Assembly (NCBI RefSeq): GCF_029626105.1
Contig: NZ_JARUBH010000009.1
Span: 3,534,001 to 3,598,000 of the forward strand
Direction: 5' to 3'
DNA from: Solwaraspora sp. WMMD792
GTDB lineage: Bacteria; Actinomycetota; Actinomycetes; Mycobacteriales; Micromonosporaceae
Length of the DNA: 64,000 bases
Positions 1 to 64,000 of the stretch are shown here, in pieces. A program made the position numbers and the translations under genes. The notes beneath the pieces were generated by a model. The model was not told the DNA's origin and did not search any database. It saw nothing but the letters and a program-made list of their open reading frames with translations. Each line of letters opens with the position of its first letter. Within the stretch, counting starts at the first letter, position 1.

Positions 1-1633
1 CGCCGACAACAGCGGGGTACGGGGACCACGCCACACCACGACAAGGTAGGCACACGCCCACAGAATCGTCAGCTGCAGCGCCGGGTTCAACGCAATGGTG
101 AACATGACCAGGGTCAGCGACCGCAGGCTCGGCACGCCGACGACGACCATCTCATTGACGAGGAACCAGAACGCCAGCCACAGCGCGACGAGGATCGCCG
201 ACTGGAGCACCCCGATCCAGTAGGCACGGCGGCCGGCGTCGTGCCGCATCCGGGTCCACGCACCGAGCACCGTCCAGCGCAGGTAGACCAGGGTCATCAG
301 CAACAGCAGCAGGGCGGTGGCCACACCGATCAGCGGCGCGGACCCGACGATCGGGCGCCAGCTGCCGACGAGCGGGAACGGCGGGGCAAGATACTGTGCG
401 GCCAGGACACCACCGGTGAAGGCGACCGCGAACCGGCCGGTACGCGGCGGCGGTTCGCCGAGCACGACGCTGCCCTGCACCGCCCGCCACACCGCGCCGG
501 TCACCACGGCGGCCACCAGACCACCGAACAGCAGGGCGACCAGCCAGCCCCGCACATGCACACTGCTGCTCGCGTCCACCAGCGTGAGGACGTAGTAGGC
601 GGGTGGGTAGCCGAAGCCAAGGAGCAGGCCGACGGCTGCCCCCAACGCCGGGCTCAGCCGGTACACCCTGGGTGCTCCGTGCAGTACGGCGATCCGGTTA
701 CGGATGCGCGGGTGGTGCACCGACCGCAGTTGCCAGCGCAGCCAGCCGAGTGGTGTGCGGCTGACGGGACGGTCGGGGATGGTCCGCAGCACCGCCACCA
801 GGTCGTCGGGCGGGGCCGACCGGGCGACGTGCAGATCGGCGTAGTACTCACGGGTCCTCAGCACCGCGACACGGATCAGCCACATCATCACGATCAGCAC
901 GGTCATCGGCCAGACCAGGCCGATCAGATCGGCTGGTCGTAGGGCGACGGCGACAGCCGACGGGACGCCGACCACGGCCAGGAAGGCCCACCAGACCGCG
1001 ATGGTCATCGACGTCAGGTCGACGTCCCGGTTCGCCAGGTGGCCCAGTTCGTGATCGAGCACCGCCCGCAGCGTGCGTTGCGTCTGGGGGGTGGCGCGCA
1101 GCAGACGTGCGTCGAGCAGGATTCGGTAGTGCCGGAGCCGCCCGAAGGTCCGGGCGAGACCGACCAGTGGTGCGACGCTCACATGGACCCGTACCCGATG
1201 TCCTGATGCGGCGACGGCCTCGCGGACCAGTGCCGCAGCAGACGTGGCGGCCATCGTGTCGAGTGGCAGGACTCCCCGGCGGAGCACCCACCAGGGGGTG
1301 GCCAGGTAGATGATGGCGGTGACGACCGCCAGGAGCACCCCGGGCACCACCAGGTACGCGGCGATACGCAGGTTCACGCCGTACTGGCAGCGGTCGAACG
1401 CGGCGACCAACGCCGCCGGCTCCACCGCTTCCACCGTCTCGTAGGCGCGGGCGCCGCACTGGAAGAGACTCGCCCCGAGGTCGGGCTGGTAGGCGACGCC
1501 GATCCAGTAGTAGGCATAGCCGGAGCTGACCAGTGCGGTCAGGATCAGCAGCAGGAACCGGCCGGCGGTGGCAGGTGGCAGCCGGAACGCGTCGGCGGCG
1601 GTGAGCGCCCGGCCGGGCTGGTTCCCGGTCATT
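1..1633 (-). CDS. M48-family integral membrane zinc metallopeptidase, 3' end cut by window edge
   Basis: The frame is open from an ATG at 1633 to the window edge (544 residues, no stop), so the C-terminus lies outside. The gluzincin motif HELGH is at residues 194-198, inside the wider DHELGHLANRD context, and the third zinc ligand is E262 in REYYAD; together these are the M48 (HtpX/Ste24) signature. Hydrophobic segments precede the motif (about residues 25-45 and 90-115) and several more follow it, so the active site should face the cytoplasm beside the membrane, as in HtpX. Its ATG overlaps the upstream stop as ATGA (1629-1633), so the two genes are probably translationally coupled. The family degrades misfolded or signal-peptide-like membrane proteins; the substrate here cannot be read. 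Confidence 0.85.
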
Positions 1634-2123
1634 TCCCGGTTGGATCTTCCATCAGTTTGGCTGCCAGGGTGATGGACAGCCGGGTGCCGGTGTCGGTGGA
1701 CAGACCGCAGCTGTGGGCCAGCTGCCTGGCAAGTTCGCCGACCGCCGCCGCCTCACCTGGGGTGAGCTTCGGCAACGGCGTGGCCTCGGCGGCCGGGGCC
1801 GCTGAGGTCAGCTGACGGGCGAGCCGACGGCTGGCCAGCCAGCGGCCCAGGTCGTTGATCTGGTGTTCGGCGTAGCCACTGAGGACATTAGTCGCTACCC
1901 CGTTGAGGATGATGAGGGCAAGGGACGCCACGAGCTGGCCTGCTTCGACGGCGCCGAACCCGAGGGCGGCGTCGCGGCCCTTGCCGAGCAGGATGCCGCG
2001 CACGGTGGCCCGACGGGAAACGTCGCTGCCGTAGAAGCTGTGGGTCACGGCTGCCAAAAGATCCAGTTCGTCGGATGCCACATCGGCCACGACGTCCTGT
2101 AGAGCATCTGCGATTGTCGCCAC
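1629..2123 (-). CDS. Conserved-looking hypothetical protein coupled to the M48 peptidase
   Basis: This is a 164-residue protein from a GTG at 2123. An ATG further upstream in the same frame would overlap the preceding gene, and neither start has a clear Shine-Dalgarno, so the N-terminus is uncertain. The N-terminal half is mixed helical with one apolar stretch (AGQLVASLALIILNGVATNVL) that could be a membrane or core helix. The C-terminal third is alanine- and leucine-rich and charged. I recognise no family. It shares an ATGA overlap with the downstream M48 peptidase, so a partner or regulator role is plausible, but this rests only on gene order. Confidence 0.6.
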   Translation of the reverse strand: MATIADALQDVVADVASDELDLLAAVTHSFYGSDVSRRATVRGILLGKGRDAALGFGAVEAGQLVASLALIILNGVATNVLSGYAEHQINDLGRWLASRRLARQLTSAAPAAEATPLPKLTPGEAAAVGELARQLAHSCGLSTDTGTRLSITLAAKLMEDPTGK

Positions 2124-2166
2124 CGGACCAGCGTATTCCGACGGTCCACGGAGGATAATTAGCCGA

Positions 2167-3405
2167 TCATACGTGCCGTGCCACCCTGTCGACGGCATCG
2201 GGGTGACCTGTGCCGCCGATGGTCGGGCCGGTCGGCCAGAGTGCCGCCAGGTCGGCCGGGGCCAGCGGGCCCTGGTACGCGGCCCGCAGCACCGCCGCGC
2301 CGGTCTCGACGCCGCCCCGGTCGGCGAGCGCCACGAACCAGTCGACGCCGGCCGGGTACGCCCACAGGTACGACCGCAGCTGCGGGTCGACGCCACGGTC
2401 GGTCAGCGCGTCGCCGATCTCCTCGTCGGACCAGAACGGCACCCGCTGCCGGGCCCACGCCACACAGTCGGCGACCGGCACGCCGTCGTCGATCGCCCGG
2501 TGCAGCCCGGCCCGGACCAACTGGGTGTAGTGCGTCAGCCGCACCCGCGCCACCGCCGCCGCGTCGTCGCCGATGACGAACAGCGGCAGCGCCTGCGCTA
2601 GCCCTTCCAGCAGCACCTGGGTGTTCGTGTGCACCGACAGCAGGCGTACTACACCATCGTCCACGGTAGACCATTCGGCGTACCAGCTGGCCGACTGCAG
2701 GGCGTGGCCGAGCACCTCGTGCAGCGCGAACACCCGGGCCTGCGTCTCGGTGAACTCGGCGCGCTGCCGGTTCAGCCGCAGCCGGGCGGCGGAGCCGGCC
2801 CCGTCCAGCCAGTACGACCAGTAGGCGTCGACGTCGACCCGTTCGATCGTCAACTGGTACGGCGCGGACGTGCCGGTCGCCGCCCGTACCTGGGGTTCCA
2901 GCTCGGCGGCCGCCTGCTCGATGGCGTCCGGGACGTCCTGGCGGCGCAGGATGCCTTCGGCGCGGGCCAACCGGCCGGGGAGCCGGTCGTCCCAGTCCAC
3001 CCCGAGGCCGGCCAGGCTGGTCCGGGCCCGGTCGCCGACCTCCGCCAGGTGGTCGTCCGGCCAGCCCGCCGCGCCGCAGCCCTGGGTTCGCCGGATGTAG
3101 TCGGTCAGCGGCAGCCGCTCGCCGAGCATGGCCCGCAGGTAGGCGATGTCCGCGTCGACCCGGGCCCGCAGCCGGTCGTCGGCCCGGCAGTCCGGCCCGT
3201 CGGCGACGGCGGCCAGTTCGTCGGCGACGGCGGTCAGTTCGGCCAGTACGGCGAACCTGCTGGTCGCGGGTGCGGGTGACGGGGCGGCCGGGTCGAGCGG
3301 CGCGCAGTCGTAGTCGATCACCGGGGTGGCGCCACGTCGGCGCTCGTAACCGTCCCACCCCCGCAGCGTCGCCTCGACCCTGTCCCGTACCGGCATCGTC
3401 GTCAC
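2167..3405 (-). CDS. Putative zinc-dependent peptidase with HEVLGH motif
   Basis: This is a 412-residue soluble protein from GTG 3405; an ATG three codons in (3396) is an alternative, and the open frame beyond 3405 would run into the leader of the divergent dioxygenase. The key feature is LHEVLGHALQ at residues 228-237, a hexapeptide HExxGH rather than the usual HExxH. Downstream is LLEGLAQALP with E267, in the position where a third metal ligand would be expected. HExxGH is known from dipeptidyl-peptidase III (M49), and HEx(2)PGHxLQ plus EGxA occur in DUF885/M32-like gluzincins; overall similarity to either is not evident by eye. No signal peptide is seen. Its stop lies 44 bases upstream of the next start. 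Function beyond metallopeptidase is unknown. Confidence 0.6.
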   Translation of the reverse strand: MTTMPVRDRVEATLRGWDGYERRRGATPVIDYDCAPLDPAAPSPAPATSRFAVLAELTAVADELAAVADGPDCRADDRLRARVDADIAYLRAMLGERLPLTDYIRRTQGCGAAGWPDDHLAEVGDRARTSLAGLGVDWDDRLPGRLARAEGILRRQDVPDAIEQAAAELEPQVRAATGTSAPYQLTIERVDVDAYWSYWLDGAGSAARLRLNRQRAEFTETQARVFALHEVLGHALQSASWYAEWSTVDDGVVRLLSVHTNTQVLLEGLAQALPLFVIGDDAAAVARVRLTHYTQLVRAGLHRAIDDGVPVADCVAWARQRVPFWSDEEIGDALTDRGVDPQLRSYLWAYPAGVDWFVALADRGGVETGAAVLRAAYQGPLAPADLAALWPTGPTIGGTGHPDAVDRVARHV

Positions 3406-3541
3406 GGTCCCATCCTGGCGTACCGGCTGGCACAGCCAACTCCCAGCTGGGATCCAGCGGGCAGCGGGCAACGGTGGTGAGGGTTGGTCGCAGATACGCA
3501 CGACACCCGACAGTGAGCCATCTTCACGAACGGAGAAACGG

Positions 3542-4528
3542 ATGCGACGCGACTCCCGCCGGGACACCACCCCGCGCTACCAGGGACGTCCGCTGGCCCG
3601 TCCCGACGAGGAAATCGTCGACCAGGGCCTCGGCTTCGACCTCGGCACCCTGCTGGGCCGCCGGCAGGTGCTGCGGGCGTTCGGCCTGGGTGCCGCGACC
3701 CTCGGCCTCGCCGCCTGCAGCGCGAACACGGGCGCCAGGGGCGGCACCTCGGCGGCGGCCGCGACCGCTGCGGCGACCGGCGAGATCCCGGACGAGACCG
3801 CCGGACCGTACCCCGGTGACGGCTCCAACGGGCCCGACGTCCTCGAACAGAGCGGTGTCGTCCGCAGCGACATCCGCTCCAGCTTCGGCGAGTCCAGCGG
3901 TACGGCCGACGGCGTACCACTGACCCTGGAACTCACCGTCACCGACCTGGCCAACGGCGGCACCCCGTTCGCCGGCGTCGCCGTCTACGTCTGGCACTGC
4001 GACCGCGAAGGCCGCTACTCCATGTACTCCGAAGGCGTCACCGACCAGAACTACCTCCGCGGCGTCCAGATCACCGACACCGACGGCAAGGTCACCTTCA
4101 CCACCATCTTCCCCGCCTGCTACACCGGCCGCTGGCCGCACATCCACTTCGAGGTCTACCCCGACGAGGCCAGCATCACCGACGCCGGCAACGCCATCGC
4201 CACCTCCCAGGTCGCCCTTCCCCAAAATGTCTGCGACACCGTGTACGCCGAACCCGGCTACGAATCATCGGTCACCAACCTCGCCCAGCTCAGCCTCGAC
4301 ACCGACAACGTCTTCGGCGACGACGGCGGGGCGAGCCAGCTGGCCACCGTGACCGGGGACGTCTCGGCCGGCTACGCGGCGACGTTGGTGGTGCCGGTCG
4401 ACACGACGACGGAGCCGACCGGCGGCGGCGCGGCTCCAGGCGGTGGCGGCCCGTCCGGTGGGCCGGCGGGTGGTGGACCGGCCGGAGGCGGTCCCGGCGG
4501 GGCGCCGCCGAGCGGCATGCCGTCCTGA
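3542..4528 (+). CDS. Tat-exported lipoprotein intradiol ring-cleavage dioxygenase
   Basis: This 328-residue protein starts at ATG 3542 behind CGGAGAAACGG. The N-terminus has the twin-arginine pair R40-R41 followed by an apolar stretch and the lipobox LAAC (C59), indicating a Tat-translocated, lipid-anchored extracytoplasmic protein. The catalytic fold is the intradiol dioxygenase barrel: YVWHCDREGRYSMY (149-162) and CYTGRWPHIHF (193-203) supply the expected Fe(III) ligands, two tyrosines (Y159 or Y162, and Y194) and two histidines (H200, H202). Such enzymes cleave catechol-type aromatics between the hydroxyls; secreted actinobacterial versions are poorly characterised. Residues from about 290 form a Gly/Pro/Ala-rich tail. 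It is divergent from the HEVLGH protein and convergent with the next gene. Confidence 0.85.
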   Translation: MRRDSRRDTTPRYQGRPLARPDEEIVDQGLGFDLGTLLGRRQVLRAFGLGAATLGLAACSANTGARGGTSAAAATAAATGEIPDETAGPYPGDGSNGPDVLEQSGVVRSDIRSSFGESSGTADGVPLTLELTVTDLANGGTPFAGVAVYVWHCDREGRYSMYSEGVTDQNYLRGVQITDTDGKVTFTTIFPACYTGRWPHIHFEVYPDEASITDAGNAIATSQVALPQNVCDTVYAEPGYESSVTNLAQLSLDTDNVFGDDGGASQLATVTGDVSAGYAATLVVPVDTTTEPTGGGAAPGGGGPSGGPAGGGPAGGGPGGAPPSGMPS

Positions 4529-4550
4529 CCTGCCACGTGCTGCCGCCGGG

Positions 4551-5663
4551 TCAGCCGCCCCCGCCACCTCCGTCGCCCCCGCCGGAGCCACCGGTGCCAC
4601 CGCCACCGCCACCGTCACCGCCGCCGTCGCTCCCACCGGCACCGTCGCCACCACCGCTACCGTCACCGGTTCCGCCGCTGCCCTCCGCCGCGCACCAGTC
4701 GGTGAAGTGCAGGGTCGGTCGGTCCACCTCGGTGAGCCCCCAGGTGGCCGGGTCGAACAGGTCGGTGTCGATCTCACGGTCCCGTACGGTCCGTCGGCCG
4801 GCGCTGATCGCGAGCAGCTCGGCCCGGGGTGGGGCGAGCGCCCGGCCGAGAACGGTGAACGCCGCCCGCAGCGCGGCGGCGACCGGCTCGGGGTCCGGCC
4901 GGTGGTCGTGCCACCACCCGGGACGGGTCACCGGCGCGCTGGGCAGGTCCCGCTGAGAGCCGGCGAGCCAGAGCAGTTCGTAGGGCAGGCCGGCGGCGGC
5001 CGGGGGGCGGCCCCGGCGGTGGCGACCGTACCAGCGGTAGTGGCTATGGGCCCGGCGCTGGCGCGCCGAGGCGGCGCGGCCGGTCCTGGTGCGGATGACC
5101 TGCTTCGGCAGCGCGTAGCGCACCAGGCCGAGCAGGCTCCCGGTGAGCACCATGACCAGGACGGAGAACATCAGCGCGGCGAAGTTGCCGGTGCCTTCGA
5201 AGACCTGGACGAGGACGAACAGGCACAACAGCAGGTAGCCGACCTGCAGGAGGCGGAAGATCTCGTGGGGCTTGACCGCCGACAGGTATCCGGTCTCGGT
5301 GAGTCGGGCCCGCGTGGTCGCCACGATCAACGGCGCAACCGGCCGGTCCCCCGGTTGGTCCAGGGTCAGTTCCCGGCCGGCACCGTCGAGTTGTCCGAAC
5401 AGGGCGGTCAGGATGTCGCGCTGCCCGGTGGGCAGCCCGTCGCCGGGCCTGGGCGAGCGGACCAGGGTGACCGACTCGCCGGACCGGCCGGCGTGAACGT
5501 CGAGGTAGCCGGCCTCGGCCAGCTCCACGACGGCTGCGGCCAGCGCCGTACCGCTGTGCAGCACGGTTCCGTCGGTCAGGACGTAGATGTCCAGCAGCGT
5601 CGGCGGTCCGGACGGATCCGTTTCGATGCCGGCGCCGCCGGCTCGCTTCGTCACGTCGGCCAT
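4551..5663 (-). CDS. DUF2207-like membrane protein with polyglycine tail
   Basis: This 370-residue protein starts at ATG 5663 (MADVTKRAG); the open frame continues upstream, but no better start is supported. Residues 20-130 resemble the winged-helix-like cytoplasmic part of DUF2207/TIGR04222-type actinobacterial membrane proteins (alternating AAVVELAEAGYL and LTETGYL segments). Two transmembrane helices follow at about 135-157 and 160-182, then a basic loop and a second soluble domain. The last roughly 45 residues are almost only Gly, Ser and Asp and face, convergently, the Gly-rich tail of the dioxygenase 22 bases away. Function is unknown; the family is linked to cell-envelope proteins only by topology. 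Confidence 0.6.
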   Translation of the reverse strand: MADVTKRAGGAGIETDPSGPPTLLDIYVLTDGTVLHSGTALAAAVVELAEAGYLDVHAGRSGESVTLVRSPRPGDGLPTGQRDILTALFGQLDGAGRELTLDQPGDRPVAPLIVATTRARLTETGYLSAVKPHEIFRLLQVGYLLLCLFVLVQVFEGTGNFAALMFSVLVMVLTGSLLGLVRYALPKQVIRTRTGRAASARQRRAHSHYRWYGRHRRGRPPAAAGLPYELLWLAGSQRDLPSAPVTRPGWWHDHRPDPEPVAAALRAAFTVLGRALAPPRAELLAISAGRRTVRDREIDTDLFDPATWGLTEVDRPTLHFTDWCAAEGSGGTGDGSGGGDGAGGSDGGGDGGGGGGTGGSGGGDGGGGGG

Positions 5664-5736
5664 GGCACCGAGTGTGACGACCCCGCGCCACCGGGTGGCG
5701 ACTGAGACAGCTCGGTGGCAGGTCGCCCTGCCCCGT

Positions 5737-5775
5737 CGACGTCGGACCGGCGTTGCGGGCACCGGTCCGACGTCG
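5737..5775 (-). terminator. Inverted repeat downstream of the beta-helix gene
   Basis: Perfect 14-bp arms (CGACGTCGGACCGG and its complement) are separated by 11 bases, starting 14 bases after the stop of the beta-helix/ricin gene. There is no T-run, as is usual for high-GC actinobacterial terminators. It would also separate that gene from the DUF2207-like gene that follows on the same strand. Confidence 0.55.
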
Positions 5776-5788
5776 GCGGCGGCCAGGG

Positions 5789-8329
<2,541 letters not shown>

Positions 8330-8397
8330 CTACGAATCGGATGAAGATGGTTCCGGTCGCTCCGTCGCAAACAGCACCGGCACCCGGTCGGAAATCG

Positions 8398-9420
8398 TCA
8401 TCGGTCGTCACCGGCGCCCTGACCGGTGCCGGTCAGGCCAGCCGCCCGCAACGCCAACCAGAGTTCGCCCGGAACCTCGATGTCCGCCCGCCGCAGGGTC
8501 TCGGTCACCTGGTGGCTGTTGCGCATGCCGACCACCGTCGAGACCACCGTGGGATGCGATCGGGCGAAGGCGAGTGCCGCCTGCGGAAGCGTGACACCGT
8601 GCCGCTCGCAGATCGCCGCGATCCGCCGGGCCCGCTCGATCAGCTCCGGCGCCGCCCGGCGGTAGTCGTATAGCGCGTCGTCCGGTGGCCGCTCACGCGA
8701 CAACAGCCCCGAGTTGTAGACACCGGCGATCACCACACCGACCGCGCGCTCCTGCGCCGCGGGCATCAGATCGGCCAACGCGGCCTGGTCGAGCAGAGTG
8801 TACCGGCCGGCACACATCACCAGGTCGACGTCGGACTCCCGGACGAACCGGGCAAGCAGCCGCGACTGGTTCATGCCGACCCCGACCGCGCGCAGGACGC
8901 CCTGGTCACGGAGCTCGGTCAGGGCGGGCAACGCCTCGGCCACGGCCTGCTCCCAGTGGTCGTCGGGGTCGTGCAGGTAGGCGACGTCGATCCGGTCCAG
9001 ACCCATCCGCTCCAGACTCGCCTCCAGACAACGGCGCACACCGTCGCGGCTGAAGTCCCAGACCCGGCGGTGGCTCGCGGCGACGTCGAACCCCTCCGGG
9101 TCGCGCGAACCCGCGGTCTCCGGCGACGGTACGAGAATCCGTCCGACCTTCGTCGACACCACGTACTCGTCGCGCGGTCTGGACCGCAGGGCGGCCCCGA
9201 GCCGCCGCTCGGACAGCCCCAGCCCGTAGTGCGGCGCGGTGTCGAAGTACCGGACACCACCGTCCCACGCGGTGTCGATGGCGGCGGCGAACTCCTCGTC
9301 GGTCGTCACCCGGTGCAGATTGCCGCCCTGGGACGCGCCGAAGCCGATACCGGTCAGGCGTACCGCCGGTCGACGCGGCAGCGACCGGTCCGACGTCAGG
9401 TGCTCCGTACCGCCCGTCAT
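8398..9420 (-). CDS. Aldo/keto reductase, sugar 1-dehydrogenase type
   Basis: This 340-residue protein starts at ATG 9420 with AAGGA eight bases upstream. It is a cytoplasmic NAD(P)-dependent TIM barrel: the catalytic set is D60 and Y65 (RYFDTAPHYGLGLSERRLG), K91 (VSTKVGR) and a histidine in AYLHDPDDHW. The motif run matches the D-threo-aldose/L-fucose 1-dehydrogenase branch of the family, which oxidises the free sugar to a lactone. It is the last gene of the catabolic operon running leftwards from 16.8 kb, and its natural predecessor (the SDR) is now separated from it by a tnpB element. Substrate specificity is an inference from the neighbours (dehydratase, KduD-like SDR). Confidence 0.8.
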   Translation of the reverse strand: MTGGTEHLTSDRSLPRRPAVRLTGIGFGASQGGNLHRVTTDEEFAAAIDTAWDGGVRYFDTAPHYGLGLSERRLGAALRSRPRDEYVVSTKVGRILVPSPETAGSRDPEGFDVAASHRRVWDFSRDGVRRCLEASLERMGLDRIDVAYLHDPDDHWEQAVAEALPALTELRDQGVLRAVGVGMNQSRLLARFVRESDVDLVMCAGRYTLLDQAALADLMPAAQERAVGVVIAGVYNSGLLSRERPPDDALYDYRRAAPELIERARRIAAICERHGVTLPQAALAFARSHPTVVSTVVGMRNSHQVTETLRRADIEVPGELWLALRAAGLTGTGQGAGDDR

Positions 9421-9441
9421 CAGAGTCCTTCCGTGGATACT

Positions 9442-9515
9442 CCGGCCTTCAGGCCGGGGAGGAAACGGAACCCCTGCGGAGCAGGGCAGGGAAAGCCGGT
9501 TCGCCGCCAAGGCGG
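9442..9515 (+). repeat. Left-end hairpins of the tnpB element
   Basis: Three stem-loops follow one another: CCGGCCT/AGGCCGG (9442-9457), CCCTGC/GCAGGG (9472-9486) and CCGCC/GGCGG (9504-9515). The first is part of CCTTCAGGCCGGGGAGGAA (9446-9464), which recurs with one mismatch at the right end (10782-10800). Subterminal hairpins are the recognition structures of IS200/IS605 transposition. Confidence 0.55.
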
Positions 9516-9575
9516 ATCGGCGTCCACCCCACACGCGACCCCACGGCTCACGACCGAATCGCTAGACTGTGGACT

Positions 9576-10853
9576 GTGTCCAGGACCGTGAAGCGGGCGT
9601 TCAAGTACCGCTTCCACCCCACCCCGGAGCAGGCCGCCGAGCTCGCCCGGACGTTCGGCTGTGTCCGGCTGGTCTACAACATGGCCCTGGCCGCCCGCAG
9701 CGAGGCGTGGACCCTGCGTCGGGAGCGGGTCACCTACAACGCCACCTCGGCGATGCTGACCGGGTGGAAGAAGACCGACGACCTCGCCTTCCTCGGCGAG
9801 GTGTCGTCGGTGCCGTTGCAGCAGGCGCTGCGGCACCTGCAGACCGCGTTCACGAACTTCTTCGCCAGACGCGCCCGGTACCCGACGTTCAAGTCGAGGA
9901 AGAGGTCGCGGCGGTCGGCGGAGTACACCGCCAGCGCGTTCCGCTGGCGCGACGGTCGGCTGACCCTGGCGAAGATGTCCGATCCGTTGGACATCGTGTG
10001 GTCCCGACCGTTGCCGGAGGGCGCGGCGCCGTCGACGGTGACCGTGTCGCAGGACCCGGCGGGCCGCTGGTTCGTCTCCCTGCTCTGCGACGACCGGATC
10101 GAACCGGCCCCGGCGTCGGGTGCCGTGGTGGGGGTCGACGCCGGCCTCGACAGCCTGTTCACCCTGTCCACCGGGGAGAAGATCCCCAACCCGAGACATG
10201 AACGCCGCGACCGGCGGCGGCTGGCCCGCGCCCAGCGGAACCTCGCACGCAAGGCCAAAGGCTCGGCGAACCGGGCCAAGGCCCGGCTGGCGGTGGCCCG
10301 GATTCATGCCCGGATCGCCGACCGCCGCCGCGACCACCTGCACAAACTCAGCACTCGGCTCGTTCGTGAAACCCAAACGATCGTGATCGAGGACCTGACC
10401 GTCCGCAACATGACGGCCAACCACCGTCTGGCCCGCGCCGTCTCCGACGCGGGCTGGCGGCAGTTCCGCAGCATGCTGGAGTACAAGACGCGCTGGTACG
10501 GCCGCGACCTGGTGGTCGTGGACCGCTGGTTCCCGTCGACCCGACTGTGCTCGGGCTGTGGCGTACTGGCTGAACACCTGCCGTTGCAGGTGCGGTCGTG
10601 GACCTGCCGGTGCGGGCAGGCCCATGACCGGGATGTCAACGCGGCCCGCAACATTCTCGCGGAGGGGCTCTCCGTGATTGCCTGTGGAGGCGGTGTAAGA
10701 CCTCACCGGGAGTCCTCCTCTCGGACGGGGCGGTCGTCGGTGAAGCAGGAACCCCCTGGGGCGACCCAGGGAATCCCCGTTCCTTCAGGGCGGGGAGGAA
10801 GTCAACGGCCCAGCCAACCGCCGTCGACCGGCAGGACGATCCCGTCGACGTAG
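9576..10853 (+). CDS. tnpB: TnpB-family RNA-guided nuclease of an IS1341-type element
   Basis: This 425-residue protein starts at GTG 9576. The N-terminal OrfB_IS605 helix-turn-helix (KYRFHPTPEQAAELARTFGC) is followed by a RuvC-like nuclease whose acidic triad is intact: D188 (VVGVDAGL), E272 (IVIEDLTV) and D353 (HDRDVNAARN). A zinc finger lies between the last two (CSGCG ... TCRCG). TnpB proteins are guided by an RNA from the element's own right end and cut next to a short target-adjacent motif, favouring element retention. Oddly, the frame continues past the element end (about 10804) into the antisense of the SDR gene, adding about 16 foreign residues; the conserved core ends near residue 365, so activity need not be affected. 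Confidence 0.85.
   Translation: MSRTVKRAFKYRFHPTPEQAAELARTFGCVRLVYNMALAARSEAWTLRRERVTYNATSAMLTGWKKTDDLAFLGEVSSVPLQQALRHLQTAFTNFFARRARYPTFKSRKRSRRSAEYTASAFRWRDGRLTLAKMSDPLDIVWSRPLPEGAAPSTVTVSQDPAGRWFVSLLCDDRIEPAPASGAVVGVDAGLDSLFTLSTGEKIPNPRHERRDRRRLARAQRNLARKAKGSANRAKARLAVARIHARIADRRRDHLHKLSTRLVRETQTIVIEDLTVRNMTANHRLARAVSDAGWRQFRSMLEYKTRWYGRDLVVVDRWFPSTRLCSGCGVLAEHLPLQVRSWTCRCGQAHDRDVNAARNILAEGLSVIACGGGVRPHRESSSRTGRSSVKQEPPGATQGIPVPSGRGGSQRPSQPPSTGRTIPST
10754..10804 (+). ncRNA. Right-end hairpins, candidate omega-RNA scaffold of tnpB
   Basis: Two adjacent stems close the element: CCCTGGG-GCGA-CCCAGGG (10754-10771, a 7-bp stem with a GNRA tetraloop) and CCCCG/CGGGG enclosing CCT/AGG (10775-10795). 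In TnpB systems the guide RNA spans the 3' part of tnpB and this end, and its spacer is the sequence just outside; here that would be the antisense of the SDR 3' end. The 5' limit of any RNA cannot be read. Confidence 0.45.
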
Positions 10854-11563
10854 TCCGAGGCGGACGACGCCAGGAAGACGGTGGCCCCGCCGATGTCGTC
10901 AGCCCGCCCCCAGCGGCCCGCCGGGATCCGCGTCAGGATGGCCTGGTTCCGGTCCGGGTCGTCGCGCAGCGCCCGGGTGTTGTCCGTGGCGATGTAGCCC
11001 GGCGCGATCGCGTTGACGTTCACCCCGTGCGGCGCCCACTCGTTCGCCAGCGCCCTGGTGAGCCCGGCCAGGCCGGACTTCGACGCCGCGTAGCCCGGGA
11101 CGTTGACGCCGCCCTGGAAGCTCAACAGCGAGGCGGTGAAGATGATTTTCCCGTACCCCCGGGCGACCATTTTCCGACCGATCTCGCGGCTCAGCACGAA
11201 CTGGCTGGTCAGGTTCACCTCGATGACGTGGTCCCAGCTCTCGTCGGGATGCTCGGCAGCCGGGGCGCGGGCGATCGTGCCGCCGTTGTTCACCAGGATG
11301 TCCGGCGGACCGGCAGCGGTGAGATCGTCCGCCAGCTGACGCACGGCCGCCCGGTCGGCCAGGTCGGCCCGCAGCGCGGTGAACCGGCGGCCGGCGGCGC
11401 GTACCCGCCGCTCGACCTCGCTGCCGCGCGCCTCGAGACGGGCGGAGACACCGACGATGTCGGCGCCGGCCCGGGCGAGCGCCTCGGCCATGGCCAGGCC
11501 GATACCGCGCCGCGCGCCGGTGACGACCGCGGTCCGCCCGGTCAGATCGAACGCGGCGGTCAC
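10802..11563 (-). CDS. kduD: SDR-family dehydrogenase, KduD-like (2-keto-3-deoxy sugar acid dehydrogenase)
   Basis: This 253-residue protein starts at GTG 11563, overlapping the MDR stop as GTGA. It is a classical Rossmann SDR: TGARRGIG at 15-22, NNGG at 92-95, catalytic S145, Y158 and K162. The C-terminal run IPAGRWGRADDIGGATVFLAS...YVDGIVLPVDGGWL is the hallmark of KduD, which interconverts 2-keto-3-deoxygluconate and the 5-keto form; close relatives oxidise 2-keto-3-deoxy-L-fuconate. The reading frame is full length although the tnpB element abuts its stop codon exactly. In this operon it would follow the enolase-family dehydratase. The gene symbol reflects family, not proven substrate. 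Confidence 0.75.
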   Translation of the reverse strand: MTAAFDLTGRTAVVTGARRGIGLAMAEALARAGADIVGVSARLEARGSEVERRVRAAGRRFTALRADLADRAAVRQLADDLTAAGPPDILVNNGGTIARAPAAEHPDESWDHVIEVNLTSQFVLSREIGRKMVARGYGKIIFTASLLSFQGGVNVPGYAASKSGLAGLTRALANEWAPHGVNVNAIAPGYIATDNTRALRDDPDRNQAILTRIPAGRWGRADDIGGATVFLASSASDYVDGIVLPVDGGWLGR

Positions 11564-12588
11564 CGGGCCGCCGCCTGCCAGTCGAGCAGCACCTTCAGCA
11601 CCCCGTCGCCGTTCTCCAACGCCGCGAAGGCGGCGTCGACCGATGCGAAGGGCATGACCCGCGAGATGAGCGCGCGCGCCGGGATGTCCCCCGCGGCCAC
11701 CAGCCGAATCGCCTCCACCATGTCGTCGCGCCGGTACAGGCGGGCACCGAGCAGTTCCAGCTCACGCCAGAAGAACCGGTGCAGGTCGACGGTCCGCGGC
11801 TGGGCGTGGATCGCCACCATCACCAGCCGGCCGTGGGTGGTCAGGACGTCGACCGCGGTGGCGACGCCGCCGGCTGAGCCGGACACCTCGAAGGCGATGT
11901 CCGCGCCCGCGCCGTCGGTCCACTCGTTCACCACCGTCACCGGATCCGTCGCCTGCGGATCGACCACCGCGAACCCGATCTCACCGGCGACGGCCCGCCG
12001 GAACGGATCCGGTTCGACGAGCAGGACCCGCGCGCCGTGCAGCTGGGCGACGGTGGCGATGAGGACACCGACCGGTCCGCCGCCGATCACCACGACCTGG
12101 TCGCCAGGGGTCACGCCGGCCCGCCGGACGTCGTGCACGGCGACCGCGACCGGCTCGACCAGCGCCGCGTGGTCGAGTGGCACCCCTTCCGGCAGCGGCA
12201 GGACCAGCTCCGCCGGCACCGTCCAGTACGACTGCATGGCACCCGGCGAGTCGATGCCGAGGAAGTCCATCGCGTGGCAGACGTGGGAACTTCCGCGCCG
12301 GCAGGCGACACACCGCCCGCACGACCGGGTGGGCATGACCGTGACGGCCTGGCCGACGGACCAGCCGTCGACGCCCGGTCCGACGTCGGCGACCCGTCCG
12401 GACATCTCGTGCCCGATCACGGCCGGCGCGCCGACCCGGGCGTCCATGTCCCCGTGGTAGATGTGCAGATCGGTGCCGCAGATCCCGGTGTAGGCCACCG
12501 CGATGCTCAGCTCGCCGGGACCCGGCGGCCGCGCGGCACGTGCCTCGACCTCGAGGTGACGAGCGGTACGGTAGACCACTGCCTGCAT
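11560..12588 (-). CDS. Zinc-dependent medium-chain alcohol/polyol dehydrogenase
   Basis: This 342-residue protein starts at ATG 12588 behind GGGAGGA. Catalytic zinc ligands are C37 (GICGTD), H60 and E61 (GHE); the structural zinc site has the four cysteines C90, C93, C96 and C104. The Rossmann motif VVIGGGPVGVLIATVAQLHGA gives NAD(P) binding. Overall it resembles the L-threonine/L-idonate/sorbitol dehydrogenase group. It lies 46 bases after the dehydratase and overlaps the SDR, so it belongs to the same oxidative sugar pathway; which hydroxyl it oxidises is not evident. Confidence 0.8.
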   Translation of the reverse strand: MQAVVYRTARHLEVEARAARPPGPGELSIAVAYTGICGTDLHIYHGDMDARVGAPAVIGHEMSGRVADVGPGVDGWSVGQAVTVMPTRSCGRCVACRRGSSHVCHAMDFLGIDSPGAMQSYWTVPAELVLPLPEGVPLDHAALVEPVAVAVHDVRRAGVTPGDQVVVIGGGPVGVLIATVAQLHGARVLLVEPDPFRRAVAGEIGFAVVDPQATDPVTVVNEWTDGAGADIAFEVSGSAGGVATAVDVLTTHGRLVMVAIHAQPRTVDLHRFFWRELELLGARLYRRDDMVEAIRLVAAGDIPARALISRVMPFASVDAAFAALENGDGVLKVLLDWQAAAR

Positions 12589-12634
12589 CGGTCCTCCCTC
12601 TCAAATGGTCGGTGCTCCGAAGTGCGCGGGACGG

Positions 12635-13873
12635 TCAGCTCGCGGCGGTGGGGAACACCTCGTTGCGGCTGGGTGGAGGTCCGACCGGTAGCTGGTCGGC
12701 GAGGTGCCGCGGTCCGGCCGGGGTACCGTCGACCGCCCCCAGCAGCTGTCGTCCGGCGCGCTCCGGCCGGATGTGCGGACCGTCGGTGGTCGGCGGGCTC
12801 GGGTGCGGGCCCGAGGACGTGATCGCGTGCTCATCGAGCCGGACCCCCAGCCCCGGGGCGTCGCCCAGGACGAACGCCCCGCCCTCGACGTGCAGGTCGA
12901 GGGCGATCCCGAGCGGCGGACGCAGATCCTGCAGCTCACTGGCCATGTGGTTGGGCACCGACGTCGCGGCGTGCAGCAGCCCGACCGGGCTGTTGCCGAT
13001 CGGGCTGACCGGCAGGTCGTTGGCGTGCGCCAGAGCACTGACCCGGAGGAAGTGGGTCACTCCCCAGACCGCGGACGTCTGGACCACGTCGACCGCTCCC
13101 GCCGCGATCAGCGGCCGGAACTGTTCGAGGCCGGTGAGGTTCTCCCCGGTGGCGACCGACGCGCGGATCCCCCGACCGACGGCGGCGAGACCTTCCGCGT
13201 CCCACCGTCGGACCGGCTCCTCGATCCAGATGAGATCGAGGGTGCGCTCGAGCTCGCAGACGTGCCGGACGGCCTGCTTGCGGGTCCACGCCTCGTTCAC
13301 GTCGAGCATCAGCCCCGGCCGCAGCCCGTGCGCCGCCTCGGTCAGGACGTCCCGGACCAGACACAGGCGGTGCCGGTCCCGCTCGATGTCGAGGCCGCCC
13401 TTGAGCTTGGCCGCCCGCAGGCCGTGGGTGGCGTAGACCCCGTACTCCGCGACGAGCTGGTCGTCGGTCAGGCCGATGTCCAGGCCGGAGGCGTACGCCG
13501 GAACCCGCCGGTCGCGCCCACCGAGCAGTCGCCAGAGTGGCTCGCCGGCCGCTTGGGCCTTGATGTCCCACAGCGCGGTGTCGAGAGCACCGATGGTGCC
13601 GAAGACCGGGCCGGCGTGGCCCGCCTTGAACGCTTGGCGCAGCATCCGGTCGTACAGGGCTGTCACCGCGCGTGGGTCCTCGTTGTCGATGGCCGGGAAG
13701 ATCCGCTCGATGTCGACGTGCGGCCCCATGCCCACCCCGGAGATTCCCTCGTCGGTCTCCACGACGACGATCGGCACCGAGGTGACGCCGTCGGCGAAGA
13801 CGCCGTTGGCATCGCCGACCGGTCGGCCCCATTGCTGGACCGTCGTCAGGGTCCGATACCCGGTGATCCGCAT
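12635..13873 (-). CDS. Enolase-superfamily sugar-acid dehydratase (mandelate racemase/muconate lactonizing type)
   Basis: This 412-residue protein starts at ATG 13873, one base after the permease stop. The N-terminal capping domain precedes a barrel with K156-x-K158 (KLKGG) as candidate base, metal ligands D191 (LDVNEAW), E218 or E219 (WIEEP) and E244 (ATGENL), and a histidine at H301. This layout matches acid-sugar dehydratases (rhamnonate, fuconate, galactonate and gluconate types) that make 2-keto-3-deoxy acids. It provides the substrate class expected by the KduD-like SDR two genes on. The last 70 residues extend past the usual barrel end and are proline-rich, perhaps a lineage-specific tail. 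Confidence 0.75.
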   Translation of the reverse strand: MRITGYRTLTTVQQWGRPVGDANGVFADGVTSVPIVVVETDEGISGVGMGPHVDIERIFPAIDNEDPRAVTALYDRMLRQAFKAGHAGPVFGTIGALDTALWDIKAQAAGEPLWRLLGGRDRRVPAYASGLDIGLTDDQLVAEYGVYATHGLRAAKLKGGLDIERDRHRLCLVRDVLTEAAHGLRPGLMLDVNEAWTRKQAVRHVCELERTLDLIWIEEPVRRWDAEGLAAVGRGIRASVATGENLTGLEQFRPLIAAGAVDVVQTSAVWGVTHFLRVSALAHANDLPVSPIGNSPVGLLHAATSVPNHMASELQDLRPPLGIALDLHVEGGAFVLGDAPGLGVRLDEHAITSSGPHPSPPTTDGPHIRPERAGRQLLGAVDGTPAGPRHLADQLPVGPPPSRNEVFPTAAS

Positions 13874-13874
13874 G

Positions 13875-14702
13875 TCAACCCTTCGTGGAACCGGCGGCGA
13901 CGCCGTCGGCGATCTGACGCTGGAGAAAGAGATAGACGACCAGAACGGGAACGGCAGCGATCAGCACCCCCGAGGCGAAGGTCGGGATGTCGTCGGAGTA
14001 CTGGCCACGCAGCGAGGTGACGCCCACCATGAGGGTCCGGTGCTCGGCCGACGGCATCATCAGCAGTGCAATGAGCACGTCGTTCCAGCAGAACAGTGCG
14101 TCGAGGATGCCGACCGACAACAGCGCCGGTGTGCCGAGCGGCAGCATGATCCTCCGGTACACGCCGTACACGCTGTTTCCGTCGATCCGGGCGGCGTCCA
14201 CGATCTCCGGTGGGATCGTCCGGTAGTAGCTCGTCATGAGAAAGACGGTGAACGGAAGGAACTGCGCGACATAGGCGAGAATCAGACCCGGGTAGGTGTC
14301 GATCAGGCCACTGTCCGCCATGGTCCGGGCGAGCGGCACCATGATCACCTGGAACGGGACGAAGAGCGCCGCCAGACAGCCCAGGAAGATCATCGAAGAC
14401 CCGCGGAACCGCAGCTGACTCAGCGCGAACCCGGCCATCGACCCGATCAGCAGGAGCAGCACCACCGAGAACGTCACGACGACGAGCGAGTTGACGAAGT
14501 ACCGGCCCATTCCGACCGAGCCCCACGCTGTCTGGAGATTCTCCACGCGCACCGCGTCAGCCAGCGAGAACCGGTCCAGGATGTACTCGCGCCGGGTCTT
14601 CGAGGCGACGTTCGCGGTGAAGACGAGTGGGTAGATCGTCGCCAGGGCGAGCAGTGCCATCGGTACGGCGACCACCCATCTGGCCAGCCGGAAGCGGGAC
14701 AT
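13875..14702 (-). CDS. Carbohydrate ABC transporter permease (MalG type)
   Basis: This 275-residue protein has six predicted membrane helices, starting with WVVAVPMALLALATIYPLVF. The EAA loop that docks the ATPase is EIVDAARIDGNSVYGVYRRIMLPL. Its ATG shares one base with the stop of the upstream permease (TGATG at 14700-14704). With the next gene and the binding lipoprotein it forms a CUT1-family importer; no ATPase is encoded here, so a shared MsiK-type ATPase elsewhere is probably used, as is common in actinobacteria. Confidence 0.85.
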   Translation of the reverse strand: MSRFRLARWVVAVPMALLALATIYPLVFTANVASKTRREYILDRFSLADAVRVENLQTAWGSVGMGRYFVNSLVVVTFSVVLLLLIGSMAGFALSQLRFRGSSMIFLGCLAALFVPFQVIMVPLARTMADSGLIDTYPGLILAYVAQFLPFTVFLMTSYYRTIPPEIVDAARIDGNSVYGVYRRIMLPLGTPALLSVGILDALFCWNDVLIALLMMPSAEHRTLMVGVTSLRGQYSDDIPTFASGVLIAAVPVLVVYLFLQRQIADGVAAGSTKG

Positions 14703-15580
14703 CAGTCCTCCCTCCCCGCCCGCCGGAGCAGGCTGATCTGCAGCATCCCCACCACGAGCATGATGAGGAAGAGAACCGTCGACGCGGCCGACGCGAGTGC
14801 CGGTCGGTTCATCTGTCCCTGCTGAATCCAGATGTAGTACTCCGGCAGATACGTCGAGCCCTCCGGGCCACCGCTGGTCATCACGTACAGCAGTCCGAAC
14901 ATGGAGGTCAGCATCCCGGCCATCGTGGTCACGAAGACGAACTGGATGGTACGGATGAGACTGGGGACGATCACGTGCCAGATGGTCTGGGGAAGCGACG
15001 CCCCGTCGACCCGGGCCGCGTCCAGCAGCGATCCGTCCAGGGTGGCGAACCCGGCGAGGAACACCACCAGGGCCATTCCGAAGGTCGCCCAGACGTGCAC
15101 CCCGACGACCGTGAACATGGCGACGTCCGGGTCACCGAGCCAGTCGATCCGGCCGATGCTGACCGCCGACAGGGCCGCGTTGACCGGGCCGTCGAACGCG
15201 AGCAGAAGATTGAAGATCGCGCCGACGATGACCGGGGAGAGCACCGCTGGGAAGAAGTAGACGCTGCGGTAGAGCCGGTGCCCGGGCACCCGCAGGTAGA
15301 TGAACGTCGCGATCAGGCCGGGAATCGCCACGGCGACCGGAAGGAGCAGCACCAGCAGCGCCACGTTGCCGAGCGATGTCTGGAACAGCGGATCACCGAA
15401 CAACTCGAGGTAGTTGTCGACGCCGACCGCGGTCCCGTCGCGCTCGCCGTCGCCGGTGAAGGAGAAGTTGACCCCGAGCAGCAGTGGCCACAGCCGCAGT
15501 ACGACGATGGTCAGGACAGCCGGCGCCACCAGGACGTACGGGGCGAGCCGCTCGCCCCGACGCGCGGCGGAGGTCGCCAC
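14702..15580 (-). CDS. Carbohydrate ABC transporter permease (MalF type)
   Basis: This 292-residue protein starts at GTG 15580, four bases after the binding-protein stop. Six membrane helices are apparent, beginning with YVLVAPAVLTIVVLRLWPLLLGVNFSFTG. The EAA-type loop is GSLLDAARVDGASLPQTIWHVIVPSL. It pairs with the MalG-type permease to form the channel of the importer. Confidence 0.85.
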   Translation of the reverse strand: MATSAARRGERLAPYVLVAPAVLTIVVLRLWPLLLGVNFSFTGDGERDGTAVGVDNYLELFGDPLFQTSLGNVALLVLLLPVAVAIPGLIATFIYLRVPGHRLYRSVYFFPAVLSPVIVGAIFNLLLAFDGPVNAALSAVSIGRIDWLGDPDVAMFTVVGVHVWATFGMALVVFLAGFATLDGSLLDAARVDGASLPQTIWHVIVPSLIRTIQFVFVTTMAGMLTSMFGLLYVMTSGGPEGSTYLPEYYIWIQQGQMNRPALASAASTVLFLIMLVVGMLQISLLRRAGRED

Positions 15581-15584
15581 GGGC

Positions 15585-16853
15585 TCAGCCCGCTTGGTCG
15601 GAGTCAGCCAACTGCCGCACCGCCTCGTCGACGGTGACCGAGCCGCTGAGGAGTTGCTGGGACAGTCGGCCCATCAGTTCCAGGGTCTGCGAGGAGAGCG
15701 CCACGTGCAGGGCGGGTTTGCCGGAACTGAGCTGCGGCACCATCGCGGCGACGGCCGGCCCGGCCTGCGACACGTCGATGGTGGTGTCCGAGGCGATCGC
15801 ACCGGCCTCGGCGTAGAAGGCGTTCAGCGCTTCGGTCGAGGTCAGGGACCGGACCAGGGCTGCGGCGGCATCCGGATCCGTCGTCCACTTCGCCACCCCG
15901 TAGCCGATACCACCGTCGTACGGCAGGCTCGGGACGGCTCCGGCGGTGGCCGCCGGGGCGGCCATGACGCCGAGCTCGTCGGCCGCCAGGAACTCGCCGA
16001 AGTCCTTCCAGTGCCCGACGTCGGACATCAGCCCGATCACGTGGGCGGCCTTGCCGGACTGGAAGAGCGCGAAGGAGTCGTTGAACATCGCCGTCGAATT
16101 TGCGCCCTCGTTGTTGAGCCCCTTGTCGCCGGCTTCCTTCCACAGTTGGAAGATCCGCTTGACGTTGGGCGACTCCCAGTCGCGCTTGCCGTCGATCCAG
16201 GCGTCGTACTCGTCGGGGGTGAGGATTCCGGACGCCAGGCCCGACATGAAGAACTGGATGCCGTAACCTTCCTTGTTTCCGAGTGCGAGGCAGTCGGCAC
16301 CGGTGGACTCGATGATCGCCGCGCAGTCGTTGACGAACTCGTCCCAGGTCGTGGCCGGACTGTCCGGGTCGAGCCCCGCTTTCTCGTAGAGCGCCTTGTT
16401 GTAGTAGATCGGATGCCCCTGCAGAGTCACCGGTGCGGCGTAGGTCCGGCCGTCGCTGGTGAACGCCTCCCACCCGGCCAGCCGCTGCCGGTCATCGGCC
16501 ACGTACTCGTCGAGCGGTAGCAGCGCGTCGACCCGGTCGCGGATCTGGCCGCCACCGTTGAACAGAACGACGTCGGGCCCCTTGCCGGCCTGGATGGCCG
16601 CACCGAGCAGGGTGTAGTACTGGTCGAAAGGTTGGGCGACGAACTCGACGGTGACGTCCGGGTGTTTCCTGGCGAAGTCCGCTTTCGCCTTGTCGATGTA
16701 GGCGGCGGCACTCGCGTCGCCGGACTTCCAGTCCCAGACCACCAGTTTGCCGTCCGACTCGCCGGACGAGGATTGCGATCCGGTGGCGCTCCCGCAGCCC
16801 GCCAGGGCCAGGCCCGCGACGAGAATGGCCGACACCACTACTCGGTGCTTCAT
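15585..16853 (-). CDS. Sugar-binding lipoprotein of the ABC importer
   Basis: This 422-residue protein starts at ATG 16853 (MKHRVVVS). A lipoprotein signal ends in the lipobox LAGC (C24), then a Ser/Gly-rich spacer and an extracellular solute-binding family 1 fold (KLVVWDWKSGD..., GPDVVLFNGGG, YAAPVTLQGHPIYYNK). It is the first gene of the operon reading leftwards and is divergent from the FadR-type regulator, 145 bases away. Tryptophan-rich segments fit a sugar ligand, but which sugar cannot be told. Confidence 0.85.
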   Translation of the reverse strand: MKHRVVVSAILVAGLALAGCGSATGSQSSSGESDGKLVVWDWKSGDASAAAYIDKAKADFARKHPDVTVEFVAQPFDQYYTLLGAAIQAGKGPDVVLFNGGGQIRDRVDALLPLDEYVADDRQRLAGWEAFTSDGRTYAAPVTLQGHPIYYNKALYEKAGLDPDSPATTWDEFVNDCAAIIESTGADCLALGNKEGYGIQFFMSGLASGILTPDEYDAWIDGKRDWESPNVKRIFQLWKEAGDKGLNNEGANSTAMFNDSFALFQSGKAAHVIGLMSDVGHWKDFGEFLAADELGVMAAPAATAGAVPSLPYDGGIGYGVAKWTTDPDAAAALVRSLTSTEALNAFYAEAGAIASDTTIDVSQAGPAVAAMVPQLSSGKPALHVALSSQTLELMGRLSQQLLSGSVTVDEAVRQLADSDQAG

Positions 16854-16911
16854 CGCTGCTCGCTTTCGAAGAGGGGGGCCGGCGGAACCGGTCATCGGGA
16901 CGCGAAACACG

Positions 16912-16940
16912 AACGTAACTCGTATGACGTCTGACGTCAA
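16912..16940 (-). promoter_or_regulatory. Importer-operon promoter with FadR-like operator
   Basis: On the minus strand TTGACG is followed after 17 bases by TACGTT. The spacer holds TCGTATGACGT, a close fit to the TnGTnnnACnA core of FadR/FCD-type operators, followed by a second GACGTC element. The 10-mer CGTATGACGT (16921-16930) recurs exactly in the promoter of the beta-helix gene. The adjacent divergent regulator is the obvious ligand-responsive repressor. Confidence 0.6.
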
Positions 16941-16998
16941 GAGCGAGACGTACACTGACCACGGAGGTCGTGGCACGGCGGCCACCCCGGAGGGAACG

Positions 16999-17769
16999 AT
17001 GACGGCAACGCAGCACACCGCCTTGAACGCTTCGACGCCTCCGGCCTGGACACGACGGCCGGCCAACCTCGCCACGGCGGTGACCGCGGAGCTCGTGCAG
17101 AGAATCGTGCGCGGGGTGCACCCTTCGGGCACGACGCTGCCGGCCGAACCGGTCCTCTGCGAGACCTTCTCGGTGAGCCGGACGGTCGTCCGGGAAGCCG
17201 TGAAGATCCTCCAGGAGAAAGGGCTGGTACAGATCCGCCAGGGCAGCGGAACCATCGTCACGCCGACGTCGATGTGGGACATGCTCGACGAGCATGTCCT
17301 CGGGGCGACCATCGCCGAGGACGACAGCCTGGCGATACTCGACGACCTCGTCGTGACCCGGCGGGTGCTGGAGTCGGACATGGCCAATGTCGCCGCCCGG
17401 CTGGCCGACCAGGACACCATCGACCGGCTGCACACCCTGGTCGAGCGGATGGACGAACTCGTCGACGACCACGTCACGTACCACGAGCATGACCGGGCCT
17501 TTCACGACACGGTCATGCAGGCATCCGGGAACCGCATCGCCCGCGGCGTCATCCGGGCGTTGGAGAGTCAGGTCGTCAACACCGCCCGGTACATGGGACG
17601 GACCGAGCGTGCCCTGTGCGTGGCGTCCAACCGCGGCCACCGACGGATCTACGAACGCATCGCCGCACACGACCCGGAAGGCGCTGCGGCGGCGATGTTC
17701 ACGCACATCACCGAAGCCTGGCTCGTCCGCCGCAGCGGCCCCGGCGAGCCCGCCCGGCTGCAACGGTAG
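16999..17769 (+). CDS. GntR-family transcriptional regulator, FadR/FCD subfamily
   Basis: This 256-residue protein starts at ATG 16999 with GGAGGG five bases upstream; the longer open frame lacks a ribosome site. Residues 25-95 are the winged helix (LPAEPVLCETFSVSRTVVREAVKILQEKGLVQIRQGSGTIV). Residues 110-245 are the all-helical FCD effector domain, with the metal/ligand residues of the type DxxFHxxV (EHDRAFHDTVMQASGN) and later histidines. Family members sense sugar acids or other small acids. It is divergent from the importer operon and presumably controls it and itself. Confidence 0.85.
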   Translation: MTATQHTALNASTPPAWTRRPANLATAVTAELVQRIVRGVHPSGTTLPAEPVLCETFSVSRTVVREAVKILQEKGLVQIRQGSGTIVTPTSMWDMLDEHVLGATIAEDDSLAILDDLVVTRRVLESDMANVAARLADQDTIDRLHTLVERMDELVDDHVTYHEHDRAFHDTVMQASGNRIARGVIRALESQVVNTARYMGRTERALCVASNRGHRRIYERIAAHDPEGAAAAMFTHITEAWLVRRSGPGEPARLQR

Positions 17770-17789
17770 GGCCGGTCCCCCGACACGCC

Positions 17790-17823
17790 GGTGGCCGGGT
17801 CCCCGTACGGGAACCCGGCCACC
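17790..17823. terminator. Bidirectional hairpin terminator
   Basis: A 34-base inverted repeat with one mismatch (arms GGTGGCCGGGTCCCCGT and ACGGGAACCCGGCCACC) lies between the convergent FadR-type regulator and the C39-like peptidase gene. Confidence 0.65.
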
Positions 17824-17837
17824 AGGGATGTCACCGG

Positions 17838-18452
17838 TCAGGCGGAGTAGCCGCGCTTGGCGGTCCAGTCCGCCAGCACCTCAAGATCCATCCAGTACTC
17901 CTGACCCTCGAAGTACGGGTCGGCGATCTTCACCGTGTCACCACCATCGCGGTAACCGGTCACCGTCAGGTAGTGCCCACCCTCGTACGAGTGCGCCACC
18001 CCGTCGACATCCGACGCCGTACCCATGATGTTCGCCACCACGGCCCGGTCGTCGTCCACGGCCTCCCGCACATCAGCCTTCAGCTTCTCCACATGCTCCG
18101 GCTTCGCCGCGGCCGCACCGATCGACACCGTCTCGTACTCGTCGCCACCGGTCACCTCGTTCAGCACCCGGGTCGTCTCCTCAGCCGAATCCGTACCGGC
18201 CTCGGTCGTCCCCAACTTGCCCGCCACCTCATCCTGCGACGGAGCATGACCCTGCGCCGTCAACGCGATCCGCGTCGCCGCCGGCCCGCAGTAGTAGAAA
18301 TTCGGCTGCGCCTCGTACTGCACCGCCACCTCACGCGCACCACCATCGGCACCCGGACCAGCCGCCTGCGCCACCGCAGGAGCGGCCACCACACCACCAG
18401 CGGTCAGCAGACCAGCAACCGACAGAGCAGACTTACGGAAGATCGTGTTCAT
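17838..18452 (-). CDS. Secreted C39-like cysteine peptidase
   Basis: This 204-residue protein starts at ATG 18452 behind ACGGAGA. A signal peptide (KSALSVAGLLTAGGVVAAPAVAQA) is followed by a papain-like fold: the nucleophile is the Cys of FYYCGPAATRIAL, the base is the His of GGHYLTVTGY, and the Asp in IADPYF completes the triad. This is the peptidase_C39_2 pattern common in small secreted actinobacterial proteins of unknown target. The gene stands alone, with its own leader and a convergent terminator. Confidence 0.75.
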   Translation of the reverse strand: MNTIFRKSALSVAGLLTAGGVVAAPAVAQAAGPGADGGAREVAVQYEAQPNFYYCGPAATRIALTAQGHAPSQDEVAGKLGTTEAGTDSAEETTRVLNEVTGGDEYETVSIGAAAAKPEHVEKLKADVREAVDDDRAVVANIMGTASDVDGVAHSYEGGHYLTVTGYRDGGDTVKIADPYFEGQEYWMDLEVLADWTAKRGYSA

Positions 18453-18883
18453 AGCAGAATCTCCGTTCCGAGGGGAATGAACCGGACACCAGACCCACAG
18501 GCGATGACCGGTCACGAACGGGACAGAACAGAACACGCACAAGAAAGTCGAACTCAAATGATGCGCTCCGACCTGCGCACACCCGCCGGTCCAGGCGGGA
18601 GGGCGGTCTCACCGGCGCACCGGATACAACCATCCGGGGGTGCCCGGCATTCCGCACCGGGCGGACCGGGCGACCCCGCACCACGGGCGCTCGCCTACTC
18701 GGTCCAACGCCGGGATCCAACGCCGCCCGGCCGGCCGATGTTCCCCCGGCGCCCGGTGCCTCAGCCACCCGCCCACCCCGCCGCGCCGAACCTCGCAAAC
18801 GGTGCCTGATGCCCCATCGGTGTCCTGCGTCCACACGAAAACCGATGGCGACCATGGCGGCGGGTTGCGTACCGTCCGGCGGC
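18453..18883. other. Intergenic region between divergent genes
   Basis: This 431-base stretch lies between the C39-like gene and the DUF2087 gene. It holds the ribosome site of the former (18455-18468) and probably both promoters, but I find no convincing -35/-10 pair. Open frames through it show no family features and I take them as chance. Confidence 0.5.
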
Positions 18884-19201
18884 ATGAGCGCCGAGTTGAG
18901 CCCGTTCATCCGCGAGGGGCGTCTCGTCTCGTTGCCGGCCCGGCAGGCGCGCCGCCGCGTGGTGCTGGCGCACATCGCGCAGGCGTGTTTCGAACGCGAC
19001 GTGGTCTACGACGAGTCGACGGTCGACGAACGGTTACGCCGCTGGTGTGATGGCGGGGCGGTGGACCACGTCACGGTCCGCCGATACCTGATCGAAGCCG
19101 AGCTGATGGCTCGGGCCGACGGCCGGTACTGCCGCAACGCGCTGGCGTTGCCGTACCCGAACAGCGCCGAGCGGTACGTGGAGTCGATGGGCCTGAGCTG
19201 A
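18884..19201 (+). CDS. DUF2087 domain protein
   Basis: This 105-residue protein starts at ATG 18884; an upstream ATG at 18845 is also possible and neither has a clear ribosome site. The sequence FIREGRLVSLPARQARRRVVLAHIAQACFERDVVYDESTVDERLRR...VDHVTVRRYLIEAELMARADGRY fits DUF2087, a small winged-helix-like domain often found alone or fused to HTH regulators. A nucleic-acid-binding or regulatory role is an inference from the fold. It converges with the ABC exporter operon, 13 bases away. Confidence 0.7.
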   Translation: MSAELSPFIREGRLVSLPARQARRRVVLAHIAQACFERDVVYDESTVDERLRRWCDGGAVDHVTVRRYLIEAELMARADGRYCRNALALPYPNSAERYVESMGLS

Positions 19202-19214
19202 GCCGACCGGCCGG

Positions 19215-20072
19215 TCAGTTGCCGGCGGACTCGTAACGGCGCAGACCGGATCGGAAGATCAGCGCCGCCACGGCGACACAGTAGGCGGCGACCAGCGGGG
19301 TGAGCCAGCCCAGCCAGGTCGGACCGACCCCGGCGCGGACGGCATCGTCGCCACCGGCACCGAGCACCGCGCTGGCCGGGAAGAATCCGACGAAGGCGAA
19401 CGGCAGCCCGACCACCAGCACCAGCCGCACCCCGAACGTATAAACCGATACCGGGTAACGGGCCAGGTCACCGATCTGGTGCACCGCGTACGCGAAGATC
19501 GAATGCGGACTCTGCAGCCAGAACGCCGACGAGTTGGTGGCCAGGCTGATCGACAGCTTGACCGCCATGCCGCTGGCGAACAGCCCCAGCCCGCCGACGA
19601 CCAGCGCCGGGGTCCAGGCGACGTCGACCCGCCACAGCGCCCAGCCGAACATCGCCCCACCGGTGACCAGGTTGCCCAGCCCGTTGATGCCGACGTCGTC
19701 ACTGAGCACCTGCAGCACCACCGGGTACGGCCGGACCAGTTTGTAGTCCAGCTCCCCCTTGTTCACCAGCCACGGCAGCCGCCACACGCCCTCGAACAGC
19801 AGCGGCCCGACCGCGTCGGAGAGCACCACGACCGAGTAGATCAGCACCACCTCGGCGAACGTCCAGCCGTTGACGTGCGGCACCCGGGAGAAGACCGCGC
19901 CGAGAAATGCCAGGCCGACGAGCTGGGTCAGCGCCGATCCGGCGACCAGGATCCAGAAGTCCGCCTCGTACTCCAGGGTGGACCGCAGGTGGGCGCCGAG
20001 GCTGCGCCGGTAGAGCCGTACCCCCCGGCGTAGGCCGGTCTGACGCGGGCCGCTGCGCGTTCGCATGATCAT
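19215..20072 (-). CDS. ABC-2 type exporter permease, second subunit
   Basis: This 285-residue protein starts at ATG 20072, which overlaps the preceding stop as ATGA; a second in-frame ATG follows at 20066. A basic N-terminus (RTRSGPRQTGLRRGVRLYRRS) leads into six apolar helices. It is the DUF990-type partner found beside a permease and an ATPase of the same type in many actinobacteria. Its cargo is unknown; the three-gene unit resembles daunorubicin-type or lipid exporters. Confidence 0.8.
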   Translation of the reverse strand: MIMRTRSGPRQTGLRRGVRLYRRSLGAHLRSTLEYEADFWILVAGSALTQLVGLAFLGAVFSRVPHVNGWTFAEVVLIYSVVVLSDAVGPLLFEGVWRLPWLVNKGELDYKLVRPYPVVLQVLSDDVGINGLGNLVTGGAMFGWALWRVDVAWTPALVVGGLGLFASGMAVKLSISLATNSSAFWLQSPHSIFAYAVHQIGDLARYPVSVYTFGVRLVLVVGLPFAFVGFFPASAVLGAGGDDAVRAGVGPTWLGWLTPLVAAYCVAVAALIFRSGLRRYESAGN

Positions 20073-20911
20073 CCCCCGTGTACGGTCAGTTGGCGCACCG
20101 CCGAGCGCCAGGCCAGCCGGGCTCCCCACCACAACGCCACCGTCCACACCGCCTGGATGCCGATCAGCAGCCAGGCGTCGGATCCGGTCGCCTGCCCCAG
20201 GTAGATCGTCGCCGGGGTGAACGTCATCCCGGCGAACGGCAGCACCGCGGCGATCGCCTGCAGCCAGCCGGGCAGCAGCGTCAACGGCACCAACGCCCCG
20301 GAGAACAGGTTGGTGATCGCTCCCCGGGCCAACGACACGCCGAAGATGTTCTGCGTCCAGAAGCACAGTAGGGCCGTTAGGTAGACGGTGGTGAACCGTA
20401 GCGGCAGCACCAGCAGGGCGCTGACCGCGAACAGCGCCGCCTGGCCGGGCGGCGGCACCGGGACCGGCCCGGTGACCGCCAGCACCACGGCACAGACCGC
20501 CAACGCGAAGGCGACCTCGACGACGGCGACGCCGAGCGTCTCGGCGAACCGGGCCCGCTGGTAGTCGACCGGGCGGGTCAGATCGACCGCGACCATGCCG
20601 TCACGGATCCGGGCGGCCATCTCCCAGTCACCGAACGACATCAATGACCCAGTGACATAGGCGATCAGCAGGTACGCCTTCATCTGCGGCCAGCTGAACC
20701 CGCCGACGCTGGTCCCGGAGCCGAGCAGCACCGCCCAGATGGACAGCATGGCGAGCAGCTGCAGCAGCACCCCGGCCATGCCGAGGACGAAGCTCAACGG
20801 GTACGCGACGGCGCTGCGGGCCGCCACCCGGGCCAGCGCCCGGTACGGCCGGACACCGGTGGACGGTGTGGCCCGAGCCGGAGCGCCCGTGTCGGCGGCG
20901 ACCGTGGTCAC
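20069..20911 (-). CDS. ABC-2 type exporter permease, first subunit
   Basis: This 280-residue protein starts at GTG 20911, overlapping the ATPase stop as GTGA. Six hydrophobic helices are seen, with the conserved amphipathic region MAARIRDGMVAVDLTRPVDYQ typical of the DUF990/ABC-2 family. It forms the membrane channel with the next gene. Confidence 0.8.
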   Translation of the reverse strand: MTTVAADTGAPARATPSTGVRPYRALARVAARSAVAYPLSFVLGMAGVLLQLLAMLSIWAVLLGSGTSVGGFSWPQMKAYLLIAYVTGSLMSFGDWEMAARIRDGMVAVDLTRPVDYQRARFAETLGVAVVEVAFALAVCAVVLAVTGPVPVPPPGQAALFAVSALLVLPLRFTTVYLTALLCFWTQNIFGVSLARGAITNLFSGALVPLTLLPGWLQAIAAVLPFAGMTFTPATIYLGQATGSDAWLLIGIQAVWTVALWWGARLAWRSAVRQLTVHGG

Positions 20912-21918
20912 GGTGCCGGCACCAGCCGCAGCTCACCGGCGTACACCTTGCGGACCACGTCCTCGATGGCCGGCTCGTCGATGCGCAGGTCGCGTACCTC
21001 GGACACCGCCGACACGGCCGCGATCACCTGGCCGGCGGTGACCGCGAACCGGTCGAACCGGACGGTGAACTCACCCGGCGTCGCGCCGGCGGCGACCTGC
21101 GCGCTGCCGACGGCGGCGGCGACCGTGTCCAGCGGCACCGGATCGGCCAGGTGCAGGTGCATCGACCGGTGCCGGGCGAACTGGTCCTTCACCCCGGCCA
21201 ACGGGCCGTCGTAGATGATCCGCCCCTGGTCGATGATCACGATCCGCTGGCAGACGTCCTCGATGTCGCCGAGGTCGTGGGTGGTCAGGATCAGCGTGGT
21301 GCCGTCGGCGCGCAGCTCCCGCAGGAACGCCCGGACCCGGTCCTTGACCGCGATGTCCAGCCCGATGGTCGGCTCGTCGAGGTAGACCACCCGGGGGCGG
21401 TGCAGCAGCGCGGCGGCCAGGTCGGCGCGCATCCGCTGACCGAGGGAGAGCTTGCGGGCCACCACCGGCAGCAGCTCACCGAGCCCGAGTACGTCGTCGA
21501 AGCGCTCCAACTGCTCCCGGTAGGTAGCGGTGTCGACGTCGTACAGGTCACGCAGCAGGGCGAGGGACTCGCGGACCGGCAGGTCCCACCACAACTGGGT
21601 ACGTTGGCCGAACAGCACACCGATCTGCCGGGCGTTGGCGACCCGCTGCCGGTGCGGCACCACCCCGCCGACCCGGACCTGCCCGGCGGTCGGCACCAGG
21701 ATGCCGGCCAGCAGTTTCACCGTGGTCGACTTGCCGGCGCCGTTCGGCCCGACGTACGCCACCGCCTCGCCCGCCTCGACCCGCAGATCGACGCCGTCGA
21801 CCGCGACATGGTCGGCGAACCGGCGTACCACCAGGTGTTTCAACGCGCCGCGCAGACCCGGGCCCTTCACCGGTCGGCGGAACCGTTTGGTCAAGCCATC
21901 AGCTTCGATGAAGGCCAT
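20908..21918 (-). CDS. ABC transporter ATPase of the ABC-2 exporter
   Basis: This 336-residue protein starts at ATG 21918 (MAFIEADGL), with no clear ribosome site. Walker A is GPNGAGKST (about 58-66), the signature is LSLGQRMRADL, Walker B is VVYLDEPTIGLD and the switch histidine lies in LTTHD. About 90 residues follow the ATPase core, as in DrrA-like drug and lipid exporters. It is first in a strictly overlapping three-gene operon. Confidence 0.9.
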   Translation of the reverse strand: MAFIEADGLTKRFRRPVKGPGLRGALKHLVVRRFADHVAVDGVDLRVEAGEAVAYVGPNGAGKSTTVKLLAGILVPTAGQVRVGGVVPHRQRVANARQIGVLFGQRTQLWWDLPVRESLALLRDLYDVDTATYREQLERFDDVLGLGELLPVVARKLSLGQRMRADLAAALLHRPRVVYLDEPTIGLDIAVKDRVRAFLRELRADGTTLILTTHDLGDIEDVCQRIVIIDQGRIIYDGPLAGVKDQFARHRSMHLHLADPVPLDTVAAAVGSAQVAAGATPGEFTVRFDRFAVTAGQVIAAVSAVSEVRDLRIDEPAIEDVVRKVYAGELRLVPAP

Positions 21919-21959
21919 GCCCGGATGGTGCCGTAGTCGGGGCGTTGCCGCCCACCGAA

Positions 21960-22007
21960 TTTCCGGCCGGCGGACCACCATGCTTTCCGGCCGGCGGACC
22001 ACCATGC
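21960..22007. repeat. 24-bp perfect tandem duplication
   Basis: Two identical copies of a 24-bp unit beginning TTTCCGGCCGGCGGACCACC and ending ATGC lie head to tail between the divergent ATPase and EamA genes. They occupy the shared promoter space. Each contains CCGGCCGG. Confidence 0.9.
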
Positions 22008-22062
22008 GGTAAGGGCCGATATCGGGTACGGCACTGACAGCGGTGAGGGTAGCCTCACCGCC

Positions 22063-23133
22063 GTGACGACTGTGTTCGCCCGTCGACCGGTGCTCGGCCT
22101 GGCCATGGTGGTCGGGGCCAGCGCCCTGTTCGCGATCAACGGCACCGTTTCCAAGCTGGTGCTGCGGGCCGGGCTGGACGCCCCGCAACTGACCGTGCTG
22201 CGGGCGGTCGGCGCCTTCACCGGGCTGCTGGTGCTCAGCGTCGTGCTGCGGCCCGGTGCCCGCCGGGTGCGGCTGCGCCGCCGCGAGGTTCCGCTGCTCG
22301 TCGCGTACGGGCTGACCGGTTTCTTCCTGGTCCCGATGCTCTACTTCGTGGCCATCTCCCGGCTGCCGGTCGGCATCGCGCTGCTGTTCGAGTACACCGC
22401 GCCGCTGATGGTGGCGGTCTGGGCCTGGGCCGTGCAACGCCAGCAGGTGCGGTCCCGGCTGTGGGCCGGGCTGGCGCTGAGCCTGCTCGGGCTGGCCTGT
22501 GTGGCGCAGGTGTGGGGCGGGCTGACCCTCGACCCGCTGGGGGTAGCCGCCGGGCTGGGCGCGGCAGTGATGCTCGCCGCGTACTTCCTGATCGGTGCCC
22601 GGGGCGTCCAGGACCGCGACACCCTGTCCCTGACCACCTGGGCGTTCGGCGCGTCGGCGATCGCCGGGCTGATCGTCCGCGCCGCCACCGCCGGCCTGGA
22701 CGGCTGGCAGCCGCTGCTCACCCGTACCGAGAATGGGGTACCGGTCGCGTTGCTCTGCTGCTACGTGGTGGTCCTCGGCTCGATCGTGCCGTACCTGATG
22801 ATCACCGGCGCGTTGCGGCACCTGCCGGCGACCAGCGTCGGCATCGTCGGCATGGTCGAGCCGGTGTTCGCCGCCACGGTGGCCTGGGTGGTGCTGGGCG
22901 CGAGCGAGGCGTTGACCCCGGTGCAGCTGGCCGGCGGCGCGTTGGTGCTGACCGGGGTGGCGCTGGCCGAGACAGCCCGGACCGGCACCGGCGCGCCGCC
23001 CGCCGTACCGCCGGCACCCGACGGGCCGCTGCCACCGGGACCGCCGCTGCCGGACGGCCGGCCGGCACCGGGACCGTCACAGCCGGACGGCCGGCCGCCG
23101 TCGGCCGGCGTAGTGGCCGGTGCCGGCGGGTAA
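22063..23133 (+). CDS. EamA-family drug/metabolite exporter
   Basis: This 356-residue protein starts at GTG 22063. Ten apolar helices arranged as two EamA repeats are visible (LAMVVGASALFAINGTVSK at the start of the first; GLGAAVMLAAYFLIGARGV at the start of the second). The conserved end-of-repeat segments (ALLFEYTAPLMVAVWAW and VGIVGMVEPVFAATVAWVVLG) match RhtA/YdcZ-type exporters. The last 50 residues are a Pro/Gly-rich cytoplasmic tail with repeats of PPLPDGRPAPG type. Confidence 0.85.
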   Translation: MTTVFARRPVLGLAMVVGASALFAINGTVSKLVLRAGLDAPQLTVLRAVGAFTGLLVLSVVLRPGARRVRLRRREVPLLVAYGLTGFFLVPMLYFVAISRLPVGIALLFEYTAPLMVAVWAWAVQRQQVRSRLWAGLALSLLGLACVAQVWGGLTLDPLGVAAGLGAAVMLAAYFLIGARGVQDRDTLSLTTWAFGASAIAGLIVRAATAGLDGWQPLLTRTENGVPVALLCCYVVVLGSIVPYLMITGALRHLPATSVGIVGMVEPVFAATVAWVVLGASEALTPVQLAGGALVLTGVALAETARTGTGAPPAVPPAPDGPLPPGPPLPDGRPAPGPSQPDGRPPSAGVVAGAGG

Positions 23134-23143
23134 GACCGGCGGT

Positions 23144-24028
23144 ATGAGTGCACCGAAACGGGTCGCCGTCGTCGCGCACCGCAAGAAGACCCTCGGCGGC
23201 GGCCTCGACGAGTTGCGCGCGGCGATCGCCGGGCACGGCGCCGAGGACATCGACTGGTACGAGGTGCCGAAGAGCCGCAAGGCACCGAAGAAGGCCCGCC
23301 GGGCCGTCGAGCGGGGCGCCGAGCTGGTCTTCGTGTGGGGCGGCGACGGGATGGTGCAACGCTGCCTGGACGCGCTGGCCGGCCGCGACGCCACCGTGGC
23401 GATCGTCCCCGCCGGCACGGCGAACCTGCTGGCGGGCAACCTCGGTGTGCCCGAGGACCTCGGCGAGGCGGTGCGGATCGGTTTCCAGGGCGAACGTCGC
23501 CGGCTCGACCTGGGCAGGGTCAACGGCGAGCATTTCGCGGTGATGGCCGGGGCCGGTTTTGACGGGCGGCTGATCCGCGACGCCGACCGAGACCTGAAGG
23601 ACCGGGCCGGCAAACTCGCGTACGTCTGGACCGGTCTGCGCCACGTCGGCGGCGTCACGCCCCGGACCCGGATCAAGGTCGACGGCACGACCTGGTTCGA
23701 CGAGCCGGCCAGCTGCGTCCTGGTCGGCAACGTCGGCCGGATCACCGGCGGCATCCACGCCTTCGACGATGCCCGGCCTGACGACGGCTGGCTGGAGGTC
23801 GGGGTGACCACCGCGCAGGGGGCGGCAGAGTGGGCGCGCACGCTGGGTCGGATGGCGGTCGGGCGCTCGGAGCGCTCCCCGTTCGTCCGAATGACCCGGG
23901 CCCGGCGGGTCGACATCCGGCTGGCCGAGCCGATGACGTACGAACTCGACGGCGGCGCCCGGGGTCAGGCCAAGAAGCTGAAGGTACGGGTGGTGCCCGC
24001 CGCGATCACGGTCTGCGTCCCGGCCTGA
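23144..24028 (+). CDS. Diacylglycerol kinase-like lipid kinase
   Basis: This 294-residue protein starts at ATG 23144 (MSAPKRVAVVAHRKK). The DAGK catalytic core shows the nucleotide loop WGGDGMVQR and the PAGTANLLAGNL segment, followed by the beta-sandwich domain ending in YELDGGARGQAKKLKVRVVPAA. Relatives phosphorylate diacylglycerol or sphingosine-like lipids at the membrane. The 3' end overlaps the convergent acetyltransferase by 23 bases. Confidence 0.85.
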   Translation: MSAPKRVAVVAHRKKTLGGGLDELRAAIAGHGAEDIDWYEVPKSRKAPKKARRAVERGAELVFVWGGDGMVQRCLDALAGRDATVAIVPAGTANLLAGNLGVPEDLGEAVRIGFQGERRRLDLGRVNGEHFAVMAGAGFDGRLIRDADRDLKDRAGKLAYVWTGLRHVGGVTPRTRIKVDGTTWFDEPASCVLVGNVGRITGGIHAFDDARPDDGWLEVGVTTAQGAAEWARTLGRMAVGRSERSPFVRMTRARRVDIRLAEPMTYELDGGARGQAKKLKVRVVPAAITVCVPA

Positions 24029-24545
24029 TCCGGAAGAGTGCGTGGCGGCGCACCGGGCCGTCGGGCACGTTCGGGTGGTCGAAGTCGCCGTCCGGGTCAC
24101 GGGTCATCCCGATCCGCCGCATCACCGCCTGCGAGCGCAGGTTGCCGACGGCGGTCAACGCGACGATCTCCGGCAGGCCGAGGGTGTCGAAGCCGTACGC
24201 CAGGCAGGCGCGGGCGGCTTCGGTCGCGTACCCGTTGCCCCAGGCGTCGCGGCGCAGCCGCCAGCCGACCTCGACCCCGTCGAACGGCATGTTGGCCTCC
24301 ACCGGGCTCAGGCCGGTCATGCCGATGAACTCGCCGGTCTCCGTCACCTCGACCGCCCACCAGCCCCAGCCACGCTGGTCCAGGCCAGCCTGGCAGCGGG
24401 ACATGGTGGTGGCACTCTGCTCGCGGGTCGCCAGGCCCGGGAAGAACTCCCGCACCTGAGGGTCGGCGTTCATCGCCACCCACGGCTCCAGGTCGGACCC
24501 GCGCCAGTGCCGCAGCACCAGCCGCGGCGTGGTCAACTCCGCCAT
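24006..24545 (-). CDS. GNAT acetyltransferase, RimJ/RimL type
   Basis: This 179-residue protein starts at ATG 24545. LTTPRLVLRHWRGSDLEPW opens the fold, and the acetyl-CoA loop is RRDAWGNGYATEAARACLAYGF, with LRSQAVMRRIGM as motif B. The group acetylates ribosomal-protein N-termini, antibiotics or other amines; the substrate is unknown. Confidence 0.85.
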   Translation of the reverse strand: MAELTTPRLVLRHWRGSDLEPWVAMNADPQVREFFPGLATREQSATTMSRCQAGLDQRGWGWWAVEVTETGEFIGMTGLSPVEANMPFDGVEVGWRLRRDAWGNGYATEAARACLAYGFDTLGLPEIVALTAVGNLRSQAVMRRIGMTRDPDGDFDHPNVPDGPVRRHALFRIRPGRRP

Positions 24546-24592
24546 GGCGGCACTGTAGCGCCAGTGCCGCACGCCGAGATCGTCGAGCCCGG

Positions 24593-25003
24593 TCACCGGC
24601 CGGGCAGGAGGATCACCGTACGGCCGGCGTCGGTGGTCGCCGAGAACCGCATCGGCAGTGGTGTCGCCAACCTGTGCATGATCGTGTCGCAGTCGAAGCT
24701 GACCCGTACGTCGACGGATCCCACTCCTCCAGGCCGTACGCGGGTCTGCCCGCCCGTATCGGCCACTGCCAGGCCGGGGGACTCCGTGTCGAGGACCCGT
24801 ACGGTGACCTGCTGCGTTCCGGTGTTGACCACGGTCACCTTGGCGTTCAGCTGCCCGTCGCCCATGCCCACGCCGGCCAGCAGTACGCCGACGAGCCGGC
24901 CCGGTCCGCGAAAGCGTCGCCGCGCCGCGTCGCCAGCCGGTGCCGCGGGCGCCGTCGCGCCGGTCGGCCGGTCGAGATCGATGAGCCGCCCCTCCGCCGT
25001 CAC
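24593..25003 (-). CDS. Hypothetical protein with one apolar segment
   Basis: This 136-residue protein starts at GTG 25003. A short polar N-terminus, an apolar segment (LVGVLLAGVGM) and then a beta-rich region (LNAKVTVVNTGTQQVTVRVLDTE ... SVDVRVSFDCDTI) suggest a membrane-anchored extracytoplasmic beta-sandwich. No family is recognised. Codon third positions are GC-biased as in real genes here, but the start is weakly supported. Confidence 0.5.
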   Translation of the reverse strand: MTAEGRLIDLDRPTGATAPAAPAGDAARRRFRGPGRLVGVLLAGVGMGDGQLNAKVTVVNTGTQQVTVRVLDTESPGLAVADTGGQTRVRPGGVGSVDVRVSFDCDTIMHRLATPLPMRFSATTDAGRTVILLPGR

Positions 25004-25098
25004 CGGACCAGGTTAGTCGCAACGCCGATCAGTCAAAGACAACGGTGGCTGCGTGCAGCGGACGCATCGTCACCTTCATCGGCCCTGGGTGCCGGTCG

Positions 25099-25144
25099 GG
25101 CTTGATGCCACAGGTGCATCAAGATGCACCTGTGGCATCAAGCC
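25099..25144. repeat. 46-bp perfect palindrome with 2-base loop
   Basis: Arms of 22 bp (GGCTTGATGCCACAGGTG plus CATC, and the exact complement) flank a central AA. Each arm also contains a nested TGATGC...GCATCA repeat, so the segment can form either one long hairpin or a branched structure. It lies 295 bases beyond the NUDIX stop. Confidence 0.9.
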
Positions 25145-25250
25145 TGCGGCGGCACCTTGGATCCCCGGGAGCCGGCACGGGGCACTCCGCTCGCGCGGGC
25201 CGGCCGGCCGCGCGCATCCGCCTGATTGACCGGCGCCGAGATTCATCGCA

Positions 25251-25313
25251 GCACGAGCCGAACACCAGATACCTGTTCCGGCGGCGATGAGGTATCTGAC
25301 GTTCGGCTCGTGC
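25251..25313. repeat. Inverted repeat with 24-bp arms
   Basis: The arm GCACGAGCCGAACACCAGAT plus ACCT is matched at the other side with two mismatches, around a 15-base loop. It lies 125 bases beyond the NUDIX stop. It may be a strong terminator for the minus-strand NUDIX gene or the folded ends of a small inserted element. Confidence 0.85.
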
Positions 25314-25396
25314 CGAAGCGCGCAGGCGTGCAGGCGTGCAGACGGAGCAGGGCGAGCGGGGAAGGCCGGAGCGGGGCGGGTGAGCCGGTGCGCGGG

Positions 25397-25428
25397 GCGG
25401 GTACGCGGGTGCGCGGGTGCGCGGGTGC
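25397..25428. repeat. Four copies of an 8-bp tandem repeat
   Basis: The unit GCGGGTRC is repeated four times just downstream of the NUDIX stop codon, the first copy with A at position 7. Such low-complexity GC repeats are prone to slippage. Confidence 0.8.
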
Positions 25429-25438
25429 GCGGCTGGGT

Positions 25439-25921
25439 TCAGTGGCGGAGCAGGCCGCGTACCGGAACCGGGGTGACGTGGCCGCTCGGCGGGCGGGTGC
25501 GGTCGAGCTCCAGACCGACGTCGACGATCACCGCCCGGGTCAGCTGCGGCACCTGCGACAGCGGCACCCACTGTGCCAGGTCGGTGGAGCCGCCGACCTC
25601 GGGCCGCAGCGCTCCGCCGACGACCCGTACCCGGTAGAAGACCCCCAGGTTGTGCCGTTCGCCGCGGCCGGGCAGCCGGCGCTGCGCGGGCACGGTACGG
25701 GAGTCGACGCCGAGCAGCGACTCCACCTCGACCTGGTAGCCGGTCTCCTCGGCCGCCTCGCGGACCACCGCGTCGACCGGGTCCTCGGCGTGTTCGACCT
25801 TGCCGCCGGGCAGCGTCCAGTGCCGCCGCGAGCCGCCCGGCGAGACGAAGCGGGCCAGCAGCAGCTGCTCCTGGTCGACACAGACCGCATAGGCGGCCAC
25901 CCGAAGCCGGTGGGCAGTCAT
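25439..25921 (-). CDS. NUDIX hydrolase
   Basis: This 160-residue protein starts at ATG 25921 behind GGAGGAATT. The NUDIX box is complete: G-x5-E-x7-REAAEETGY in the segment GGKVEHAEDPVDAVVREAAEETG. It hydrolyses nucleoside-diphosphate derivatives with divalent metal; the substrate is unknown. It is a single gene, divergent from ybaK. Confidence 0.88.
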   Translation of the reverse strand: MTAHRLRVAAYAVCVDQEQLLLARFVSPGGSRRHWTLPGGKVEHAEDPVDAVVREAAEETGYQVEVESLLGVDSRTVPAQRRLPGRGERHNLGVFYRVRVVGGALRPEVGGSTDLAQWVPLSQVPQLTRAVIVDVGLELDRTRPPSGHVTPVPVRGLLRH

Positions 25922-26030
25922 GCTCGTAATTCCTCCGCGCTAGATCCGCCACAAGGAGCATAACTCTCCCAAATAGGGTGTAAATGATCCGGGCGGCGGC
26001 ACGATCCGGGCCACGAGCAAGATAGAGGCC

Positions 26031-26519
26031 ATGCAGACACATCCGAACGTGCAGGCGGTGCAGGACGCGTTGAACACCGCCGACGCCCGGGACGGCTCCG
26101 GTGCCAACTGCCGGGTCCGGCTACTGCCGGACGCGGTGCACACCGCCGCCGCGGCGGCCGCCGCCCTCGACATCGAGGTGGGGCAGATCGCCAACTCGTT
26201 GATCTTCGACGCCGACGGTGAGCCGCTGCTGGTGCTCACCTCGGGTGCACACCGGGTGGACACCGCGAAGGTCGCCGCCGACCTCGGCGTCTACGCGCTG
26301 CGCCGAGCCACCCCCGAGTTCGTCCGGGAACACACCGGGCAGCCGATCGGCGGGGTCGCGCCGCTGGGCCACCCCAAGCCGGTCCGCACCCTGGTCGACG
26401 TCGCCCTGGAGCAGTACCCGGAGATCTGGGCGGCCGGCGGCGTACCCCGGGCGGTCTTCCCGACCACCTACGCCGAGCTGCTGCGGATCACCGCCGGCAC
26501 CGCCGCCGAGGTGGCGTGA
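26031..26519 (+). CDS. YbaK/EbsC-type aminoacyl-tRNA deacylase
   Basis: This 162-residue protein starts at ATG 26031. The fold markers are VGQIANSLIFDADGEPLLVLTSGAHRVD and a C-terminal GGVAPLGHPKPVRTLVD...EIWAAGG, as in YbaK/ProX editing domains that clear mischarged tRNA. The lysine that is catalytically important in E. coli YbaK (around IxKTLV) is replaced here by Asn (IANSLIF), so chemistry or specificity may differ. The stop overlaps the next start (GTGA). Confidence 0.8.
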   Translation: MQTHPNVQAVQDALNTADARDGSGANCRVRLLPDAVHTAAAAAAALDIEVGQIANSLIFDADGEPLLVLTSGAHRVDTAKVAADLGVYALRRATPEFVREHTGQPIGGVAPLGHPKPVRTLVDVALEQYPEIWAAGGVPRAVFPTTYAELLRITAGTAAEVA

Positions 26520-27325
26520 ACGACCCGGTCGACCACGCGGCCCCGGTTCCCGACCACGCGGCCCCGGGTTCCGGGCTGGTCACGCTGCACGTCTGGCGGG
26601 TCCCCCGGCGACGGTTGCCGCGCGTGCTGGCCCGGATGGCCGTCGACGCCCGCCGGCTGCGGCGCGTCGACGGCGTACGGTTCGCCAAACTGCTCGGCAC
26701 CGGAACCGGCACCGGATTCGGGCCCACCGACGTCGACCCGACCCGGTGGGCGGCGCTGGTGGTGTGGGACGACCCGGCGGCGGCGGCCGGGTTCGACACC
26801 TCGCCGGTCGGGCAGTCGTGGCGACGGATCGCCGACGCGCGGGTCCGCGTCGACCTGCGGCCGTTGCACAGCCGGGGCCGCTGGTCCGGCATCGCGCCGT
26901 TCGGCGAGCCGAGCGGTGGGCCGGGCGGCGAGCCGGGCGGTGGGCAGCCCGGCGCCGGGCGACCGGTGTTGGCGTTGACCCGGGCGCGGCTGCGGCCGGC
27001 GAAGGCGGTCACCTTCTGGCGGGCGGTGCCGCCGGTCGCCGCCGCCCTGGCCGACGCCGACGGGCTGCACTGCCGATTCGGCGTCGGCGAGGCACCGCTC
27101 GGCTGGCAGGGCACCGTCAGCGTGTGGCGGGACACGGCGGATCTGACCCGGTTCGCGTACCGTCACCCGCAGCACCGGGCGGCCATCACCCGGACCCCGG
27201 TGACACAGTGGTACGCCGAGGAGCTCTTCGCCCGGTTCGAGGTGCTCGGTGTCACCGGCGACCGGGCCGTGCTGGGCTGGGCCGGAGAGGACGAGGATGG
27301 GACATGCGGTGCTGGCGGCGGATGA
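26516..27325 (+). CDS. crtA: Spheroidene monooxygenase-like protein (CrtA family)
   Basis: This 269-residue protein starts at GTG 26516, overlapping the ybaK stop. Two similar ferredoxin-like halves are joined by a Gly/Pro-rich linker (about residues 135-150). The segment RFAKLLGTGTGTGFGPTDVDPTRWAALVVWDDPAAAAGF and the later VSVWRDTADLTRFAYRHPQHRAAI resemble CrtA spheroidene monooxygenase, which oxidises acyclic carotenoids at C-2. Its position upstream of cruF, a glycosyltransferase and a CrtI-like desaturase supports a carotenoid role. The reaction is not proven, and actinobacterial homologs also occur outside pigment clusters. Confidence 0.65.
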   Translation: MNDPVDHAAPVPDHAAPGSGLVTLHVWRVPRRRLPRVLARMAVDARRLRRVDGVRFAKLLGTGTGTGFGPTDVDPTRWAALVVWDDPAAAAGFDTSPVGQSWRRIADARVRVDLRPLHSRGRWSGIAPFGEPSGGPGGEPGGGQPGAGRPVLALTRARLRPAKAVTFWRAVPPVAAALADADGLHCRFGVGEAPLGWQGTVSVWRDTADLTRFAYRHPQHRAAITRTPVTQWYAEELFARFEVLGVTGDRAVLGWAGEDEDGTCGAGGG

Positions 27326-27338
27326 GAGGCGGACCCCG

Positions 27339-27941
27339 ATGAGGCTGGTGCCGTGGCTGCCGGACGACCTGCTGCGGCGGCTCGACGACGTGGTCACCGT
27401 GTACGGCGAGGCGATGAACTACCGGGCCGAGCTGCTGGAGGTACGCCGCGGCTACATCGCCACCCACGTGCGGCGCCCCGGGTTCCGGGCGGTCGCCACC
27501 CTCACCGCCGAAGGCGCGCTCGCCGGGTTCGGCTACGGCTACCGGTCGGCCGCCGGGCAGTGGTGGCACGACCAGGTACGCGGTGCGCTGTCGAAAACCG
27601 CCCGCAGCACCTGGCTCACCGACTGCTTCGAAGTGGTGGAGCTGCACGTGCACCCGCAGGCGCAGGGGCACGGGCTCGGCGCCCACCAGCTGCGTACCCT
27701 GCTCGGGATGGCCGCCGGCGCGACCACCCTGCTGTCCACCCCGGAGGCCGACGAGCAGCGGTCCCGGGCCTGGCGGTTGTACCGGCGATTCGGCTACGTC
27801 GACGTGCTGCGCAACTTTCACTTTCCCGGCGACGAGCGGGCCTTCGCGGTCCTCGGCCGTACCCTGCCGCTGCCCCACCCGCAGGCCGCACCGGCTGCGG
27901 GGGCCGGGCCGTCGACGGACCCGGCGCCGCAGCGGTCATGA
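27339..27941 (+). CDS. GNAT acetyltransferase in the carotenoid operon
   Basis: This 200-residue protein starts at ATG 27339 behind GAGAGGCGGA; an earlier ATG at 27297 would overlap the previous gene. The CoA-binding segment is VVELHVHPQAQGHGLGAHQLRTLLG, followed by RAWRLYRRFGYVDVLRNFHF. The substrate is unknown. The stop overlaps the cruF start (ATGA), so it is cotranslated with pigment genes. Confidence 0.75.
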   Translation: MRLVPWLPDDLLRRLDDVVTVYGEAMNYRAELLEVRRGYIATHVRRPGFRAVATLTAEGALAGFGYGYRSAAGQWWHDQVRGALSKTARSTWLTDCFEVVELHVHPQAQGHGLGAHQLRTLLGMAAGATTLLSTPEADEQRSRAWRLYRRFGYVDVLRNFHFPGDERAFAVLGRTLPLPHPQAAPAAGAGPSTDPAPQRS

Positions 27942-28741
27942 GCGCCCGACGGGTGCTGCCCTGGGCATTGCTGGCGCTGCTGGTGCTGGCCCAGATCGGC
28001 TACCCGCTGACCGGCGGCGGCACCCGGGCCGGATTGACCGTCGCCACCGTGGTGATCGGCTTCGTCCTGTCGGTCGGCCACGCGTGGCTGACCCGGGGGC
28101 CGGCCGCCGCCGCCGCGCTGCTGCTGGTCACCACCGGCGGTGGGCTGGCGGTCGAAGCCTGTGGGGTGGCGACCGGGGTCCCGTTCGGCGGCTACGACTA
28201 CGCCGGCACGCTCGGGCCGAAGCTGCTCGGCGTACCGGTGGTGATCCCGCTGGCCTGGACCTGGATGGCCTGGCCGGCGTGGTTGGTCGCGGTGCGGCTG
28301 GTCCGCCCGACGGCGGCCCGGATCGCCGTCGGCGCGGCCGCGCTGGCCTCCTGGGACCTCTTCCTCGACCCGCAGATGGTCACCGAGGGCCACTGGACCT
28401 GGCTGGACACCGACCCGGCGCTGCCCGGGGTGCCGGACGTCCCGATCGGCAACTACCTGGGCTGGCTGGCCGTGGCAGCGGTGATGATGACGCTGCTGCG
28501 GCTCACCGCCGGGGTCGACGCCCGCCGGGCCGACGGGCCGGCGGACGCCCCGATGTACGCGCTGTACCTGTGGACGTACGCGTCGAGTCTGCTCGCCCAC
28601 GCGGTGTTCCTCGGGCTGCCCGCCTCGGCCGGCTGGGGCGGGCTCGGCATGGGGCTGGTGGCGGTGCCGTTCGCGGTGATGCTGATCCGGACGCGGCGGG
28701 CGACACGACCTGGTGGACGACGGCCGCGACGGGTGACATGA
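27938..28741 (+). CDS. cruF: CruF-type carotenoid 1,2-hydratase (DUF422)
   Basis: This 267-residue integral membrane protein starts at ATG 27938 and has about seven helices. Family markers are TGVPFGGYDYAGTLGPKLLGVPVVIPLAWTWMAWPAW and the acidic segment SWDLFLDPQMVTEGHWTW. CruF adds water to the psi-end of gamma-carotene-like compounds (the bisanhydrobacterioruberin hydratase family), making the C-1' hydroxyl that is then glycosylated. It is followed directly by a glycosyltransferase, as in myxoxanthophyll and sioxanthin loci. Its TGA overlaps the first copy of a 17-bp tandem repeat. Confidence 0.85.
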   Translation: MSARRVLPWALLALLVLAQIGYPLTGGGTRAGLTVATVVIGFVLSVGHAWLTRGPAAAAALLLVTTGGGLAVEACGVATGVPFGGYDYAGTLGPKLLGVPVVIPLAWTWMAWPAWLVAVRLVRPTAARIAVGAAALASWDLFLDPQMVTEGHWTWLDTDPALPGVPDVPIGNYLGWLAVAAVMMTLLRLTAGVDARRADGPADAPMYALYLWTYASSLLAHAVFLGLPASAGWGGLGMGLVAVPFAVMLIRTRRATRPGGRRPRRVT

Positions 28742-28805
28742 CCAGGTGGACGGCATGACCAGGTGGACGGCATGACCAGGTGGACGGCATGACCGGGTGG
28801 ACGGC
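28738..28805 (+). repeat. Four 17-bp tandem repeats forming a chain of ATGA-coupled mini-ORFs
   Basis: Three copies of ATGACCAGGTGGACGGC and a fourth with one change lie at 28738, 28755, 28772 and 28789. Each of the first three encodes MTRWTA and then a TGA that overlaps the ATG of the next copy. The first copy's ATG overlaps the cruF stop, and the fourth ATG starts the glycosyltransferase. Since 17 is not a multiple of three, each copy shifts frame, yet the stop-restart chain stays intact at any copy number. Confidence 0.9.
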
Positions 28806-29964
28806 GGCCGCGACGGGTGCGCTCGGCATCGTCGCGGTGCTGCTGGCGCTGACCGCGGCGACGCTGGTCAACACGCTGCGCTGGCTGCGCCGGCCCGGCC
28901 CGGCGGCACCGGTGACCGAACCGGTGTCGATCCTGCTGCCGCTGCGCGACGAGGCCGACCGGGTGGCACCGTGCCTGCGGGCGCTGCTCGCCCAACGGCA
29001 GCTGACCGACTGGTGGATCGTGGTGCTCGACGACGGGTCGACCGACGGCACCGCCGAGGTGGTCGCCGAGGTGGCCGGCGACGACCCCCGGGTACGGCTG
29101 ATCACCGGTGCCCCGCTGCCGCCCGGCTGGCTGGGCAAGCCGCACGCCTGCCAGCAGCTCGCGGACGCGGTCTCCTTCATGCCGGACGGGGTACTGGTCT
29201 TCGTCGACGCCGATGTGGTCCTCGCCCCTGATGCGGTGGCCGCCGCCGTCGGCACCCTGCGGTCGGTGCCGGCGCAGCTGCTCAGCCCGTACCCGCGGAT
29301 CGTCGCCGGGTCGGTCGGCGAGCGGCTGGTGCAGCCGCTGCTGCAGTGGAGCTGGCTGACGTTCCTGCCGCTGCGCGCGATGGAACGTTCGCCGCGTACC
29401 TCGCTGGCCGCCGCCGGCGGCCAGTTCCTACTGGTCGACCACGACGCGTACCGGCGGGCCGGCGGGCACGCCGCCGTGCGGGACCAGGTGCTGGAGGACA
29501 TCGGGCTGGCCCGTGCGGTGAAGCGGGTCGGTGGGCGGATCGCCCTGGCCGACGGTTCGGCGTTGGCGACCTGCCGGATGTACGGGTCCTGGCGGGAGCT
29601 GTCCGCCGGCTACACCAAGTCGCTGTGGGCGTCGCTGCCGTCGCCGGCCGGCGCGGCCGCCGTCGTGGCCGGACTGTTGACGTTGTACGCGGCCCCGCCG
29701 GTGCTCGGCGTTGTCGGGCTGGCCGGGCTGGCCGCCGGGGCCGGTCCGGCGGCGGCGGCGCTGGTCGCGGCCGGTGCCGTCGGGTACGGGCTCGGGGTGG
29801 CCGGGCGGACGCTCGCCGCCCGGGCCACCGGCGGCCGGGCGATGCCGGACGGATTGGCACATCCGGTCTCGGTCGCGCTGCTCGGCTGGCTCGTGATCCG
29901 GTCCTACTATCTGCGCAAGCGACGGCGCCTCGCCTGGCGCGGTCGCCCGGTGGCCCTGCCCTGA
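28789..29964 (+). CDS. Family 2 glycosyltransferase of the carotenoid locus (CruG-like)
   Basis: This 391-residue protein starts at ATG 28789, the last of four repeated ATGs; an ATG at 28780 is in frame but less likely. An N-terminal helix (GIVAVLLALTAATLV) anchors a GT-A domain with VSILLPLRDEADRV, LDDGSTDGT and the metal-binding FVDADVV, then QWSWLTFLPLR and two or three C-terminal helices. It probably transfers a sugar to the hydroxyl made by CruF. Ribosome access depends on cruF translation, because no separate Shine-Dalgarno is seen. Confidence 0.82.
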   Translation: MTGWTAAATGALGIVAVLLALTAATLVNTLRWLRRPGPAAPVTEPVSILLPLRDEADRVAPCLRALLAQRQLTDWWIVVLDDGSTDGTAEVVAEVAGDDPRVRLITGAPLPPGWLGKPHACQQLADAVSFMPDGVLVFVDADVVLAPDAVAAAVGTLRSVPAQLLSPYPRIVAGSVGERLVQPLLQWSWLTFLPLRAMERSPRTSLAAAGGQFLLVDHDAYRRAGGHAAVRDQVLEDIGLARAVKRVGGRIALADGSALATCRMYGSWRELSAGYTKSLWASLPSPAGAAAVVAGLLTLYAAPPVLGVVGLAGLAAGAGPAAAALVAAGAVGYGLGVAGRTLAARATGGRAMPDGLAHPVSVALLGWLVIRSYYLRKRRRLAWRGRPVALP

Positions 29965-29991
29965 CCGAAACTGCTGCGAGGAGGAGCACCG

Positions 29992-31512
29992 ATGAGCCGG
30001 GTGGTGGTGATCGGCGCCGGGGTCGGCGGGTTGGCCGCCGCGATCCGGCTGGCACACGGCGGGCACGACGTCACCGTCATCGAACAGGCCGACACCGTCG
30101 GCGGGAAACTGGCCCGCTGGACCCGGCAGACCCCCGCCGGTGCGTTCACCTTCGACACCGGGCCGAGCCTGCTGACCCTGCCGCAGGTCTTCGCCGACCT
30201 GTTCGACGGCACCGGCGAACCACTGGAGAAGGTGCTGGATCTGGTCGAGCTGGATCCGATCGTGCGGCACCGGTTCCCGGCCGGGCCCGGTGGGCCGGTA
30301 GGACGGCTCGACCCGTGCTGGCTCGACTCGTGCGCCGACCCGGCGACGTTCGCCGAACGGATCGCGGTGGCCTTCGGCGACGGAGCCGCCGACGACTGGC
30401 AGCGGGTGTGGCGGCGGGCCCGACGGATCTGGGACGCCTCCTGGCGGGACGTGCTGCGCCGGGAGGTCAGCTCGCCGCTGGCGATGGCGCGGATGGCGTA
30501 CCGGCTCGGCGACCTGACCGCGGTCGCCCCAGGCCGCAGCCTGCGCGGGGTGCTGCGCCGCGAGGTCCGCGACCCGCGACTGCGGACCCTGCTGGAGCGG
30601 TACGCCACCTACACCGGCGCGGACCCACGGCGGGCCCCGGCGGCGCTGCTCGCCGTGCCGTACGCCGAGTTGACCTTCGGCGGCTGGTACGTGCGGGGCG
30701 GGCTGGGGGCGCTCGCCGACGCGCTGCTGTCCCGCTGCCTGGACCTGGGCGTGGTGGTGCGCACCGGGTCGACGGTCACCGCGATCGACGCGGCCGGTGG
30801 CCGGGTGCACGGCGTCCGGGTGGCCGGTGAGGCCCGTCCGGTGCCGGCCGACGTGGTGGTGGCCAACGTGGACGCGTCGCGGGTCTACCGGGAGTTGCTG
30901 CCGCACGCCCGGCGGCTGACCCGACTGGCCGACCGCAGCCTCGGCGGTTTCGTACTGCTGCTCGGGGTGCGCGGCCGGACCCCGGAGCTGGCCCACCACA
31001 CGGTGTTCTTCCCGCGCGACTACGACGCCGAGTTCGACGCGGTGTTCGGTGATCCGGGGCGGGGTCGGCCGGCCCGGCCGGTCACCGACCCGACGATCTT
31101 CGTGACGGTCGCCGACGACCCGGCGGCCCGGCCGGACGGTCACGAGGCGTGGTTCGTGCTGGTCAACGCGGCCCGCCAGGACCTGTCGCTGGCCGGGGTG
31201 GACTGGCGCCGGCCGGGTCTGGCCGACGCGTACGCCGATCAGGTGCTGCGGGTGCTGGCCGACCGGGGGGTGGACGTGCGGGACCGGCTGCTGTTCCGCG
31301 AGGTGCGGACACCGGCGGACCTGGCCGCGTCGACCGGCACGCCGGGCGGGTCTATCTACGGTACGGCCGGCGGGCTGCTGCGCCCGGCGAACCGGGCACC
31401 GGCGGCCGGACTGTTCCTGGTCGGCGGGTCGGTGCACCCCGGTGGCGGGCTGCCGATGGTGACCCTGTCAGCGCAGATCGTCGCCGACCGGATCGGCCCG
31501 GCCGGCCGCTGA
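29992..31512 (+). CDS. CrtI/CrtD-family carotenoid desaturase
   Basis: This 506-residue protein starts at ATG 29992 behind GAGGAGGAG. The FAD-binding dinucleotide fold is VVVIGAGVGGLAAAIRLA, with VIEQADTVGGKLARW and FDTGPSLLTLP; the C-terminal signature is SVHPGGGLPMVTLSAQIVADRI. The family includes phytoene desaturase CrtI and 3,4-desaturase CrtD. Placement after cruF and a glycosyltransferase favours CrtD, acting on the hydroxylated psi-end, but sequence inspection alone cannot separate the two. Confidence 0.8.
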   Translation: MSRVVVIGAGVGGLAAAIRLAHGGHDVTVIEQADTVGGKLARWTRQTPAGAFTFDTGPSLLTLPQVFADLFDGTGEPLEKVLDLVELDPIVRHRFPAGPGGPVGRLDPCWLDSCADPATFAERIAVAFGDGAADDWQRVWRRARRIWDASWRDVLRREVSSPLAMARMAYRLGDLTAVAPGRSLRGVLRREVRDPRLRTLLERYATYTGADPRRAPAALLAVPYAELTFGGWYVRGGLGALADALLSRCLDLGVVVRTGSTVTAIDAAGGRVHGVRVAGEARPVPADVVVANVDASRVYRELLPHARRLTRLADRSLGGFVLLLGVRGRTPELAHHTVFFPRDYDAEFDAVFGDPGRGRPARPVTDPTIFVTVADDPAARPDGHEAWFVLVNAARQDLSLAGVDWRRPGLADAYADQVLRVLADRGVDVRDRLLFREVRTPADLAASTGTPGGSIYGTAGGLLRPANRAPAAGLFLVGGSVHPGGGLPMVTLSAQIVADRIGPAGR

Positions 31513-31529
31513 GTCAACGCCCAGCACCG

Positions 31530-32207
31530 TCAGGCCAGGGCGCGGCGGACGGCGGTGAACAGTTGGCTGAGCCCGAACAGGCCGAGCAGCACCCAGACCG
31601 AGGTGGCCAGGGTGAGCACCCCGGCGGCGAGATCCGGCGCAATCAGCGCGGCGGCACCGGCCAGCAGCAGGCCGACCAGGGCGATGCTGACCCGGGTCGG
31701 TCGCTCCCCGACCGTCACCGCGCCGATCTCCCGCATGCCGGCCGCCGCTGCCCGGGCCCGCAGGTACTCGTGCAGCCAGGACAGCGTGCCGGCGGCGACG
31801 ACCAGCGGGCCGGGGGCGCCGGCCAGCCAGAAACCGAGCAGCCAGAACGCCTCACCCGCCCGGTCGGCGAGCGAGTCGTAGACGTAGCCGAGCCGGGTGG
31901 TCCGGCCGGTGACCACGGCCAGCGCACCGTCGACGGTGTCGGCGACCGCGGCCAGCAGCACCAGGCCGGCGGCGGCGAGCAGACCGGGACCGCCGCGCGG
32001 GGCGAGCACCGGCACCCCGAGGCAGAGCAGCACTCCGGCGGCGGTGACCGCGGTCGGGCCGACCTTGGCCCGGCCGAGCAGGTCGGCGACGGCGTGCGCG
32101 GCGCGCAGCCAGTAGCGCACCACCGGGGTGGCGGTGCGGGGGTCGAAACCGCCGTGCAGCCGTGCCCAGGTGACGGCGTAGTCCTGCCAGTTGAGCCGGG
32201 TCTCCAC
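31530..32207 (-). CDS. CDP-alcohol phosphatidyltransferase family membrane protein
   Basis: This 225-residue protein starts at ATG 32207. The motif DTVDGALAVVTGRTTRLGYVYDSLADR keeps the four acidic positions of the family signature (Dx2DG...Gx3Dx3D), while the usual Ala-Arg after DG is replaced by hydrophobic residues. Five or six membrane helices follow. Such enzymes make phospholipids or inositol-type lipids from CDP-activated donors; the product here is unknown. It is convergent with the desaturase, 17 bases away. Confidence 0.78.
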   Translation of the reverse strand: METRLNWQDYAVTWARLHGGFDPRTATPVVRYWLRAAHAVADLLGRAKVGPTAVTAAGVLLCLGVPVLAPRGGPGLLAAAGLVLLAAVADTVDGALAVVTGRTTRLGYVYDSLADRAGEAFWLLGFWLAGAPGPLVVAAGTLSWLHEYLRARAAAAGMREIGAVTVGERPTRVSIALVGLLLAGAAALIAPDLAAGVLTLATSVWVLLGLFGLSQLFTAVRRALA

Positions 32208-32248
32208 GACAGCTCAACCGCTGCGGGACGGCTCGGGTGGCGGGCCGG

Positions 32249-33166
32249 TCACGCCCGGGTGCCGGCGGCGACGTTGAGCCACACCTCACGGGTGGCCGTC
32301 GACCGGTTCATGGTGATGAAGTGCAGACCCGGCACGCCCTCGTCGATCAGCCGCTGGCAGAGCTGGTTGGCCTGGTCGATGCCGAGCCGGCGGACCGCGT
32401 CGGCGTCGTCGGCGACCTGGGCGAACTGGGCGGCCAGCGCCGGCGGGAACGGGGCACCGGACAGCTGCTCGGAGCGCTCAATGGTGGCCAGTTTGGTGAC
32501 CGGCATCACGCCGGGCAGGATCGGGGTGTCGCAGCCCGCCGCTGCGACCCGGTCCCGCAGCCGCAGGTAGTCGTCGGCGTCGAAGACCATCTGGGTGATC
32601 GCGAAGTCCGCGCCGGCCCGGCACTTGCGGATGAAGTACCGGGTGTCGGTGGCGATGTCCGGCGAGCGCGGATGTTTGTACGGGAAGGCGGCCACGCCGA
32701 CGCTGAAGTCACCCGACTCGCGGACCAGCCGGACCAGGTCCTCGGCGTAGTGCACGCCCTGCGGGTGGGCGACCCACTCCCCGGTCGGGTCGCCGGGCGG
32801 GTCACCGCGCACGGCGAGCACGTTGCGGACCCCGGCACCGGCCAGCCGGCCGATGACGTTGCGCAGCTCGGCGACCGAATGGTCGACGGCGGTCAGGTGC
32901 GCCATCGGCAGCAGGGTCGTCTCGGTGGCGATCCGTTCGGTGAGGTCGACCGTGGTGTCCCGGGTGGTGCCGCCGGCGCCGTAGGTGATCGACACGAACG
33001 ACGGCCGCAGCGGCTCCAGCTCGCGGATCGCCTGCCAGAGCAGCTGCTCGCCGGCGGGGGTCTTCGGTGGGAAGAACTCGAACGAGAAGGTCGGCTGGCC
33101 GGCGCGGATCAGCTCCCCGATCGACGGCTGCGAGCCGGGGAGTACGGACGGTAGACCGAGAGCCAC
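32249..33166 (-). CDS. metF: Methylenetetrahydrofolate reductase
   Basis: This 305-residue protein starts at GTG 33166. TIM-barrel markers are FSFEFFPPKTPAGEQLLW, SITYGAGGTTRDTTVDL, AVRGDPPGD and the FAD-contacting QMVFDADDYLRLRDR. The enzyme reduces methylene-THF to methyl-THF for methionine synthesis. It is divergent from the prenyl synthase across only 60 bases, the same arrangement as Rv2172c-idsA2 in M. tuberculosis. Confidence 0.9.
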   Translation of the reverse strand: MALGLPSVLPGSQPSIGELIRAGQPTFSFEFFPPKTPAGEQLLWQAIRELEPLRPSFVSITYGAGGTTRDTTVDLTERIATETTLLPMAHLTAVDHSVAELRNVIGRLAGAGVRNVLAVRGDPPGDPTGEWVAHPQGVHYAEDLVRLVRESGDFSVGVAAFPYKHPRSPDIATDTRYFIRKCRAGADFAITQMVFDADDYLRLRDRVAAAGCDTPILPGVMPVTKLATIERSEQLSGAPFPPALAAQFAQVADDADAVRRLGIDQANQLCQRLIDEGVPGLHFITMNRSTATREVWLNVAAGTRA

Positions 33167-33226
33167 GCAGCCGACTGTACCGGGTGGCCTGCGGGCGGCG
33201 CATCGACCAGCCGATAGCGTCAGGGA
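33167..33226. promoter_or_regulatory. Compact divergent promoter region with probable leaderless starts
   Basis: TAGCGT (33215-33220) ends six bases before the GTG of the prenyl synthase, and on the other strand TACAGT (33174-33179) ends seven bases before the GTG of metF. Both would give leaderless or nearly leaderless mRNAs, which fits the lack of ribosome sites. -35 boxes are not evident. Confidence 0.35.
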
Positions 33227-34309
33227 GTGGCAGACAGCATCACGGTGGCGCCGACCGATCGGGCCGACCTGCGTCGACGTGTCGACCGGGCGTTGGCCGA
33301 CTTCCTCCAGGGCCGGCGACGCTGGCTGGGCGACGTCGACGAGGCGCTGCTGCCGGTGGCCGCGGCGATCGAGGACTTCGTGCTCGGCGGCGGCAAACGG
33401 CTGCGGCCGGCGTTCGGCTACTGGGGTTACCGGGGAGCCGGCGGCGGCGACTCACCCGAGGTGGTCGCGGCCCTGGCTGCACTGGAGTTCGTGCAGGCCA
33501 GCGCCCTGATTCACGACGATCTGGTGGACGGTTCGGACACCCGGCGCGGCGAGCCGTCGATCCACCGGCGGTTCGCCGCGCACCACCGGCGCAGCGGGTG
33601 GCGCGGGCCGGCGGACGGCTTCGGTGCCTCGGCGGCGGTGCTGCTGGGCGACCTGTGCCTGGTCTGGTCCGACGAGCTGCTGCACGGTGCCGGGCTGACC
33701 GACGGGATGCTGCGCCGGGCCCGGCCGGTCTTCGACGAGATGCGCACCGAGGTCACCGTCGGGCAGTACCTGGACGTGCTCACCCAGTTCACCGGCGACA
33801 CCTCGGTGCACCGGGCCACCCAGGTGGCCCGGCTCAAGTCGGCGAAGTACACCGTGGAGCGGCCGCTGCTGCTGGGCGCGGCGTTGGCCGACGCGCCGGC
33901 CGCCGTCGCCGCCGGCTACTCCGGGTACGGGCTGCCGCTCGGTGAGGCGTTCCAGCTGCGCGACGACGTACTCGGGGTGTTCGGTGACCCGGCGCTCACC
34001 GGCAAGCCGGCCGGTGACGACCTGCGGGAGGGCAAACGCACCTTCCTGGTGGCGTCGGCGTACCGGACGACGTCGCCGGCCGGCCGGGCGTTGCTGGACG
34101 ACCGGCTCGGTGACCCGGCGCTCGACGCCGACGGGATCGAGCGGCTGCGCGAGGTGATCGTGGCCAGTGGTGCGTTGGCCGTCACCGAGGCGCGGATCAC
34201 CGAGCTGACCGAGCGGGCGTTGACCGCGTTGGCGCCGGTGCCGGTCGAGCCCGAGGCCGGGCAGGTGCTCCGGGAGCTGGCGGTGGCGGCGACCACCCGT
34301 ACCGGCTGA
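33227..34309 (+). CDS. idsA: Polyprenyl (geranylgeranyl) diphosphate synthase, IdsA type
   Basis: This 360-residue protein starts at GTG 33227. GGKRLRP (55-61) is the diphosphate-binding loop, HDDLVDGSDTRRG contains the first aspartate-rich motif (D97, D98, D101), and LRDDVLGVFGD is the second. The residues before the first motif (ALIHDD) have no bulky aromatic stop beyond F88, in line with C20 product length. It would supply GGPP for carotenoids or quinones. Synteny with idsA2 of mycobacteria is kept. Confidence 0.87.
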   Translation: MADSITVAPTDRADLRRRVDRALADFLQGRRRWLGDVDEALLPVAAAIEDFVLGGGKRLRPAFGYWGYRGAGGGDSPEVVAALAALEFVQASALIHDDLVDGSDTRRGEPSIHRRFAAHHRRSGWRGPADGFGASAAVLLGDLCLVWSDELLHGAGLTDGMLRRARPVFDEMRTEVTVGQYLDVLTQFTGDTSVHRATQVARLKSAKYTVERPLLLGAALADAPAAVAAGYSGYGLPLGEAFQLRDDVLGVFGDPALTGKPAGDDLREGKRTFLVASAYRTTSPAGRALLDDRLGDPALDADGIERLREVIVASGALAVTEARITELTERALTALAPVPVEPEAGQVLRELAVAATTRTG

Positions 34310-34331
34310 CCGCCGCCCACCCCAGACCGGC

Positions 34332-36158
34332 TCAGCTCAGCCGGTAACTGTTGGCGAAGTTGTTCGGGCTGCAGACGTTGAGCTGGCTGCGTACCTGGTC
34401 GTAGCTGAACCCGGTCGGCACCCGGCAGGCCCACATCCCGACCACCGGCACCCGGATCCGGTAGCTGTTGGCGAAGTTGTTCGGGCTGCACGTGTTGAGC
34501 CGGTTGGTCACCAGGTCGTAGGTGTACCCGGACGGGACGGTGCAGGTGGAGATGTTGTCCCTGGGCAACCGCAGCCGGTAGCTGTTGGCAAAGTTGTTCG
34601 GGCTGCATTCGTTGAGCCGGCTGACCACCAGATCGTAGGTGTAGCCGGACGGCACCGAGCAGGCGTAGGTGCCGTCCAGGTTCTGCCCGACCGTCCAGCT
34701 GAAGGCGGTCGCGGCGGTCCGGTTGGCGGCGTCGCGGGCGGTCACCGTCACGCTGTACGTCCGGACGGTCGTCGGCGTTCCCGAGATCAGCCCGGTCGAG
34801 GAGTTGATCGACAGCCCGGCCGGCAGCCCGGTCGCCGACCAGGTGTACGGCGCGGTCCCGCCGGAGGCGGTCATCCGCAGGCTGACCGCGACGCCCCGCA
34901 GGGTGTTCTGGGCGCCCGGGTTGTCGACGGCCGGCATGCCCGGCGTACCGCCGCCGGTGTTGACGAACAGCAGCCGGTTCGGCGAGCCGCTTCCCGCGTT
35001 GGTGATCTTGTTGGGGGTGGCGATGGTGGACATCGCGGTGGCGACCTGGGCGGGGGTCAGGTTCGGGCTGGCTGCAAGGATCAGCGCCGCGCCGCCGGCG
35101 ACGTGCGGTGCCGCCATCGAGGTGCCGCTGATCGTGTTGGTGGCGGTGTTGCCGGTGTGCCAGGCCGAGGTGATGCCGACCCCGGGGGCGAAGATGTCGG
35201 TGCAGCTTCCGTAGTTGGAGAAGGAGGCACGGGCGTCGTTGCTGGCGCTGGCGTTGACGGTGATTGCCTGGCTGACCCGGGCCGGGGTGAAGTTGCAGGC
35301 GTTGGAGTTGGAGTTGCCGGAGGCGATCGCGTAGACCACGCCGTCGGCGATGGAGTTGCGTACCGCGTTCTCCAGGGTGGTGTTGCTGCCCTGGCCGCCC
35401 AGGCTCATGTTGGCCACCGCCGGACCGGAGGCGTGGTTGCCGGTCACCCAGTCGACCCCGGCCGTCACCGCGGCGAACGAGCCGCTGCCGGCGCAGTCGA
35501 GCACCTTCACGGCGACCAGGCGGACCGCCTTGGCCACCCCGTACGAGGTGCCGCCGACCGTGCCGGCGACGTGGGTGCCGTGCCCGTTGCAGTCGGAGTT
35601 GCTGCCGCCCACGGTGTTGACCCCCCACACCGCCCGGCCACCGAAGTCGCTGTGCGTGGTACGGATGCCGGTGTCGATGATGTACGCGGTGACGCCGGAC
35701 GCGGTGTTCGGGTAGGTGTAGGCGTTGTCCAGTGGCAGATTCCGCTGGTCGATCCGGTTCAGGCCCCAGGACGGCGGGTTGGTCTGGGTGGCGGTGGTCC
35801 GCACCTCGCCGTTCTGCTCGACGTAGGCCACGTCGGGGTGGGCGGCCAGCCGGCGGGCGGCCCGCTCGCTGAACCGGCCGGCGAAGCCGCGCAGCGCGTG
35901 TCGGTAGGTGTAGTCGACGCGGGCACCGTACCGGCCGGCCAACGTGCTGGTGAGCGCGTCCACCCGGTGGGGAGACGCGTCACGGTCGGCGAAGACGACC
36001 AGGTAGCTGTCCTTGATGGCGGTCGGGTTGGCGGTGCCGAGGATCTCACCTGCGGCCTGCGCGGGTGCGGCGGCGACGGTGCTGAACGCCAGCAGCGCCG
36101 CCAGGGCCGCACCGACGGCGGCGAGCCGCCTGCCGCGAACATGTCGAACCTTTCCCAT
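34332..36158 (-). CDS. Secreted subtilisin-like serine protease with C-terminal triple repeat
   Basis: This 608-residue protein starts at ATG 36158 (GGGGAGA upstream). A signal peptide ends near AAPAQAA, an I9 propeptide covers about 45-115, and the S8 domain follows with the triad Asp (YIIDTGI), His (GHGTHVAGT) and Ser (GTSMAAPH). An Ig-like putative domain (TAPYTWSATGLPAGLSINSSTGLISGTPTT) comes next. The end is three copies of a roughly 38-residue unit, each with C-x-VPxGxxYDxVxxxLNxCSPNNFANSYR. The repeat is probably a cell-wall or substrate-binding module with one disulfide per unit. A promoter is seen at 36225-36253. Confidence 0.9.
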   Translation of the reverse strand: MGKVRHVRGRRLAAVGAALAALLAFSTVAAAPAQAAGEILGTANPTAIKDSYLVVFADRDASPHRVDALTSTLAGRYGARVDYTYRHALRGFAGRFSERAARRLAAHPDVAYVEQNGEVRTTATQTNPPSWGLNRIDQRNLPLDNAYTYPNTASGVTAYIIDTGIRTTHSDFGGRAVWGVNTVGGSNSDCNGHGTHVAGTVGGTSYGVAKAVRLVAVKVLDCAGSGSFAAVTAGVDWVTGNHASGPAVANMSLGGQGSNTTLENAVRNSIADGVVYAIASGNSNSNACNFTPARVSQAITVNASASNDARASFSNYGSCTDIFAPGVGITSAWHTGNTATNTISGTSMAAPHVAGGAALILAASPNLTPAQVATAMSTIATPNKITNAGSGSPNRLLFVNTGGGTPGMPAVDNPGAQNTLRGVAVSLRMTASGGTAPYTWSATGLPAGLSINSSTGLISGTPTTVRTYSVTVTARDAANRTAATAFSWTVGQNLDGTYACSVPSGYTYDLVVSRLNECSPNNFANSYRLRLPRDNISTCTVPSGYTYDLVTNRLNTCSPNNFANSYRIRVPVVGMWACRVPTGFSYDQVRSQLNVCSPNNFANSYRLS

Positions 36159-36224
36159 GACAGATTTCTCCCCTTCGGGCAGAACAGAACGGGGTATAGG
36201 TAGGTTCGCGCGACCGTGGTACGG

Positions 36225-36253
36225 ACACTAAACGATCAGATGACGCAGATCAA
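36225..36253 (-). promoter_or_regulatory. Promoter of the subtilase gene
   Basis: The minus strand reads TTGATC, 17 bases, TAGTGT, about 67 bases upstream of the ATG. The leader ends in AAGGGGAGA. The region is relatively AT-rich compared with its surroundings. Confidence 0.55.
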
Positions 36254-36315
36254 TGCATCACATCGCGACGAATTTTGCCGTAAACAAATCGGTGCGAATT
36301 CGTAGCAGTTTCTGG

Positions 36316-36711
36316 TCAATGCTCGTCTCCGGGGGCTGCTGCGGACTGGCGCGCCCGGCGCCGCCGCCGCAGCCGGGCGAGCAGCCAGTCGCCCTCGCCG
36401 GCCGCCGGGGTGCGCTGCACGCCGCGCCGCCCCAGCCACACCCACACCGACAGGGTGAACAGCACCATCGCGAAGCCGAACAGCAGATCCTCGACCGGCG
36501 CGTACGCGATCCGCAGCCCGACGATAGCGGCCGGGTCGTAGCGCACGATGGCACGGCCGGTCAGGATCCCGTTGGAGAGCAACTGGAAGCCGACGATGAT
36601 CGGGTAGGTCGCCCAGAAGACCGCCCGCAGCACCAGCCGGGTACGCAGCACCACGAGGTCGACCAGCACGGCGGCCACCACCCCGAGCAGCGCGGCGACG
36701 GTGTAGCTCAC
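36316..36711 (-). CDS. crtYd: Lycopene cyclase subunit CrtYd
   Basis: This 131-residue protein starts at GTG 36711, overlapping the stop of the partner gene (GTGA). Three membrane helices carry the domain signature SNGILTGRAIVRYDPAAIVGLRIAYAPVEDLLFGFAMVLFTLSVWVW; the PVEDLLF acidic pair is the conserved cyclase motif. With CrtYc it forms a heterodimeric membrane cyclase that closes beta or epsilon rings on lycopene. The C-terminus is Arg-rich and cytoplasmic. Confidence 0.88.
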   Translation of the reverse strand: MSYTVAALLGVVAAVLVDLVVLRTRLVLRAVFWATYPIIVGFQLLSNGILTGRAIVRYDPAAIVGLRIAYAPVEDLLFGFAMVLFTLSVWVWLGRRGVQRTPAAGEGDWLLARLRRRRRARQSAAAPGDEH

Positions 36712-37148
36712 CGGACTCGCCGCCGGCCGGCATCGGCCCCGTCGCCGGCCCGACTGCGGTCGGCCTCGTCGCCCGCCGGCCGGTGATCGGCCTCGTCGCC
36801 GGCCGACCAGCGGTCGTCGGGCCGGCGTGGGCGGCCGGGCGGGGTGCGCACCGCGCGGACCGCCTCGAACCCCAGCACCGTGCAGATCGGCACGACCACG
36901 AAGAACAGCAGCTCGTCCAGTGGCAGCTGGCCGGGCAGCAGCACCCCGGTCGTCTGGGCGGGGTCGAAACTCCAGTGCCCGGCGGCGATCGCGGCCAGGT
37001 CCCAGGCCACGAAGACCACCACCACCGCCAGCAGGGTCAGGGACAGCCGACGCCAGCGGCGGAGCACGTTGACCCGCAGCACCGGCTCCAGCCAGATCGC
37101 GGCGAACAGGCAGCCGGCCAGCACCGCCAGGTAGCTGAGCTGACCCAT
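36708..37148 (-). CDS. crtYc: Lycopene cyclase subunit CrtYc
   Basis: This 146-residue protein starts at ATG 37148. The first 100 residues hold three helices with FDPAQTTGVLLPGQLPLDELLFFVVVPICTVLGFEAVRAV, the paralogous half of CrtYd with its PLDELLFF motif. The tail from about 105 is polar and repeats AGDEADxRxAGD-type units, absent from typical CrtYc, which may be slippage-prone. It lies five bases before the Rv2175c-like gene and could be cotranscribed with it. Confidence 0.88.
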   Translation of the reverse strand: MGQLSYLAVLAGCLFAAIWLEPVLRVNVLRRWRRLSLTLLAVVVVFVAWDLAAIAAGHWSFDPAQTTGVLLPGQLPLDELLFFVVVPICTVLGFEAVRAVRTPPGRPRRPDDRWSAGDEADHRPAGDEADRSRAGDGADAGRRRVR

Positions 37149-37153
37149 GCCGG

Positions 37154-37549
37154 TCAGAAACCCTCGGCCTGTGCCCGACGTTTCACCTCGCGGGCGCGGT
37201 CCCCGCCGAGCGCAGTCGCGGGCGTGCCGGGCAGCGAATCGTCCGGCCGGTACAGCCAGCCCAGCATCTCCTCGTCGGAGAAGCCGGCGTCGTGCAGCAG
37301 GGTCAGGATGCCGGGCAGGTGCTTGCGTACGGTGTGGTTGGCCACCAGTTCGGCCGGCACCCGGCGGACCCCGTCACGCCGGACCGCGAGCAGTTCCCGG
37401 TCCCGGATCATCTGGTGGACCTTGCTGATCGTCACGTCGAGGCGTTCGGCGACATCGGGCAAGGTCAGCCAACCGGCCGGCTCGCCGACGGTCACCGGCC
37501 CGGTCCCACCGGAGGCCGGCTGCGCTGAGGTCGAGGCGGGATCTGTCAC
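37154..37549 (-). CDS. Rv2175c-family DNA-binding protein
   Basis: This 131-residue protein starts at GTG 37549. A Pro/Ser/Thr-rich N-terminus precedes a winged-helix/excisionase-like domain (WLTLPDVAERLDVTISKVHQMIRDRELLAVRRDGVRRVPAELV) and the family-specific C-terminus LPGILTLLHDAGFSDEEMLGWLYRPDDSLPGTPATALGG. In M. tuberculosis Rv2175c binds DNA weakly and is phosphorylated by the neighbouring kinase PknL near its N-terminus. The threonines in the first residues (TDPASTS, GTGPVT) are candidate targets here. It is divergent from pknL. Confidence 0.87.
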   Translation of the reverse strand: MTDPASTSAQPASGGTGPVTVGEPAGWLTLPDVAERLDVTISKVHQMIRDRELLAVRRDGVRRVPAELVANHTVRKHLPGILTLLHDAGFSDEEMLGWLYRPDDSLPGTPATALGGDRAREVKRRAQAEGF

Positions 37550-37774
37550 GTCACCACCCTGCCACGCACCGGCCCCGCCGGCACCACTGACCCCGTCCTG
37601 ACGCGCCAGGTGAGCCCGTCCGGTTGCGCCGCGACGGGTCGCCGTTCGGCGGGTCGGGGCGGGTTGCCAGTTGGTTGCCGTACGCTGCCGGCAGGTAACG
37701 GTTTGGCCCGGTTCGGCGGACCCGGCCTGATCGGAGTTCTGCCCTCCCCCTGCGGCCGCATAGACTGCCTGCCG

Positions 37775-39856
37775 ATGGACACACAGGTCGCCGACTCGCT
37801 GCTGGGCTCGTTGATCGACGGGCGGTACCGGATCCGTGCCCGGGTGGCGCGGGGTGGCATGGCGACCGTGTACACGGCGACCGACGAACGGCTCGAACGC
37901 ACCGTCGCGCTGAAGATCATCCATCCGACGCAGCTCAACGACGTGCAGGGCCGCGACGCCGGGTTCCTCGACCGGTTCACCGACGAGGCCAAGACCATCG
38001 CCCGGCTGACCCACCCCAACGTGGTCGCCGTCTACGACCAGGGCACCCACCTCGGGCTGCCGTACCTGGTGATGGAGTACGTCCGGGGCCGGACGCTGCG
38101 CGACGTGCTGGCCGAGCGACGGCGGCTCAACCCGGGCGAGGCGCTGGCGATCCTGGAGCAGATGCTGGCGGCGATCGGTGCCGCCCACCGGGCCGGACTG
38201 GTGCACCGCGACGTCAAACCCGAGAACGTGCTGGTCGCCGAGGCGCCGACCGGCGGCGCCGGGAACCTGATCGACAGCGTCGTGAAGGTCGCCGATTTCG
38301 GCCTGGCCCAGGCCGTGCAGGCCAGCGCCGAGGCCGGCGGCGGACAGTTGATGGCCACCGTGGCGTACGTGGCGCCGGAGCTCGTCACCCAGGGCCGGGC
38401 CGATCCGCGTACCGACGTCTACTCGGCGGGCATCGTGCTGTTCGAGATGCTCACCGGCCGGGTGCCCTACGACGGCGACCGCCCGGCGGAGGTCGCCTGG
38501 CAGCACGTCGACCAGGACGTGCCCCCGCCGTCGCAGTCGGTGCCGGGTGTCCCGGCGATGGTCGACGACCTGGTCGTCCGGGCCACCCGCCGGGATCCGG
38601 GTGAACGCCCCACCGACGCCGGGGCGCTGCTGTCCGACGTCCAGGTGGTCCGCGACGATCTCGGCAACGCGAGCGCCAACACGGCGGTGCTGCGCCAACT
38701 GGCGCAGCCGACGATGGCGGTCTCGCCGGTGCCGGAGGCCGAGCGCCCGTCCTGGGCCCGGCTGCCGGAGCCGAAGGACCGACGGGACCGGTCGGCACCG
38801 CGCCGACGGGCCGCCTCCAGCACCGTGGTCCGCTCGGCCGCCGCCGGTGGGCCTCCAGTGATCGCCAGCGGCGGGGCCGACCCGGCGCCCGGCCGGCGGC
38901 GCGGCGCCGAGCGGAGTCGGGCGAAGAGCACCGAACAGCCCGGCGGCGCAGGTGCCGGCGGGCTGCGGGACCGGCTGGCGGAGGATCCGCGGGCCCGGCT
39001 GGCGGCGATCGCCGGGGCGCTGGTGTTCCTGCTGCTACTCGGGGTCGGCGGCTGGTGGCTCGGGGCCGGCCGGTACACCGTCGCGCCCAGCATGGTCGGC
39101 CTCGACCAGGCACAGGCGCAGGCACTGGCCGCGCAGCGCGGCCTCACGATCAGCGTCGCCGACCCCCGGCACGACGAGACCGTCGCCCGCGATCTGGTGC
39201 TGGCCCAGGATCCGCCCGGCAACGGCCGGATCGTCCGCGGCGGCGAGATCACCCTGACCTTCTCCCTCGGCCCCGAGCGCTACGCGGTGCCGGACGTGGT
39301 CGGCAAGACGCTCGACCTGGCCCGGGTCGACCTGGAGAAGGCGCAGCTGGTGTTGGAGCAGGCGGCCGACCGGTACGACGACAACCTGCCCGCCGGCGTG
39401 GTGGCCGCCGTCGACCCGCCGGTCGGCACCGAGGTGCAGGCCGGCGACGTGGTGAAGGTGACGGTCAGCAAGGGCCGGGCCCCGATCACCGTGCCCAACG
39501 TGGTGGGGCTCAACGTCGACGAGGCACGCCGGATGTTGGAGGAGCTCAAGCTCGAGCCGCTGGTCGCCTCCGAGGAGTCGGACAAGCCGAAGGACCAGGT
39601 CATCGGTCAGGAGCCGGCGGACGGCGCCGGGGTGGAAGAGGGTACGGAGATCAGGCTCAGGGTGAGCGAGGGCCCGCCAGCGGTCGTCGTGCCGAGGATG
39701 ATCGACCGACCCTGCCAGGAGGCGCTGGCCGAACTGCAGGGCCTGGGCTTCCCGGTCCGGGTCGACTTCAACCCCAACGGCACGGTCCGCTATCAGAGCC
39801 CCAACGACGGTTCCGAGGTGCCGCCGGGCACCGAGATCGTGATCGGCTGTCTCTGA
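37775..39856 (+). CDS. pknL: Serine/threonine protein kinase PknL with four PASTA domains
   Basis: This 693-residue protein starts at ATG 37775; the open frame begins earlier but lacks kinase features. The cytoplasmic kinase (17-290) has the ATP lysine K47 (VALKII), catalytic HRDVKPEN (144-151) and DFG at D174. A disordered juxtamembrane region follows, one transmembrane helix at about 409-430, and four extracellular PASTA repeats of 65-70 residues (openings YTVAPSMVGL, YAVPDVVGKT, ITVPNVVGLN, VVVPRMIDRP). PASTA domains sense muropeptides or lipid II. An obvious partner is the divergent Rv2175c-type regulator. Nfo follows one base after the stop. Confidence 0.93.
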   Translation: MDTQVADSLLGSLIDGRYRIRARVARGGMATVYTATDERLERTVALKIIHPTQLNDVQGRDAGFLDRFTDEAKTIARLTHPNVVAVYDQGTHLGLPYLVMEYVRGRTLRDVLAERRRLNPGEALAILEQMLAAIGAAHRAGLVHRDVKPENVLVAEAPTGGAGNLIDSVVKVADFGLAQAVQASAEAGGGQLMATVAYVAPELVTQGRADPRTDVYSAGIVLFEMLTGRVPYDGDRPAEVAWQHVDQDVPPPSQSVPGVPAMVDDLVVRATRRDPGERPTDAGALLSDVQVVRDDLGNASANTAVLRQLAQPTMAVSPVPEAERPSWARLPEPKDRRDRSAPRRRAASSTVVRSAAAGGPPVIASGGADPAPGRRRGAERSRAKSTEQPGGAGAGGLRDRLAEDPRARLAAIAGALVFLLLLGVGGWWLGAGRYTVAPSMVGLDQAQAQALAAQRGLTISVADPRHDETVARDLVLAQDPPGNGRIVRGGEITLTFSLGPERYAVPDVVGKTLDLARVDLEKAQLVLEQAADRYDDNLPAGVVAAVDPPVGTEVQAGDVVKVTVSKGRAPITVPNVVGLNVDEARRMLEELKLEPLVASEESDKPKDQVIGQEPADGAGVEEGTEIRLRVSEGPPAVVVPRMIDRPCQEALAELQGLGFPVRVDFNPNGTVRYQSPNDGSEVPPGTEIVIGCL

Positions 39857-39857
39857 G

Positions 39858-40787
39858 ATGCCGGTCGACGGTTCCGCCGGGCACCGGCCGGTCGGCTCGC
39901 ACACGCCCACCTCGGGCGGGCTGGCCCGAGCCGCACTGCCGTACGCCGACGCGGCCGCCTCCGAGGTGGTGCAGGTGTACGTCGGCAACTCGCGCGGCTG
40001 GGCGATGCCCGACGGCGACCCGGCCCAGGACGTGGCGTTCCGCGACGGCTGCGCCGAGCGTGGGCTGCGCGCGTACATCCACGCCTCGCTGCTGGTGAAC
40101 CTCGGCTCGCCGACGACCGCCACGGTGGAACGCTCCGCCGCGACCCTGGCGCACGCGCTGCGCCGGGGCCGGGCGATCGGCGCCGAGGCGGTCGTCTTCC
40201 ACGCCGGCAGCGCCGTCGACGACGGCTACGCCGACACCGCGATGCGTCAGGTACGGGAGGCGCTGCTGCCGTTGCTGGACGCCGCCGAGGCCGCCGGCGG
40301 ACCGATGCTGCTGGTGGAGCCGAGCGCTGGCGGTGGCCGGTCGCTGGCGTCCCGGGTCGAGCACCTGCGGCCGTACCTCGCCGCGGTGGACTGGCATCCC
40401 CGGATGGGGGTCTGCTTCGACACCTGCCACGCGTGGGCCGCCGGGCACGACGTGGCCGGCCCGGGTGGCATGACGGCGACGATCGACGCGCTGGTCGACG
40501 CCGTCGGGGCGGACCGGTTGCGGCTGGTGCACGCCAACGACTCCCGCGACGGTTGCGGGTCCACCCGGGACCGGCACGAGACGATCGGCGCGGGCATGAT
40601 CGGCGAGGCGGCGTTCGCCGAGTTGATGCGGCATCCGGCCACCGCCGGCGTGCCGGTGCTGGTCGAGACGCCGAGCGAGAAGCACGTCGGGCACGCCGCC
40701 GACATCGCGACGCTGCGTCGCCTGGCCGAGGTGGCGGACGGCCCGGCCGGGCTGGTGGCCGTCCGCCAACCGTCGTCAGCGCGCTGA
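39858..40787 (+). CDS. nfo: Endonuclease IV (AP endonuclease)
   Basis: This 309-residue protein starts at ATG 39858, one base after the pknL stop. All metal-binding landmarks of the Nfo TIM barrel are present in order: SHTPTSGG, VNLGSP, VFHAGS, LVEPSAGGG, CFDTCHAWAAG, LVHANDS, GSTRDRHETIGAGMIG and VETPSE. It cuts DNA 5' to abasic sites in base-excision repair, using three Zn ions. It is probably cotranscribed with pknL. Confidence 0.88.
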   Translation: MPVDGSAGHRPVGSHTPTSGGLARAALPYADAAASEVVQVYVGNSRGWAMPDGDPAQDVAFRDGCAERGLRAYIHASLLVNLGSPTTATVERSAATLAHALRRGRAIGAEAVVFHAGSAVDDGYADTAMRQVREALLPLLDAAEAAGGPMLLVEPSAGGGRSLASRVEHLRPYLAAVDWHPRMGVCFDTCHAWAAGHDVAGPGGMTATIDALVDAVGADRLRLVHANDSRDGCGSTRDRHETIGAGMIGEAAFAELMRHPATAGVPVLVETPSEKHVGHAADIATLRRLAEVADGPAGLVAVRQPSSAR

Positions 40788-40869
40788 CCCGAGGTCAGGT
40801 GCGAAGCTTGCGGTATGCCCGCGCGGCGAGCGGGGCGAAGATCGCGGTGATCAGCAGCGGCCAGCACGG

Positions 40870-40957
40870 CGAAGCGCAGCCGCAGCAGCCCGACGCAGCG
40901 GTCCTTCCGCTTCGGCCTGGACCGGATCGTCGACGGGCTGCAGCGCCTACTTGAGCG

Positions 40958-40961
<4 letters not shown>
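40870..40961 (+). pseudogene. C-terminal remnant of a TetR-family regulator
   Basis: In the frame ending with TAG at 40959-40961 the sequence reads PTQRSFRFGLDRIVDGLQRL, which looks like the final helix of TetR/AcrR proteins (typical FEFGLDRILDGL). Nothing upstream on this strand, in any frame, gives a DNA-binding domain; only about 25-30 codons survive between nfo and the convergent threonine aldolase. The 3' end overlaps the aldolase stop by four bases. Confidence 0.45.
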
Positions 40962-44043
<3,082 letters not shown>

Positions 44044-44137
44044 CCCGTTCCTCCCGTACCGCTGGCCGCCGTCGCCGCAGGCCACCACCAGCCGCCGAGT
44101 CTACGACCGGGCTGGCAGTAACTGATCCGTCGAGGGA

Positions 44138-44166
44138 TTGACATGCCGTCGACACAGTCGTAGCTT
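44138..44166 (+). promoter_or_regulatory. Promoter of the GH31-importer operon
   Basis: TTGACA, 17 bases, TAGCTT: a perfect -35 with a good -10, the strongest-looking vegetative promoter in the window. The spacer contains GCCGTCGACACAG. Confidence 0.7.
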
Positions 44167-44168
44167 CC

Positions 44169-44201
44169 TTGTCGAATCGCTTCGTCGAAGCGTTTCGACA
44201 A
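44169..44201. promoter_or_regulatory. LacI-like operator at the transcription start
   Basis: A 33-base inverted repeat: TTGTCGAATCGCTTCG on the left and, with one mismatch, its complement on the right. The right half contains TCGAAGCGTTTCGA, the type of CG-centred site bound by LacI-family sugar repressors. It starts three bases after the -10, covering +1, so it should block initiation. No LacI gene is nearby. Confidence 0.65.
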
Positions 44202-44355
44202 CCGAATTCGTCTCCCCCTCCACCGATCAGCCGCGTTCGAGACCCCGCCGTCAGCGGGCAGCCTCACCGCGGTCCGTGACCTTCACCCGACCCCTGTCCC
44301 CGTGGCGGCGCCTGCACCGCGCCGCCCCTGCGGCACACCCGCGAGGAGGCTGGAA

Positions 44356-45666
44356 GTGTTCCGTCAACCGAGAACAAGCACCCGCACCCTGATAGCCGCC
44401 GTACTCACCGCCACCGCCCTGACCCTGTCGGCCTGCGGCGCCGATGCCGACGACAGCGGCGACGGCAGCACCCTGCGCCTGTGGCACTACGAAGGCGCCA
44501 ACAGCGCCATGGGCATCGCCTGGGCCGAAGCCATCAAGCAGTTCGAGGCCAGCCATCCCGGCGTCACCGTGGTCTACGAGGAGAAGGGCTTCGAGCAGAT
44601 CCGGCAGAACGCCGGCATGATCCTCAACTCCGACCAGGGACCGGACATCCTGGAGTACAACAAGGGCAACGCCACCGCCGGCCTGCTGTCCAAGCAAGGG
44701 CTGCTCACCGACCTCAGCGACGTGGTGGCCGAACGCGGCTGGGACGAGATGATCTCGCCGAGCGTCGCCACCACCTGCCGGTACGACGCCAACGGGGTGA
44801 TGGGTGGCGACACCTGGTACGGCATCCCCAACTACGGCGAATTCGTGATGGTCTACTACAACAAGGACATGTTCGCCGAGTACGACCTGTCGGTGCCCAC
44901 CACCTTCGCCGAGTTCGAGGGCGTCCTGGACACCTTCGTCGACAACGGCGTCACCCCGATCTCGGTCGGCGGCGCCGAGTACCCGGCCCAGCAGATCCTC
45001 TACGAGTTGGCGTTGACCCAGGCCGACCGGTCCTTCGTCGACGACTTCCAGCTCTACGCCAACCCGGTCGACTTCCACGGTCCGGAGTTCAGCTACGCGG
45101 CCACCACGTTCGCCGAGTGGGTCGACAAGGGCTACATCGGCGCCGACTCCGCCGGCATCAAGGCCGAGGACATGGGCGTCGCCTTCACCCAGGGCAGCTT
45201 CCCGATCATGATCTCCGGCAGCTGGTGGTACGGCCGGATGAGCGACGAGATCACCGACTTCGAGTGGGGCACCTTCCTCTTCCCCGGCAGCGACCTGCAC
45301 CCCGGCTCCGGCGGAAACATCTGGGTGGTGCCGAGCAACGCCAAGAACAAGGACCTCGCCTACGACTTCATCGACATCACCATGCAGCCGGACATCCAGA
45401 ACCTGCTCGGCGAGTCCGGCGGGGTGCCGCTGGCCGCGGACCCGGCCGCGATCACCAACCCGAAGGCCAAGGAGCTGATCGAGAACTTCAACACGCTCAA
45501 CGACTCCGACGGGCTGGCCTTCTACCCGGACTGGCCGGCACCGGGCTACTACGACGTCCTGGTCGCCGGGGTCCAGCAGCTGATCAACGGCAGCAAGTCG
45601 CCGGACGAGGTGCTCGACGAGATCGCCAAGCCGTACAACGACAACCTGGCCAGCATCGGCGAGTGA
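44356..45666 (+). CDS. Sugar-binding lipoprotein of the GH31-linked ABC importer
   Basis: This 436-residue protein starts at GTG 44356 behind GAGGAGGC; the longer open frame to 44302 lies in the leader. The signal ends in the lipobox LSAC, followed by the family 1 binding fold (LRLWHYEGANSAMGIAWAEAIKQFEASHPGVTVVYEEKGFEQI). Aromatic-rich segments such as GSWWYGRM fit an oligosaccharide ligand. It is first gene of an operon with two permeases and an alpha-xylosidase, which suggests xyloglucan or isoprimeverose-type substrates. Confidence 0.87.
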   Translation: MFRQPRTSTRTLIAAVLTATALTLSACGADADDSGDGSTLRLWHYEGANSAMGIAWAEAIKQFEASHPGVTVVYEEKGFEQIRQNAGMILNSDQGPDILEYNKGNATAGLLSKQGLLTDLSDVVAERGWDEMISPSVATTCRYDANGVMGGDTWYGIPNYGEFVMVYYNKDMFAEYDLSVPTTFAEFEGVLDTFVDNGVTPISVGGAEYPAQQILYELALTQADRSFVDDFQLYANPVDFHGPEFSYAATTFAEWVDKGYIGADSAGIKAEDMGVAFTQGSFPIMISGSWWYGRMSDEITDFEWGTFLFPGSDLHPGSGGNIWVVPSNAKNKDLAYDFIDITMQPDIQNLLGESGGVPLAADPAAITNPKAKELIENFNTLNDSDGLAFYPDWPAPGYYDVLVAGVQQLINGSKSPDEVLDEIAKPYNDNLASIGE

Positions 45667-45726
45667 GCGACGACCGTGCGCCGGGGACGCCGGTCCCCCG
45701 GCGCACGGTCCGCTCCGGGAGGTTCC

Positions 45727-46674
45727 ATGGCTAAGCCGCTCACCCGCCCTCACCCCCGTACCCGCGCCGGCGCGGGCGCCCGGAAAACGGACTACGGATA
45801 CGTAGCCTTCCTGCTCCCCGGGATCGTGCTGTTCCTCGCCGTGATCGTCGTGCCGCTGCTGATGAACATCGGGATCAGCTTCACCCGGTGGTCCGGCGTC
45901 GGGACGCCGGAGTGGATCGGGTTCGACAACTACGACCGGTTGCTGCACGACACCAACTTCTGGATCTCGTTTCGCAACATCGGCTTCATCATCCTCGCGA
46001 TGGCGGTGCTGCCGACGCTGCTCGGCCTGTTTCTCGCCGCGGTCCTGTTCGACTACGTGGCCAAGCGGATCGGCCCGCGTACGGCGAGCGTGTTCCGCTC
46101 CGGGCTGTACCTGCCGCAGGTGCTGCCGGTCGCGGTGACCGGCATCGTCTGGGGCTGGATCCTGCACCCCAGTTACGGTGCGCTGAACTCGATCCTGGAC
46201 CGCGTCGGTCTGGGTGCCCTCGCCCAGAACTGGCTCGGTGACCCGGCGTACGCCCTGCTCAGCGTCATGGCGGTGATGGTCTGGTTCCAGCTCGGCTACC
46301 CGGTCGTGATGTTCATGGCAGGTCTGCAACGGGTCGATCCGGAACTCTACGAGGCGGCCGACCTCGACGGCGCCGGCTGGTTCCAGCGGTTCACCCGCAT
46401 CGCGGTGCACCAGATCAGGCCGGAGATCTACGTCGTACTGGTCACCACGACCATCGCCGCGCTGAAGATCTTCGGGCAGATCTTCGTGCTGACCCGGGGC
46501 GGCCCGGGCAACGCCACCCTGGTGCCGTCGTACTTCGCCTACCAGAACTTCTTCGAGAAGGCCGACGCCGGATACGGCTCGGCGATCGCCACCGTACTGA
46601 CCGCCATCATCGTCGTGCTGACCTACCTGTTCCTGCGGATCCAGACCCGCGACGAGCGCCTGGAAGGGAGCTGA
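45727..46674 (+). CDS. Carbohydrate ABC transporter permease (MalF type)
   Basis: This 315-residue protein starts at ATG 45727 behind GGGAGGTTCC. Six membrane helices begin with VAFLLPGIVLFLAVIVVPLLMNIGISFTRW; the EAA loop is ELYEAADLDGAGWFQRFTRIAVHQI. As with the first importer, no dedicated ATPase is present, suggesting a shared MsiK-like ATPase. Confidence 0.87.
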   Translation: MAKPLTRPHPRTRAGAGARKTDYGYVAFLLPGIVLFLAVIVVPLLMNIGISFTRWSGVGTPEWIGFDNYDRLLHDTNFWISFRNIGFIILAMAVLPTLLGLFLAAVLFDYVAKRIGPRTASVFRSGLYLPQVLPVAVTGIVWGWILHPSYGALNSILDRVGLGALAQNWLGDPAYALLSVMAVMVWFQLGYPVVMFMAGLQRVDPELYEAADLDGAGWFQRFTRIAVHQIRPEIYVVLVTTTIAALKIFGQIFVLTRGGPGNATLVPSYFAYQNFFEKADAGYGSAIATVLTAIIVVLTYLFLRIQTRDERLEGS

Positions 46675-46675
46675 G

Positions 46676-47530
46676 ATGGTCGCCGCCACAACTGCCCGGC
46701 GCGGCCGGCCCGGCCGGCTGACCGCCTCGACCGTCCTGATCGGCCTGACCGTACTCACCCTGCTGGTGCTGGCACCGTTCCTGGTCGTGGCGCTCAACGC
46801 GGTGAAGGCGCCGGCCGAGTACGCCGCCAACGGTCCGCTCTCCCTGCCCGGCGAGCTCTACCTGCGCGGTATCGTCGACTTCTGGTTCCGGGTCGACTTC
46901 GGCGAGAAGCTGTGGAACAGCTTCCTGATCAGCGCCACGGTCGCCGTCGGCGCGGTGGTGATCTCGGTGCTCAACGCGTACGCGATCGGCATCGGTCGGA
47001 TGCGCGGACGACTCGCCTTCCTGATGTTCTTCCTACTGGCCAACCTGCTGCCGCAGGAGGCGCTGGTCTACCCGCTCTATTATCTGTCCAAACAGGTCGG
47101 ACTCTACAACAGCCGGATCGCGGTCATCATCATCTTCACCGCGATCCAGGCGGCGTTCGGCACCTATCTGCTCTCCTCGGTGTTCCGCGACTTTCCGCGA
47201 CAGTTGCTGGAGGCCGCCGCGATGGACGGGGCGGGCAAGTGGCGGGTGCTGTGGAAAGTAGTCGTTCCGACCAGCTGGCCGACCCTGTCGGTGCTGTTCA
47301 CCTTCTTCTTCATCTGGACCTGGAACGAGTTCTTCCTGCCGCTGATCTTCCTGATCTCCAACGACAAGCAGACGGTGCCGGTGGCGCTCGGCGTACTGCA
47401 GGGAGACCGGATGATGGACGCCACCACCACCAGCGCGTCGGCGCTGCTCGGCATCGTGCCGGCGGTGCTGTTCTTCCTCATCTTCCAGCGCACCCTGACC
47501 CGGGGTGTGCTGGCCGGCGCGGTCAAGTAG
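46676..47530 (+). CDS. Carbohydrate ABC transporter permease (MalG type)
   Basis: This 284-residue protein starts at ATG 46676, one base after the preceding stop, with the ribosome site GAAGGGAGC inside the upstream gene. Six helices and the EAA loop QLLEAAAMDGAGKWRVLWKVVVPTS are visible. It pairs with the MalF-type permease. Confidence 0.87.
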   Translation: MVAATTARRGRPGRLTASTVLIGLTVLTLLVLAPFLVVALNAVKAPAEYAANGPLSLPGELYLRGIVDFWFRVDFGEKLWNSFLISATVAVGAVVISVLNAYAIGIGRMRGRLAFLMFFLLANLLPQEALVYPLYYLSKQVGLYNSRIAVIIIFTAIQAAFGTYLLSSVFRDFPRQLLEAAAMDGAGKWRVLWKVVVPTSWPTLSVLFTFFFIWTWNEFFLPLIFLISNDKQTVPVALGVLQGDRMMDATTTSASALLGIVPAVLFFLIFQRTLTRGVLAGAVK

Positions 47531-47553
47531 GACCTGACCCGAGAGAGGGTTCG

Positions 47554-49836
47554 ATGAAATTCAGCAACGGATACTGGCGGATGCGTGACGGCGTACGGCC
47601 GCTCTATCCCGCGCAGGTGCACGACGTCGAGGTCGAGCCGGCGGCGTTGACCGTGTACGCCCCGACCCGGCGGATCACCGGTCGCGGCGACACCCTCAAC
47701 CAGCCGCTGCTCACCGTACGCTGCACCTCCCCCGCCCCAGACGTGATCTCCGTCCAGGTGGGGCACTTCCTCGGCCGGCGGCCCCGGCATCCGGACTTCG
47801 CCCTGGCCACCGAGCCGGACACCGACGTCCAGGTGACCGACGGCGCCGAGCACGCCAGCATCACCTCGGGTGAGCTGACCGCCCGGTTCGCCCGGGGCGA
47901 CGGCTGGCGGCTGGAGTTCGTGGCCGCCGACCGGGTGCTCACCGGCAGCGGCTACAAGAGCATGGCCGCGCTGGACACCGACGACGGGTCGTACGTGCGG
48001 GAACAGCTCAGCCTCGGCGTCGGCGAGACGGTGTACGGACTCGGTGAGCGGTTCGGCCCGCTGGTCCGCAACGGCCAGGTGGTCGACATCTGGCAGGAGG
48101 ACGGCGGCACCAGCAGCGAGCAGGCGTACAAGAACGTTCCGTTCTACCTCACCACCGGCGGGTACGGGGTGTTCGTCAACCACCCCGGGCTGGTCTCGTT
48201 CGAGGTCGGCTCCGAGGTGGTCTCCCGGGTGTCGTTCAGCGTCGCCGGGCAGAGCCTGGAGTACCTGGTCATCTACGGCCCGACGCCGCACGAGATCCTG
48301 CGCAAGTACACCGCCCTGACCGGCCGTCCGGCCCTGCCGCCGGCCTGGTCGTTCGGGCTGTGGTTGAGCACCTCGTTCACCACCTCCTACGACGAGCAGA
48401 CGGTGAGCTCGTTCATCGACACCATGGCGGAGCTGGAGCTGCCGCTGTCGGTGTTCCACTTCGACTGTTTCTGGATGCGCGAGTTCCACTGGTCGAACTT
48501 CGAATGGGATCCGCGGGTCTTTCCCGAACCCGAGCTGATGTTGGAGCGGCTACGCAAGCGGGACCTGAAGATCTGCGTGTGGATCAACCCGTACATCGCG
48601 CAGCGGTCGGCGCTGTTCGCCGAAGGGGCGGCGCGGGGCTACCTGGTCCGGACCGCCGACGACGACGTCTGGCAGTGTGACCTCTGGCAGGCCGGGATGG
48701 GTCTGGTCGACTTCACCAACCCGGACGCCCGACGCTGGTACGCCGACAAGTTGCGGGCGTTGCTGGACATGGGCGTCGACGCGTTCAAGACCGATTTCGG
48801 GGAGCGGATCCCGACCGACGTCATCTGGCACGACGGCGCCGACCCGGAACGGATGCACAACTACTACACGCACCTGTACAACCAGACGGTGTTCGACCTG
48901 CTCCGGGAGCACCGCGGCGAGGGCGAGGCGGTGCTGTTCGCCCGGTCGGCGACCGCTGGCGGGCAGCAGTTCCCGGTGCACTGGGGCGGTGACTGCGAAT
49001 CCACCTTCGAGTCGATGGCGGAGAGCCTGCGCGGCGGCTTGTCGCTGGCGATGTCCGGGTTCGGCTTCTGGAGCCACGACATCGGCGGTTTCGAGGGCCG
49101 GCCGGCACCGGAGGTGTTCAAGCGCTGGATCCCGTTCGGGCTGCTCTCCTCGCACAGCCGGTTGCACGGCAGCCAGACCTACCGGGTGCCGTGGACGTTC
49201 GACGAGGAGGCGGTCGACGTACTGCGGATCTTCACCCGGCTCAAGGCGCGGCTGATGCCGTACCTGTTCGGTCAGGCGGTACTGGCCCACGCCGAGGGGA
49301 TCCCGGTGATGCGTCCGCTGGTCGCCGACTTCCCGGACGACCCGGCGGTGACCCACCTGGAGCGGCAGTACCTGCTCGGGGACAGCCTGCTGGTGGCGCC
49401 GGTGTTCCGGGCCGACGGGCAGGTGGATTTCTACCTTCCGGCCGGCACCTGGACCCACCTGCAGACCGGCGAGGAGATCACCGGCCCGGGCTGGGTGCGC
49501 CGGACGGTCGGGTTCGACCAGGTGCCGGTGCTGGTGCGCCCCGGCACGGTGCTGCCGCTCGGGGCGAACGCGGACCGACCGGACTACTCGTACGCCGACG
49601 GGGTGACCCTGGCGGTGTACCAGCTCGCCGACGGGCAGCAGGTGCAGGTGTCGGTGCCGGCGCTGGACGGGTCCGAGGCCGCCAGGTTCGTGGTCGCCCG
49701 GCACGGCACGGCGGTCACCGCGGACCGGGTCGCCGGGCCGGCCCTGCCGTGGCGGGTGCAGCTGGTCGGCCACGGCGAGGTCCGAGAGGTGGCCGCCGAC
49801 ATCAGCCGGTGGCAGGGGGAGCTGACGGACCGGTAG
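47554..49836 (+). CDS. yicI: GH31 alpha-xylosidase (YicI type)
   Basis: This 760-residue cytoplasmic protein starts at ATG 47554 (GAGAGAGGG upstream). Catalytic residues fall where expected for YicI: nucleophile D414 in FKTDFGE and acid/base D480 in WGGDCES (E. coli YicI D416 and D482). VFHFDCFWMREFHWSNFEWDPRVFPEP and CVWINPYIAQRS are subfamily markers for alpha-xylosidase rather than alpha-glucosidase. It releases alpha-linked xylose from imported oligosaccharides such as isoprimeverose. The 3' end overlaps the convergent TetR gene by 35 bases. Confidence 0.9.
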   Translation: MKFSNGYWRMRDGVRPLYPAQVHDVEVEPAALTVYAPTRRITGRGDTLNQPLLTVRCTSPAPDVISVQVGHFLGRRPRHPDFALATEPDTDVQVTDGAEHASITSGELTARFARGDGWRLEFVAADRVLTGSGYKSMAALDTDDGSYVREQLSLGVGETVYGLGERFGPLVRNGQVVDIWQEDGGTSSEQAYKNVPFYLTTGGYGVFVNHPGLVSFEVGSEVVSRVSFSVAGQSLEYLVIYGPTPHEILRKYTALTGRPALPPAWSFGLWLSTSFTTSYDEQTVSSFIDTMAELELPLSVFHFDCFWMREFHWSNFEWDPRVFPEPELMLERLRKRDLKICVWINPYIAQRSALFAEGAARGYLVRTADDDVWQCDLWQAGMGLVDFTNPDARRWYADKLRALLDMGVDAFKTDFGERIPTDVIWHDGADPERMHNYYTHLYNQTVFDLLREHRGEGEAVLFARSATAGGQQFPVHWGGDCESTFESMAESLRGGLSLAMSGFGFWSHDIGGFEGRPAPEVFKRWIPFGLLSSHSRLHGSQTYRVPWTFDEEAVDVLRIFTRLKARLMPYLFGQAVLAHAEGIPVMRPLVADFPDDPAVTHLERQYLLGDSLLVAPVFRADGQVDFYLPAGTWTHLQTGEEITGPGWVRRTVGFDQVPVLVRPGTVLPLGANADRPDYSYADGVTLAVYQLADGQQVQVSVPALDGSEAARFVVARHGTAVTADRVAGPALPWRVQLVGHGEVREVAADISRWQGELTDR

Positions 49837-50485
49837 CCGGGTTGGCTGCCCGGCTGCCCGCCGGGTCGGCCGCCGGGTCGGTTGCCGCCCCGGCGGTGAG
49901 GGCGGCGGCGACCGAGGCGGCCAGCCGGGCGACGTAGCCGCGCGGCAGCGGGGTACGGGCCACCGCGAGCCGCCAGTAGAGCGGGCCGACCATCAGGTCG
50001 ACGACGAAGTCGGGATCGGTGTCGGCGGGCAGTTCGCCCCGCCGCACCGCCCGGTTCGTCACCAGGGTGCCGATCCCCCGCTGGTTGTCGCGCAGGGCTG
50101 CCTGCAGGGTCTGCGCGATCGCCGGGTTGCGGGCCGCCTCGGCGAGCAGGTCCGGCACGATCTGCCCGGCCAACGGATGACGCAACGCCCGGGCCGCGAT
50201 GGTCAGCACCAGCTCGAGGTCACCGCGCAAGGTGCCGGTGTCCGGCACGGCGGTCACCCCGAGGGCGACCTCGGAGACGATCCCGATGACCATCTCCAGT
50301 TTCGAACCCCACCGCCGGTAGACGGCGGTCTTGCCGACCCCGGCCCGGCGGGCCACCGCTTCGATCGACATCCTGCCGTAGCCGACTGCGGCCAGTTCCT
50401 GCAACGCGGCAGCCCGGATCGCCTGCGTCACATCCTCCCGCAGTACCGCCGCGCCCGCCGGCGGTCGCTTTCCGTCGCCCTGCAT
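49802..50485 (-). CDS. TetR-family transcriptional regulator
   Basis: This 227-residue protein starts at ATG 50485. The DNA-binding domain (20-66) is IRAAALQELAAVGYGRMSIEAVARRAGVGKTAVYRRWGSK, followed by a TetR_C_11-type ligand domain and an Ala/Pro-rich tail. A perfect inverted repeat lies 19 bases upstream of the ATG, over its promoter, indicating autoregulation. The divergent ABC exporter is a likely second target. Confidence 0.87.
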   Translation of the reverse strand: MQGDGKRPPAGAAVLREDVTQAIRAAALQELAAVGYGRMSIEAVARRAGVGKTAVYRRWGSKLEMVIGIVSEVALGVTAVPDTGTLRGDLELVLTIAARALRHPLAGQIVPDLLAEAARNPAIAQTLQAALRDNQRGIGTLVTNRAVRRGELPADTDPDFVVDLMVGPLYWRLAVARTPLPRGYVARLAASVAAALTAGAATDPAADPAGSRAANPATGPSAPPATG

Positions 50486-50503
50486 TCGAGCCAGTGTAAC
50501 CGC

Positions 50504-50529
50504 ACGACGATACGGTTGCGTATCGTCGT
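50504..50529. promoter_or_regulatory. TetR operator
   Basis: Perfect 11-bp arms ACGACGATACG and CGTATCGTCGT are separated by four bases. On the minus strand TACACT follows immediately and ends seven bases before the ATG of the TetR gene, so the site overlaps the promoter spacer and -35 region. Confidence 0.65.
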
Positions 50530-50749
50530 TGCCTCCCCTACCGTTTCCGTCAGGACGCGACGGTATCGTTCCGTGCCATCGGACATGAAGATGAGAAGCC
50601 GGACATGAACCGGCCTCACCGGTCCGGCACCACCCGTGCCAGCGGGTCGCGCGGCACCGTCGTCGCGGCGTCCGGGACGAGAGGTACCCGTCGGAGAGGG
50701 GCGCGGGTGTGCACGAGCGGCAGCGTTGGCTGATGGAAGGACAGATCGG

Positions 50750-51655
50750 ATGCGGCAGCCAACCAGTGGCACGACCGTGACGCTGGAACCGGATAGCGGG
50801 CCTACCCTCGCCGAGCTGGCCCGACAACACGGCCTGGCGGTGAGCGGTGCCCGCCCGTCGCTGGGTGCCTACGTCAAGCAGTTGTGGTCGCGGCGGCATT
50901 TCATCTGGGCGTACTCCAACGCCCGGCTGATCGCCATGTACACCAACGCCCGGCTGGGCCAGATCTGGCAGGTGATCACCCCGCTGGCCAACGCCGGGGT
51001 GTACTTCCTGGTCTTCGGGCTGCTGCTGGGCACCGACCGCGGCATCGACAACTACATCGCGTACCTCTGCACCGGGATCTTCATCTTCACCTTCACCCAG
51101 CAGGCGGTGACCACCTCGGCCCGGTCGATCGGCGACAACATGAACCTGATCCGGGCGGTGCACTTCCCCCGGGCCAGCCTGCCGTTGACCTCGGTGCTGG
51201 TGCAGTTGCAGCAACTCGCCCCGTCGATGACCGTGCTTGCGGTCATCATGCTGGCCACCGGTGAGGGGATCGACTTCAGCTGGCTGCTGCTGATCCCGGC
51301 GCTGCTGCTGCAGACGCTGTTCAGCGGCGGGCTGGCCATGATGGTGGCCCGCTGGGCGGCGCGCACCAGTGACCTCTCCCAACTGCTGCCGTTCGTGATG
51401 CGGACCTGGCTGTACTCGTCCGGCGTGTTCTACAGCATCGACCGGTTCACCGGCGACCTGCCCGGCTGGGTGGTCACCGTGCTGCAGTTCAACCCGATGG
51501 CGGTCTACATCGACCTGGTCCGCTACGCGTTGATGGACTCGATGGGCAGCCCGCCCGGGTACCTGTGGCCGGCGGCCGGCGGTTGGGCCGTGCTGATGGG
51601 TGTGGTGGGCTTCATCTACTTCTGGCGTGCCGAGGAGGAGTACGGCCGTGGCTGA
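50750..51655 (+). CDS. ABC-2 type permease for cell-surface polysaccharide export (TagG/RfbA type)
   Basis: This 301-residue protein starts at ATG 50750 behind GGAAGGA. A soluble N-terminus (AYVKQLWSRRHFIWAYSNARLIAMYTNARLGQIWQVITPLANAG) precedes six helices. This N-terminal motif is the signature of teichoic-acid and O-antigen exporters. It overlaps the ATPase gene by eight bases. No glycosyltransferases adjoin it, so the polymer is unknown. Confidence 0.83.
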   Translation: MRQPTSGTTVTLEPDSGPTLAELARQHGLAVSGARPSLGAYVKQLWSRRHFIWAYSNARLIAMYTNARLGQIWQVITPLANAGVYFLVFGLLLGTDRGIDNYIAYLCTGIFIFTFTQQAVTTSARSIGDNMNLIRAVHFPRASLPLTSVLVQLQQLAPSMTVLAVIMLATGEGIDFSWLLLIPALLLQTLFSGGLAMMVARWAARTSDLSQLLPFVMRTWLYSSGVFYSIDRFTGDLPGWVVTVLQFNPMAVYIDLVRYALMDSMGSPPGYLWPAAGGWAVLMGVVGFIYFWRAEEEYGRG

Positions 51656-52448
51656 CCTGCTGGACGCACCGGCTTCCGGGGCCGACACCCGGGTGCCCAC
51701 CGTGATCGTCGACAACCTGCACGTCGTCTACCGGATCAACACCGGCGGCGGTGGGCGCAACAGCCCGGTCGCGGCGCTGCGGCGGATCGCGACCCGCAAG
51801 CAGGCCCCGACGGTACGCGAGGTGCACGCCATTCGCGGCGTCAGCTTCGTGGCGCACCGTGGCGAGGCGATCGGGCTGATCGGCAGCAACGGCTCCGGCA
51901 AGTCGACCCTGCTGCGTGCGGTGGCCGGCCTGCTGCCGCCGCGCCGGGGCAAGGTCTACACCCAGGGTCAGCCGTCCCTGCTCGGGGTGAACGCCGCCCT
52001 GATGAACGACCTGACCGGCGAGCGTAACGTCGTGCTCGGTTGCCTGGCGATGGGAATGAGCCCGGCGGAGGTGCGGGCGAAGTACGACGGGATCGTACAG
52101 TTCTCTGGCATCAACGAACGGGACGATTTCGCGTCGCTGCCGATGCGGACCTACTCGTCGGGTATGGCGGCCCGACTGCGGTTCTCGATCGCCGCGGCGA
52201 AGAGCCACGATGTGCTGATGATCGACGAGGCGCTGGCCACCGGCGACGCCGCGTTCCAGCGGCGCAGCGAGGAACGGGTCCGTGAGCTGCGGGCCGAGGC
52301 CGGGACCGTCTTCCTGGTCAGTCACAGCAACAAGTCGATTCTGGACACCTGTGAGCGCAGTATCTGGCTGGAGTCCGGCGTGATCCGCATGGACGGGCCG
52401 AGCACCGAGGTGGTCAAGGCCTACCAGGAGTACGCCAACCGCAGGTGA
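51648..52448 (+). CDS. ABC ATPase for cell-surface polysaccharide export (TagH/RfbE type)
   Basis: This 266-residue protein starts at GTG 51648, with GAGGAGGAG inside the upstream gene. Walker A is GSNGSGKST, the signature YSSGMAARLRFS and Walker B VLMIDEALATGD; YSSGMxxRL and the GDxxFQ loop are diagnostic of polysaccharide exporters. No C-terminal carbohydrate-binding domain is present, so chain-length sensing is unlikely. Confidence 0.88.
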   Translation: MADLLDAPASGADTRVPTVIVDNLHVVYRINTGGGGRNSPVAALRRIATRKQAPTVREVHAIRGVSFVAHRGEAIGLIGSNGSGKSTLLRAVAGLLPPRRGKVYTQGQPSLLGVNAALMNDLTGERNVVLGCLAMGMSPAEVRAKYDGIVQFSGINERDDFASLPMRTYSSGMAARLRFSIAAAKSHDVLMIDEALATGDAAFQRRSEERVRELRAEAGTVFLVSHSNKSILDTCERSIWLESGVIRMDGPSTEVVKAYQEYANRR

Positions 52449-52456
52449 CCCGAGCC

Positions 52457-52496
52457 GGGTGTCCGGGGGCGGCGTACCCGCCGCCCCCGGACACCC
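52457..52496. terminator. Bidirectional hairpin terminator
   Basis: Perfect 17-bp arms (GGGTGTCCGGGGGCGGC and its complement) with a six-base loop lie between the convergent ABC ATPase and chitinase genes; one further flanking pair extends the stem. Confidence 0.75.
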
Positions 52497-52517
52497 GTGC
52501 GGGTGGTGGTTTCAGCC

Positions 52518-54131
<1,614 letters not shown>

Positions 54132-54153
54132 CAGGCGTCTCCCCATTTAGTTA

Positions 54154-54164
54154 GGAAACTTTCC
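54154..54164. promoter_or_regulatory. Palindrome in the chitinase leader
   Basis: GGAAACTTTCC is a perfect palindrome around a central C, flanked by TTA and ATAA. It lies about 15 bases downstream of the -10 box, where a bound repressor would block transcription. The regulator is not in the window. Confidence 0.5.
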
Positions 54165-54178
54165 ATAAAGTGCCTGAG

Positions 54179-54208
54179 ACGCTACTCACACATCGACCAG
54201 TTCGTCAA
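54179..54208 (-). promoter_or_regulatory. Promoter of the chitinase gene
   Basis: The minus strand reads TTGACG, 18 bases, TAGCGT, about 50 bases upstream of the chitinase ATG. Confidence 0.55.
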
Positions 54209-54289
54209 GATGTCGATATCTCGATGGCTGCGCGACCCCGGCCAGGCGTCGTCCGACAGCACCGGGGAACCGCGCGGACGAAGCCGGGC

Positions 54290-54640
54290 TCAGATCCGGC
54301 GTCGGCCGGAGAACCCACACTCCAGGCGGTGGTACCAGCGGATCTCGCCGTCGCCTTCCAGCCAGCACCACAGGACCGGACGGTCGTCCAGCTCGCCCGG
54401 GAAGTCGAGCAGCACCGGGGCGACGCCCTTGACCTGGATCTCCTGCTCGTTCAGCTCGTCGAGAATCCCGTAGATCCGCGCTTCCAGCCCTTTCACCTCG
54501 GCCAGACCGCCGTGCGGGCTGTCCGATCCGGCCGCCAGATCCGCCCGCAACTCAGCCAGGTCCGCGCGGAGTAGGACCAACTCGTCGATCCGTGGACGGA
54601 GGGTTGCCATCAGGTGGCGGGCCTGGGCGAGGGTGAACAC
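54290..54640 (-). CDS. DUF2203 domain protein
   Basis: This 116-residue protein starts at GTG 54640. The pattern FTLAQARHLMATLRPRIDELVLLRADLAELR...EAxxYGILDELNEQEIQVKGVAPVLLDFPGELDDRPVLWCWLEGDGEIRWYH is that of DUF2203: a helical hairpin followed by a small beta-sheet. Its role is unknown. Confidence 0.8.
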   Translation of the reverse strand: MFTLAQARHLMATLRPRIDELVLLRADLAELRADLAAGSDSPHGGLAEVKGLEARIYGILDELNEQEIQVKGVAPVLLDFPGELDDRPVLWCWLEGDGEIRWYHRLECGFSGRRRI

Positions 54641-55025
54641 GTTCGCCAGTATGGTCCATCACCACCCGTCGTGGGTCGACCGGTCGCCGGAGGACTGCGG
54701 CCGACCGTCACGCGAGGCCGCTGGGCTGCGGCCGACCGCCCGGCGCGGCCACTGACCCGGACGGCTGCCCCGGGCCGCCGCCGGTCGCCGTGCGCCGGCG
54801 GCGGCACTGGGCGCGTCGGCGGAACGCGCCCGTCAGCCGGCCGCAGGGGGGCAGCCAGGGCCGGCTGTCGACGTCGCCGCAGGGGAAGTCACGATACGAC
54901 GCCGGTACGGCGGTCGCCCAGTGCCGGCGGACCTCGTTCCCGTCGAGCCACCTACGACCACCTATGTCGCAAACGGTAGCCACACCGACACGTTCGGCGG
55001 AAGAGGGTGAGCGTGAATGAATACC
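54641..55025. other. Intergenic region, no supported gene
   Basis: This 385-base stretch lies between proC and the DUF2203 gene, both on the minus strand. A 91-codon minus frame (54708-54983) starts MATVCDIGGRRWLDGNEVRRHW but ends in Arg/Pro/Gly low complexity, without a ribosome site, so it is left uncalled. Nothing else stands out. Confidence 0.4.
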
Positions 55026-55844
55026 TCAGCCGTGCTGCGCGGCCAGCTCCCGGGCGCGGTCGCGGGCCGCTTCCAGGGCGGCGAGCAGCGCCGCCCGGAC
55101 CCCGTGGTTCTCCAGCTCGCGGATGGCCGAGATGGTGGTGCCGGCCGGCGAGGTGACGGCCTCACGCAGCTTGACCGGATGCTCGCCGGAGTCCCGCAGC
55201 ATCACCGCCGAACCGATCGCCGTCTGCACGATCAGGTCGTGCGCCACCTGGCGGGGCAGCCCGAGCAGGATTCCGGCGTCGATCATCGCCTCGACCAGCA
55301 GGTAGAAGTAGGCCGGGCCGGAGCCGGACAACGCGGTGACCGCGTCCTGCTGGGTCTCCGGCACCCGGATCGTGACACCGAGCGGCTGGAACATCTCCTC
55401 GGCGAGGGCCAGATGCTCGGCGGTGGCGTGCCGGCCGGCGGAGATGGCGGTCATCGCCTGATCCACCAGCGCCGGGGTGTTGGTCATCACCCGTACCACC
55501 GGGGTGCCGTCCGGTAGGCGGCGGGCGAAGAACTCGGTCGGTAGTCCCGCGCAGAGCGAGACGACCAGCTTGTCCGCCGGCACCTTGGGGCCGATCTGGT
55601 CCAGCAGGGTGGCGGCGTCCTGCGGCTTGACCGCCACGGCCAGCACCTCCGCCTCGGCCACCGCGGTGTGGTTGTCCACCACCGACACGCCGTAGCGCAC
55701 CGCGATGTCCTCGGCCCGCTCCCGCCGCCGAGTCGTCGCCAGCAGTTGATCGGCCGGCCAGCCGGCCCGCAACAGGCCGGAGAGGACCAGCTCGCCGATC
55801 TTGCCGGCGCCGATCACGGCCACCTTGTGCGCGCCGGGAGGCAT
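55026..55844 (-). CDS. proC: Pyrroline-5-carboxylate reductase
   Basis: This 272-residue protein starts at ATG 55844. Its Rossmann motif is VAVIGAGKIGELVLSGLL, and the family signature is near the C-terminus (SPAGTTISAIRELENHGVRAALLAALEAA), with ALSGSGPAYFYLLVEAMIDAG in the dimerisation helices. It makes proline from P5C with NAD(P)H. The leader contains a five-fold CGAAC repeat. Confidence 0.92.
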   Translation of the reverse strand: MPPGAHKVAVIGAGKIGELVLSGLLRAGWPADQLLATTRRRERAEDIAVRYGVSVVDNHTAVAEAEVLAVAVKPQDAATLLDQIGPKVPADKLVVSLCAGLPTEFFARRLPDGTPVVRVMTNTPALVDQAMTAISAGRHATAEHLALAEEMFQPLGVTIRVPETQQDAVTALSGSGPAYFYLLVEAMIDAGILLGLPRQVAHDLIVQTAIGSAVMLRDSGEHPVKLREAVTSPAGTTISAIRELENHGVRAALLAALEAARDRARELAAQHG

Positions 55845-55862
55845 CCGTACGTCATCCTCTCT

Positions 55863-55887
55863 CGAACCGAACCGAACCGAACCGAAC
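55863..55887. repeat. Five copies of the pentamer CGAAC
   Basis: The repeat CGAAC x5 occupies the leader of proC, 19 bases upstream of its start. Its length can vary by slippage without touching a coding frame. Confidence 0.85.
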
Positions 55888-55987
55888 CGGTGACCGACCG
55901 GGACCGAATCGCGCCGGACCGGACCGTGACGGACCGGGCGGAGCGGCGCCCTGGCGGGAGCCGCTCATCCCGGCCCGGAACGGGTGG

Positions 55988-57016
55988 TCAGCTGCCGAAG
56001 AAGACCTCGGCCTCGGTGTAGCGCTCCAGCGGGACGGTCTTGAGCTCCCGGGTCGCCTCGGCCAGCGGCACCCGGACGATGTCGGTGCCCCGGATACCGA
56101 CCATCTTGCCCCAGTCGCCGTCGTTGGCGGCGTCGATCGCGTGCAGGCCGAGCCGGGTGGCGAGCACCCGGTCGAAGGCGGTGGGGGTGCCGCCGCGCTG
56201 GATGTGCCCCAGCACGACGGTCCGGGCCTCCTTGCCCGTCTTGGCCTCCAGCTGCTCGGCGAGCCACTGGCCGATGCCGCCGAGCCGGACGTGGCCGAAG
56301 GAGTCGAGCTCCTTGTTCTGCAGGACCATCTGGCCCTCCATCGGGTGGGCCCCCTCGGCGACCACCACGATCGGGGCGTACTGCTTCTGGAACCGCTTCT
56401 CGACGTAGGTGGCGACCTGCTCCACGTCGAACTCGCGCTCCGGCAGCAGGATCACGTTCGCCCCACCGGCGAGGCCGGCGTGCAGCGCGATCCAGCCGGC
56501 GTGCCGGCCCATCACCTCGACCACCAGGGTGCGGTGGTGGCTCTCGGCGGTGGTGTGCAGCCGGTCGATGGCCTCCATCGCGATGTTGACCGCGGTGTCG
56601 AAGCCGAAGGTGTAGTCGGTGGCGCCGAGGTCGTTGTCGATCGTCTTCGGCACGCCGACCACCTGCACGCCGAGTTCGTGCAGCTTGGTGGCGACGCCGA
56701 GAGTGTCCTCGCCGCCGATCGCGACCAGGGCGTCCACGCCCTGGGACGCCAGGTTCTCCTTGATCCGCTCGACCCCGCCGTCGATCTTGAACGGGTTGGT
56801 CCGGGACGAACCGAGGATGGTGCCGCCGCGGGGCAGGATGCCCCGGACCTCGTCGATACCGAGAGGCCGGCTCAGCCCCTCCAGCGGTCCGCGCCAGCCG
56901 TCGCGGAATCCGATGAACTCGTGACCGTAGCTGGCGACGCCCTTGCGCACCACCGCCCTGATCACTGCGTTCAGGCCGGGGCAGTCGCCGCCGCCGGTGA
57001 GCACGCCGATACGCAT
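55988..57016 (-). CDS. pfkA: 6-phosphofructokinase, PPi-type active-site residues
   Basis: This 342-residue protein starts at ATG 57016 behind GGAGGATGAG. N-terminal GVLTGGGDCPGLNA binds the phosphoryl donor; the substrate loop is PKTIDNDL, with FGFDTAVN, EVMGRHAGW and GHIQRGGTPTAFDR. Two donor-site positions are of the type linked to pyrophosphate use: GGEDT instead of GGDGS, and Lys before TIDND instead of Gly. Actinobacterial group III enzymes include both ATP- and PPi-dependent members, so the donor is open. Confidence 0.9.
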   Translation of the reverse strand: MRIGVLTGGGDCPGLNAVIRAVVRKGVASYGHEFIGFRDGWRGPLEGLSRPLGIDEVRGILPRGGTILGSSRTNPFKIDGGVERIKENLASQGVDALVAIGGEDTLGVATKLHELGVQVVGVPKTIDNDLGATDYTFGFDTAVNIAMEAIDRLHTTAESHHRTLVVEVMGRHAGWIALHAGLAGGANVILLPEREFDVEQVATYVEKRFQKQYAPIVVVAEGAHPMEGQMVLQNKELDSFGHVRLGGIGQWLAEQLEAKTGKEARTVVLGHIQRGGTPTAFDRVLATRLGLHAIDAANDGDWGKMVGIRGTDIVRVPLAEATRELKTVPLERYTEAEVFFGS

Positions 57017-57193
57017 GATCCGCTCATCCTCCAGGAAACTGTGCGGTAGACCCACTCGAGCCCCAGGAACGAAGTCCGGTCAGACCGTCGGCATCGTTGC
57101 CGGCCCGGGGCGGGCCGTCAGTGCGCACTTTATCGGCCCGACCGGCGACCGGGCGAGCAGACCCCGAGGATCACCGGACCGTCGCTGGCCCGG

Positions 57194-57700
57194 TCACCGC
57201 CGGTAGGCCCGGCTGATCACCTGCCAGCGGGCAAGGTTGTGGCGTGCGTCGACGAGCGCGTCGTGCCGGTCGGCGGCCGACGCCGGCAGCTCCGGCCGAC
57301 CGGCGTCGTCCCACCGCTGCCGCAGGTCCTTGGTGAACCGGGGAATCTCCCGGGGCAGGGCCGGCATGGCCCCCCACAACTGGGCCAGCGCCACATGATC
57401 GTACGCGGCGTACCAGGCCCACAGCTCCAACTCGGTGGCCGAACCGTCGCGCAGCGGCGCGACCAGGAACGCGTACAGCTCGTCGCGGATCCGCGCCCGG
57501 GACCGCCAGGCCGGATCGGCCGGTGACGGCAGCTTGTCGAGCACGTGGCGACGCACCCACGGCACCGCCCGGGCACCGTCGAACTCCGTGGAGACCGCGT
57601 AGAACTCCCGGCCGTGCTCGTCGACGACACCGATCGAAACCAGATCGACGAGGCGCCCGTCCTCGATGAACTCGCAGTCGTAGAAGTAGCGGTAGATCAT
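57194..57700 (-). CDS. 3'-5' exoribonuclease, Rv2179c type
   Basis: This 168-residue protein starts at ATG 57700 with GAGGA nine bases upstream; an ATG at 57709 is possible. DEDDh motifs: YFYDCEFIEDG (first Asp and Glu), WYAAYDHVAL (second Asp) and RHDALVDARHN (His and last Asp). The family (polyadenylate-specific 3'-exoribonuclease AS) trims RNA 3' overhangs. In M. tuberculosis the gene follows aroG; here it is 14 kb away. Confidence 0.85.
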   Translation of the reverse strand: MIYRYFYDCEFIEDGRLVDLVSIGVVDEHGREFYAVSTEFDGARAVPWVRRHVLDKLPSPADPAWRSRARIRDELYAFLVAPLRDGSATELELWAWYAAYDHVALAQLWGAMPALPREIPRFTKDLRQRWDDAGRPELPASAADRHDALVDARHNLARWQVISRAYRR

Positions 57701-58057
57701 TACCGCCATCCTCGCCGATACCGGAGATAGACCCCCATCGGGGTACCGGCCGGAGCGTCGCCGTCGACCGGCTCGCTCCGACCGGTACCGCATCCCCACG
57801 GCCGGATCCGCCGGGCCCCGTGTCGGCCCCCACCCGCCGGTGGATCTGGCCGCTAGCCTGCCGGTTTGTCGGGCACAGGACTGTCACAGAAATGATTGTG
57901 GGGGTGTACACCACGCGACACGGCAGCCATGATCTGATGTTGACACCGTTCTCCGAACGGTATCTATTTCATGTTCGCCTGGGTCGGGTGATGCACCCCG
58001 GACGGGCACGATGGTGCCCCCAGTGGGATGGTGCCCTTGGTGGGGAGGGGTTGGACC
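57701..58057. other. Intergenic region between exoribonuclease and Crp-type regulator
   Basis: This 357-base stretch contains the divergent promoters, not individually resolved. GGTGTACACC (57903-57912) is a perfect 10-bp palindrome upstream of the regulator and could be an autoregulatory site. The ribosome site GGGGAGGGG lies at 58042-58050. Confidence 0.4.
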
Positions 58058-58750
58058 GTGGAGATGCGCCTGCCGGAGCCGGGTGACGCGCTCACCGGCG
58101 TGGACATGTTCGCCGGGCTCGAACCCGAGGTCCGGCAACGGGTCATCGCTGCCGCCGTGCCCCGCACCTACCGCAGGGGTCAGTTGCTCTTCGTCGAGAA
58201 CGACCCGGGCGAGTCGCTCATCGTGCTCAAAAGGGGCGCCGTCGCGGTCTTCCGCACCGCGCCGACCGGCGAACGGGCGGTGTTGTCCGTCGTCCGCCCG
58301 CCCGACGTGCTGGGCGAGGTGTCGCTGCTGGACGCGTCGACCCGGTCGGCGTCCGCCGAGGCCATCGAGGACTGCACCGCGCTGGCGTTGTCCCGGGGCG
58401 CGTTCATGGATCTGGTGCACTCCAACCCGCGCATTCTCGACGCGGTGATGCGCTCACTCGGTGCGCTGATCCGCCGGCTCACCGAGCAGAACGCCGATCA
58501 CGTCTTCCTCGATCTGCCCGGTCGGGTGGCCAAGACGCTGGTCCGGCTGGCCGGGGAGAGCCAGGCCCCGATGATCACCATCGAGCTGAACCAGAGCCAG
58601 CTGGCGGAGATGGCCGGTGGCTCCCGGCAGAGCGTCAACCAGGCGATCGGATCGTTCAGCAACCGGGGTTGGCTGCGTACCGAAGGTCGGCGGATCGTGG
58701 TGACCGACGTGGCCGCGCTGCGCCGCCGGGCCGGAATGGCCGACCGATGA
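58058..58750 (+). CDS. Crp/Fnr-family transcriptional regulator
   Basis: This 230-residue protein starts at GTG 58058, seven bases after GGGGAGGGG; ATG 58064 is an alternative. A cyclic-nucleotide-binding beta-barrel (GQLLFVENDPGESLIVLKRGAVAVFRTAPTGERAVLSVVRPPDVLGEVSLLD) leads to a helix and a winged HTH (ITIELNQSQLAEMAGGSRQSVNQAIGSFSNRGWLRTEGRRIVV). The phosphate-binding arginine of true cAMP sites (GExxLLxxxxRSAS) is matched by EVSLLDASTRSAS. A class III cyclase lies 0.5 kb downstream, so a cAMP circuit is plausible. Confidence 0.9.
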   Translation: MEMRLPEPGDALTGVDMFAGLEPEVRQRVIAAAVPRTYRRGQLLFVENDPGESLIVLKRGAVAVFRTAPTGERAVLSVVRPPDVLGEVSLLDASTRSASAEAIEDCTALALSRGAFMDLVHSNPRILDAVMRSLGALIRRLTEQNADHVFLDLPGRVAKTLVRLAGESQAPMITIELNQSQLAEMAGGSRQSVNQAIGSFSNRGWLRTEGRRIVVTDVAALRRRAGMADR

Positions 58751-58758
58751 GGACGATA

Positions 58759-58791
58759 CCGGCGGTACGCGCGTGGCGCGCGTACCGCCGG
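58759..58791. terminator. Bidirectional hairpin terminator
   Basis: Perfect 15-bp arms (CCGGCGGTACGCGCG and its complement) with a three-base loop lie between the convergent Crp-type regulator and the 64-residue protein gene. Confidence 0.75.
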
Positions 58792-58809
58792 GCCTGACGT
58801 CTGCCGCTG

Positions 58810-59004
58810 TCAGGGCTGGGTGCTGGTCGGGCCGATCCAGTTGGTGCCGACCTTCTCCCCGGTCGGGCCGATCCACTCCTCGGCCACGACCCCCTCCTCC
58901 TGCAACTTCGCCAGCGTGCCGGCGTCGAGATCGATCATCTCCCCCGCGCCGTGGCTGGCCCCGGACGGGTCCGTCCAGTCCTTCTCCAACTTGACGTACA
59001 CCAT
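58810..59004 (-). CDS. Small acidic protein with WIGPT repeats
   Basis: This 64-residue protein starts at ATG 59004 behind GGGGAGTCC; the longer open frame lacks a ribosome site. It is acidic, with an N-terminal VYVKLEKDWTDPSG, a helix GEMIDLDAGTLAKLQEEGVV and a C-terminal pair of WIGPT motifs spaced 12 residues apart. No family is recognised. It has its own promoter region with an inverted repeat. Confidence 0.6.
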   Translation of the reverse strand: MVYVKLEKDWTDPSGASHGAGEMIDLDAGTLAKLQEEGVVAEEWIGPTGEKVGTNWIGPTSTQP

Positions 59005-59066
59005 GTCAGGACTCCCCTGCTCGGTCTGATCTGGCCAGATGAATGTATCCCGGTACCACCGGTAGA

Positions 59067-59104
59067 TGGACTGTCCATTAGCCAACAGCCCGGTTATGGA
59101 CAGT
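59067..59104. promoter_or_regulatory. Inverted-repeat operator upstream of the small acidic protein
   Basis: ACTGTCCAT (59070-59078) and ATGGACAGT (59096-59104) form 9-bp perfect arms over a 17-base spacer. The left arm lies within TGGACTGTCCA, itself palindromic. The arrangement suggests two half-sites of a regulator bound between divergent genes. Confidence 0.45.
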
Positions 59105-59276
59105 TGACCGCACCGGCGATACTCGGGCTGACGCACCCGCCGTGACCTGCGAGTCCGGCCACCCCGGCAGGTCGGGTCCGGCACCGCCACGCCCGGCCGG
59201 GCATAGCCGCTGGCCAGGGCAGGTGGCCAGATGCGACAGTAGGCTCCCGACTCGACGTTCCCGCGAGGAGGCTGGC

Positions 59277-62200
59277 ATCGCTGCCCCGTGCGAAAAGTGT
59301 GGCCGGACCGCGGCCGACGACGACCGCTACTGCGGCGGCTGCGGTACGGCGCTCATCCCTGTCTGCGCGCACTGCGACCGCCCGCTGGCGGCCGACGCGA
59401 GCTTCTGCACCTCCTGCGGCCAGCCGCAGGGTGGCCGACGGCCGACCGAGCCGAGTCAGGAGGACCGACGTCGGGTCAGCGTCCTGTTCATCGACCTGAT
59501 CAACTTCACGCCGTACGTGGAACGGGTCGACCCCGAGCAGGTCCGGCGGATGCAGACGAACTTCTTCTCCATCGCGCGCCGGGTCGTCGGCCAGTACGGC
59601 GGGGTGGTGGAGAAGTACATCGGCGACGCGGTGATGGCGCTGTTCGGTGCACCGGTGGCCACCGAGAACGACGCCCTGCGCTGCGTCCGGGCCGGGCTCG
59701 ACCTGCGCCGCGCCCTGACCGAGTTCACCGCGACGGCCGGCGAGGGACTCCGGTTCCGCATCGGCGTGGCCACCGGCGAGGCACTGGTCGACACCGGCGC
59801 GGCCCGCGACGGCGGCCAGGCGTTCCTGGCCGGCGACGTGGTCAACACCGCGTCCCGGATGCAGGCGGTGGCACCGGCCGACGGGTTGCTGGTGTGCGGC
59901 GTCACGCACGGGCTGACCAAGGAGGCGATCCGCTACGACCCGCAGCCGGCGGTGACGCTGCGCGGCCGGTCGTCGCCGACCGAGGTGTGGCTGGCACTGG
60001 CCCCGCTGCGTCCGGTGCCGGCCGACCGGCAGACCGACGCGACCCCGCTGATCGACCGCGAACACGAGCTGGGGTTGCTGGTCAACGCGCTGTACCGGTC
60101 GATCCGCGACCAGCGCCCCCAGGTGCTCACCGTGCTCGGCCAGGCCGGCATCGGCAAGAGCCGACTGGTCCGGGAGCTGCTGCGGCACACCGAACGGCTG
60201 GTCGACCAGCCGGTCACCTGGCGGATCGGACGGTGCCCGCCGTTCGGGGAGAACGTCACGTTCGCCGCGCTCGCCGACATCGTCAAGGCCGAGGCCGGCA
60301 TCCTCGACACCGACCTGGCCACCGTCGCCGAGCAGAAGTTGGCCGCCGGGGTCCAGGCCCTGGTGGGGCCGGAGGCGGACCGGCTGGTCGACGCGTTGCG
60401 CCCACTGGTCGGGCTGCCGCACCGCAACCTGCCGGCCGAGGAGACCGAGTCGGCGTGGCGGCGGTTCCTGCTCGCCCTGGCCGCCCGGCAGCCGACCGTG
60501 CTGGTCTTCGAGGACCTGCACTGGGCCGACGAGGCGATGCTGCGCTTCGTCGAGCTGCTCGGCGCCTCCGCCCGCCAGGTGCCGCTGCTGCTGCTGTGCA
60601 CCGCCCGACCCGAGCTGATCAGCCGTGAGCCGGCCTGGGCGGGCACCACTCCGGGCGCGCTGACCGTCACCCTGCCGCCGCTGCGCGACACCGGGGTGGC
60701 CGCGCTGTACGCGCACATGTTCGGCGCGGCGCCGTTCTCGGCCGACCTGCTCGGCCCGTTGATCGAGGTGGCCGACGGCAACCCGCTCTATGCCCATGAG
60801 TACGTGCGGATGCTGATGGAGCAGGGGGCGTTGCGGCGCAGCGGCCGTGGTTGGGCGTTGACCCGCAGCGGCCAGCTGCCGATCCCGGACAGTGTGCACG
60901 GGGTGATCGCCAACCGGATGGATCTGCTGGACGTCACCGACCGGGCGGTGCTGCTCGCCGCAGCCGTGGTCGGCGTGCAGTTCTGGCCCGGCGCGGTCGC
61001 CGCCGCCCTCGGCCAGCCGGTGGAGCTGGTCGACCGGGCGCTGCGCCGGTTGGAGCAGCGCGACTTCGTCCACGAACAGCCGGATTCGGCGATGGCGCAG
61101 CAACCCGAGTTCCGGTTCCGCCACGTGCTGGTCCGCGACGTCTGCTACCAGCGGCTGCCCCGCAACGAACGGGTCGCCCGGCACGCCCGGACCGCCGACT
61201 GGCTGGACACCCTCGCCGGCGACCGGGACACCGACCTGGCCGAGGTGCTGGCCCACCACCGGTGGGCAGCGCACGAGATCGCGCACACGCTGGGTCTGGA
61301 GACCCACGGGTACGCCGATGCTGCCCGGGACGCCCTGCACCGTGCGGCCCGCCGGGCGTACGCCCTGCACGCGCTGGACGTGGCGAGCGGGCACGTGGAA
61401 CGCGCGCTGCGCCTGGTGACCGTCGCCGGCACCGACGGACTGGGTGAGCGGTTGCAGCTCGAACTGCTCGGCGCCGAGCTCGCGTTTCTGCGCGACGGCC
61501 CGGGCTTCCTCGCCGAGGGTGGCACCGACCGGCTGGGTGCGCTCGCCGACCAGCTGGCCGAGGTCAACGACCAGGGGTGCGCGGCCCGGGCCTGGACCCT
61601 GCTCGGGCGGGCCGCCTGGCTGCGGACCGACCGGGACGAGGCGCTGCGCTGCCTCGACCGGGCGGTGGAACTGTTCGACGCGCTGCCGGACACCGACCAG
61701 AAGGCCGACGCGTACGCCGAACTGGGGCGGCTGCACATGCTCAACCTGGAACGGGACCCGGCGGTCGCGGCGGCCGGGGCGGCGGCCGAGATCGCCGACC
61801 GGCTGGGGCTGACCGAGGCGCTGGCCAACGCCCGGATCACCGTCGCCATGGCCCGGTACCAGGCCGGTGACCGATCCGGGCTGGACGAGCTGCGGGCGGC
61901 CACCGCGATGTGTCGCGAGCACCAGTTGCTCGCGCTGCCCCGGGCGCTGCAGAACCTGTCGTACGCGTTGTGCGAGGAGGGCGACTGGTCCGGTGCCCAG
62001 GAGCTGATGTCCGGTGCCGCGTCCGGCTCCGGGCTGAGCACCGGATACTCCGGCGAAGCCATGCGTGCCTACTTCGCCGGGGACTTCGCCGCTTTCCTCG
62101 CCGCGGCCGACGCGTTCGTCGCGACGCCCAGCGGCCGGTGGGACATCCAGGTACGGGGCCTACGGGCGTGTCTGCGGGTGCTGCGCGGCGATCCGGTGCC

Positions 62201-62804
62201 CATGGCCGACCAGAGCGGGGTCGACGACGTCGCCGACGCGGTCCGCGCGGCCCGGGACAGCGGCTTCCGCCGGCCGTACTGGAACAGCCTCGGGTTGGGC
62301 GCGTTGTGCCGCGCGCTGCAGGGGCGGGGTGCGGAGGCCGCGGCGCTGCTCGACGAGCTGGACCGGTCCTGGTCGAAGGTGCCCGCGCTGGCCAGCGGCG
62401 AGTGGATCGCGGCTGCCGCGTTCGCCGCCGCGATCGCCGGCCGTGGCCCGGCGGTGCAGGTACGGGCGATGCTCGACCGGGTGCAGCATCGGACCCCGTG
62501 GGCCGAGGCCGCGCTGCGGACGGTGACCGGGGCGGTGGCGGCGGCCGACGGCGAAGACCGCCGGGCAGGCGAGCTGTACGCCGCCGCGGCGGCCGGGTTC
62601 GCCGACATCGACGCGACCACCGACCGGATGATCGCGTTGGCGCTGGCCGTCGCGGCGTGGCGGCGTGGCGGCGACCGCGACGCCGACGCGGCGGCGCTGG
62701 CCGAGGTGCGAAGCTTCGCGCTGCGTAACAAGGCACCCGGGTTGCTGCACCTCGGCGACCAGGGCACGGGCGGCTACCGCTGGTCTCCGACGCTGGCGTC
62801 GTGA
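59277..62804 (+). CDS. Class III adenylate cyclase with zinc ribbons, fused to AAA ATPase and TPR region
   Basis: About 1175 residues from a candidate ATC start at 59277, which sits five bases after a perfect GAGGAGG; in-frame GTGs at 59223 and 59142 lack ribosome sites. Numbering from the ATC, two zinc ribbons (C5, C8, C19, C22 and C30, C33, C44, C47) precede a cyclase domain with metal Asp73 and Asp117, adenine-type K113 and D187, and transition-state N190 and R194. This full set predicts ATP cyclase activity. A P-loop NTPase (GQAGIGKS at 288-295, Walker B VFEDLHWADEA) and a long helical TPR-like region follow, an AfsR/LuxR-like signalling layout without a DNA-binding domain. Confidence 0.85.
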   Translation: MAAPCEKCGRTAADDDRYCGGCGTALIPVCAHCDRPLAADASFCTSCGQPQGGRRPTEPSQEDRRRVSVLFIDLINFTPYVERVDPEQVRRMQTNFFSIARRVVGQYGGVVEKYIGDAVMALFGAPVATENDALRCVRAGLDLRRALTEFTATAGEGLRFRIGVATGEALVDTGAARDGGQAFLAGDVVNTASRMQAVAPADGLLVCGVTHGLTKEAIRYDPQPAVTLRGRSSPTEVWLALAPLRPVPADRQTDATPLIDREHELGLLVNALYRSIRDQRPQVLTVLGQAGIGKSRLVRELLRHTERLVDQPVTWRIGRCPPFGENVTFAALADIVKAEAGILDTDLATVAEQKLAAGVQALVGPEADRLVDALRPLVGLPHRNLPAEETESAWRRFLLALAARQPTVLVFEDLHWADEAMLRFVELLGASARQVPLLLLCTARPELISREPAWAGTTPGALTVTLPPLRDTGVAALYAHMFGAAPFSADLLGPLIEVADGNPLYAHEYVRMLMEQGALRRSGRGWALTRSGQLPIPDSVHGVIANRMDLLDVTDRAVLLAAAVVGVQFWPGAVAAALGQPVELVDRALRRLEQRDFVHEQPDSAMAQQPEFRFRHVLVRDVCYQRLPRNERVARHARTADWLDTLAGDRDTDLAEVLAHHRWAAHEIAHTLGLETHGYADAARDALHRAARRAYALHALDVASGHVERALRLVTVAGTDGLGERLQLELLGAELAFLRDGPGFLAEGGTDRLGALADQLAEVNDQGCAARAWTLLGRAAWLRTDRDEALRCLDRAVELFDALPDTDQKADAYAELGRLHMLNLERDPAVAAAGAAAEIADRLGLTEALANARITVAMARYQAGDRSGLDELRAATAMCREHQLLALPRALQNLSYALCEEGDWSGAQELMSGAASGSGLSTGYSGEAMRAYFAGDFAAFLAAADAFVATPSGRWDIQVRGLRACLRVLRGDPVPMADQSGVDDVADAVRAARDSGFRRPYWNSLGLGALCRALQGRGAEAAALLDELDRSWSKVPALASGEWIAAAAFAAAIAGRGPAVQVRAMLDRVQHRTPWAEAALRTVTGAVAAADGEDRRAGELYAAAAAGFADIDATTDRMIALALAVAAWRRGGDRDADAAALAEVRSFALRNKAPGLLHLGDQGTGGYRWSPTLAS

Positions 62805-62954
62805 CCACCGGCGGCGGGATCGACGGGCACGGCACCGCACAACGCACTCCCACAACCACCTACCGGCGTGTCACGATTCAAGGGCACGGCACGCCCCCGG
62901 CCGGGGGCCCGCCGGCGGACAGGGCGCGACGGCGGCCGGTGAGGAGTTGATTCG

Positions 62955-64000
62955 GTGTCTGCGGGTGGCGCGCGTCGGGGGCGGCGGGACAACGGCCTCG
63001 ACGCATCCGAGTACGCCGTGGCCGGCGACGTCGACCCGCGGGTCGGCGAACACCTGCTCGACGTACTCGCCGCCGGTGGGATCGCGGCCTACCTGCAGCC
63101 GTCGTCGGACGTCAATCCGGTCACCCGCACGACAACCGTGCCGGCCCGACCGGTGGACCGGCTCTTCGTCGACCGGGCGCACCTGGACACCGCCCGGGGC
63201 TACCTGGTGCAGTTGGCCGAGGACGGTCCGGTCGCACCGGGCAGCCGCCCCGGTACGCCGGCCACCGGGTCCGGGCAGATCACGTCGCCGGCGACGGACC
63301 CGACCGTTCCGGCCGGCGCGGGGCAGCCGGCCGGTCGGGACGCAGATGTCGACGCCGTCTGGGCCGGCATCATCGCCAACTATCACGCTCCGGCTCCGGC
63401 GGACCCCACCGCCGCCCCCTGGCCGGCCGCCGAGAACCTGCCGCCGGTCGAGAACCTGCCGGTCGAGGGCCGGTCGACCAGGCGGGATCCGCTCGCCGGC
63501 GGTCCGCGCCGGGACGGGACCGGAGGCGAGGGCGACGGCCGTGAGCCGGCCAGCCGGGACGCCACCGGCCGGGACGCCACCGAGCGAGGCCCGGCCGATC
63601 GGGACAGCGACAGCCGGGACAGCGACAGCCGGGCCGGCGACGACGCTCACGGCCGCGCCGAGCCGGAGTCCACGGCCACCGCCTCGCCGGACCCGTTGCC
63701 GTGGGCGGTCGGCTACACCAACATCTCCGTCGGACGGCGGGACGACGAACCGTCCCTGCTGGACGGACTGGACACCTTCGGTGCCCGGCTGCCGGACGAG
63801 CCGGAGGAGGGTTACACGCCTCCCCTGCCGCCCCCGTTGCCCCGGTTGTCGTCGGCTGCGGTCCTCGGAGTACTGGCGATCATCGCCGGCTTCATCCTCT
63901 TCGTCTTCCCGACGGTGCTTCCGGTGGATCGTGGACTGGCCATCCTGCTCGGTTTCGCTGGCGTGGTCGGTGGGTTTGTCACGCTGATCTGGCGGCTGCG
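62955..64000 (+). CDS. Membrane protein with disordered N-terminal region, cut by window edge
   Basis: The frame is open from GTG 62955 (GAGGAG eight bases upstream) to the window end, 348 codons so far. The first 90 residues look folded (DVDPRVGEHLLDVLAAGGIAAYLQPSSDVN...DRLFVDRAHLDTARGYLVQL). Residues 95-250 are disordered, Pro/Asp/Arg-rich with DSDSR repeats. EEGYTPPLPPPLPRL then leads into two transmembrane helices. This is the layout of a conserved actinobacterial membrane protein of unknown function. Confidence 0.7.
   Translation, partial: MSAGGARRGRRDNGLDASEYAVAGDVDPRVGEHLLDVLAAGGIAAYLQPSSDVNPVTRTTTVPARPVDRLFVDRAHLDTARGYLVQLAEDGPVAPGSRPGTPATGSGQITSPATDPTVPAGAGQPAGRDADVDAVWAGIIANYHAPAPADPTAAPWPAAENLPPVENLPVEGRSTRRDPLAGGPRRDGTGGEGDGREPASRDATGRDATERGPADRDSDSRDSDSRAGDDAHGRAEPESTATASPDPLPWAVGYTNISVGRRDDEPSLLDGLDTFGARLPDEPEEGYTPPLPPPLPRLSSAAVLGVLAIIAGFILFVFPTVLPVDRGLAILLGFAGVVGGFVTLIWRL

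Follow-up and report, generated by a model that had tools for sequence, protein, structure and literature searches.

Between a cruF-like gene and a glycosyltransferase (GT) gene of Solwaraspora sp. WMMD792 we find four 17-bp tandem units, of which the first three are short ORFs linked by ATGA to each other and to both genes. We consider it likely that this array is a translational relay, working by termination and reinitiation, which was built by local tandem duplication and not by a mobile repeat. In the following, "the window" denotes the whole stretch of 64,000 nucleotides that was analysed; all features named lie on its forward strand.

The operon and the array

The gene for the cruF-like carotenoid hydratase (27938-28741, 267 aa, PF04240) overlaps the stop codon of the preceding GNAT gene with its start, as ATGA. 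It is followed by the gene for a family 2 glycosyltransferase (28789-29964, 391 aa), and this by the next gene in the operon, for a CrtI/CrtD-like carotenoid desaturase (29992-31512). The GT appears weakly HpnB/CruG-like, staying under the curated NCBIfam cut-offs for HpnB and CruG; judging from the neighbouring genes, it would act on carotenoids. Upstream of the GNAT gene there is an ORF (26516-27325) which is, at a guess, monooxygenase-like. A mini-ORF of six codons (MRGGPR-stop, 27322-27342) leads in an ATGA chain from its stop to the GNAT start at 27339.

The array occupies positions 28738-28805. Unit 1 (28738-28754), unit 2 (28755-28771) and unit 3 (28772-28788) are identical, and unit 4 (28789-28805) has one change (A to G). 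According to TRF, the period is 17, with 4.1 copies, 98% matches and a score of 131, which ranks second among the window's 129 rows. The top-scoring tandem repeat of the window is a 117-bp array at 34338-34664 (2.8 copies, 78%, score 386); an exact 24-bp tandem duplication is also present at 21960-22007.

Units 1-3 read ATG ACC AGG TGG ACG GCA TGA, where the TGA overlaps the next ATG. Their ATG codons, together with that of unit 4, lie at 28738, 28755, 28772 and 28789, which gives four ATGA sites spaced 17 nt apart with overlapping stop and start codons at every step. Three ATGA-linked mini-ORFs (28738-28758, 28755-28775 and 28772-28792), each encoding MTRWTA-stop, span the distance between the cruF stop and the GT start. 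The cruF TGA (28739-28741) overlaps unit 1, unit 3 contributes the Shine-Dalgarno-like AGGTGG of the GT start, and unit 4 consists of the GT's first codons (ATGACCGGGTGGACGGC), the GT ORF beginning at 28789. Our rough gene caller had chosen GTG at 28780 instead; we rejected this start, since the GT alignments of relatives begin at 28789 (to the nearest relatives, at residue 1). The four repeats, the MTRWTA reading with its overlapping stops, the cruF stop within the first copy and the GT start at the fourth had all been described in the initial annotation, and our coordinates and sequences agree with it, three of the copies being exact.

With a period of 2 modulo 3, the end of each unit falls on the following start codon, so that both proteins stay intact, and their coupling would be preserved, at any copy number. 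When we varied the copy number in silico between 0 and 6 units, CruF remained at 267 aa and the GT at 391 aa, in line with the earlier view that each copy is self-contained. With both ORFs unchanged over this range, the array is not a contingency locus in which slippage switches a gene by its frame.

Three further candidates for the nature of the unit were rejected. A mobile repeat would have copies elsewhere, and the array string is genome-unique (7.4 Mb of the own genome, up to 3 mismatches; 3 matches, all inside the array). A conserved peptide does not fit the mini-ORF peptides, which, read by hand, differ: MTRWTA, MTGWAA, VNGWRA and MTSAVPA. As to RNA structure, the region 28690-28850 folds no better than its shuffles (z = -0.61).

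The proposed relay

Ancestrally, cruF and the GT would have met in an ordinary ATGA overlap of 4 nt, where ribosomes finishing the first gene begin again on the second. Duplication of 17 bp including the ATGA, repeated in the lineage, would then have set stop-start units, each complete in itself, between cruF and the GT. After leaving cruF, a ribosome would restart at unit 1, make a six-residue peptide, terminate at the next ATGA and reach the GT by further rounds of termination and restart. The peptide would be without a role of its own, and every unit would supply a modest Shine-Dalgarno-like AGGTGG ahead of the next ATG. The initial annotation had proposed that ribosomes pass down the chain. 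In support of it, the lengthened junctions of relatives keep the stop-start chain (see below), from which we infer the use of the chain by ribosomes.

According to PMC10666635, reinitiation is almost lost at gaps of some 20-38 nt, and the upstream gene's last 15 nt are sufficient. Since reinitiation falls steeply with distance in this account, an unbridged gap of 51 nt should uncouple the GT, whereas the chain supplies a 4-nt overlap at every step.

Copy number in the genus

We compared the junction in seven genomes of the genus including the own one, one genome per species; the GT is present in 7/7. There are four units in the window, two in G001 (96% GT identity), and one each in G004, G002, G005 and G006. 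This comparison had been suggested as a check in the initial annotation, and the copy number indeed varies between species in 17-bp steps (4, 2, 1). In G003, which has the lowest GT identity of the congeners (80%), cruF ends slightly earlier, on CTGA, and the junction reads GTGAACGGGTGGCGGGC and then GTGAACGGGTGGACC, which is a 17-bp duplication with GTG starts. We take this duplication as independent, given the single unit in G004, which stands closer to the window.

A unit number that varies between species is what one would see if the array were an adaptive rheostat, the idea put forward originally: slippage would change the copy number and thereby set the GT level in small downward steps. 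M. tuberculosis fpg1, where, in the accessible portion of PMC2734929, longer upstream repeats go with higher, not lower, mRNA, may also be counted in its favour. However, four of the seven congeners have a single unit, and each unit adds a Shine-Dalgarno match, so the effect could run either way. We regard the rheostat as improbable.

The sequences on both sides of the array are similar, which had been read as a hint of how the array arose. The similarity is real, as 28702-28734 and 28786-28818 are identical at 29 of 33 positions (control windows: at most 21/33). The flanking repeat is not the parent of the 17-bp unit, though, and we rejected this origin: it goes back to a separate, older event in which 33 bp from the 5' end of the GT were duplicated, and the copy at 28702-28734 today forms part of the cruF reading frame, close to its end. 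The same comparison yields 26/33 and 25/33 identical positions in G001 and G004 (L183 and L184), and 18-19/33 in G002, G005 and G006 (L185-L187), where the control maximum is 19. This earlier 33-bp duplication has supplied the final CruF codons in three species (the window's, G001 and G004). Taking together the independent case in G003, this older duplicate and the array of the window, at least three duplications have probably taken place at the junction.

The cruF-GT junction in other genomes

The survey sample comprised 184 loci with both genes, namely the window, L015-L037, L038-L117 (which include other Actinobacteria, e.g. Amycolatopsis, Gordonia and MAGs) and 80 stretches of 20 kb. A direct stop-start overlap is found in 149 loci and absent in 35. 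Once 9 loci that repeated a protein already present had been set aside, 175 distinct loci were left, with 141 direct junctions on ATGA or GTGA (4-nt overlap), 15 junctions with a start-capable stop and a gap, and 19 others.

In 14 of the 15 start-capable gaps, the ORFs that begin at the cruF stop chain exactly via ATGA or GTGA to the GT start; in the remaining one (L045, 62 nt) the relay phase is kept, but a TAG stop comes a few nt early. Phase-1 gaps at start-capable cruF stops were not found in the 175 distinct loci (0/15). The difference of 14 to 0 corresponds to p = 1e-4 (two-sided binomial), in a test which scores phase 0 as direct and to which phase 0 is invisible, and with the caveat that several of the relays stem from repeat insertions, where the insert's length may dictate the phase, and that many are shared by descent. 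On a GT tree (a quick FastTree, first 40 residues left out), the 15 gap junctions require 14 label changes, at least 9 of them forced by starred branches.

The lengthened junctions are diverse. L226 has an array of 20+20+53 nt with MTSAVPA peptides, further relays measure 50 nt (L200) and 53+53 nt (L196), and there are inserts of 32 nt (L240), 71 nt (L022/L037) and 80 nt (L203). The arrays in L226, L200, L046 (41+41 nt, at GT-CrtI) and L063 (17 nt, at monooxygenase-GNAT) are independent ones that differ in sequence and period from that of the window.

These counts bear on the alternative of neutral slippage only, in which the array would do no harm and translation of the GT would begin at a site of its own. 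Few places in coding sequence can take up a 17-bp duplication without damage, and a start-stop overlap is among them; the frames are intact for 0-6 units, the AGGTGG match is the GT's own site, and the junction also underwent the 33-bp duplication. Pure tolerance, on the other hand, predicts equal numbers for phases 1 and 2, because neither alters CruF or the GT, and this is not what we see at cruF-GT. Tandem duplications in general give evidence on both sides. At start-capable gene ends (14/1246) the phases 2/0/1 occur 9/4/1 times, several of these being inserted repeats, so that phase 1 is again less frequent than tolerance would have it. Among the gene-internal control duplications (26/6854), 18 are in frame and 8 have phase 2, the latter all having a short period (8 or 11 nt). 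Tandem duplicates of more than 11 nt per unit that span xTGA inside called genes are all in frame, so other periods survive at junctions, as expected under neutral slippage. We think neutral slippage alone rather unlikely and prefer the relay, for which the phase bias suggests selection.

Other junctions and all gene pairs

We obtained homology-anchored counts for the other two junctions of the operon on the same 175 loci. The monooxygenase-GNAT junction could be scored in 139 of them, 107 being direct. Where a start-capable stop is followed by a gap, 21 of 23 junctions are exact relays and 2 have phase 0; the relays are 11, 14, 17 or 29 nt long, or two-step (47+62 and 23+47). Other stops followed by a gap (n=9) have phases 0/1/2 in 3/4/2 cases. 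The 17-nt relay is present in the window and in 6/6 other congeners (L183-L188), with no tandem repeat, and is therefore largely one inherited case.

At the GT-CrtI junction (168/175 scorable), a gap follows a start-capable stop in 24 cases. Exact relays account for 13 of these, including two with two steps; the remaining ones comprise 4 of phase 0, 5 of phase 1 and 2 of neither kind. Other stops with a gap (n=99) have phases 0/1/2 in 42/29/28 cases. The five phase-1 mini-ORFs (L044, L049, L081, L250 and L260) end 4 nt past the exact point, which amounts to an 8-nt overlap. Overlaps of 8 nt are among the common gene overlaps in the excerpt of PMC10666635, and possibly, in a reading made after the fact, these cases are relays with an 8-nt overlap.

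For all gene pairs, we used our own codon-based gene caller, whose starts are rough. In the 80 stretches of 20 kb, the ratio of relay to control frame is 31:13 at start-capable stops and 22:43 at other stops (Fisher p = 0.0002); with homologous cases collapsed, the former becomes 22:13 (p = 0.006). On closer reading, 4 of the 13 control-frame cases (L196, L199, L240 and L249) are two-step relays, and the ratio of 31:13 was left uncorrected for them. In 1.2 Mb of the own genome we found 13:5 at start-capable stops and 22:25 at others, which is not significant (Fisher p = 0.10).

Shine-Dalgarno strength

The anti-SD pairing before the GT start of the window is -7.2 kcal/mol, compared to a median of -7.7 for called starts and to -4.8 for random sites. 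Given such a usable Shine-Dalgarno match, the GT may be initiated directly. The values at the GT start of the congeners are -7.6 (G001), -5.7 (G004), -4.9 (G002, G005 and G006) and -8.3 kcal/mol (G003). In the survey, the GT starts after a gap (n=15, hand-picked from the cruF-GT survey) have a median of -7.9, compared to -3.9 for direct ones (n=141; Mann-Whitney p = 3e-6). The inserted sequence thus seems to bring a Shine-Dalgarno site too, at least as a tendency. With the stronger sites at post-relay GT starts, extra copies may raise the GT yield instead of lowering it at each step, as the initial annotation had assumed.

Possibly, the benefit lay in the ribosome site: through the duplication, the AGGTGG belonging to codons 3-4 of the GT would have come to lie ahead of the start, raising GT translation, and the later copies would be passengers. 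The stronger anti-SD pairing after gaps is as expected from this, and the A needed for AGGTG is common to copies 1-3. However, a single duplication would be enough and the phase would not matter, and the gain in the window is small if one compares its value with that of the nearest one-unit relative (-7.2 vs -5.7). We find the ribosome-site explanation conceivable, if on the doubtful side, and retain the relay as the preferred reading.

Relation to known repeats

Mycobacterial interspersed repetitive units (MIRUs), which serve for typing mycobacteria, are said to have been reported by Supply et al. in 1997, for example at senX3-regX3. While the initial annotation knew of no described example of the present design, mycobacterial MIRUs are coupled mini-ORFs with a variable copy number, as can be taken from the available sections of PMC12548453 and PMC9392950. 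In these sections, the internal ORF is coupled to its neighbour at a spacing of -4 nt, an arrangement in which MIRUs would preserve coupling in the manner proposed here (PMC12548453), and senX3-regX3 contains two or three 77-bp repeats (PMC9392950); the excerpt of PMC2734929 gives 40-100 bp and 41 places in one genome. The array is like the MIRUs in that it consists of short junction repeats with an ORF coupled by a 4-nt stop-start overlap; also, 77 bp is 2 modulo 3, as is 17 bp. It is unlike them in its unit of 17 bp instead of 40-100 bp, in its presence at one genomic place instead of many, and in that its unit matches the GT's own first codons. The array thus shares the architecture of a MIRU, while its unit length and its lack of dispersal set it apart from these elements.

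Termination-reinitiation coupling on ATGA, as treated in the accessible text of PMC6728339 and PMC10666635, uses the same overlap, and the common junction of the relatives is exactly of this type, whereas the array chains several steps via six-codon ORFs between two genes. Short upstream ORFs of bacteria that hand ribosomes to the next gene (PMC12548453, in the same section) have a role like the one proposed here; in contrast to them, the array is a repeat, is located inside an operon and is fed by the upstream gene. Among the matches listed in a search of mostly open literature, a local array of this kind appears in no title or abstract start.

In the Micromonosporaceae, we also noted a dispersed repeat that starts with RTGAGCGCGAGGAGYGAGC. 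It has an exact match in 23 of 61 family genomes (e.g. G050, G041, G063, G009 and G038), is found at L191, L197, L227 and L240 as well, and is often tandem in 54-65-bp steps. In the 80 family stretches, 7 of 12 matches open at a called gene stop. Among the matches listed there are 40 arrays, in which the first spacing is 2/0/1 modulo 3 in 20/18/2 cases, phase 1 being rare. The repeat looks like a MIRU counterpart in this family; the matches listed in the literature search contain no paper on it. Another sequence, which begins with RTGARCGAGCG, is found at start-capable stops (L203, L206, L208, L222, L224, L199, L213, L240, L022 and L037), and 18 of its 26 matches in the same stretches open at a called gene stop. 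These 18 divide into 8 short relays (32, 65 or 80 nt) and 10 long ORFs of ~750-840 nt, so this sequence also forms gene N-termini.

Implications

The cruF-GT junction is a natural series with 0 to 3 mini-ORFs in close relatives, and with other sequences elsewhere. Such a series would suit testing serial termination and reinitiation by one ribosome and the cost per step. The phase offers a simple evolutionary reason why some junctions can lengthen and yet stay coupled. The array also connects repeats of local origin with the MIRU elements. As a tentative generalisation, to which we give limited credence, sequence gained at coupled junctions of high-GC actinobacterial operons would mostly be kept if its length is 2 modulo 3 (or 0, as an extension), multi-step arrays would recur, and their copy number could set the ratio of neighbouring proteins. 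If true, this stepping-stone rule would cover the gain of sequence by tandem duplication as well as by repeat insertion, with ATGA or GTGA mini-ORFs bridging the genes in both cases.
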